Shown piece after piece: positions 1 to 35,109 of a stretch of 35,109 nt of DNA. The notes beneath the pieces are model-generated. The model was not told the origin of the DNA. It did not search any database and worked only from the letters and a program-made list of their open reading frames with translations. The DNA is from Aneurinibacillus thermoaerophilus (GTDB lineage Bacteria; Bacillota; Bacilli; Aneurinibacillales; Aneurinibacillaceae): NCBI RefSeq assembly GCF_900099925.1, contig NZ_FNDE01000038.1:1-35109 (forward strand), read 5' to 3'. Numbering within the stretch: the first letter of the stretch is position 1; each line of letters starts with the position of its first letter. The position numbers and the translations under genes were made by a program.

Positions 1-1
1 A

Positions 2-259
2 AAGAGTATTGCAGACGCAGGGTGGAATCAACTTGTACAGTTCACCACTTACAAGGCTGAAAGTGCTGGTAAGCGTGTTGTTCTGGTTGATCCACGAAAC
101 ACAAGTCAACAATGCTCAAGCTGTGATGAAATCGTAAAGAAAACATTGGCTGTACGGACACATCATTGCCCTTCTTGTGGATTTGAATGTGACCGTGATG
201 TAAATGCCGCCAAAAACATTCTCAAACGGGCAGTACAACAACTACAAAACGTGTCGTAA
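2..259 (+). CDS. tnpB: TnpB (IS200/IS605 OrfB) C-terminal fragment, 5' end outside window
   Basis: Only the last 85 residues are in the window, in frame from base 2. They contain the TnpB zinc-finger pattern, CSSC followed by CPSC about 20 residues later, and then the final RuvC aspartate in CDRDVNAAKNI. TnpB is the RNA-guided nuclease carried by IS200/IS605 and IS1341-type elements and is related to Cas12. The bases after the stop have the element's right-end hairpin, so the gene sits at its normal place next to the transposon end. The rest of the gene, any tnpA and the left end lie upstream of the window, so intactness cannot be judged. The family call is sure. Confidence 0.93.
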   Translation, partial: KSIADAGWNQLVQFTTYKAESAGKRVVLVDPRNTSQQCSSCDEIVKKTLAVRTHHCPSCGFECDRDVNAAKNILKRAVQQLQNVS

Positions 260-354
260 GACACGCTAGGCTAGGAACTAGCCTTCGTGGAGAGTGCGAC
301 AATAGTCGGCTCGATGAAGCGAGAAGCTCTCCAATTTATTGGAGAGAGGTTCAC
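260..354 (+). ncRNA. IS200/IS605 right end and probable omega RNA scaffold 3' part
   Basis: Directly after the tnpB stop lies the typical right-end layout of IS1341-type elements: a GATGAAGCGAGAAGC stretch, then a 9-bp hairpin (327-335 pairing with 338-346), then GGTTCAC at 348-354. In this family the RNA made from the tnpB 3' end and right end guides TnpB, and the bases just outside the right end (from 355) act as guide. The guide here would therefore start in the disrupted secreted-protein gene. The scaffold probably begins inside tnpB. Its 5' limit cannot be set from sequence alone. Confidence 0.6.
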
Positions 355-759
355 TGTCACTCTCTTGTCGCTATAATTATATACCGTAGTTGTTGCATGC
401 CCATAATTATATCGGTCTACCCCCCTGTATGTATAGCCGCTTTTTGTGCCATAGGTAGGTGTTACTACTTCTGATGAATTGGGAGCCGAGTTTAGAGCTT
501 GCTGTTGGACCTGATTCATCAATTCTTGCTTATATGACTCAGCGCCCTCTTTACTATTGAAATAAAAAACAGGAATTTCATTTCCGTTTATGATTGCTCT
601 TTCCACTTTGTATGGCTTATTGGTGTTTGAAATATTTTCAGTAGACTGTATTTGTGATGTACTGGAACTCGGTTGAAAGCTTTCATCAGCAAAAACCATG
701 CTGCTTCCTAAAAGACTTATCGCAGCAACCAAAGGTATGATTTTCGATTTTTTTGCCAT
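271..759 (-). CDS. Secreted protein whose C-terminus has been replaced by a transposon end
   Basis: This is a 162-residue reading frame with a signal peptide: MAKKSK, a hydrophobic stretch, then an SMVFADES-type cleavage region near residue 25. A ribosome binding site (AAGGGGATG) precedes the ATG. The mature part is Ser/Thr/Asn-rich with a tyrosine-rich end (YTYRGVDRYNYGHATTTVYN). The IS200/IS605 right end stops at 354, so only about residues 1-135 are native. The last 27 or so are read out of the element's hairpin on its antisense strand. The original C-terminus is missing. I do not recognise the family, and it is unknown whether the hybrid protein is made. Confidence 0.6.
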   Translation of the reverse strand: MAKKSKIIPLVAAISLLGSSMVFADESFQPSSSTSQIQSTENISNTNKPYKVERAIINGNEIPVFYFNSKEGAESYKQELMNQVQQQALNSAPNSSEVVTPTYGTKSGYTYRGVDRYNYGHATTTVYNYSDKRVTVNLSPINWRASRFIEPTIVALSTKASS

Positions 760-882
760 AAAAACATCCCCTTTTTATTGTAATATTTATATAATTAAAT
801 GGCACCATAAAAATACAATATTTAACATTATTTGGTTTAATTTGTAAAATTAAGTTATTTGATGGAATCATAGGAGGTTTAT

Positions 883-1377
883 ATGAGAATATTAACACTG
901 ATGCTTGTTATTTCTCTATTTCTTACGTCTTGCACTGAAGTGAGAGACAAAGAAAAAGAACAGAAGAAAAACCAAATAAAAGAGGAAGTATGGTTGAAAG
1001 GGAAGGGGGAAAACTGGAAAATAGAAAATTGTTCAGCGAGAATTTTTGGTAATTCTATAGAGTTTGAAGGAGGCAAGATTCAATATATTGGCTCTGACCT
1101 ATTTAAGAACGAAAAAAATTTAAAAGATTTTTCGCTAGAGTTTTATCTAAAGGATAATACCCCTTTATACCGACATAAATTAATATATACTGATGTCAAT
1201 ATTCTAATAAAAAATGAAAAAATTGGTTTAATAAAAACTGATCTTCCTGAAAATAAGATATATGATACCAAAAAATACTTTGAAGAGATGTATTGTCTCA
1301 TTACATGGAATCAAGAAGGAAAGGAAAAAATAGAAAAAATAAAACTAAACATTGTCGAAAGTGAAAAAAATCCTTGA
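883..1377 (+). CDS. Hypothetical lipoprotein
   Basis: The 164-residue protein starts at an ATG preceded by AGGAGG at 871-876. Its N-terminus is a lipoprotein signal: MRILTLMLVISLFLTSC, with the lipobox LTSC placing the lipidated cysteine at residue 17. A charged Lys/Glu linker follows, and then a domain of beta-strand-like alternating residues with several aromatic positions. The protein is probably anchored on the outer face of the cytoplasmic membrane. No family is recognised. It is very AT-rich and stands alone between the disrupted secreted gene and a structured RNA locus. No rho-independent terminator is obvious right after the stop. Confidence 0.75.
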   Translation: MRILTLMLVISLFLTSCTEVRDKEKEQKKNQIKEEVWLKGKGENWKIENCSARIFGNSIEFEGGKIQYIGSDLFKNEKNLKDFSLEFYLKDNTPLYRHKLIYTDVNILIKNEKIGLIKTDLPENKIYDTKKYFEEMYCLITWNQEGKEKIEKIKLNIVESEKNP

Positions 1378-1516
1378 AGAATCAAAAAACAACCCATACT
1401 TTTAGTTGAAAAAGACGGAGTAATACAATTTTGTATTTGCTCGGTTAGTTATTTACCCGGTAAAATCAAAATAGACAATCTGCTATGCTTGAACCAATTA
1501 CAAATTGTACGGAAAT

Positions 1517-1639
1517 ACAAAAAAGCCACCGGGACTGATGGGGCTCCTACCTCCCACCAGTTCTGGAACGCCGAACAGGCCTCGGTGACCAGGCGAAACG
1601 CTCCGGCGACTTTTTATTACGTTTTATCTGAACGTAGTG
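1517..1639 (-). ncRNA. Structured RNA candidate, possibly a sporulation-controlled small RNA
   Basis: A GC-rich segment of about 100 bases stands in AT-rich DNA with no reading frame. Its ends pair: AAAAAG-CCRCCGG at 1520-1534 with the complementary run at 1600-1615. Both strands finish in a T-run after the closing stem. The minus strand has a good forespore-type promoter just upstream (1646-1676), so minus transcription is preferred. Size, context and promoter resemble the CsfG/ylbH-leader type of sporulation RNA, but I cannot confirm that consensus from memory. It could instead be a bidirectional terminator. Confidence 0.45.
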
Positions 1640-1645
1640 GGATAT

Positions 1646-1676
1646 AAAAATCTCCTTAATCTTGCGTCATTCATAC
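1646..1676 (-). promoter_or_regulatory. Candidate sigma-F/sigma-G promoter
   Basis: Read on the minus strand, GTATG (1672-1676) is followed after exactly 16 bases by GGAGATTTTT (1646-1655). The sigma-F/sigma-G type consensus is roughly GYATR, 16 bases, GGNRANANTW, and nine of ten -10 positions fit. Transcription would start near 1639, just before the structured RNA. Confidence 0.45.
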
Positions 1677-1765
1677 ACCATGATGTTATTCAACCATCGT
1701 TTCATTCGTCTAATATTTTACAAAACTCTTTTTCCAGAATAGAAAAAGAGCATGGGTCAATCCAT

Positions 1766-2235
1766 TTATTTCGCTAAAAAAAGTTCTTCTTTAAAAAATA
1801 GCTCCCCTTGTCATACCAATACATTCCATTGATGTTGCTGAACGCGTGTTATTTGAGTTACACATTCCGACTACTTTATGTGCATTCAACTTTTCAAAAG
1901 CGAACTTGTAGTAAAAGCTTTGCCGCTTCGCTTCCGTAACCTCGACTCCAATATTCAGGAAGGATTGAAAATCCGATTTCCCGGCTTTTTCTATAATTGA
2001 CATAGCTCCAAATTTGTGCTAAACCAATCGGCGTTTTACTTCTATCCGCTGCTAAAGTTACAACAAAATTATAATGGTTCGTTTCTTCGTTTTCTTCAAT
2101 TTTACGTAACAATTCTCTCGAACAACCTTTTCATCTAACGCTACATATTCTTCAAAATACCATAAATCTTTATTATATTCTAAAATCCAAATCATTGACT
2201 GATATCTTTGACAGCAATACTTTTTGTCCCGAAAT
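1766..2235 (-). pseudogene. GNAT family N-acetyltransferase, frameshifted
   Basis: A GNAT acetyltransferase can be followed on the minus strand only by changing frame at least three times. The pieces are an N-terminal stretch reading MIWILEYNKDLWYFEEYVAL near 2130-2200, a central part with the acetyl-CoA loop region EYWSRGYGSEAAKLLL (within 1894-2112), and a C-terminal part FAFEKLNAHKVVGMCNSNN (within 1791-2003). A further shift near 1795 restores a FKEELFLAK-type ending with a stop at 1766. All pieces line up in family order, so this is a recent pseudogene by small indels, unless sequencing errors explain it. The substrate is unknown. The start codon is unclear. Confidence 0.8.
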
Positions 2236-2427
2236 GTCCATTAAACATTCCTACCTTTTTCTATCTTGTTTTATCGTACGGAAGAAGTGTATGTTAAGGT
2301 TATTGTAAAATATTTCTTTATCTATTAGATTTTTTGGATATATTAATGTGTAACACTCTCATTTGCTTTAATTTGATTCGGCCGATGAGCTGATGAAGAT
2401 GCGAACTTCCAGCGTGAAAACAAACGG

Positions 2428-2455
2428 GGCTGTCTCATAAATAAGTGAGACAGCC
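2428..2455. terminator. Hairpin between the GNAT relic and mqnD
   Basis: A perfect 10-bp stem (GGCTGTCTCA / TGAGACAGCC) has an 8-base loop. T-rich DNA follows on the plus strand (from 2460) and, less strongly, on the minus strand. It would serve as terminator for mqnD. GAGACAGCC hairpins also occur near insertion sequence ends, so an IS scar is an alternative. Confidence 0.6.
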
Positions 2456-2492
2456 TCCCTTTTTTTCTTGGGTCAACTATTTGCGGGTCGTG

Positions 2493-3332
2493 TTAGCGCA
2501 GCGCCGCCAGATCCACTTTCGGCACAAGTCCTTCTTCTGCAGCCCGACTAAGTAGGGCGGTCACGGCTGCGTACCCATCTTCACCCAGATTCGCGGTGAA
2601 CTTGTTTACGTACAGGTCAATATGAGCCTGTGCTACTTCAGGGGCCAGCTCCTGAGCGTGGCATAGCACGTACTCACGGGATGACTCCGGGTTCGCCCAC
2701 GCGTATTCGACCGATGCGCGAATCCAGCCTGCGATCGCTTCCAGATCCAATGATCGACGGGCGATGATTGCTCCTAGCGGAATGGGTAGATGGGTGTCGG
2801 CTTCCCACCAGCTTCCTAAATCAACCAAGAGATTTAAACCATACGAAGGATATGTAAAGCGCGCCTCGTGGATTACCAGCCCGGCATCGACCAAACCATC
2901 GCGCACCGCCGGCATGATTTCATGAAACGGCATAACAATAATTTCACCCACGCCTCCTGGCACGTGCTGGGCTGCCCATAGCCGGAACAGTAGGTAGGCG
3001 GTTGATCGCTCACTAGGCACTGCGACCCGTCGGCCAGAGAGCATCGCTGGTTCCTTAGTTTTGGACGTACTGCTTTTCGTTAGCACCAATGGCCCGCAGC
3101 CTCGACCCAATGCCCCTCCGCATGGAAGTAATGCGTACTCGGACAGCACCCATGGCAGAGCTGCATACGAAATCTTGAGCACGTCCGGCCCGTTGGGGCT
3201 CGCTGCCAGACTGTTGGTGATGTCGATGTCCGCGTATAAAACGTCAAGCCGGGGTGCACCGGGCACAAGTCCGTGTACCCAGGCGTGGAAAACAAACGTG
3301 TCGTTGGGGCAGGGAGAAAAAGCGATTCTCAT
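2493..3332 (-). CDS. mqnD: 1,4-dihydroxy-6-naphthoate synthase MqnD
   Basis: The 279-residue protein matches the MqnD family of the futalosine pathway, which converts cyclic dehypoxanthine futalosine to 1,4-dihydroxy-6-naphthoate for menaquinone synthesis. Signature stretches are FSPCPNDTFVFHAWVHG at the N-terminus, DVLKISYAALP (Ser55), LLPCGGALGRGCGPLVL, SERSTAYLLFRLW (Thr111) and MPFHEI (His137). Ser, Thr and His in these places are the family's proposed catalytic residues. The ATG at 3332 has GGAGG 7 bases upstream and overlaps the mqnB stop as ATGA, so the two are translationally coupled. A longer frame to 3398 lacks such a site. GC content is much higher than in the neighbouring DNA, suggesting transfer. 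mqnA, mqnC and mqnE are not in the window. Confidence 0.92.
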   Translation of the reverse strand: MRIAFSPCPNDTFVFHAWVHGLVPGAPRLDVLYADIDITNSLAASPNGPDVLKISYAALPWVLSEYALLPCGGALGRGCGPLVLTKSSTSKTKEPAMLSGRRVAVPSERSTAYLLFRLWAAQHVPGGVGEIIVMPFHEIMPAVRDGLVDAGLVIHEARFTYPSYGLNLLVDLGSWWEADTHLPIPLGAIIARRSLDLEAIAGWIRASVEYAWANPESSREYVLCHAQELAPEVAQAHIDLYVNKFTANLGEDGYAAVTALLSRAAEEGLVPKVDLAALR

Positions 3333-4033
3333 AGTAACACCTCCAGTAATACTGAGCTTGCTGATTCTAGTATGTTTAGAGCTTCTTCGATACGCCATGC
3401 AGCTCGGTCACGTGGCCCGACGAGGTTCGATATAGCGCGAATTTCCAGGATTGGAATGCCATGATTATGGGCTGCGGTGGCTACGCCATAACCCTCCATT
3501 GCCTCGGCGGTCGCCCCTGGTACCCGCGAGGCTCGTTCGAAGGAGGTTGCAGCGGTACCCGTCACGGTTGATACAGTAAGCACCGGGCCAGTAGTGACCG
3601 GTAGTCCAGCGGCATGTAAAGCCTCTGTGACCTGGGTCACCAGGCTAGCATCGACTGGGATGCGGGTGGAGCCAAAGCCCAGCTCGTCCAAGCTACAGAA
3701 GCCTTCTGGAGTTTCTGCTCCCAGGTCGGCGGCGACGATCTCGTTTGCCACCACTAGAGAGCCTACTTCAGCCCGATTGGCAAATCCACCGCCAATTCCG
3801 GCGTTCACTACCAGGCCGTACTTGGCAGTTGCTAACGCCGTTGCCGTGCTGGCTGCGGCAGCCGCCGGGCCGACGCCTGCCACTAGGACGTTGAACCTGC
3901 TGTTGCCGTGAAGCCCACGCAATACCGCGTCTTTCTCGGCTGGGACAGAGGTTATCACGAGTACGCGCATTTCCGTTTCCTGTTGTTTGGGGTGTGAAAC
4001 AGCAGGCGTTTTTGCGCTCAAATCAAAATTCAT
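3329..4033 (-). CDS. mqnB: Futalosine hydrolase MqnB
   Basis: This protein of up to 234 residues belongs to the nucleoside phosphorylase/hydrolase superfamily. It has the futalosine hydrolase layout: MRVLVITSVPAEKDAVLRGL, the glycine-rich NAGIGGGFA strand, VVANEIVAADLGAETPEGF, and EAMEGYGVATAA, which aligns with the family's ribose-binding EMEG motif. It removes hypoxanthine from futalosine, giving dehypoxanthine futalosine. The ATG at 4033 has AAAGGAGAG at good spacing. An internal ATG at 3970 (MRVLV...) matches the usual family start but has a weaker site, so the first 21 residues may be extra. It is first in a two-gene operon with mqnD and shares its high GC content. Confidence 0.9.
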   Translation of the reverse strand: MNFDLSAKTPAVSHPKQQETEMRVLVITSVPAEKDAVLRGLHGNSRFNVLVAGVGPAAAAASTATALATAKYGLVVNAGIGGGFANRAEVGSLVVANEIVAADLGAETPEGFCSLDELGFGSTRIPVDASLVTQVTEALHAAGLPVTTGPVLTVSTVTGTAATSFERASRVPGATAEAMEGYGVATAAHNHGIPILEIRAISNLVGPRDRAAWRIEEALNILESASSVLLEVLL

Positions 4034-4644
4034 AATTATGCTCTCCTTTATTTTCTATCTACAATGACTTTGTTCCAAGCATGATCACGCTTTACTATTT
4101 TTAAAAAATCTATATTTTATCTGCTCTGTCCTCTCTATAAAACGCAGCAAGAATTTTTACATCCACTAAAATAATATTCTTATTCAAAGTTATCTTTATC
4201 TTAACGCCGTGTAAAGAGGGGAAGTTTATTGAAAAATTTTTATGGGAATGTTTGGAGACGAACATAGATTTTCATATTCGACATAATAATAAAGAAATTC
4301 TAGTTTTTTTAAAATTCTGTTCATTTCGAGAAATATGATTCAATACGTCATTGAATCAGGGTAAGGGGCGTTTATTTTTTACTTTTGACTTCTTAATGCT
4401 TGAGAAATTTTTTGGGTAAAAAGCTTAAAAACAATGCTTTGCATTTGGTATAATAACTCTTCATACATTTTTTATATTAAGTCTATTTTGAATATATTGT
4501 ATAATTTTCATTGTCTTAATAGAAAAGGAGGCACATGGAAGGGAAACGACACGATAAGTGAAAAAGGGATGCGAAGCTGTTACGATAGAGCGTTGATTGT
4601 TTCGAATTCGAAGATAGGAATATTAATTTAAGGCGGACGACTGT
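4034..4644. other. Gene-free AT-rich stretch with a small hairpin and a -10-like element
   Basis: No convincing gene is seen. It holds a perfect 8-bp inverted repeat (GATTCAAT at 4337-4344, ATTGAATC at 4350-4357) and a TATAAT at 4450-4455 without a good -35. A 65-residue frame at 4434-4631 has no ribosome binding site or family and was not accepted. Confidence 0.5.
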
Positions 4645-5265
4645 TTGAGTTTACATGTTGCAGTTTTAGGTGTTGGCGGTGTAGGTTAAGTATGTGCTGC
4701 GGAAGTTGTGAAAAAAGGGTATGTAAAAAAGTTAATTCTCGCAGATATCTTCACCGAAGGAGCAGAGAAATTCGTGAAAAAGTTACGTGAACAAACATCT
4801 GCAGAAATTGTTGTTTGTCAGGCAGATGCAAGCAGTACGGAAAGTGTTGTGGCGATTTTAACGGATGTTGATGTCTTGCTTTATGCGAGAATACCGGAGT
4901 ATAATTTTAAAGTTATGCAAGCATGCTTAGATACAAAAACACATGATATCGACATGGCTTCCGACGGCCCAGACTCGCTGTTACAGCAGTTAGATTGGGA
5001 TGGTAAATTTAAACAAGCGGGTATTGTAGGAATTATGGGATTGGGTTGTGATCTTGGATTCTCCAATGTTGCTGCTCGTTATGCCGCTGATTAAATGGAC
5101 ACTGTAAAAACAATTACTATTCTCGATGGGGATAACTCTGAAGTTGATTACGACGGCTTTTGTGCTTACTTTAGCCCGCAGACTGCAATTTTAGAGAGAC
5201 TACGGGCGCGAGGAATGGAATGGTATGTTATTAAGAAAACAAGTCCGATTATAAAAACGGCTTAA
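4645..5265 (+). pseudogene. Saccharopine dehydrogenase-like oxidoreductase, nonsense-mutated and truncated
   Basis: One frame runs from a TTG at 4645 to 5265 but carries stop codons at 4687-4689 (right after the Rossmann motif VLGVGGVG) and 5092-5094. Between and after the stops the sequence still reads as one saccharopine dehydrogenase-type NAD(P)-binding protein: LHVAVLGVGGVG at the start, KKLILADI, IVVCQADASSTESV, GIMGLGCDLGFSNVAARYAAD, then MDTVKTITILDGD beyond the second stop. About 207 codons remain of a family usually near 400. It lies upstream of a permease and looks like the first gene of an amino-acid-use operon that has decayed. The function before decay is uncertain. Confidence 0.82.
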
Positions 5266-5289
5266 TAAATAAAGGGTTTTTGTAAGTAA

Positions 5290-5415
5290 AATGGAGTAGC
5301 TTCCATTACTGGAGGCTATCCTGCTATATTCACTAAAACCAAAAATAGAGACTCTTATGTAGAAGAAACGTCGATTGAGACCGTTTTGCCAAAAGAAGGG
5401 GGGTATTTTCATTGA
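5290..5415 (+). pseudogene. C-terminal remnant of an unknown gene coupled to the permease
   Basis: Forty-one codons are open from 5290 (after a stop at 5287) to a TGA at 5413-5415: the ends read NGVASITGGYPAIF and SIETVLPKEGGYFH. The TGA overlaps the TTG start of the permease, which is normal operon coupling, so this is the true 3' end of a gene whose body has been deleted. It is not in frame with the saccharopine dehydrogenase relic. I do not recognise the family. Confidence 0.5.
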
Positions 5416-6743
5416 AAGAACAGACTAACCTGAAGCGAATACTTACATTAGCACCTGTTGTCATGATCGGACTTGCTTATATGGACCCGCTCGTCGTATT
5501 CGACTCATTCGGTGTGGTGGCACAGCTGACGAAAGGGCATACAGCTACTTCCTATATCGTAATCGTTGTAGCTCTGTTGTTTACTGCTTATAGCTATGGA
5601 AAAATGGTACAAGCCTATCCGTTTGCCGGTTCTACGTATACATATACGCAGAGAAGCTTCAGTCCTTACGTCGGTTTTCTTGTTGGTTGGGCGGTTATGC
5701 TGGATTATTTATTTCTTCCGATGGTCAACTATGCTATTGGTGGGGTTTATCTTTCCTCTGCTTTTCCAGCGATTCCATACCCAATATGGGTCATCATTTT
5801 GGCGACCATTCTGACTACTGTCACTTTACTAGGTGTTAAATTAACGGCAAATGTTAATACTTTGTTTGTCTCCTTTCAATTACTTGTAACAATTACATTT
5901 GTTGGATTTATGGTGAAAGGGATTACAAATGGGATAGGCGCTGGAGTTTTAATATCCTCAGAACCTTTTTATTCAACAAACATTGATTTGGGGCTTATTA
6001 TGTCAGGTGCCGCCATTCTTTGTTTTTCCTTTTTAGGATTTGATGCCGTTACAACACTATCGGAAGAAACGCTTGAACCGAAAAAGACAATTCCAAGAGC
6101 GATTTTTCTAGTTGCATTGATAGGCGGAGTATTGTTTACGACAACTTCATATTTTCTGCAGCTTGTGCATCCAGATTTTGCGGCGTATCAAGATGCCGAT
6201 GCAGCTTCAATGGAAATTGCTGAGCTTATCGGAGGTGCATTCTTACAAACTTTCTTCCTGAGTGGCTCCATGGTGGCTGTTTGTTCGTCTTCTCTGGCAT
6301 CGCAAACAAGCGCTTCACGTCTTCTGTTTGCGATGGGGAGGGAAGATTCCCTGCCAAAACGATTTTTTGGTTATATTCATCCGAAGCTTGGCACTCCGGT
6401 ATTCAATATTTTATTCATCGGTGTTATTTCTCTTACCGCAATAATGGGTGAACTTGAGGTGATTTTTTCATTCATCAGCTTTGGCGCACTCATTGGATTC
6501 ACATTCGTGAACTTATCTGTCATTGCTCATTATTTTGTGCGAAATAAGCAGCGTGGTGGAATGGATACGATTCGCTATCTTGTAATACCGGCTATTGGTG
6601 CAGTGGTTAGTATGTGGTTGTTTACAAGCCTTCATATATCTGCTCTCATCCTTGGTGTGAGCTGGATTATAGTCGGGGTTGTCTATTCCTTCTTTATAAG
6701 AAAGAAAAAACTAAGATTAGATCTCGCAATTGAAGAAGCTTAG
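5412..6743 (+). CDS. APC superfamily amino acid/polyamine permease, PuuP-like
   Basis: The 443-residue membrane protein has about 12 hydrophobic segments. Its N-terminal helices read LAPVVMIGLAYMDPLVVFDSFG, with AYSYGKMVQAYPFAGSTYTYTQRS and LVGWAVMLDYLFLPMVNY following, which closely match the putrescine importer PuuP group of the APC superfamily. It would import an amino acid or polyamine by proton symport. The TTG start overlaps the stop of the preceding gene remnant and has GGGGGG nearby as ribosome binding site. A rho-independent terminator follows at 6754. The upstream catabolic genes are broken but this gene is intact. The substrate is inferred only from family resemblance. Confidence 0.85.
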   Translation: MKEQTNLKRILTLAPVVMIGLAYMDPLVVFDSFGVVAQLTKGHTATSYIVIVVALLFTAYSYGKMVQAYPFAGSTYTYTQRSFSPYVGFLVGWAVMLDYLFLPMVNYAIGGVYLSSAFPAIPYPIWVIILATILTTVTLLGVKLTANVNTLFVSFQLLVTITFVGFMVKGITNGIGAGVLISSEPFYSTNIDLGLIMSGAAILCFSFLGFDAVTTLSEETLEPKKTIPRAIFLVALIGGVLFTTTSYFLQLVHPDFAAYQDADAASMEIAELIGGAFLQTFFLSGSMVAVCSSSLASQTSASRLLFAMGREDSLPKRFFGYIHPKLGTPVFNILFIGVISLTAIMGELEVIFSFISFGALIGFTFVNLSVIAHYFVRNKQRGGMDTIRYLVIPAIGAVVSMWLFTSLHISALILGVSWIIVGVVYSFFIRKKKLRLDLAIEEA

Positions 6744-6753
6744 ATCTTTGAAG

Positions 6754-6780
6754 ACCATTTCATCAGCTTGATGAGGTGGT
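6754..6780 (+). terminator. Rho-independent terminator of the permease operon
   Basis: ACCATTTCATCA pairs with TGATGAGGTGGT across a GCT loop and is followed by TTTTTT. Confidence 0.85.
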
Positions 6781-6927
6781 TTTTTATTCCCGATATACCC
6801 TTAATTTATTTTTATCTAAACCGTAATGTCTACATTCACTCCTGAATATTTATTCTTTTCGATAGCGAAAAAAGTGGAAGCAGGATGCCCGGTTGTTCCA
6901 TAAATAATAAAGAAAATTAATCCCGAT

Positions 6928-6956
6928 TTGACTTATATGTATTATTGTATTATAAA
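6928..6956 (+). promoter_or_regulatory. Sigma-A promoter of tcyP
   Basis: TTGACT (6928-6933), a 17-base spacer and TATAAA (6951-6956) are near consensus, 63 bases before the tcyP start. Confidence 0.75.
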
Positions 6957-7019
6957 ATAGATAAGACAAAGCAAGAAACAATCCAGAAAGATTATAAATA
7001 AGAACAAGGTGGGGTTAAA

Positions 7020-8411
7020 TTGACAACATTTTTGGTGATTGTGAACGTTGCCTTTATGCTTTTATTTATTACAGGCTTATATATAATGCAAAAAAAGCAT
7101 ATCTCTTTTTCAAAGCGTGTCTTTACGGCATTAGGAGTAGGAGTAGTATTTGGGCTTGCAATGCAATTTTTTTATGGTACAAAATCTGAAGTTGTTAAAA
7201 CATCTATTGATTGGTTCAACATTGTAGGAACAGGTTATGTAAAATTACTTCAAATGATTGTAATGCCACTGGTATTTATTTCAATTTTGTCCGCTTTTAC
7301 AAAATTAAAATTGTCTAATAATATTGGAAAGATTAGTGGAATTATTATCGGTATATTAGTAGGTACAACTGCGATTGCTGCTGCGATTGGCATTGCAACA
7401 TCGTTAACTTTTAATTTGGAAGCTGTTCAAATAGAGCAAGGAGATGCTGAAATTACTCGTGCAACACAACTTGAGCAAAAGCTGGGCGATATTCAAAACA
7501 TAACATTGCCGCAAAAAATGGTAGAGTTACTGCCAGAGAATCCGTTCATGGATTTAACCGGTGCACGTCCAACTTCCACGATTGCAGTGGTTATTTTTGC
7601 TGCGATAATCGGTTTGGCTTTTCTCGGAGTCAAGCGAAAAAATCCTGAACAAGCTGATATATTCGCTAAGATTGTTGAGACTTTCTATACCATCATTATA
7701 AGGGTTGTAACTCTTGTTTTACGTCTTACACCATACGGTATTCTGGCATTGATGACCAAAGTTACGGCTACTAGCGATTATAATGCAATTTGGAAATTAG
7801 GAAAATTTGTAGTTGCTTCATATGTTGCATTAATCATTATGCTTATCATTCATTTGCTTTTGTTAGCTTTTGCGGGATTGAACCCTATGACATATGTAAA
7901 AAAGGCGCTTCCAGTTCTGATCTTTGCCTTTACATCACGTACCAGTGCAGGGGCATTACCGCTTAATGTAAAAACCCAAACCAATGAATTGGGTGTTCCT
8001 GAAGGAATTGCAAACTTTGCAGGTTCGTTCGGACTTTCCATTGGACAGAACGGATGTGCAGGGATTTATCCGGCGATGCTTGCTGTCATGATTGCGCCCA
8101 CCGCGGGCATTGATCCATTTACTCCTTCTTTTATTCTAACGTTAATCTTGGTCGTAGCCATCAGTTCTTTTGGTGTAGCTGGAGTAGGTGGAGGGGCAAC
8201 ATTTGCGGCATTGTTAGTATTATCAACGATGAACTTACCTGTTGCTTTAGCAGGGTTGCTTATTTCGGTAGAACCGTTGATTGATATGGGGCGTACCGCT
8301 TTAAATGTTAGCGGAAGTATGACGGCAGGATTGCTTACAAGTAAAATAACGAAAGAATTGGATGCAAATGTTTTTGCTGAGACGAAGCAGCAAAAAGCAG
8401 AAGCGCTATGA
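7020..8411 (+). CDS. tcyP: L-cystine sodium symporter TcyP
   Basis: The 463-residue protein belongs to the dicarboxylate/amino acid:cation (DAACS) symporter family and, as I recall, has the same length as Bacillus subtilis TcyP. Family features include the long N-terminal part with KLLQMIVMPLVFISILSAF, the re-entrant hairpin region FTSRTSAGALPLNVKTQ, the NFAGSFGLSIGQNGCAGIYPA segment and the second hairpin GVAGVGGGATFAALLVLS, then MGRTALNVSGS near the end. It imports cystine with sodium. Translation starts at TTG with AAGGTGG upstream. The gene is a single unit with its own sigma-A promoter and a strong terminator. No S-box or T-box is visible in the leader. Confidence 0.9.
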   Translation: MTTFLVIVNVAFMLLFITGLYIMQKKHISFSKRVFTALGVGVVFGLAMQFFYGTKSEVVKTSIDWFNIVGTGYVKLLQMIVMPLVFISILSAFTKLKLSNNIGKISGIIIGILVGTTAIAAAIGIATSLTFNLEAVQIEQGDAEITRATQLEQKLGDIQNITLPQKMVELLPENPFMDLTGARPTSTIAVVIFAAIIGLAFLGVKRKNPEQADIFAKIVETFYTIIIRVVTLVLRLTPYGILALMTKVTATSDYNAIWKLGKFVVASYVALIIMLIIHLLLLAFAGLNPMTYVKKALPVLIFAFTSRTSAGALPLNVKTQTNELGVPEGIANFAGSFGLSIGQNGCAGIYPAMLAVMIAPTAGIDPFTPSFILTLILVVAISSFGVAGVGGGATFAALLVLSTMNLPVALAGLLISVEPLIDMGRTALNVSGSMTAGLLTSKITKELDANVFAETKQQKAEAL

Positions 8412-8475
8412 AGCAGAGAATGGGGTACGATACCTTATTGCTTTGAGAAATTTTATAAAGCAAGATTAGAAGAGC

Positions 8476-8511
8476 AGGGTGTTCCAAAAGCGGTCGCTTT
8501 TGGAACACCCT
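8476..8511. terminator. Terminator of tcyP
   Basis: A perfect 17-bp inverted repeat (AGGGTGTTCCAAAAGCG and its complement) has a 2-base centre and is followed by TAGTTTATTTT on the plus strand. Confidence 0.8.
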
Positions 8512-8545
8512 CTAGTTTATTTTATCAGAGATTAAATACATTTCC

Positions 8546-9084
8546 TCAGAACTTTGGCAACGCCTCCACAGCATCAGCCAAATCACTATAACTGTCTTTT
8601 AAGTATATTACTATGACCAGCAAGCCTCCGTACTTTCTCAATATCATTGTTCGTCGCCTTGAACATCCACTTACAAAACGTATGCCGGAACATGTGTGGT
8701 GTGAGCTTTTTATTTGGCAGACTGTAGCTTTCAATCATTCGCTGAACGCCCCGTACCGAAAATTTCGATGAGCAAAAGACGTATGGCGATGCGGCCACAT
8801 GCGGTTTCTTTTTTGCCATTTCTGCGCGAAATTGCAACCAGTCCCCCAGTTTCGCCAGTAACCAGTAAGATATTGGAGATCGGCACCGTCAGGACTTTCA
8901 TCCTCTTCCCCATCATCCGAATTCGTTTTACATCCAAATCCAGGTCCGTTAATTTAAGATTGGACAGTTCTTCCACACGCAGTTCCGCATAGGTAAGCAG
9001 GTAAACAAACGCATAGTCCCTCTTATATTTCTCCTCGGGCTCGACTCCTCGGCTTTGAACCGGTTTTTTCCGCATACGATGCAA
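8546..9084 (-). pseudogene. Tyrosine recombinase (XerC/D-type integrase), frameshifted
   Basis: Three overlapping minus frames make up one tyrosine recombinase catalytic domain. The first reads YKRDYAFVYLLTYAELRVEE, the helix carrying the first catalytic arginine (here LRVEEL, where the family has LRISEL). The second holds LTPHMFRHTFCKWM (the HxxR box) and VRRLAGHSNI (the His/Trp position). The third holds the nucleophile region IYLKDSYSDLADAVEAL with a stop at 8546. The N-terminal SAM-like domain is missing. Shifts near 8835 and 8650 separate the parts. It is a dead integrase, probably the trace of an integrated element. Confidence 0.85.
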
Positions 9085-9143
9085 TAAGTCCGCAAATCAA
9101 CTTCAAATTTGTGTATAAAATAGAAAAATATTCTTTTTTTATA

Positions 9144-9172
9144 TGGAAAATTTTTCTGTTTAATAGTATAAT
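9144..9172 (+). promoter_or_regulatory. Sigma-A promoter of the small secreted protein pair
   Basis: TGGAAA (9144-9149), 17 bases, TATAAT (9167-9172), 48 bases before the ATG at 9221. Confidence 0.6.
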
Positions 9173-9220
9173 TCTTATTAGAAAGTTTTAAAACAATAAA
9201 TTAGAAAGGTGGTAGGTAAA

Positions 9221-9628
9221 ATGAAGAGACTGATTTTATCAGCAGGTTTATCCACAGTAATCCTAATGGGTAGTATGGGGTCAGCTTTTGCCGCAGAGCC
9301 ACCAACTAATTCTCTGGATGGTGGACTTGGTAGTATTCTCGGAGCTGTAAATCAATTAGTTGGTAGTTCTAAAGTAAATGTCCAGAGTGGCGTCAGTTTG
9401 AATGTAGATGATGTAACTGTGACAGCAAAAGCGGTGAACTCGACTGAACAATCTGGATTAACTGGATTAATCAGCGGTGGAATTTTAGGTGGAACTAGCG
9501 GAACCTCTGCTTCCGCATCCTATGCAGGGTATTCAGCTAGTACCTCGGCAAACGGTAGCTGGGGCCTCGCATCTTCGGTTCAATCTATTGGTGGGTTATT
9601 GAACAATCTGGGTCAAGCATTAAAATAA
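9221..9628 (+). CDS. Small secreted Gly/Ser-rich protein, paralogue 1
   Basis: The 135-residue protein has a clear signal peptide (MKRLILSAGLSTVILMGSMG, cleavage probably after SAFA near residue 24). The mature part of about 110 residues is rich in Gly, Ser, Ala, Val and Leu and nearly free of charged residues apart from a few Asp/Lys. Blocks shared with the next gene are GLGSILGAVNQLVGS, GLTGLISGGILGGT and GLASSVQS. AAAGGTGG at 9205-9212 places the start at ATG 9221, although the frame runs to a GTG at 9209. It is co-transcribed with its paralogue 27 bases downstream. I do not recognise the family. Composition would suit a surface or matrix-forming polymer, which is inference only. Confidence 0.8.
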   Translation: MKRLILSAGLSTVILMGSMGSAFAAEPPTNSLDGGLGSILGAVNQLVGSSKVNVQSGVSLNVDDVTVTAKAVNSTEQSGLTGLISGGILGGTSGTSASASYAGYSASTSANGSWGLASSVQSIGGLLNNLGQALK

Positions 9629-9655
9629 CATGCTAGAAAAGGAAGGGAAGTTATA

Positions 9656-10054
9656 ATGAATAAGTGGATCAAAACAGTTGGACTTTCAGCAATGTTAGTG
9701 GCTGGTAGTTTAATAGCTGGTAATGCGATTCCAGCCTCTGCAGCAGGTCTTGGCGATATACTGGGATCGGTTAATAGTTTAGTAGGAAGTACAAATGTAT
9801 CTAGTGGTAGTTTAGTTAATGCTAGCGGCCCTAATTTTAACATTCAAGCTGGTTCCACTTATACAGTTAATCAAGATGGCGTTACGGGTCTGTTAGGAGG
9901 AGTTCTTGGTGGCACATACAACACCAGTGCGAACCTAAGTGGTCCGAATGGACTGTCTGCATCAGCTTCCACTAACGGTGGCTATGGTCTGGCTTCTTCA
10001 GTTCAGTCTCTGGTTAATGGATTAGGTGGTCTACTTGGTGGACTTTTGAAATAA
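9656..10054 (+). CDS. Small secreted Gly/Ser-rich protein, paralogue 2
   Basis: The 132-residue protein has a signal peptide (MNKWIKTVGLSAMLVAGSLI, cleavage after PASA near residue 29). The mature part repeats the plan of the upstream protein: GLGDILGSVNSLVGS at its start, GVTGLLGGVLGGTYN in the middle and GLASSVQSLVNGLGGLLGGL at the end. The pair arose by tandem duplication but has diverged strongly at DNA level. GGAAGG precedes the ATG. A strong terminator follows at 10064. The function is unknown. The uncharged Gly-Leu repeats and lack of cysteine argue against an enzyme. Confidence 0.8.
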   Translation: MNKWIKTVGLSAMLVAGSLIAGNAIPASAAGLGDILGSVNSLVGSTNVSSGSLVNASGPNFNIQAGSTYTVNQDGVTGLLGGVLGGTYNTSANLSGPNGLSASASTNGGYGLASSVQSLVNGLGGLLGGLLK

Positions 10055-10063
10055 CTTTTTCAT

Positions 10064-10089
10064 AAGGTCAGAGATTGATCTCTGGCCTT
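10064..10089 (+). terminator. Terminator of the secreted pair
   Basis: AAGGTCAGAGA pairs with TCTCTGGCCTT across a TTGA loop, followed by TTTTT. Confidence 0.85.
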
Positions 10090-10149
10090 TTTTACAATGA
10101 TCATTCTAGTATTTAGAATATTATGTATATTTATCATGGAGGCATATTG

Positions 10150-10410
10150 ATGAAAGGATCGCTTTTGATATTACCACTTTTATCTCCTTTATTCGGATAT
10201 ACTGGTCATATTGCAACACCAGTAACACAAGGTCAGGTATCTGTATCCATTTCGAGCCCCACTGAATCGTATTACCAAAGCAGTATCATTCAACAACTTA
10301 CTCCTCAAACTTTTGGAGCATCTGTTGAAAAGTCCGTCACGCTGCCATCAGGATTAAATATTTCTGCTAGCTCTTCTTCTACAGTCATAGTACCAGAGTT
10401 TATAAAATAA
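10150..10410 (+). CDS. Small secreted protein, possibly truncated
   Basis: The 86-residue frame starts at ATG 10150 with GGAGG at 10138-10142. The N-terminus is hydrophobic (KGSLLILPLLSPLFGYTGHI) and could be a weak signal peptide lacking the usual positive cluster. The rest is Ser/Thr-rich with PSGLNISASSSST near the end, faintly like the NGLSASAS block of the paralogue upstream. The stop overlaps an ATG that opens a fragment of a copper-amine-oxidase-type domain, so the 3' end may be a deletion join. No family is recognised. Confidence 0.5.
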   Translation: MKGSLLILPLLSPLFGYTGHIATPVTQGQVSVSISSPTESYYQSSIIQQLTPQTFGASVEKSVTLPSGLNISASSSSTVIVPEFIK

Positions 10411-10490
10411 TGAGGAGCAGGGAGTTAGCTAAGGGGCTCGGATTGTCAGTAGGCTGGGATGGAAAAACGAGGACAGTTAACCTATCTTAA
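10410..10490 (+). pseudogene. Fragment of copper amine oxidase N-terminal-like (stalk) domain
   Basis: Twenty-six codons read RELAKGLGLSVGWDGKTRTV before a TAA, matching the second half of the small repeat domain found in many Bacillales surface proteins (consensus like VPLRAVAEALGATVKWDGKTKTV). The first half is missing, so this is a gene remnant. The ATG overlaps the stop of the previous gene by one base. Confidence 0.6.
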
Positions 10491-10572
10491 GTTTGCTAAT
10501 GTAGATAATTTTCTTTTTTTAGGTTTAAAGATTAGGTTATTATTACTCGAGTTCGACAAATCACTAGGCAAA

Positions 10573-10619
10573 TAAAACACCCATAAACCTAGGCCAGATC
10601 AGGGATTATGGGTGTTTTT
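10573..10619. terminator. Bidirectional terminator-like hairpin
   Basis: AAAAACACCCATAA (10573-10586) pairs with TTATGGGTGTTTTT (10606-10619), giving A-runs before and T-runs after the stem. Confidence 0.75.
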
Positions 10620-10651
10620 TTGTGTCGTTTATGTGTGTATCCAGAGTTTAG

Positions 10652-10813
10652 GAAGGATTTTTAGAAACTTTAGAGGCGGCTCCACCCCTACAGCCGCAAA
10701 GATTTGACGCTGTTAAACCGTCAGTTCCGTGCATTGGTGGACACGTCATCATTAATACATTTGGAATCAATGTTGCGGGTGTTCCACTACCATATTGGAT
10801 GAGTCATTTCTGA
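10652..10813 (+). pseudogene. Unidentified 53-codon gene remnant
   Basis: From the stop at 10649 the frame is open to TGA 10811-10813 without a start codon. It reads protein-like (PSVPCIGGHVIINTFGINVA and VPLPYWMSHF at the end). No ribosome binding site or family was found, so it is probably the 3' end of a deleted gene. The bases from here to 11000 contain nothing else recognisable. Confidence 0.3.
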
Positions 10814-11006
10814 GCATCATGAGAGGCTACTGACTGTAATGTTCAACTTCACATCAAATACGCTTCCATTCCTTAAAATAATCGTTCCTCAAAATCACCT
10901 GCATATTTTTAATGTCCTTATTTTTACACAATTATACAGGCTCAACTACATACAGTATACAAAGTAGGTTCATTACCTTTCTTTTTCATTATTTTATTAT
11001 ATTTAC

Positions 11007-11045
11007 TTTACAAACATAAGTTATGTGTTGTATATTACTAATATA
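11007..11045 (+). promoter_or_regulatory. doxX promoter overlapped by a palindromic operator candidate
   Basis: TTTACA (11007-11012), an 18-base spacer and TATATT (11031-11036) form a sigma-A-like promoter. The -10 lies inside a perfect 7-bp inverted repeat, TATATTA-C-TAATATA (11031-11045), a good place for a repressor such as a MarR or DUF24 regulator, types known to control doxX-like genes in Bacillus. Confidence 0.5.
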
Positions 11046-11090
11046 AAATTAGTTTTATACTTTTAATAAGTAATAGGAGGTACTCATATT

Positions 11091-11477
11091 ATGATGGATC
11101 TTGGTTTGTTACTTATTCGTTTGGTAGTGGGTTTGACATTTGCGGGACATGGGGCACAGAAGCTCTTCGGTTGGTTTGGTGGATATGGCCTCAAAGGAAC
11201 GGCGGGATGGCTGGAATCCATCGGCGTGCGTCCGGGTATACTGATGGCTCTGCTCGCTGGTCTGGGAGAATTGGTGGGAGGTTTGCTGTTTGCTGCCGGC
11301 GTATTTACTTGGCTTGGTGCGGCCTTGATTGTCATTACCATGCTTGTTGCCATCGTTACTGTTCACGGTAAAAACGGATACTGGATTACGCAAAATGGTT
11401 TCGAATACAATCTTATGCTAATCGTGGTAGCTATCGGGATTGCTCTCATTGGGCCTGGTGCATACGTACTTCTGTAA
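11091..11477 (+). CDS. DoxX family membrane protein
   Basis: The 128-residue protein has four hydrophobic segments and the DoxX signature near the N-terminus: [20 protein letters not shown] followed by WFGGYGLKG. Later come [19 protein letters not shown] and a short loop [20 protein letters not shown] typical of the family. DoxX proteins are small membrane subunits tied to quinone/thiol redox stress; in Bacillus the CatD-type members are induced by catechol and diamide. AGGAGG lies 11 bases upstream. ATG 11094 is an alternative start. It is a single gene with its own promoter and a long hairpin downstream. Confidence 0.88.
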
Positions 11478-11547
11478 GAAATATTGCTTCTTTTTTTCTT
11501 TATGCATAGGACTCATTGCTTTTATTCTGTTATAAATTGAAGGAACA

Positions 11548-11652
11548 AATAAAAAAGCCGTTTCTGTTCTGAGGCTGTTAAATTGAGTAATAGCAGGGTG
11601 ACGCTGTTGCTCAGTTAAACAGCTTACTGAATCGGAACGGCTTTTTTATTCG
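11548..11652. terminator. Long composite inverted repeat, terminator-like
   Basis: Outer arms AATAAAAAAGCCGTT and AACGGCTTTTTTATT enclose a second 21-bp imperfect stem (11574-11594 with 11613-11633). The T-run after the outer stem suits a terminator for doxX. The extra inner stem makes it about 100 bases long, longer than most terminators. The rest of the gap to 12016 shows no gene. Confidence 0.65.
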
Positions 11653-12015
11653 CGTAACAAGCTAAGCACAACTAAATCGGGCTCAAACGAAAACCAGCTT
11701 TTCTTGGATAATAAAATGTCGTAGTAAAAATTAGAGCCTTTTTTCTTACCTCTTTTTTAGATTATAAGCAAATTTTCTACCTTCAAAGCACCATAGATTT
11801 TTGAAATACCAAGGAAAATCATAGTTTTCAAACAATTATTCTCCCATTCAAGCGTCTTCTGTATCTAAAGAACTATTAAGTAGAAAAAAAGAAATATTTA
11901 ACAAGGAATTTTTTAGCATCAGAAATATGAAGGAGTAAAAAAGAACCAAAAATTGGTTAATTAAATATATTTTCAACATATTTTCAGTAAAAAAAAAGTT
12001 ACAACTTCTGGCTTG

Positions 12016-12070
12016 TTTACACTTTTTTAGGGAAGGAGGTATGATGAGCATGTACAGAGTTACCTGTACA
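12016..12070 (+). promoter_or_regulatory. Sactipeptide promoter with a start-site dyad
   Basis: TTTACA (12016-12021), 18 bases and TATGAT (12040-12045) predict a start near 12052. The sequence 12051-12070 is TGTACAG, six bases, CTGTACA: a perfect 7-bp dyad exactly at the predicted start. It could be an operator or a 5' stem-loop stabilising the precursor mRNA. Confidence 0.5.
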
Positions 12071-12095
12071 CAAAGAACGTGAAGGAGGAATAAAA

Positions 12096-12227
12096 ATGGA
12101 AAAACCAACCATTCAAGCGGCAGGAAACCCGTGCGCAATTTGTGGAGGATGCGCGGCATGCTTAGCAGATGGTCCGATCCCGGACTTTGAAGGATTTGGT
12201 GTCAGCATTGTTGCCGGTATCTTCTAA
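12096..12227 (+). CDS. sboA: Subtilosin-like sactipeptide precursor
   Basis: This 43-residue peptide has a GAAGGAGG ribosome binding site. The leader is MEKPTIQAAG and the likely core begins at Asn11. The core contains AACLADGPIPDF, almost identical to subtilosin A (AACLVDGPIPDF). Cysteines are at residues 13, 16, 19 and 22, every third residue, whereas subtilosin has only three. Candidate thioether acceptors Phe31, Phe34, Ser37 and Ala40 are also every third residue, so nested pairs 22-31, 19-34, 16-37 and 13-40 would reproduce subtilosin's three links and add one. It is followed by a radical SAM maturase and transporters. The product is predicted to be an antibacterial peptide. It is too short for standard gene callers and easily missed. 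Confidence 0.93.
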   Translation: MEKPTIQAAGNPCAICGGCAACLADGPIPDFEGFGVSIVAGIF

Positions 12228-12329
12228 AGAAAAAGCGAGATATAAACATCCCGCTCAAACTGCTTCTCTCTATTGAGAAAAGCGGAAAATATTCTTCACT
12301 GTTAATTGTAGCACATGTAGCAAAGAATG

Positions 12330-12354
12330 GATAGGGGGCTTAAGGCCCCTTATC
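12330..12354 (+). terminator. Hairpin between precursor and maturase gene
   Basis: GATAGGGGGC pairs with GCCCCTTATC (with two wobble or mismatch positions) across a TTAAG-type loop, followed by TATTTATC. The weak T-tract suggests partial termination, which would give more precursor than enzyme transcript. Confidence 0.6.
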
Positions 12355-12432
12355 TATTTATCACTATGGGCTTACTGAAAAAGAAAAATAAAATCCGGAA
12401 GATGAAAATCGTAAGCACGATGGAGGAATAAA

Positions 12433-13794
12433 ATGAATTTCAATGAGCATTATTTTTCTTTGCATGACAACGTACAATTACATTTAAATCCGGTACAAAG
12501 CTCATTGCTCCGACCTTCCAGCGAACGAACTGAAATTACTGACAATCGTGTGTCCGCCATCAACAAAACCGCCGCAGAGCTGTTAATGCGGTGTGATGGT
12601 ACGAAAACAGGATTGGAAATTTTAGAGGAAGTATGCAAGCAATACAAGGAAGCTCCTTCTACTCATTATGTGTGGGTACGCGATTTTTTCATTCAACTCA
12701 AAGGAATGGACATTTTGCAGGAGATGGAACAGCCATCCCATAAAAAAGTAAAAGTGTCCGGAAATTTTGATTATCCTACCCCCGTTCATGCTACCGTTGA
12801 ACTGCTTGCCCGATGCAATCTTCGCTGCGCTCACTGTTATCGGGAAAGCAATCCGGAAGTTGAAGACACGATGAGTTATGAAGACGTAATGCGCCTGTTT
12901 TCTATTCTAAAAGATAACGGAATCTATACGTTGGAACTAACCGGTGGAGAAATTACGATTCATCCTCACTTTTTGCCTGTACTTGAAGAAGCGCTTAACA
13001 AATTTGAATTGGTTGGATTGTTAACAAATGGAACAAGAATTACAGATGAAATGATTCATATTTTGCTTCCTTACAAAGAAAAAGTATTTTTCAGCATTTC
13101 TTTGGACGGGCCGAACGCTGAAGTACATGAAGACCTTCGCCGTGTCAAAGGAGCGTTCCGGCGGACATGCGAAGGCATAAAAAAATTAGCGGATGCTGGC
13201 ATTCGCGTCCGCGCCGCGATGAGCGTCTATCCAAAAAATATGTGGCTTATTGAAGAAACTTTGCTGCTTGCGAAAGAACTAGGAGCTATATCGTTCAGCT
13301 ATTCCAAAGTTGATCCCTTTGGTCGGGGAACGAACATCTTGTTCGAAAAAAAGAAGGGAAAAGAGTTTACGGAGTATTTTGAATACGAATCATCCCTGAT
13401 TCAAAAACATAAAGACTTTATTGCTCTGCTTACAGACGATCAAATGCGGCTTTCAAAAGCACGGACGAACTGCGGAGCCGGCTGGCGCTCCATTACCATT
13501 AACCCGTTTGGAGATGTCCGCCCTTGCGTACTGTTTCCGCAGGGGGTGATGGATCTGGGCAATGTATTTCATCAGCCGTTTGAAGACATCTTCCGTTCGG
13601 AGAGAGCGCTACAGCTTTTTCGAATGACGGCTCCTGTAAAAAGTGAAACGTGCAACCCAAATTGTAAAAACAAAAATTATTGTAATGGGTGTGTGCTTCG
13701 TGCCATTGAGGCGAACTCGCATTACAAGAAGCCATGCGGATGGATTGAAGAAAATGGGCTCGCTTCCTACACTAAGCACCCAGTGTTTGTATAA
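12433..13794 (+). CDS. albA: Radical SAM/SPASM sactionine synthase, AlbA-like
   Basis: The 453-residue enzyme should install Cys sulfur to alpha-carbon thioethers in the precursor. Residues 1-110 form a PqqD-like peptide-recognition domain. The radical SAM cluster is CNLRCAHC with Cys128, Cys132 and Cys135, followed by the SAM-binding LTGGE at 169-173. The SPASM region carries Cys347, 365, 407, 411, 417, 420 and 435, the seven-cysteine set for two auxiliary 4Fe-4S clusters. B. subtilis AlbA has nearly the same length and cysteine positions. TGGAGGAATAAA precedes the ATG. It follows the precursor by 205 bases and shares its operon. Confidence 0.93.
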   Translation: MNFNEHYFSLHDNVQLHLNPVQSSLLRPSSERTEITDNRVSAINKTAAELLMRCDGTKTGLEILEEVCKQYKEAPSTHYVWVRDFFIQLKGMDILQEMEQPSHKKVKVSGNFDYPTPVHATVELLARCNLRCAHCYRESNPEVEDTMSYEDVMRLFSILKDNGIYTLELTGGEITIHPHFLPVLEEALNKFELVGLLTNGTRITDEMIHILLPYKEKVFFSISLDGPNAEVHEDLRRVKGAFRRTCEGIKKLADAGIRVRAAMSVYPKNMWLIEETLLLAKELGAISFSYSKVDPFGRGTNILFEKKKGKEFTEYFEYESSLIQKHKDFIALLTDDQMRLSKARTNCGAGWRSITINPFGDVRPCVLFPQGVMDLGNVFHQPFEDIFRSERALQLFRMTAPVKSETCNPNCKNKNYCNGCVLRAIEANSHYKKPCGWIEENGLASYTKHPVFV

Positions 13795-13875
13795 CGAACA
13801 CCGGACAGGGATATCCGCCTGAGAAAAGGATATCCCCATTCTTTTCATGATATCCACGGAGAAAGGATTTATGAA

Positions 13876-15627
13876 ATGAAAACCGAGCAACAACATAGCC
13901 ATAAGGCTTCACAAATCTTATGGCGCTTATTGAAAGAAAACCGGAAATTTGTCAGTTGGTGGTTCGTCTTACTGGTTTTTACTTTGGTTACGACTTTGCT
14001 TATTTCTTCTATCCCGTTGGTTGTAAAAGAAATTATCGATCAGGCCCTGCTGAAAAACAATACAGCTTTGCTCTTTCAATTACTTTGCCTTCTTTTTTCT
14101 ATTTATCTTGTCCATATCCTTTTGGAAGGTGTGAAAACATATATTCAAACGCTGGTTGGACAGCGAGCTGTGGCGATTTTTCGGCTGCGACTGTTTCGGA
14201 AAATACTGTCTCTTCCGGCCGCTTTCTACGACCGTCATCCTACGGGAGATATTCTCAATCGAATGGAAGGTGACATTAATGTTGTTGATTTCCTTACATC
14301 CAGGCTTCTCTTTCTCAGCTTTTCACAAATCATGATGATGATGTATAGTCTCGGCATGATGGCGTATTTAGATTGGAGACTTTTTCTAGTAAGCGCCGTC
14401 TTGTTTCCGACTGTTTATGCGGTTCAAATGTATTTTGGAAAAAAGATTAAACAAAAAACCCTACAGTTACGCACCTTTGCCTCAGGCATTTTCACAGCTA
14501 CGCAAGAGAGCATAATCGGCATTCGATTCATTCAGGAAATGGGAAGGAGATTATTTGTTGGAACCCGTTATATTAAAAGCCTGCGCAGCGTGATTCGTCA
14601 ACAATTGCACCTTGCACGCTTCTCAGTCTTTGCATCTGCAGCAATGAGCGGAAATGTGATCTTTATGCTACTAATTTCTTATGGTTTAGGGGGATATTTT
14701 GTTACTCAAGATTTGCTTACTCTAGGTACGCTTATTGCATTTAATACATACATCGAAAAATTATATTCTTCGCTGACGGTTGCTTCAACCTACTGGATTG
14801 AAATGCAGCGGGCAGCAGCAAGTGTGGAGCGTTTATATTGGTTGCTTGACCAGCCTTCCTTATCACGAGATGGACAACGGCTTGAGCGTTTGCAGGGACA
14901 TATTGTGTTTCGTGATGTGTCTTTTCATTATGAAGGGAAGCAACAGACGTTGGAAGACATTACGTTTGACATTCAACCTGCGACCACCACAGCTATTGTA
15001 GGTGCGAGCGGCTCCGGAAAAAGTACGCTCCTTTCCTTGATTATGGGGCATTATCCGGTGGCGAAGGGAAACATTTTCATTGATGGGATTCCGCTTTCAT
15101 CGCTGTCGCTTACCAGCCTGAGGAAAAAGATCGGGGTTGTATCGCAACAGCCTTTCTTCTTTTTGGCGACTATACGCGAAAATTTACAACTGGTAAAAAG
15201 GGAAGCAACTGATGAAGAATTATATGAGGTTTTGGAAGAAGTAGGGTTGGGAGGATGGGTGAAAGAGCTTCCCAATGGTTTGGATACTATGGTAGGAGAG
15301 CGCGGTCTTCAGTTATCAGGTGGACAAAGGCAAAAACTTGCACTTTCCCGTGTTATCTTGCAGAATCCTGATATAATTATTTTAGACGAAGCTACTGCTT
15401 TCTTGGATAATTTGTCGGAGGAGCAAATCAAGCGTTTGCTTCGCTCCCGATTTTTTGGAAAAACCATTGTAATGGTAGCTCATCGCCTATCTATGGTACG
15501 TGAAGCGGATCAGGTCATTATGATTGAAAATGGGCGCATATGTGCGCAAGGAACACACGAATATTTGTTTGCTACTTCTCTTTCCTATCAAGCTTTGTGG
15601 AAAGATGAGGTTTCTGCCTTTACATAA
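13876..15627 (+). CDS. ABC exporter (fused membrane and ATPase domains)
   Basis: The 583-residue half-transporter has a six-helix type-1 exporter membrane domain (about residues 25-310) and a nucleotide-binding domain (about 345-583). Walker A GASGSGKST is at 376-384, the signature LSGGQ at 480-484, and Walker B ILDEAT with Asp504/Glu505. It lacks the N-terminal C39 peptidase domain that would cut a double-glycine leader. The subtilosin cluster has no such gene, so this is an addition, most likely exporting the modified peptide. GAGAAAGGATTTATGAA precedes the ATG. Spacing to albA is 81 bases. Confidence 0.9.
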   Translation: MKTEQQHSHKASQILWRLLKENRKFVSWWFVLLVFTLVTTLLISSIPLVVKEIIDQALLKNNTALLFQLLCLLFSIYLVHILLEGVKTYIQTLVGQRAVAIFRLRLFRKILSLPAAFYDRHPTGDILNRMEGDINVVDFLTSRLLFLSFSQIMMMMYSLGMMAYLDWRLFLVSAVLFPTVYAVQMYFGKKIKQKTLQLRTFASGIFTATQESIIGIRFIQEMGRRLFVGTRYIKSLRSVIRQQLHLARFSVFASAAMSGNVIFMLLISYGLGGYFVTQDLLTLGTLIAFNTYIEKLYSSLTVASTYWIEMQRAAASVERLYWLLDQPSLSRDGQRLERLQGHIVFRDVSFHYEGKQQTLEDITFDIQPATTTAIVGASGSGKSTLLSLIMGHYPVAKGNIFIDGIPLSSLSLTSLRKKIGVVSQQPFFFLATIRENLQLVKREATDEELYEVLEEVGLGGWVKELPNGLDTMVGERGLQLSGGQRQKLALSRVILQNPDIIILDEATAFLDNLSEEQIKRLLRSRFFGKTIVMVAHRLSMVREADQVIMIENGRICAQGTHEYLFATSLSYQALWKDEVSAFT

Positions 15628-15650
15628 CCATACAAGGAGGAGATAACATC

Positions 15651-15803
15651 ATGAATCAGCTTATCTTTCGGCTCGTCATTCTGGCTTTATTTATCTTTGT
15701 GGCCATCAAAAACGGGAACAAAGGCGGATGGGTCACCTATGCGATTTGGGCTGCGGCTGCCATTTGGGCCATTGATACTATAAGAAGGGTTCGGAAACGA
15801 TGA
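15651..15803 (+). CDS. Small membrane peptide, AlbB-like
   Basis: The 50-residue peptide has two hydrophobic segments (about 4-19 and 27-43) and an Arg/Lys-rich tail RRVRKR. A perfect AAGGAGGAG lies at good spacing before the ATG. Its stop overlaps the start of the next gene (ATGA), so it is translationally coupled to the ATPase. Its place between the albA part and the albC/albD pair is the same as AlbB (53 residues, two-segment membrane peptide) in the subtilosin operon. Sequence similarity to AlbB is weak, so the call rests on position, size and topology. It may take part in producer immunity. Confidence 0.75.
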   Translation: MNQLIFRLVILALFIFVAIKNGNKGGWVTYAIWAAAAIWAIDTIRRVRKR

Positions 15804-16534
15804 AGACGGCTTTCGTACTTACTGTAAAAAATCTAAGCAAAACATACGGGGAATACAAGGCGGTTCACCCTTTGACTTTTTGTATACGACCCGGAGAAAT
15901 TCACGGTTTATTAGGTCCAAATGGCGCTGGAAAAACCACTACAATTAAAATGATTATTGGTGTCTTAGAGAAAACGTCTGGAGATATTGAAATCAATGGC
16001 ATTTCTTTGCAGGAGGAGCCAGTCCGAGCGAAGAGGAATGTATTTTATGTACCCGATCATCCTGTGCTTTTTGAAAAAATGACTGGAAAAGATTTTTTAT
16101 CTTTTATGGCTGATCTGTATGGTGTTGATTACTGTTCGTCTCTTGTTGAAATTGAATCGGTGATAAATCGGTTTCAGCTGACTCCACATCTAGCAAAAAG
16201 CATTGGTGAGATGTCGCTTGGAACCCGGCAAAAACTGTTGCTTACCGCCGGTCTTATGGTGCGGGCTCCACTGCTTATTCTGGATGAACCGATCGTAGGT
16301 CTCGATCCTGAATCGATCCTGTATTTTAAGGAATGCTTGCGCGAGTATGCCCAGCAGGGAGGAGCCGTCCTGTTTTCCACACACCTGTTATTCATGGCTC
16401 AGGAACTATGTACTCATCTGGTCGTTATGAAACAAGGAACGATGATCGCTGCCGGGCCTGCCAGCGAACTCATATCAAAACAAAACCAAAATCTGGAGCA
16501 GGTATTTATGGAGATGATAGCACATGGGGAGTAA
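15800..16534 (+). CDS. albC: ABC transporter ATP-binding protein, AlbC-like
   Basis: This is a stand-alone ATPase of 244 residues. Walker A GPNGAGKT is at 39-46, the signature is the divergent SLGTRQK at 139-145 and Walker B LILDEP has Asp162/Glu163, followed by the H-loop STHLL. It belongs to the DrrA/CcmA-like class used for immunity or export of peptides and matches AlbC in size and operon place. The start overlaps the small membrane peptide gene and the stop overlaps the next gene by 11 bases, so it pairs with the following membrane protein. Immunity (peptide removal from the membrane) is the likely role by analogy. Confidence 0.88.
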   Translation: MKTAFVLTVKNLSKTYGEYKAVHPLTFCIRPGEIHGLLGPNGAGKTTTIKMIIGVLEKTSGDIEINGISLQEEPVRAKRNVFYVPDHPVLFEKMTGKDFLSFMADLYGVDYCSSLVEIESVINRFQLTPHLAKSIGEMSLGTRQKLLLTAGLMVRAPLLILDEPIVGLDPESILYFKECLREYAQQGGAVLFSTHLLFMAQELCTHLVVMKQGTMIAAGPASELISKQNQNLEQVFMEMIAHGE

Positions 16535-18023
16535 AGCGACCTGGCTGCTTGCGCGAACGATCTTGCGAGACTATTTTACTTTTACCAAGAAAAAGACGAT
16601 TTTATTTATCGTGACGATAATATTGTTGTGGAACGTTCTTTATGAAAATGCAGGGCTTTTTTTTCACAGTGTTTCCTTCCTCTCGCCTTCAAATCTTGTG
16701 ATGCTTTCGCTGATCGGAACGCAAATTATTTTTTTATATGTGACATTTAACTGGTTGATGTCAGCGCTTTATTACGGCAAGAATACAGAAACGCTGCTGG
16801 CCCTGCCCTTTACTAAAAGCCGGATCGTATGGACTTATTTTGCGGTGACCTTGTTGCGGTTTTATGCCTTCAAATTGTTATTTTTCTTGCCGCTTGTATA
16901 CGCGGCGATGAGAGCAGGCGACTCTTCCTGGACGGAGTGGGGCCTTATCATGGCCAGCCTCTTTCTGTTTCCGGTTTTCACGCAAGAGCTTTCTTTGCTG
17001 CTTTTGTTAGTTCTCTTTTCATTTTCTGTAAGAAAAGGGGGGCAGCACATCGCAATAATCCTAGCGGCAGTGCTGTTCATTCTCACTGCTGCGCTCTGGC
17101 TTCGAAGTCATCCAGCGTATCTTAACGCGATAGCGGAAACGGTACATCATCCAGCATTTTGGTTCGGGCTGAGCGGGAGTATTGGGGCGTTAGCCGTTCT
17201 TCTTCAATTTTTCATTGAAAAAAGCTGGCTAAAAGGGCGTGAGCAGGCGAAGCAAACGAGCGTTGCGGCCGATTTTCTGCCCGGGATGAACAATCAATTG
17301 CTGAAAAGGGAAATCAAAAACTTTTTTCTTACGCCTACGTTTATTATTAACTATATTGCCATGGCCATGCTGGGAACAGTGTTTGTATTCTTTTTCATTA
17401 ATAACTTATCGGCGCAGCTGTTTCCTTCCATTTTTTCCGCAGATGACATATTCATGCGAGGAAGCGCTATTTTTGCGGCGATTTATTTGTTAGCCATGAT
17501 GATGTCAAGTTCTACCGTAGCATTTTCGCGGGATGGAACGGAATGGACATATCTGCGTTGCCTTCCGCTTTCTTTTTCGGCACTTTTTCATATCAAGCTT
17601 TGGTTTTGTTATGCTGTAGATATATTGGCTGTCTTTCCGGCTGCAATCTTTTTATTCTGGTGGCTTCCGCTCGGCTCGGTTGTTATGATACCCGTGCTTG
17701 GGGTTGCGATCGCTGGAAGCATTTTGACGCAAACCCTTGTCAAAATGGCTGTGGATGCTATATGCCCCCAGTTTGCGTGGAACAGTCCGGCGCAAGCGCT
17801 GCGCCATCCGAAACGCTATATTGCCTATTTGGTGAATCTTATCGTTATGGGTTTATACGGAGGAATTGGCTGGGGTTCCTATCACTACGGAGTGTTTTCC
17901 TTTTTTGAAACAATTTTTCTTATTATATTAATGGAAGCTATAGTAGCCGCGTTTCTTTATTTATTTTTACGCATTGAAGGAAAAAAAGCGGATCGTCTTT
18001 CCAGCTGTATATTGAAGGTATAA
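16524..18023 (+). CDS. albD: ABC transporter membrane subunit, AlbD-like
   Basis: The 499-residue integral membrane protein has about twelve hydrophobic segments in two halves split by a hydrophilic region near residues 230-260 (KSWLKGREQAKQTSV). It overlaps the ATPase gene by 11 bases, so the two form one transporter. Position and topology match AlbD, which is somewhat shorter. The last gene of the cluster: a hairpin follows at 18044. Genes for AlbE/AlbF-type M16 peptidases and AlbG, which follow albD in B. subtilis, are absent; the next gene is on the other strand. Confidence 0.8.
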   Translation: MGSKATWLLARTILRDYFTFTKKKTILFIVTIILLWNVLYENAGLFFHSVSFLSPSNLVMLSLIGTQIIFLYVTFNWLMSALYYGKNTETLLALPFTKSRIVWTYFAVTLLRFYAFKLLFFLPLVYAAMRAGDSSWTEWGLIMASLFLFPVFTQELSLLLLLVLFSFSVRKGGQHIAIILAAVLFILTAALWLRSHPAYLNAIAETVHHPAFWFGLSGSIGALAVLLQFFIEKSWLKGREQAKQTSVAADFLPGMNNQLLKREIKNFFLTPTFIINYIAMAMLGTVFVFFFINNLSAQLFPSIFSADDIFMRGSAIFAAIYLLAMMMSSSTVAFSRDGTEWTYLRCLPLSFSALFHIKLWFCYAVDILAVFPAAIFLFWWLPLGSVVMIPVLGVAIAGSILTQTLVKMAVDAICPQFAWNSPAQALRHPKRYIAYLVNLIVMGLYGGIGWGSYHYGVFSFFETIFLIILMEAIVAAFLYLFLRIEGKKADRLSSCILKV

Positions 18024-18043
18024 CAGGTTTTAGCATCATTCAT

Positions 18044-18087
18044 TCATGCAGAGGCCGTTCTGGATGTTCAGGCGGCTTCTGCATGAA
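18044..18087. terminator. Hairpin between the sactipeptide cluster and the DUF421 gene
   Basis: TTCATGCAGAGGCCG pairs with CGGCTTCTGCATGAA across about 14 bases. No T-run follows on either strand, so termination is plausible but weakly supported. Confidence 0.5.
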
Positions 18088-18099
18088 GGGTACCATAGG

Positions 18100-18963
18100 C
18101 TATTTTTGTTGCAAATAAGGAGTCACCTGCTCGATAACTTGTTGTAACGCTTTGGCATTCATTTCGTATTCCTGCTTGACTTTTTGATCTGTCGTTTCAA
18201 GTGCGAAACTTTCTAAATCGGCTTGGCATTTTTTCAAGGTCGCCAATACTAACGGAAGTTCCTGGGGAGTTGGCACCGTAATGTTATCGTTATACAAATC
18301 GACATATAGCTGGCCATAGCTATCCACCTGGCCCAAATATACATTATCCAAGGATACTCCTATTTTATCCAAGGCGGTGTGCAACCATCTTACAGATAAA
18401 CCAGCCGCCTTAAGAGGTTCCAGCATAATCTTGCCGTCCAGAATGACGGTTTGCGCTTCTTTTACCGGGGCTGGTTTCATCTGCAAGTCGCTTGGGGTAA
18501 GCGGCTGTTTGTCTTTTTTCAACAGCACGCTAACCTCCCCGTTTTGTTCAAGGACAGCAAATTCCACATCAGCCACAGAAAACACATTTTTTAAACGCAG
18601 CTGTTCCAATAATTCCTCTCCAGCATATCTTTCCTTTTTTAGATTTTCCTCCATGATCTTTCCATCTTTTATCAGAACAGTCGCATTCCCCTCCACAATG
18701 TCATTAAACTTTTTATTTTTGAGCGCTAAATAACCGAAAAGAATAGGAATAAGCGCCCAGATAAATAAACTGGTAAAGCCATGCAGCCAATTCGCTTCAA
18801 GGTCGGATGAAATAAAGGCCGCGAGCGAACCTATGGTAATTCCTACCACATAATCAAAAAAAGTTATTTGGGAAAGTTGGCGTTTTCCCATCAATCTTGT
18901 TAAAAAGAGCAATACAACAATGGATATAATGGAACGAATAATCACTTCTAAAAAATTAGGCAA
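18100..18963 (-). CDS. DUF421 (YetF/YdfS-type) membrane protein
   Basis: The 287-residue protein has three N-terminal membrane helices (about 5-25, 38-55 and 62-80) with the family motif TRLMGKRQLSQITFFDYVVGITIGS. Two copies of the small soluble YetF-type domain follow (LIKDGKIMEENLKKERYAGE..., then ILDGKIMLEPLKAAGLSVRW). The extra C-terminal helical tail is of the kind seen in the longer Bacillales members. These proteins are common in spore formers; some affect spore properties, but the molecular role is not established. The TTG start at 18963 has AAAGGAGGGAG upstream. It is a single gene. Confidence 0.85.
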   Translation of the reverse strand: MPNFLEVIIRSIISIVVLLFLTRLMGKRQLSQITFFDYVVGITIGSLAAFISSDLEANWLHGFTSLFIWALIPILFGYLALKNKKFNDIVEGNATVLIKDGKIMEENLKKERYAGEELLEQLRLKNVFSVADVEFAVLEQNGEVSVLLKKDKQPLTPSDLQMKPAPVKEAQTVILDGKIMLEPLKAAGLSVRWLHTALDKIGVSLDNVYLGQVDSYGQLYVDLYNDNITVPTPQELPLVLATLKKCQADLESFALETTDQKVKQEYEMNAKALQQVIEQVTPYLQQK

Positions 18964-19140
18964 TAGACTCCCTCCTTTGACAACAAAGATGCAAATTTTT
19001 TTCGTTTATAGTTTGCTTTGCAGGCGTAAATGATAAACATGGAATTTTGAAATTTGTTGCTTTAGACCTTACGTTTTCAATACGTAATCAGGTATTTCGT
19101 CAGGCCGGACATTTCGTCTAATTTAAAAATAAATCAATCA

Positions 19141-19225
19141 ATTCAAAAATGAATAATTACTTATGTATCAAAAGTTTTTTAAATATATCAGAAATAGTAA
19201 AAATGGTTTTTATTCAAAAATGAAT
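19141..19225 (+). promoter_or_regulatory. Two identical palindromes, candidate activator sites upstream of the sigma-54 promoter
   Basis: ATTCAAAAATGAAT occurs twice, at 19141-19154 and 19212-19225. Each copy is an inverted repeat (ATTCA, four A, TGAAT). They lie about 220-300 bases upstream of the -24 element, the usual range for enhancer sites of sigma-54 activators. A further inverted repeat TTACG/CGTAA lies near 19070. Confidence 0.5.
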
Positions 19226-19438
19226 CAATCGGAAGTTGAGCCGATGAGAAGTCTACGTGAAGAAACATGGAACGGGTGAAAAGCGAGTTGAATGTTCTCC
19301 GGAATAAGTACCAGCTTGCGTATGGTATGATTATCAAGAGCGAGAAAATGATACAGAACGACGACGGAAATAGCAAAAGCCATCGGTATTAGTCAACCTT
19401 TCGTTTCTCGTAAAATTAAAAAATACAGAATAAAATAA
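19215..19438 (+). pseudogene. Relic of a sigma-54-dependent activator
   Basis: Short pieces of one protein remain in shifting frames: a MERVKSELNVLRNKYQLAYG linker-type stretch at 19267-19326, KSEKMIQ as at the start of an AAA+ domain, then, after a frame change, TTTEIAKAIGISQPFVSRK and KKYRIK ending at 19438. The last part matches the C-terminal helix-turn-helix of TyrR/RocR-like activators. The AAA+ core is missing, so the gene has an internal deletion. It sits directly before a sigma-54 promoter, where such activators are often found. A sigma-factor region-4 fragment is a less likely alternative. Confidence 0.5.
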
Positions 19439-19441
19439 AAA

Positions 19442-19457
19442 TGGTATAGAATTTGCA
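19442..19457 (+). promoter_or_regulatory. Sigma-54 (SigL) promoter of the aminotransferase operon
   Basis: TGGTATA-GAAT-TTGCA has the invariant GG (19443-19444) and GC (19455-19456) separated by exactly 10 bases, and matches TGGYAYR-N4-TTGCW throughout. It lies 44 bases before the ATG. Control by sigma-54 and an enhancer-binding activator is known for gab genes of the Bacillus cereus group. Confidence 0.8.
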
Positions 19458-19500
19458 AATTCTAAAGAAACGAAATTACGTGCCAGAGGAGAGAATTTGC

Positions 19501-20844
19501 ATGACAGAGAATAGCTGGATGAAATTGTTCAAAAAGATGCCGGATTTGCTTGCGCCGACGATGGCGAAAGATCACCCGAATTTGCCGGTTGTGAAGGAAG
19601 AAGGATGTTATTACTACGGATTGGACGGCAAGAAGTATCTAGATTTCACATCAGGCATTGCGGTAGCGAACACCGGACATCGACATCCAAGAGTAGTGCA
19701 GGCGATTAAAGACGCTGCCGATCGGCTTATGCACGGACCGTCCGGGGTTATTATGTATGAATCGCTGCTTCGTTTGGCAGATGAATTGACACGCATCATG
19801 CCGAAAGGACTGGATTGTTTCTTCTTTGCGAATAGTGGCACGGAAGCGATTGAAGGAGCTATCAAGTTGGCCAAGCATGTTACCAGAAGACCGTATGTAG
19901 TTTCATTTACAGGGTGCTTCCATGGGCGTTCTCTGGGAGCATTAAGCGTCACTACTTCAAAGAGCAAGTACCGAAAATATTTGCAACCGAACGGATTGAC
20001 GTATCAACTGCTGTATGCGAATCCGAAAGATTGTCCGCCAGAGGAAAATCCGGACACGTACTTCGCAAGCAAGCTGGAAAAAGACGCGGCTTCTCTGTTT
20101 GCGCATCAGGTCACTCCCGAAGAGGTGGCGTGCATGATTCTGGAGCCGGTGCTCGGAGAAGGAGGATATATCGTGCCGCCGCAAGGCTGGTTGCGCAAAG
20201 TACGGGAGATTTGTGATCGGTATGGAATTTTGCTGATCTTCGACGAGGTACAGACTGGATTTGGCCGCACGGGCGAATGGTTTGCCGCGCAAACGTTTGG
20301 TGTTACTCCTGATATTATGGCGATAGCCAAAGGGATCGCTTCCGGACTTCCGCTAAGCGCGACGGTCGCCTCCAAGGAGCTAATGAAACAATGGCCGCTG
20401 GGCAGCCATGGTACAACATTCGGCGGCAACCCGATTGCGTGTGCGGCGGCGCTCGCAACGCTGGAAGTATTTAAAGAAGAAAGGTTATTGGAAAATTGCC
20501 GGGAAGTTGGGGCTTATGCCCGTGAAAAGCTGGAAGAGTTGAAAGCCATGCATTCGGTGATCGGTGACGTGCGTTCAGTCGGACTGATGATTGGTATTGA
20601 GGTTATTAATCCGCGTACCGGTGAACCGAACGGCGACGGGGTCATGCATATTTTGAACCGTTGCCTGGAGAAAGGGGTTCTTTTCTATCTGTGCGGAAAT
20701 AAGGGTGAGGTTATTCGTATGATTCCTCCGTTGACCGTAACGAAAGAACAGATTGATGATGGGCTGCGAATACTGGATGAAGCACTTACTGAATATGAAG
20801 CGGACATGGGAGTAAGTTCGGTGATGTCCGGCGCTGGATGTTAA
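19501..20844 (+). CDS. gabT: Class III aminotransferase, probably 4-aminobutyrate/5-aminovalerate type
   Basis: The 447-residue PLP enzyme has the class III signature [12 protein letters not shown] (Asp248 for the pyridine nitrogen) and the Schiff-base lysine Lys277 in [25 protein letters not shown] at 111-125 binds the cofactor phosphate, and [17 protein letters not shown] is also present. It moves the amino group of GABA or a related omega-amino acid to 2-oxoglutarate in the cytoplasm. AGAGGAGAG precedes ATG 19501; a TTG further upstream at 19453 overlaps the promoter and is rejected. It is first in an operon with a sodium symporter 68 bases downstream. GABA is the best guess from family and sigma-54 control; ornithine or beta-alanine are alternatives. 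Confidence 0.85.
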
Positions 20845-20912
20845 ATAAGAGAGGGAACGGCCCTTCTTTAGTCCATTTTTGCAGGTAAAAATGAGAGGAC
20901 GGAGGAAAATAG

Positions 20913-22346
20913 ATGAGCGTACTTGATACAACTGTTGTTCTTCTTTATTTTATTATTTTAATCGTTGTGGGATTTGTCGGGGCGAAAAAGGCGAAGACTG
21001 CAGAAGACTACGCATTGGCAGGAAGAAATCTTGGTTTGTTTATATATCTTGGATGTCTTTCCGCCGTTATTCTTGGTGGAGCATCCACAATCGGAACCGC
21101 TAAGTTAGGATATCAGTTCGGTCTTTCCGGGATATGGTTTGTTTTCATGATTGGCCTTGGTATTACCGTGCTTGGACTCGTTTTTATTCATCATATTTAC
21201 GGGGCGAATGTAACGACAATCAGCGAGTTGTTGGGGCGGCGGTACAATAAGGAAACACGCTTGCTTAGCGCGTTGGTAGCTGCTATTTATACGATGATGG
21301 TTTCTGTGACCCAGGTTATAGGGATCGGAACCATTATTAACGCAGTGCTTGGCTGGAATATGACTGCTTCCATGTTGATAGGTGGAGGGATCGTGCTGTT
21401 TTACACGATTCTAGGGGGCATGTGGAGCGTCACAATGACAGACATTATCCAGTTTATTATTATGACTGTCGGTATCTTCCTGTTTATGCTGCCAATGAGC
21501 CTGTCACATGTGGGCGGATGGGAAGCGCTTACTTCCCGTTTGCCGGCTACGTATTTTGATTTTACATCGATGGGTTGGGGCGAAATTTTCCAATACTTCT
21601 TGCTCTATACGCTGGGCATGGTAGTATCGCAGGACATTTGGCAGCGCGTGTTCACAGCACGTACGACTAAAATCGCGCGCAGCGGCGCAGTATACGCAGG
21701 GCTCTATAGTTTTATATACGCGCTGGCGCTGAGCATCATCGGTATGTGCGCGCTGGTGGCGTTGCCGTCTCTTAAGGATACACAGAATGTATTCGCGAAA
21801 ATGGCGCTGGAGATTCTGCCTCCTGGTATTCTCGGGCTCATTCTTGCAAGCGTGTGTTCCGCGTTGATGTCTACGGCTTCAGGAACATTACTGGCTTCAT
21901 CGACGCTTTTATCGCACGATATTCTGAAGCAATACTGGCCAAAGGATATCAGCGATAAGAAGTTTGTTTTTTTGTCGCGTCTAATTACATTAGTGATTGG
22001 AGTTATCGCCATTATGTTTGCTATCTGGATTCAGGACGTGCTTGTGGCGTTGGATGTAGCATATGCCATTCTATCAGGAGCGATTTTTGTTCCGGTGGTT
22101 CTTGGATTTTTATGGAAAAAAGCAACAGCAAAAGCTGGCCTCTATTCTATTGTTATTAGTTCACTGGTGGTGTTCGGGAGTTTGGCGGTTGAAGGACTCA
22201 GTTCCACCAATCCGATCATATATGGAATTGTGACCAGTATTGTATCAATGGTTGTTCTTTCATATGTGAGCCAGCCTTCTTCTCCGTCGCAGGAGGTGAA
22301 TCGGTTTGTAGAAGAGGAAGAGGGCAGAAAGTTGATAAATGGGTAA
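20913..22346 (+). CDS. Sodium:solute symporter (SSS family)
   Basis: The 477-residue protein has about 13 membrane segments and the SSS signature pieces AEDYALAGRNLG, STIGTAKLGYQFG, YTILGGMWSVTMTDIIQF and SALMSTASGTLLASSTLLSHDI, the last with the Ser/Thr residues of the Na2 site. It couples sodium entry to uptake of an organic solute. GGAGGAAAATAG precedes the ATG. Operon position after the aminotransferase suggests its substrate is the amino donor used by that enzyme, such as GABA or another omega-amino acid; this is inference. A strong terminator follows. Confidence 0.87.
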   Translation: MSVLDTTVVLLYFIILIVVGFVGAKKAKTAEDYALAGRNLGLFIYLGCLSAVILGGASTIGTAKLGYQFGLSGIWFVFMIGLGITVLGLVFIHHIYGANVTTISELLGRRYNKETRLLSALVAAIYTMMVSVTQVIGIGTIINAVLGWNMTASMLIGGGIVLFYTILGGMWSVTMTDIIQFIIMTVGIFLFMLPMSLSHVGGWEALTSRLPATYFDFTSMGWGEIFQYFLLYTLGMVVSQDIWQRVFTARTTKIARSGAVYAGLYSFIYALALSIIGMCALVALPSLKDTQNVFAKMALEILPPGILGLILASVCSALMSTASGTLLASSTLLSHDILKQYWPKDISDKKFVFLSRLITLVIGVIAIMFAIWIQDVLVALDVAYAILSGAIFVPVVLGFLWKKATAKAGLYSIVISSLVVFGSLAVEGLSSTNPIIYGIVTSIVSMVVLSYVSQPSSPSQEVNRFVEEEEGRKLING

Positions 22347-22359
22347 GAACTGAATGCTT

Positions 22360-22399
22360 CCCTTTAAAGTAGATGCTTTACGCATTTACTTTAAAGGGG
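22360..22399 (+). terminator. Terminator of the gabT-symporter operon
   Basis: CCCTTTAAAGTA and TACTTTAAAGGG pair, with an inner ATGC/GCAT stem, followed by GTTTTTT. Confidence 0.9.
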
Positions 22400-22404
22400 T
22401 TTTT

Positions 22405-22855
22405 TGTAAATGTAACGCATAACCATAGTTTCGCTTTAATGTAAGCGTTTGCGATGATTTTGGAATAGAACTTATAATTTGATTAGCCGATTATTTTCTA
22501 AGTAGACGCGCAAAAACACATAAGGAAAAAAATCGTATTTTTGAAGCGGGAAAAGTTACAACACAGTCCGTCACATATACTACACAGCAGGTGTTGGTTA
22601 TTTACAAAAGCATTGAAAAGGGAGGATGGTTCCGACGTGCCACGATCACGCAGCGCTTTTAAAAGAGTGGCGTGAAAAGTGCGATTCTGTGACTTTTCTT
22701 CGTTTGTTCCTGGAAAAACAGGTATAATGGTCTTCCTCATTTCTGGATTGTGATAGTATAACACCTGGCACATTTTATATTCGAGCATTGGTTGTAGCAT
22801 GCATACAGATAAGGCAAGTAGGGTACAAAGAAGTAAAGAAAGGAGGAAAACCATT
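22405..22855. other. Gene-poor leader region of corA
   Basis: No accepted gene. A 33-codon frame at 22626-22727 (ending in FLRLFLEKQV) reads protein-like, but GGGAGG touches its ATG, so spacing is poor; it may be a relic. TATAAT at 22723-22728 is a possible -10 for corA. The conserved M-box magnesium riboswitch core was looked for and not seen. Confidence 0.4.
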
Positions 22856-23809
22856 TTGATAGAAACACTGGCGCTAACCGACGACTTGGAACTTGTAAAG
22901 GATTTGTCGCTCGAACATCTGTCATCCCCCCGCATTGTTTGGTATTGGGTGAACTTTTATGCTCCGACTCTGGAGGAGACACGGCTTTTGAATACATATT
23001 TTCATTTTCACCCGCTCGCGATTGAAGACTGTCTTCACGCTTTACAGCGTCCGAAGGTCGATTATTATGGTGAGTATAATTTTTTTGTGCTTCATGCGCT
23101 TAATCAGGATACGTTAGACCCGGAAGAAGTAGATATGTTTGTCGGAAAAGATTTTATTGTCACGTTTCATACGGCTTCACTGCATGAAATCCGGGAAGTG
23201 AAAGAGAAGCTGATTTCTAAGCAGGAGGCTTGGGCGGAGGGGCCAGGGTATGTTGCTTATTTGTTGATTGACAAACTGGTGGACTATTATTTTCCTGCTG
23301 TTTATGAAATTGAGGATAATTTAAATGAACTCGACATCACAATGAAAGAAAATTTCAGCCGGAAGTTAATGGATGAAGTGTTCGAGATTCGAGGCGATTT
23401 GATTAAATTGAGGCGCATCATTAGCTCTATGCGCGATTTGCTGTACCGGATTTTAAATTCGGAACGCCTTCGCGAATTTAAAGAGTCGCAAGTATATTTT
23501 ACCGACGTATACGATCACTTGCTTCGCCTGTCAGAAATTGTGGATGCGAGCCGCGACATTACAGCGGATATGCGGGATAGTTATATTTCTTTTACTTCGC
23601 ACCGTATGAATAATATTATGGTCACTCTTACCATTATTTCGTCTATTTTTATTCCGCTTACGTTTATTGTCGGGGTGTATGGCATGAACTTTGAGTATAT
23701 GCCTGAACTTAAGTGGAAATACGGGTATTTTTTGGTATGGGGTGTTATGATTGCGGTAGCCGGTTCCCTGATTTGGTGGTTCCACCGCAAAGGTTGGTTT
23801 GATATGTGA
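22856..23809 (+). CDS. corA: CorA family magnesium/cobalt transporter
   Basis: The 317-residue protein has the CorA plan: a large cytoplasmic alpha/beta domain and long helix (residues 1 to about 255), then two membrane helices near the C-terminus. The pore motif YGMNF follows the first helix (SSIFIPLTFIVGVYGMNF). The tail is basic (FHRKGWFDM). It forms a pentameric Mg2+ channel. The TTG start at 22856 has AAAGGAGG 9 bases upstream; the frame extends to an ATG at 22799 but without a site. It is a single gene. Confidence 0.92.
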   Translation: MIETLALTDDLELVKDLSLEHLSSPRIVWYWVNFYAPTLEETRLLNTYFHFHPLAIEDCLHALQRPKVDYYGEYNFFVLHALNQDTLDPEEVDMFVGKDFIVTFHTASLHEIREVKEKLISKQEAWAEGPGYVAYLLIDKLVDYYFPAVYEIEDNLNELDITMKENFSRKLMDEVFEIRGDLIKLRRIISSMRDLLYRILNSERLREFKESQVYFTDVYDHLLRLSEIVDASRDITADMRDSYISFTSHRMNNIMVTLTIISSIFIPLTFIVGVYGMNFEYMPELKWKYGYFLVWGVMIAVAGSLIWWFHRKGWFDM

Positions 23810-23936
23810 AGGTTTCATTTCCAATTTTTTGATATAGTTTTTTTATAAAGAATATTATGATATAATTTCATTTCTAAAAACTTGTTTTCGTTATATATGT
23901 AGCAGAGAAAAAATAAGGGGAGAGTTGAGAGGGAGA

Positions 23937-25277
23937 ATGAAGCAGTCAGAGCAATGGACATCGAAGTTGGGATTCATTTTGGCGGCTGCCGGTTCGGCGA
24001 TTGGTCTTGGCGCTATTTGGAAATTTCCTTATGTCACTGGGACGAGCGGAGGTGGCGCGTTTTTTGTTTTGTTTCTTTTATTTACGGTACTCGTCGGTTT
24101 GCCACTTTTGCTTGGTGAGTTTGTCATTGGCCGCAGCACGCAGCAGGAAGCGATTACGGCCTATAAAACGATTGCACCCGGGACAGGTTGGCATTGGATT
24201 GGCCGGCTTGGCGTTGTGACGTGTTTCATTCTACTATCTTTCTACAGCGTAGTAGGCGGTTGGATTGTATTGTACTTGTTCCGCAGTGTAACAGGTCAGT
24301 TAATTGATGTAGAAGGCGGTTATGAAAAGCTGTTCGAAACCGTTATTGCCGATCCGGTCATGACGGTCGGTGCGCAGTTTGTTTTTATGCTGTTCACGAT
24401 TTTTGTCGTAGCCCGGGGCGTGCAGGACGGGATTGAAAAAGCAAATAAGTATATGATGCCGGCTTTGTTTCTCTTGTTCCTCGTGCTGATTATTCGCTCT
24501 TTGACACTGGATGGCGCGATGAAAGGTATAACGTTTTTCCTGCGGCCTGACTTTTCGAAGCTGACTTCGGAAGCGGTGTTGTATGCGCTGGGGCAATCGT
24601 TCTTTTCGCTAAGTGTTGGTGTGTCGGTTATGGTTACGTACAGTTCGTATCTCGCCCAAAACGAGAGTTTGCCGCGTTCAGCAGCGTCTATCGTCGGTCT
24701 GAATCTGTTGATTTCCCTGCTTGCAGGATTGGCAATTTTTCCGGCAGTGTTCTCGTTAGGTGTAGAGCCGACGGCAGGGCCTGGATTGCTCTTTATGGTG
24801 CTTCCGTCGGTATTTTCGAAAATTCCGCTGGGTGGCTTATTTTTAACCATTTTCCTTGTACTGTTTTTGTTTGCAACACTGACATCTGCATTTTCCATGC
24901 TGGAAATTATCGTCGCTTCACTGGTAAAAGGCGATATGACAAAGCGTAAAAAGATAGCTTGGCTTACCGGTCTGCTGATTTTTGTGGCAGGTGTTCCTTC
25001 AGCGTTGTCTTACGGCGTATTAAGTGAATGGACGATATTTGGCAAGAGTATTTTTGATGCTGCTGATTTTCTTGTAAGCAACATTCTGATGCCGCTTGGC
25101 GCGTTGCTGATTGCTATTTTTGTACCGCTGAAGATGAAGAGGGATATGCTGCTCAAAGAAATCAGTATGGGTTCAACGAACGGACGGCGTTTTTTCGCCG
25201 TATGGCTTATGCTTTTGCGTTATGTGGCGCCGATTGTCATCATAATTGTCTTTATGGATGTGTTAGACGTTATATAA
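23937..25277 (+). CDS. NSS family sodium-dependent transporter, copy 1
   Basis: This 446-residue neurotransmitter:sodium symporter homologue has about 11-12 membrane segments. The first helix region [26 protein letters not shown] carries the unwound sodium/substrate site, and the GGGAFFVLF helix follows. [19 protein letters not shown] and the [11 protein letters not shown] region are also typical. It imports an amino acid or related solute with sodium. The ATG at 23937 aligns with the start of copy 2; a TTG at 23925 is possible. Copy 2 at 26398 is similar over nearly its whole length. The substrate is unknown. Confidence 0.87.
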
Positions 25278-25370
25278 ACGTAGAATGAAATATTCATGTT
25301 TGAGTTCGGATATTTCCGGGAAAATAATAAGGGGAACAAGATACTTTAAAATTGAAGGGGGAATATTGCT

Positions 25371-25796
25371 ATGCCATTTCTTCCAGGCGATCGTTTGCGT
25401 AATTTTGATATGCTGAAGCGAGAGTTCATGAACATGTTTCCCGATTTATTGTCCGAATTTAATCTTTATTCGCTGCGCATCGACGTGTATGAGACGGAAA
25501 CACACGTGGTGGCGTCCTGCGAGATTCCTGGTATTGCCAACAAAGAAGATATCGACATTCAGATTGACGATAACGCGTTGACGATTAGCGGTACGGTAAA
25601 TAAAGGACATGAAGTGCAAGAGGAGCAACTTTACCGCAGGGAGCGCTTTTCGGGCCGGTTCGATCGAACCGTAATGTTGCCAGCGTCTGTTATCGCCGAA
25701 GAATCGAAAGCGAGCTATAAAAATGGTATCCTTGAAATTCGGATGCCGAAGGCGAATTCAAGTCGCAAGAAAAAAGTGAACATCGACTTTCTGTAA
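25371..25796 (+). CDS. Small heat shock protein, Hsp20/alpha-crystallin family
   Basis: The 141-residue protein has a short hydrophobic N-terminal arm (residues 1-38) and an alpha-crystallin domain from about 40 to 132: LRIDVYETETHVVASCEIPG, IDIQIDDNALTISG, RRERFSGRFDRTVMLP and the conserved YKNGILEIRMPK. There is a short basic tail. It is an ATP-independent chaperone holding unfolding proteins. The ATG is preceded by GAAGGGGGAA. It lies between the two NSS transporter genes, with a terminator of its own; no CIRCE element is visible upstream. Confidence 0.9.
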   Translation: MPFLPGDRLRNFDMLKREFMNMFPDLLSEFNLYSLRIDVYETETHVVASCEIPGIANKEDIDIQIDDNALTISGTVNKGHEVQEEQLYRRERFSGRFDRTVMLPASVIAEESKASYKNGILEIRMPKANSSRKKKVNIDFL

Positions 25797-25823
25797 GCGT
25801 GATGATGGGGAAATATACAGAAG

Positions 25824-25851
25824 GAAAGGGAGTCTCACAGAGGCTCCTTTC
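25824..25851 (+). terminator. Terminator after the Hsp20 gene
   Basis: GAAAGGGAGTCTC pairs with GAGGCTCCTTTC with single bulges, followed by TTACTTTTC. Confidence 0.7.
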
Positions 25852-25878
25852 TTACTTTTCAAGGAAAAGGAGGATGGT

Positions 25879-26223
25879 TTGTTGGAAGAGGTAAACGGAC
25901 AACAGCTCAAGTATCGTTGCGCAGACATTAGGGCATCGTTCGCCGTTTATTTTTATACGCCGCTATGTGGCACGTGCAGGGTCGCTGAAAAAATGTTGCA
26001 GGTAGTGGAAGCGACGCTGCCTGACTTGCCGCTTTACAAAAGCAATATTAACTTTATGTCGGAGCTGGCATTTGAATGGGAGATCAAAAGCGTGCCTTGT
26101 TTAATTTTCGTGGAACATGGAAAAGTGGCGCGCAAGCTGTATGCTATGCGTTCAGTGTCTGATTTGTATGAAGCATTAAAACCATTGCTTAATAAGGAAG
26201 CAGGAAAAGAACAAAAGGAATAA
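25879..26223 (+). CDS. Thioredoxin-like protein
   Basis: This is a 114-residue thioredoxin-fold protein. The redox motif is CGTC (Cys30, Cys33) in VYFYTPLCGTCRVAEKM, and the cis-proline loop appears as IKSVPCLIFVEHGK with an extra cysteine beside the proline. No signal peptide, so it acts in the cytoplasm. AAAAGGAGG lies just upstream; the start is TTG at 25879 or the adjacent TTG at 25882. It resembles the small YtpP/YdbP-type Bacillus thioredoxin-like proteins. It sits between Hsp20 and the second NSS transporter, and its partner is unknown. Confidence 0.85.
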   Translation: MLEEVNGQQLKYRCADIRASFAVYFYTPLCGTCRVAEKMLQVVEATLPDLPLYKSNINFMSELAFEWEIKSVPCLIFVEHGKVARKLYAMRSVSDLYEALKPLLNKEAGKEQKE

Positions 26224-26397
26224 TTTTTGGAAATCATCTGCTTGCATGAAAGCGTTAAACATAGTATGCTAAAACCGTTCGTTTGATAGATAACATATAT
26301 ATATATAATGTTTTAGTTTTTTAGTAAAATACTTATCCGAGATAGGAGAAATATCAAAGTGATGGGTACAGTTTAGAGGAGAAGAGGAGAGAGCAGA

Positions 26398-27738
26398 ATG
26401 AGTAAACATACGCAATGGACATCGAGACTCGGGTTTATTCTGGCGGCTGCCGGTTCGGCAATCGGTCTCGGCGCCATCTGGAAGTTTCCTTATATGACCG
26501 GAACGGGAGGAGGCGGCGCATTTTTTGTTGTATTCCTCCTGTTTACCGTATTCATTGGAATGCCGCTATTGCTTGCGGAATTTATTATCGGGCGCAGCAC
26601 GCAGAAAGAAGCGGTTAGTGCGTATAAAGCGCTTGTTCCTGGAACAGCCTGGCCGTGGCTCGGCCGGCTTGGCGTTTTGACGTGCTTTATTGTACTGTCA
26701 TTTTACAGCGTAGTCGGTGGTTGGATTTTGCTGTATTTATTGCGTGGCGTTAGCGGACAACTGTGGGAAAGCGGTGTAACGTATGAACGGTTATTTGAGC
26801 AAATGATCGCTAATCCGTACGAAACTGTTGGGGCTCAGTTCGTGTTTTTGCTGTATGTGATATATGTGGTGGCCCGAGGCGTGCAGGACGGGATTGAGAA
26901 AGCGAATAAGTATATGATGCCAGCGCTGTTTTTGCTGTTTATCGCATTGATTATCCGTGCGTTGACGCTGGACGGAGCATGGGAAGGCGTTGTATTTTTT
27001 CTGAAGCCTGACTTTTCGGAACTGACGTCGGAAGCTGTGCTGTATGCGATGGGGCAATCGTTTTTCTCACTAACTGTGGGCGCTTCGGTTATGGTTACGT
27101 ACAGTTCATATTTATCAAAACGGGAGAGCTTGACGAAATCAGCGACATCTATTGTAAGCTTGACGGTGCTTATTTCTTTTTTAGCCGGCTTGGCGATTTT
27201 TCCGGCGGTATTCTCGCTCGGACTTGAACCGACGGAAGGTCCCGGCCTTTTATTTATTGTTCTTCCATCTGTATTTAGCAAGATACCATTTGGCGAACTA
27301 TTTTTTGTAATTTTTCTTTTGTTGTTTTTGTTTGCGGCGCTGACGTCTGCTTTTTCCATGCTGGAGATCATTGTAGCCGCATGGACAGGAGGCCGGCAAG
27401 AAAAACGGAAGAAAGTTGCTGTGTTCGCCGGGCTCCTTGTATTTCTTGTAGGTATTCCATCCGCGCTGTCATTTGGTGTTATGAGCGATGTGACATGGTT
27501 TGGGAAGACGGTGTTTGACATTGCGGATTACGCAGTGAGCAATGTAATGCTTCCCCTGGGCGCGTTATTGATTGCGATTTTTACGCCGTGGAAAATGTCG
27601 AAAGAAACATTGAAGCGCGAATTGAGCATAGGCACGAGCCATGGGGAAACATGGTTCGCTGCGTGGTTCCTTTTTATTCGTTATGTGGCCCCGGTTGCAA
27701 TTGTCATTGTTTTTCTTGATGTAACTGGAATTATATAA
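26398..27738 (+). CDS. NSS family sodium-dependent transporter, copy 2
   Basis: The 446-residue protein is alignable end to end with the transporter at 23937. It shares [26 protein letters not shown](V/L)[32 protein letters not shown] and [13 protein letters not shown]. Differences cluster in the second half of the loop after helix 3 and near the C-terminus. AGAGGAGAGAG precedes the ATG. A terminator follows at 27774. The two copies are related by an old duplication, since synonymous sites differ widely. The substrate is unknown; two copies may differ in affinity or specificity. Confidence 0.87.
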
Positions 27739-27773
27739 AGACAGGAAGCAAGAAGTGAGAATGTAGAGAGGAA

Positions 27774-27801
27774 GAGGGGCAGGGGAGTTGCCCCCGCCCT
27801 C
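27774..27801 (+). terminator. Terminator of NSS copy 2
   Basis: GAGGGGCAGGGG pairs with CCCCCGCCCTC across GTTG-type loop bases; TATTTTTTC follows at 27809. Confidence 0.7.
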
Positions 27802-27818
27802 GCTCCTTATTTTTTCGC

Positions 27819-28061
27819 TTATGCCCGGCGAAGGCTGCCGAGCTCATTTACGATGGCCTCCATTTCGCTGATGCTGAACGAATCTTTTTTCATTACCATT
27901 TCATAAATGTCGCGCAGTTCTTCATATTTTTCCTCATCAAAATGGGAAGAGCGAATGGCTGCTGCGTTAACAACCCGCAGTTTGTTTTTAATCCCTTCAA
28001 TCATAAACTCTATATTTTCTGTTGACTTTTTCGATAAATCCACTTTTTTCATCCTTTCCAT
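27819..28061 (-). CDS. DUF1128/UPF0435 protein (YfkK family)
   Basis: This small cytoplasmic protein of up to 80 residues is rich in charged residues and helical, with the family pattern [51 protein letters not shown] and [15 protein letters not shown]. Its function is not known. The start is uncertain: ATG 28061 and ATG 28052 have poor spacing, while GTG 28043 has AAAGGATG at good distance and would give 74 residues. It is a single gene. Confidence 0.85.
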
Positions 28062-28281
28062 CTTCGGATTTTATTGATTGTAACACGTTTCTTTTGAAAT
28101 TTGGTGATTGATTGCATATTTCGTGTCATGGGAATATTATACTTGGGTCTATTTTATTCTATTTGAGGGAACTTTCCATTATTAAAACAAGAGATATTTC
28201 TAAAAATATAAAATTTTATCTTTGCAATCGTGATGGTTATAATAAAGCTAAGATGAATTTTGAGTGAGGGAGAGGAATCTC

Positions 28282-28596
28282 ATGGCAGACAAACATACGA
28301 TTGCAGCCGAAGAATTTGCGGCGCAGTATAAAGCGGGAAAATTGGATGAAGCGTACATTATGGATGTCCGTGAGCCGTATGAATGGGAGGCCGGTCATCT
28401 TGATAAGGCGCATCATGTCCCGATGAATACGGTTCCAGAACGTCTTGCAGAACTGAATAAAACAGAAACGATGTATATTGTTTGCGCACATGGTGTGCGC
28501 AGCTGGCATGTAACGCAGTATTTGCTAGGAAATGGCTTTGAACATGTAATCAACGTCGAAGGTGGAATGGCGGAAATTGAACAGTATTTAAAATAA
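28282..28596 (+). CDS. Rhodanese-like domain protein
   Basis: This is a single rhodanese domain of 104 residues. The N-terminal motif YIMDVREPYEWEAGHL is typical, and the active-site loop is CAHGVRS with the catalytic Cys68. The end GGMAEIEQYL is also conserved. It would carry sulfane sulfur as a persulfide in the cytoplasm. GAGGGAGAGG lies upstream of ATG 28282; a GTG at 28264 in the same frame lies on that site and is rejected. It is a single gene of the YqhL/GlpE-like class; the acceptor is unknown. Confidence 0.87.
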   Translation: MADKHTIAAEEFAAQYKAGKLDEAYIMDVREPYEWEAGHLDKAHHVPMNTVPERLAELNKTETMYIVCAHGVRSWHVTQYLLGNGFEHVINVEGGMAEIEQYLK

Positions 28597-28618
28597 AAAG
28601 AAAGCCGGGCTATGGACA

Positions 28619-28715
28619 TATTCTCCCCTTCTTCTCAGGCGATGCTGCCTTTAAAGAATTTTTCTTTCAAGTAAAAAAGGCAACCAAGCCTCAGGAAGAA
28701 GGAGAGATTTGTCAA
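28619..28715. repeat. Long imperfect inverted repeat between the rhodanese gene and uppP
   Basis: TCTCCCCTTCTTCTCAGGC (about 28621-28640) pairs with the complement at about 28693-28712 (GCCTCAGGAAGAAGGAGAGA). TGCCTTT and AAAGGCA form a second stem inside. The shape is like a two-stem terminator or small RNA; no T-run follows on the plus strand. Confidence 0.45.
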
Positions 28716-28786
28716 CATTACAGAGATGTTTCGTCTAAACATTTTTTGATTAATTTTATAGCAGGATTGTTATCGCTTTGTTTTTG

Positions 28787-29584
28787 CTATTTCAGAATGA
28801 AGAAATAAAATACGACTGCTAACGCAAAACGATAAATGGCAAATGGTGTAAGACTGACTCTTTCCAGCAGTTTGAGGAAAGAGACAATCGCTAGCATCGC
28901 CACTACCATAGCGGTAATAAATCCTGTGGCAAAGAAGCCGAAATCGCTGACGGACAGGTAGTCCCAGCTTTTGATCAAATCCAGACCAGTTGCGCCCATC
29001 ATGACCGGAATAGCCAGAATGAATGTAAACTCGGCTGCCGCTTTATGGCTTGTTCCAAGCAAAATACCGCCAGCAATGGTTGCTCCGGAGCGGGAAAAGC
29101 CGGGCCATAACGCCAAGCACTGGAACAAGCCAATGCCGAAAGCCTGCCGGTAGCTAATGTCATCCACCGTTCTTGCTGTCGCGCGAGGCTGAAGCTTTTC
29201 CGCTGCGATCATTAAAATGCCTCCGATAATAAGGCTAAGCAGCACCGTCCAGGCAGAAAACAGCTTTTCTTTAATGAAATCATGCAGCAAAACCCCGGCA
29301 ATTCCCGCGGGAAGAATACCGATAATGATATGTAGCAGGTTGAGCTGTGGACCTAATGCATGTCTTCTGCTGATCCCTAGCAATCCTAAAATTCTCTTCC
29401 AGAATAGAAGCAGAACGGCACAAATCGAACCAAGCTGGATAACAATCGCGAATGTTTTCCATTTTTCCTCGGTCGCTCCCAGTAGGGTTTCAGTCAAAAT
29501 TAAGTGACCTGTGGAAGATACCGGCAGAAATTCTGTCAGTCCCTCCACAATGCCCAGAATGATAGCTGTTACATATTCTCCCAT
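28787..29584 (-). CDS. uppP: Undecaprenyl-diphosphatase UppP (BacA)
   Basis: The 265-residue polytopic membrane protein has both UppP signatures: [20 protein letters not shown] at 11-30 (Glu-rich motif) and [16 protein letters not shown], with the catalytic arginine and serine. It removes a phosphate from undecaprenyl pyrophosphate so the lipid carrier can be reused in wall synthesis, and it affects bacitracin resistance. TTGGAGGATACAT precedes the ATG. It is a single gene. Confidence 0.95.
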
Positions 29585-29859
29585 ATGTATCCTCCAAATG
29601 TTTCTCCAATTTTTATTGAATGGTTCAACAGAGATTATTATATAATTGAAGCGGGATAGTCACCACCTTTTTTCAAAAAATAAGCGTTTCTGCGGGATGT
29701 GAAGATAAGTACATAAGAGGAGTCTTAGAAAAGAAGTGTATTATAAATCCGTCAACAGGCCCAAAGTATAACTTTGCATTTGAGGAATATACACTACAAC
29801 ATTTAGACTTGAATTTGCTATGCTTATTTTGGACAAATGGCTTATTTCACTCTATAGAA

Positions 29860-30348
29860 CTAATCTTTATTTCGGCGCAGCTGAAGGAAGGTGCCGGTAG
29901 CTGTTACGATGAGTTCGCCGCGGTCATTATGCACATGGCATGCCATCTGCCAGATGTCCTGCGCTTGGTGAATGACACGTGCAGTTGCCGTTAATTTTTT
30001 GCCGGTTCCTGCCTTATGATAACGAACGTTCATTTCGAGTGTCACGAACTTGTCTTTATCGGAAATTCGTTTTTCTAACATCCATCCCATTGCCATATCT
30101 GCCAGCGTGGCAGTAATTCCGCCATAGACGATTCGGTACGGATTTAATATTTGCCGGCTAATAGGCATGGAGCAGACGAATTCGTCCGGCTGTTCACTTT
30201 TTTCTTCTGTTACACCAAGGAAATTTCCGAGAAATGGATACCTATTTTCTTTCATGATAGAAAGTGCGTTCAACGTTTGGATGATTGCTTTCAGTTCACG
30301 TTCTGACAGACCTTCGATTGCTTTGATTACTTCTTGCTTTGTCATCAT
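29860..30348 (-). CDS. PaaI-type hotdog thioesterase
   Basis: The 162-residue protein has a helical N-terminal extension (residues 1-32) and a hotdog fold. The motif ILNPYRIVYGGITATLADMAMGW corresponds to the family's N/HGG helix with its acid residue (Asp in LADMAMG), followed by VTLEMNVRYHKAG and GELIVTATGTF. It would hydrolyse acyl-CoA thioesters. AGGGGAAG precedes the ATG, which lies inside the upstream metal transporter gene: the two overlap by 53 bases, so they are one transcript. The physiological substrate is unknown. Confidence 0.83.
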   Translation of the reverse strand: MMTKQEVIKAIEGLSERELKAIIQTLNALSIMKENRYPFLGNFLGVTEEKSEQPDEFVCSMPISRQILNPYRIVYGGITATLADMAMGWMLEKRISDKDKFVTLEMNVRYHKAGTGKKLTATARVIHQAQDIWQMACHVHNDRGELIVTATGTFLQLRRNKD

Positions 30349-31309
30349 CTTCCCCTATTTTCTTCAATTGACCTTTTTTATCGCAAATGTTTTCTTCCTG
30401 ACACATTGTCATATCTTCGATTTGAATGGTTGTATGAGAGATATGAAACCTTTCCCTGAATATCTGATTGGCGGTACGCAGCACATCGCCGCCCTGCGCG
30501 AGATTGCGCACGACAATATGACAGCTGAGCGCTGGAAAACCAGATGTCACAGTCCAGACATGCAGATCGTGCACTTCTACTACTCCTTCCAGCGCGAGCA
30601 CGGCGCACCGCATTTCTTCTACATCCATTCCTGCTGGCACACCTTCCATTAATACATTAACAGAATCGCGGATGATGCGCCAGGTGGACACTAGTATGAG
30701 CACGGCCACAATTATACTTGCAATGGGATCGGCAATTGTCCAGCCAAATAGCCAGATAAGAAGTCCAGCCATGATGGCTCCGACCGAACCGAGCATATCG
30801 CCGAGTACATGCAGAAACGCGCTGCGTACATTTAAGTTTTTAGAGGTATCGCCGCCCCGCATCAAAATCCAAGCCGCGGCAATATTGATGAGAAGACCGA
30901 ATGCAGCAATCGTCATCATGCTGATGCTGGCGACTGGTTGTGGCGAGAATAGGCGATCGTACGCTTCGATAAAGATGTATAAGGAGATAATGATAAGTGT
31001 GATACCATTTAGCAAAGCGGCCAGAATTTCCGTCCGTTTATAGCCGTATGTTTTTGTCGCGGTGGTTGGCTTGGTGGCGAGACGCATAGCGAATAGACTT
31101 AAAAATAGGGAAGCAGCGTCGCTTAGCATATGCCCGGCATCGGAAATAAGTGCAAGGCTGTTGCTGAGGAGGCCGCCGAAAAACTCGACAATCATAAAGC
31201 CGGTAATTAGAATGAAAGCAAGAAACAATGACGTATGATTGGCATTTCCGTCGTGGTGGTGATGGCCGTGTCCGTGGTAGGAGTGCCCATGATCATGGTG
31301 TCCGCCCAT
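30296..31309 (-). CDS. Cation diffusion facilitator (CzcD-like) metal exporter
   Basis: This 337-residue CDF protein has a His-rich N-terminus (HHDHGHSYHGHGHHHHDG), six membrane helices and a cytoplasmic C-terminal domain from about residue 215. The metal-site helix reads LISDAGHMLSDAASLFLSLF, and IADPIASIIVAVLI holds the second half of the site. The C-terminal domain includes VHDLHVWTVTSGFPALSCH. It exports Zn2+ or similar ions in exchange for protons. GGAGGATTCTTT precedes the ATG. The last 17 or so residues are coded within the start of the thioesterase gene. Confidence 0.92.
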   Translation of the reverse strand: MGGHHDHGHSYHGHGHHHHDGNANHTSLFLAFILITGFMIVEFFGGLLSNSLALISDAGHMLSDAASLFLSLFAMRLATKPTTATKTYGYKRTEILAALLNGITLIIISLYIFIEAYDRLFSPQPVASISMMTIAAFGLLINIAAAWILMRGGDTSKNLNVRSAFLHVLGDMLGSVGAIMAGLLIWLFGWTIADPIASIIVAVLILVSTWRIIRDSVNVLMEGVPAGMDVEEMRCAVLALEGVVEVHDLHVWTVTSGFPALSCHIVVRNLAQGGDVLRTANQIFRERFHISHTTIQIEDMTMCQEENICDKKGQLKKIGEDDDKARSNQSNRRSVRT

Positions 31310-31434
31310 AAAGAATCCTCCTATATTTTTGGTATTTTCAGTATATGCTTCCCAAAATTAAATTCAAGTATTCTTTTGAATATTTGCTTATTTGTGTATT
31401 TCGTTTAGTATAGAGAGGATAGTGGAAAGTAAAT

Positions 31435-31467
31435 GGCCCGCCATTCGCAGTCTGCGAACGGCGGGCC
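31435..31467. terminator. Terminator-like hairpin after the DUF5325 gene
   Basis: GGCCCGCCATTCGCA pairs with TGCGAACGGCGGGCC (one mismatch) across a GTC loop. On the minus strand ATTTACTTT follows, so it probably ends the DUF5325 transcript. Confidence 0.65.
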
Positions 31468-31475
31468 GTTGCCCG

Positions 31476-31661
31476 TTATAGAGTTCCATTTTTCCGGCGC
31501 TTGCTTTTTAACATAAAGCCGAAGCCAATAATAAAGATAGCAGCTATAAAGAAAACGCCTGCCATCAGAGCGCTTCGTTCTCCGACTGAAATTCCGACTC
31601 CTATAAAGCATATGACGGCCAAAACCGCCAGCAGAAGCGACTGTTTTTGATGTTTGGTCAT
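31476..31661 (-). CDS. DUF5325 (YlaF-like) small membrane protein
   Basis: The 61-residue protein has two hydrophobic helices (about 8-26 and 31-51) joined by a short loop with GVGISVGERSALMAG, a pattern seen in the DUF5325/YlaF family of Bacillales. It has a basic tail KSKRRKNG. GAGGTGAAA precedes the ATG. Its role is unknown. It is a single gene followed by a strong hairpin. Confidence 0.78.
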   Translation of the reverse strand: MTKHQKQSLLLAVLAVICFIGVGISVGERSALMAGVFFIAAIFIIGFGFMLKSKRRKNGTL

Positions 31662-31713
31662 TCGCTTTTCACCTCAAGGAAGATTATACTACATAAGAAA
31701 GAGGAAGTCTTAA

Positions 31714-32082
31714 TTAGATTAAGAGGTTAAGCGTTGATAATTTTTTTCCGAGCTCTTCTCCAGTTTTGGCAAGCGCCGCATAATCAGATTCATCAACCGG
31801 CTGGGAAGGGTTAGTTATGACCATAATTTTTCCCAGCACCCTTTTTTCTCCGCGAATGGGAATTTGCATGATGGATTGGTGGGCGAGCGACACAGGAGCC
31901 AATTCATTGGAAGCAGCTTTCAACATCATATTTGCTCCCTCCTGAATATAGACGCCAATCCAGCCGAAGTGCGGAACACGCTTGAAGTTGGAAACGAGTT
32001 GTTTGTAAATTTCATCGGGGTCGTCGCTCCGATGAATGGTAACAAGTGTCTCCAACGAAGCGATGGCTGTTGAAGTCGCCAT
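31714..32082 (-). CDS. GAF domain protein
   Basis: The 122-residue protein matches a compact GAF domain. LVSNFKRVPHFGWIGVYIQEG, LAPVSLAHQSIMQIPI and VLGKIMVITNPSQPVDESDY resemble the YtsP/free-methionine-sulfoxide-reductase class. However, it is shorter than those enzymes and has no cysteine at all, so that redox activity is unlikely. It may bind a small ligand. ATG 32082 follows GGGGGAATTCAT; a longer frame to 32190 has no site. It is a single gene. Confidence 0.75.
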   Translation of the reverse strand: MATSTAIASLETLVTIHRSDDPDEIYKQLVSNFKRVPHFGWIGVYIQEGANMMLKAASNELAPVSLAHQSIMQIPIRGEKRVLGKIMVITNPSQPVDESDYAALAKTGEELGKKLSTLNLLI

Positions 32083-32296
32083 ATGAATTCCCCCAGATAC
32101 TATTCTTTGTCCTAACCATTGTATCAGATTTATGCATGAAAAGATTGTAGTAAGTTCAGGAAGAAATCCCTGGATACGTATAACAGACATGGCGTTTTAA
32201 TTTTGTCTTGGGAGTATGGAGTTTGGATTAAACCTTTTAGGCGGATATAATGTACTATACAATTGCATATATAATTGAAAAAGGATGAGTTTTTGC

Positions 32297-33688
32297 ATGA
32301 AAACGAAAAAAAGGAAGCAAACAGACGGTGCAGAACTGGATGTTGGCCGGGAAATACTTTTAACAATAAAGCGGATTGGGATTAACGGAGAAGGTATTGG
32401 TTATTATAAGAAAAAAGCGGTATTTGTGCCCGGCGCCTTGCCTGGGGAAGTCGTGGAGGCAAGCATTACGAAAGTACAATCTTCCTACGCGGAAGGAAAA
32501 ATAAAAAAAATCAAACAAACATCAGAACTTCGCCAGACGCCATTCTGTCCGGTATATGACGAATGTGGTGGTTGCCAGCTGCAGCATATGACGTATGAAG
32601 GACAATTAAAAGCAAAAGAAGATATGGTGCGCGGCGCGTTTGAGCGGTATACGGAGATGAAAGAATTGCCGCTTCGTCCGATTCTGGGCATGGACGAGCC
32701 ATGGAACTACCGAAACAAGGCGCAGTTGCAGGCCGGGATGAGGGATGGAAAAGTCATTATGGGATTGTATGCGGCGGATAGCCATCGACTTGTTGATATT
32801 GGTGATTGCCCGATTCAACATCCGGAAACGAATCGTATGATTTCCGCAGCCCGTGAAGCGCTTGAAAAGTTGAATATTCCAGTATATAACGAGCGAAAGC
32901 GAACTGGAGTTGTCCGGACGATTGTGGCGCGCGTTGGCTTTGAGACTGGCGAGCAACAGCTTATTCTTGTGACGGCAGAAGATAAGTTGCCCCGCACAAA
33001 GGAACTGATTGCGGAGCTCAGGATGCGTTTGCCACGGTTGACAAGCATTAGCCAGAATATTAATAAGCGGAAGACTCCCCTAATTTTTGGCGACAAGACG
33101 ATTACGCTCTGGGGAAAAGAGGCGATTGACGAGTCGCTGGGGAATGTAAAGTTCTCGCTGTCACCGCGTGCGTTCTTCCAATTGAATCCGTCCCAGACTG
33201 TGAAATTGTACAATGCTGTGAAAGAAGCAGCCGGTTTGACTGGCTCGGAGCTTGTAGTAGATGCGTACTGCGGTGTGGGCACGATTGCTCTCTGGTTGGC
33301 CCCGGATGCGCGAAAGGTGCGCGGTATTGAGGTGATTCCGGAAGCGGTGGCAGATGCGAAGCGGAACGCGGAAAAGAGCGGGATTACGAACGCGGAATTT
33401 TATGTTGGACAAGCGGAGAAATTGCTGCCACAGTGGGTCAAGCGGGGAGAACGTCCGGATGTAATTGTCGTTGATCCGCCGCGCGTTGGCTGTGACAAAG
33501 CGCTTTTAGACGCCATACTGAAAGCAAAGCCGAAGCGTTTTGTCTATGTATCGTGCAATCCGTCGACCCTGGCCAAAAACATAGCTGATTTATTAAAAGA
33601 GTACAAGCTGGAATGGGTACAGCCAGTGGATATGTTTCCACATACGGCGCATGTGGAGTGTGTCTCGAAGTTAATTCTAAAAATGTAG
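32297..33688 (+). CDS. rlmCD: 23S rRNA (uracil-C5)-methyltransferase RlmCD/TrmA family
   Basis: This is a 463-residue RNA m5U methyltransferase. A TRAM domain (about 12-75) is followed by the 4Fe-4S motif with Cys84, Cys90 and Cys93 (CPVYDECGGC). The SAM-binding strand is VDAYCGVGTIAL, then DPPRVGC, and the catalytic cysteine is Cys420 in YVSCNPSTLAKN. In B. subtilis one such enzyme (RlmCD) makes m5U747 and m5U1939. AAAGGATGAG precedes ATG 32297. The stop codon TAG and the last methionine's TG belong to the mini-transposon that begins at 33684, so the C-terminal end has been altered by insertion; all functional motifs are intact. Confidence 0.92.
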   Translation: MKTKKRKQTDGAELDVGREILLTIKRIGINGEGIGYYKKKAVFVPGALPGEVVEASITKVQSSYAEGKIKKIKQTSELRQTPFCPVYDECGGCQLQHMTYEGQLKAKEDMVRGAFERYTEMKELPLRPILGMDEPWNYRNKAQLQAGMRDGKVIMGLYAADSHRLVDIGDCPIQHPETNRMISAAREALEKLNIPVYNERKRTGVVRTIVARVGFETGEQQLILVTAEDKLPRTKELIAELRMRLPRLTSISQNINKRKTPLIFGDKTITLWGKEAIDESLGNVKFSLSPRAFFQLNPSQTVKLYNAVKEAAGLTGSELVVDAYCGVGTIALWLAPDARKVRGIEVIPEAVADAKRNAEKSGITNAEFYVGQAEKLLPQWVKRGERPDVIVVDPPRVGCDKALLDAILKAKPKRFVYVSCNPSTLAKNIADLLKEYKLEWVQPVDMFPHTAHVECVSKLILKM

Positions 33689-33979
33689 CCAATAAATAAA
33701 CTTTTGCTATTCCAAATAAACTCCTGACAAAATCGAAATAAAGTCTTGCTTTTGGCACGGGAAAAGGATAGAGGGACAAGGGAAAAAACCAGTAATATCA
33801 AGCCCTTTCCCCTTATTCCTTATCAAAACATTATTTCGAAAAAAATAAAGTCCTGACAGAAAAAACGGGAATAAAAAATCGAAAAAAGCGGGATTTGTAG
33901 CAAGAGTTTATTTATACAGGCGACGGAAGAATGCGGGTTGGAGGGCGTTTTTTTGGCAAGAGTTTATTTATTCTGGACA
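33684..33979. mobile_element. 296-bp non-autonomous element with Tn7-like ends
   Basis: The ends are inverted repeats: TGT, four bases, then AATAAATAAACTYTTGC on both sides, so the element runs from TGT (33684) to ACA (33979). It is flanked by AAAAA on both sides (33679-33683, 33980-33984), a possible 5-bp target duplication, though low in complexity. Related sites lie inside at 33714, 33736 and 33843 on the left and 33900-33916 (inverted) on the right. TGT...ACA ends, 5-bp duplications and several subterminal transposase sites are features of Tn7 and relatives. No gene is inside. Confidence 0.65.
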
Positions 33980-33985
33980 AAAAAA

Positions 33986-34019
33986 AGAAGCAGGAAAAAA
34001 TTAATAATTTCCTGCTTCT
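33986..34019 (-). terminator. Terminator of the serine recombinase
   Basis: A 12-bp perfect stem (AGAAGCAGGAAA at 33986-33997 with 34008-34019) is followed on the minus strand by a run of seven T. Confidence 0.85.
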
Positions 34020-34396
34020 ATTTAATTTTCGGGGCGGCAAACCGATAATGAATAATCGGCGTACCGTCCTCTTTTACCTCAATCCGATTAATAAGCCGAT
34101 GCAGAATTTCTGATGTCAATTCATCGAAGTTGAGAAAGTGAAGTAATTCTTGTTTTAGTTTTTCAATGGTTTCAATCACATCTTCACTTTCCAGTAATGA
34201 AAGAAGTTGATTTTTCTTTTCCATTAATTCAGTTAGTTCTTTGTTATTTGCTTCAATACTATCTTGATATTCCTCATGGGTAATGATTCCATCAGCTAAC
34301 AGGTTGATGTATTTTCTTTTTCGATTTTTTAGAACATCAATCTGTTTGTTAATCTTATCGATTTTCTTTTGATAACCAGCTTTTGAATATTTATAT
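34018..34396 (-). pseudogene. Large serine recombinase, C-terminal part, split by an IS630-type element
   Basis: About 125 codons are open on the minus strand from an insertion junction near 34396 to TAG at 34018. They form a long coiled coil (KKIDKINKQIDVLKNRKRK), then LADGIITHEEYQDSIEAN and the typical end LTSEILHRLINRIEVKEDGT and IIHYRF. This is the C-terminal end of large serine recombinases of integrative elements. The catalytic part is beyond the IS630 insertion and outside the window. Its place beside the 3' end of rlmCD fits elements known to integrate in this gene (rumA) in Firmicutes. Confidence 0.82.
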
Positions 34397-35109
34397 ACAT
34401 TCCAATTGACAGTTTAACAGCCAATACGACGTAGTGCTTGTTCTGGACAAGATTGTGTAAAGTCTAAAAATCGCTGAACCGCCTGTTCAATCTCCGATTG
34501 ATTTTTGTGAAACATGTTTGAAATGACACTATCTTTAAGCCAGCGCCAAAGCTTTTCAATTGGATTTAGATTGGGTGAATACGGCGGCAAAAACAATAAG
34601 TAGAGTCTCTGATGATGCTCTTTTAGAAAAGGACGAAGGAGTTTGGCATGATGAATACGAGCATTATCGATGATCATAATGACCTTCTTGTTGGCATAGC
34701 GCTTCATCACTTTCTTCAAGAATTCCAGAAAAGAAGCAGCATTACAGGAATCTGCCGTTGTACAGAATATGTCGCCGGTTTGCGTATCTACGGTTCCGAA
34801 TAAAGTCACCTGAGCGTGATGACCGTATGTTGGAATCTGCTTCTGTTCTCCTTTCGGAGACCATGTAGCCCGAAGGGCTTGATACGAGTGAACATGGGTC
34901 TCGTCTTGTGCAAGCAGTACCGTATTTTCGTCCATTACGTTTTTTTTATCATCTCTACCTGGTGTACAAACGCCTGCTGTTTCTCTTTGTTTGCTTTTGC
35001 CAATACATACGTTGTACGCTTCCAACGCAATCCTAAGCGATGAAGCATATCCGCGATACCGGAACGTGACATCGTAACAGAAAACCGTTCTTCGATCCAT
35101 TTTTGAAGC
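34396..35109 (-). mobile_element. IS630-type insertion sequence, partial
   Basis: The transposase and its end interrupt the recombinase gene. The end is near 34396-34410 (ACTGTCAATTGGAAT on the minus strand) next to TA dinucleotides (34394-34397), and IS630 elements target TA. The other end is outside the window. Confidence 0.75.
34414..35109 (-). CDS. IS630 family DDE transposase, partial, two frames joined at an A8 run
   Basis: The upstream frame enters the window reading LQKWIEERFSVTMSRSGIAD and continues to a stop at 34935-34937. The downstream frame reads from MDENTVLLAQDETHVHSYQ to a stop at 34414. The DDE triad is visible: Asp in LLAQDETHVH, Asp in MIIDNARIHH and Glu in NLNPIEKLW. The frames overlap at eight consecutive A (34940-34947 on the minus strand), where a -1 shift at A-AAA-AAA would join them without loss. 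The catalytic domain looks intact. Part of the N-terminal DNA-binding region lies outside the window. Confidence 0.88.
   Translation of the reverse strand, partial: ASKMDRRTVFCYDVTFRYRGYASSLRIALEAYNVCIGKSKQRETAGVCTPGRDDKKNVMDENTVLLAQDETHVHSYQALRATWSPKGEQKQIPTYGHHAQVTLFGTVDTQTGDIFCTTADSCNAASFLEFLKKVMKRYANKKVIMIIDNARIHHAKLLRPFLKEHHQRLYLLFLPPYSPNLNPIEKLWRWLKDSVISNMFHKNQSEIEQAVQRFLDFTQSCPEQALRRIGC

Follow-up and report, generated by a model that had tools for sequence, protein, structure and literature searches.

The gabT operon described here is probably controlled in trans by a sigma-54 activator encoded on another contig (contig 39), its own local regulator having been lost while the operator was retained; on the sequences compared we put the probability of this reading at about 0.78. 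At the sequence level there are a remnant of the local activator, a shared operator, a single intact reader with an SQP helix, an intact sigL gene and an intact promoter. In the mechanism proposed, the twin palindromes upstream of the promoter would be enhancer sites of one clade of PAS-AAA+-HTH sigma-54 activators, and the gabT-linked member of this clade would have been destroyed here by two deletions. Its surviving clade mate, the contig-39 activator, would bind the sites in the window, activate the gabT operon in trans and also control the agmatinase-family gene that adjoins it, the signal being presumably GABA, agmatine or a related amine. The window is the whole analysed stretch of 35,109 nucleotides; it corresponds to contig 31 of a draft assembly that comprises 103 contigs and 3.66 Mb.

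The gabT operon and its upstream region

The following features were distinguished:

19141..19154, no strand: palindrome 1, ATTCAAAAATGAAT, putative enhancer site; its counterpart in genome G007 is L066:6095, which has one mismatch
19212..19225, no strand: palindrome 2, ATTCAAAAATGAAT, within which the dead local activator presumably had its ATG (19220); its counterpart in G007 is L066:6165, again with one mismatch
19220..19279, plus strand: remnant piece 1, probable N-terminus, ending at TGA, after which the PAS core is missing; weak matches at L119 and L128
19267..19350, plus strand: remnant piece 2, PAS/AAA+ linker in a different frame, MERVKSELNVLRNKYQLAYGMIIKSEKM; corresponds to G007 activator residues 131-159
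19352..19438, plus strand: remnant piece 3, helix-turn-helix of the C-terminus as far as the stop, the AAA+ core before it missing; matches the G007 activator
19442..19457, plus strand: sigma-54 -24/-12 element of the gabT operon, TGGTATAGAATTTGCA; aligned with the G007 sigma-54 element
19501..20844, plus strand: gabT-like class-III aminotransferase, 447 aa; PF00202, NF005993 over its cut-off
20913..22346, plus strand: sodium:solute symporter gene, presumably the second of the operon; PF00474

The perfect GG-N10-GC promoter, which the preliminary description had placed before the gabT operon, was found again as TGGTATAGAATTTGCA at 19442-19457. Its GG occupies positions 19443-44 and its GC positions 19455-56 in the context TGG..TTGC, and 43 bp separate the element from the gabT ATG (19501). 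Reading frames of both gabT and the symporter gene are open. GABA transaminase models shown for the aminotransferase score below their cut-offs; the name gabT is retained for the product of 19501-20844, its specificity to GABA being putative. Identity of GabT is 89% to the Parageobacillus protein, 85% to that of the same-genus genome G002 and 80% to that of the same-family G007, and its greater closeness to Parageobacillus makes gene transfer possible.

Both copies of ATTCAAAAATGAAT are exact, starting at 19141 and 19212, as had been claimed for two identical ATTCA-AAAA-TGAAT palindromes upstream. Their starts are 71 bp apart, and the distances from their ends to the promoter are 288 and 217 bp. 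With up to two mismatches allowed, the window contains 5 matches, where shuffled sequences average 1.52 and 2/100 of them reach 5. Palindrome 2 (19212-19225) overlaps the ATG leading into the activator N-terminus, and the same overlap was noticed in L128 (-1476 from gabT) and L119 (-1559 from gabT); an activator occupying this site could obstruct the start of its own gene.

Elsewhere in the window, a gene for what resembles a radical-SAM/SPASM protein stands ahead of ABC transporter genes (12433-18023), possibly forming a peptide-modification cluster; a 128-aa frame (4708-5094) before an amino-acid permease resembles what we take to be a truncated saccharopine-dehydrogenase-like gene; and two similar genes, presumably for sodium-dependent neurotransmitter-type symporters (23925-25277 and 26398-27738), surround a small heat-shock-like gene.

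Remnant of the local activator

Between palindrome 2 and the promoter, a sigma-54 activator of the PAS-AAA+-HTH type is preserved as three fragments in two frames. The linker and helix-turn-helix pieces are clear, with E values against the G007 activator of 4e-8 for piece 2 (370-bp stretch searched) and 6e-6 for piece 3. Piece 1 is the weakest match, resembling the activator N-termini of Brevibacillus massiliensis (L119, E 0.012) and Priestia aryabhattai (L128, E 0.11). Piece 3, which ends in ...KIKKYRIK and a stop codon before the promoter, is also preceded by a stop and contains no ATG, GTG or TTG of its own.

In G007, which belongs to the same family but another genus, an intact activator (L066:6213-7595) stands directly upstream of gabT, and this locus aligns with the window in three blocks: 19120-19225 with L066:6074-6178, where both palindromes are included, 19259-19351 with L066:6597-6690, and 19331-19472 with L066:7489-7631, comprising the helix-turn-helix and the promoter (the DNA similarity of the piece 3 region to G007 thus starts at 19331). 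A segment of 418 bp in G007 corresponds to 33 bp in the window and a further 798 bp to none, therefore neither the PAS core nor the AAA+ core is left. Relative to G007 about 0.8 kb is absent between pieces 2 and 3, which leaves the remnant without the intact AAA+ domain of a sigma-54 bEBP. The preliminary description of an activator remnant deprived of its AAA+ core was right as to the fragments, the HTH end and the AAA+ loss, and incomplete in that the PAS core has been lost too. A sequencing error was rejected as the origin of the remnant, since besides the stop it shows two deletions, with net losses of about 385 and 800-820 bp relative to G007. In the activator tree the remnant filled 15% of the columns and was placed unreliably outside the clade of 44; this position was not used, and kinship of the remnant is based on the piecewise matches rather than on the tree.

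The twin-site homologues of G007 are 70 bp apart and carry one mismatch each. They start 1505 and 1435 bp before the sigma-54 element, versus 301 and 230 bp in the window. Judging from this alignment, the two deletions appear to have drawn the twin sites from about 1.4-1.5 kb to 0.23-0.30 kb of the promoter.

The contig-39 activator as the presumed reader

The proposed search for more copies of the palindrome was carried out across the genome and gave two further exact ones, both on contig 39, so that the four exact copies are the window pair and the contig-39 pair only. The latter flanks an intact gene for a 473-aa PAS-AAA+-HTH activator: one palindrome stands 5' of the gene, and the other overlaps its stop codon and ends 66 bp before the sigma-54 element TGGTATGAGATTTGC of the adjoining agmatinase-family gene (TIGR01230, 217 bits at a cut-off of 174; NF002564, 298 bits, just below the cut-off of 302). 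The sigma-54 elements of gabT and of this gene have the GGTAT form in common. A relaxed search (N at position 6, one mismatch allowed) yielded 20 matches in the genome against 7 for the reversed control; 16 of the 20 are inexact, a loose sigma-54-like match follows only one of these (L037), and all 16 were left out of the regulon. Exact palindromes occur in 7 of the 11 family genomes, 17 in total, where the reversed control gave a single match. Of these 17 sites, 14 adjoin a sigma-54 element or the gene of an SQP-type activator, while the remaining three (one in G005, two in G008) lie within predicted genes with neither beside them.

All domains of the contig-39 activator score over their cut-offs (PF00158 242.8 bits, PAS_4 33.6, HTH_50 38.8), and by its Sigma54_activat domain, PAS sensor and C-terminal HTH it may be classed as a sigma-54-dependent bEBP. 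The checks suggested earlier for sigL and for intact PAS/AAA+ activators were run. There is a single sigL match in the genome, an intact frame of 469 aa, and among the 20 strong PF00158 matches (4 further ones are weak and stand outside the 20) the SQPSVVR helix and the LGISQPSVVRRLQKY ending are found only in the contig-39 activator. Compared with G002, pN and pS are 0.10 and 0.79 for gabT, 0.12 and 0.79 for the contig-39 activator. A separate observation concerns L001 (contig 51, 115278-115781), where a strong match to the sigma-54 activator AAA+ domain belongs to a 389-aa frame ending without a helix-turn-helix.

Link between the SQP helix and the palindrome

The activator sample was composed of the source genome, 30 loci from more than 100 family-search matches and 80 named loci encoding GabT relatives. 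Eighty distinct EBPs passed the filter; it left out L006, L013, L015, L017 and L019 (of the 20 in the genome) and L087, and all six, when viewed, had no SQP helix. The motif ATTCA-N4-TGAAT is located within 400 bp of 32/44 EBPs with an SQP[ST] helix versus 0/36 others. Other spacers from 0 to 11 were registered for 0 or 1 of the 44 and for 0-2 of the 36, and scrambled arms gave a mean of 0.17/44. The p value of this association, 1e-12, is not to be taken literally, as many loci are close kin; within the window's family alone the proportions are 5/6 versus 0/35. The strict motif is absent within 400 bp of 12 of the 44 SQP activators, and for nine of these 12 a site with a single mismatch lies at the 5' end. 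A quick tree unites the 44 in one clade (SH-aLRT 99), which splits into 34 gabT-type rows including G007 and 10 rows where the contig-39 type is joined with the Geobacillus type (96).

When counted from gabT (a recount over 70 loci), the strict motif lies within 3.5 kb of the gene start in 29/38 loci with an SQP activator versus 2/32 without. Since these 32 of the 70 gabT-like loci have no SQP activator in the DNA examined around gabT, SQP control is not universal for gabT. The 14-mer with at most one mismatch was absent from the flanking DNA examined for all 25 members of four other EBP clades. Tentative candidate palindromes seen beside other clades are AATGC-N6-GCATT (4/5, the best) for that of L010 and GATGC-N4-GCATC (4/9) for that of L014, where two further patterns, GATGC at a spacer of 5 and GCCAG at a spacer of 6, are equally frequent (4/9). 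These are hints that related activators may be kept apart by distinct gapped palindromes, i.e. by separate operator codes.

Arrangement of the sites in relatives

In G002, a genome of the same genus, the 85% identical gabT is preceded by the sigma-54 element TGGCATTAAATTTGC and two sites 20 bp apart, no activator trace was found in the 400 bp upstream of gabT, and an intact activator of the contig-39 type (82%) is encoded on a different contig. Five loci of the Geobacillus group have a gabT of 86-89% identity and, not more than 5 kb from it on the opposite strand, the gene for a sister of the contig-39 activator; sites stand upstream of a sigma-54 element in 5/5 cases (3 exact, 2 with one-mismatch sites only). 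In G003 and G005 they are located between an activator of the contig-39 type and a symporter gene bearing its own sigma-54 element.

An activator gene stands directly before gabT in 15 of the 70 loci (L107-L176), and all 15 have sites (at most one arm mismatch) at its 5' end: 14 by script bounds and the fifteenth, L123, by inspection, its site falling inside an over-extended open frame. No site was found between the last 250 bp of the activator gene and gabT in any of them. Sites at the 5' end of intact gabT-linked activators would therefore either exert their effect over some 1.4 kb or serve the activator's own gene. An extra ATTCA-N4-TGAAT within the 3' coding part of the activator, 172 bp before the frame end, was noticed in 10/10 loci of Halobacillus, Pseudalkalibacillus and kin (L136, L137, L139, L140, L142, L143, L144, L147, L149 and L173), where 5' sites are present besides.

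G004 and G006 have exact palindromes (L068:5539, L072:6396, L069:6877 and 6896), with the nearest copy 54-61 bp before the sigma-54 elements of genes for a methyl-accepting chemotaxis protein in both genomes and an aldehyde dehydrogenase in G004. No SQP helix was seen among the 22 stronger of the 30 PF00158 matches in these two genomes. Their sites, which speak against the reading proposed here, may be read by another EBP type or be orphans.

Alternative explanations

The preliminary description left a choice between a second activator elsewhere and a silent operon. The sequences strongly favour the former because sigL is intact, the contig-39 activator is flanked by the only other exact palindromes, helix and palindrome are linked, and G002 and the Geobacillus group have the layouts described. 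That the operon is silent or uninducible, with palindromes and promoter left as relics of the activator's decay, is unlikely. The local activator is broken by two deletions and a stop, and a relic promoter could persist after a recent loss, but both window palindromes are perfect as opposed to one mismatch in each G007 homologue, the promoter retains GG-N10-GC, the gabT and symporter frames are open, and a full reader with the same sites is present on contig 39. It is still harder to assume that some other EBP of the source genome reads the palindromes. Such a protein could be imagined by analogy with G004 and G006, where sites and sigma-54 elements exist with no SQP-type EBP among the matches viewed. 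However, none of the 36 non-SQP EBPs has the motif within 400 bp, the flanking DNA examined for the 25 members of other clades is likewise devoid of the 14-mer within one mismatch, and the sole EBP gene at an exact site in the source genome is that of the contig-39 activator.

The least probable of the readings considered makes the palindromes purely autoregulatory operators of the dead activator, with no enhancer role for gabT, and has gabT transcribed from a sigma-A promoter. The position of sites at the activator 5' end in the 15 activator-gabT loci, and never between the end of that gene and gabT, agrees with it. Yet the only sigma-70-like matches in 18960-19520 are two on the minus strand, a number that shuffled sequences give as well, and sites lie about 41-215 bp upstream of the sigma-54 elements before Geobacillus and G002 gabT as well as before agmatinase, symporter, receptor and dehydrogenase genes. 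Control of gabT by the contig-39 activator thus remains the preferred reading. A narrower version of it, to which we give slightly less than even odds, is that the paralogue took over gabT through the shared operator as the gene's own destruction moved the sites from 1.4-1.5 to 0.23-0.30 kb. If so, enhancers of the intact family would routinely act at long range, over the gene of the activator itself, and the present genome would be a natural deletion experiment.

Relation to known systems and significance

In Bacillus subtilis the sigma-54 activator RocR acts on rocG through a downstream enhancer at a distance of more than 1 kb. The intact gabT-type loci resemble this case in having a sigma-54 activator with a site over 1 kb distant; regulator, operator and pathway are different, and in the present genome decay has shortened the distance. 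The clostridial PrdR model NF041552 was top-scoring for both activators, with 417.0 and 400.3 bits. PrdR is likewise a PAS-type regulator with AAA+ and HTH in the same order, but these scores are far under the cut-off of 795, and neither activator is classed as PrdR.

According to PMC4279683, sigma-54 control of gabT by the PAS activator GabR is established for the gabT-gabR-gabD cluster of Bacillus thuringiensis, where the GabR footprint is 96 bp long and includes a 21-bp inverted repeat. The present locus is similar in its gabT with a -24/-12 promoter, PAS-AAA+-HTH activator and sites upstream of the promoter, while it differs in that the B. thuringiensis activator is intact within the cluster and here the local one is dead and its presumed reader is on another contig (PMC4279683). 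A GabR-type activator inside the gab cluster is thus represented by fragments only in the window and is intact in G007. The B. thuringiensis gabT promoter pattern was found in 0/398 sampled genomes of the class, and the deleted 21-bp repeat is absent from the primers printed in PMC4279683. In the accessible text of a 2025 sigma-54 survey the predicted targets include 4-aminobutyrate aminotransferase and arginase/agmatinase COGs, and no operator or activator for the 4-aminobutyrate aminotransferase and agmatinase COGs was found in that text (PMC12316311). Literature searches gave no title on sigma-54 or GABA control among the papers listed for the ATTCAAAAATGAAT palindrome and no described operator site for the SQP-helix activator clade.

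Based on these data one can assume that, sigma-54 control of gabT being already known from B. thuringiensis, what is new here is most likely the loss of the regulator, the retention of its operator and the takeover in trans by the contig-39 activator. The specific operator ATTCA-N4-TGAAT may be assigned to a clade of Bacillales sigma-54 activators, and the predicted regulon would join agmatinase-family genes, gabT-like aminotransferases, symporters and aldehyde dehydrogenases. The window would then exemplify the loss of a regulator whose sites have been retained for a paralogue.
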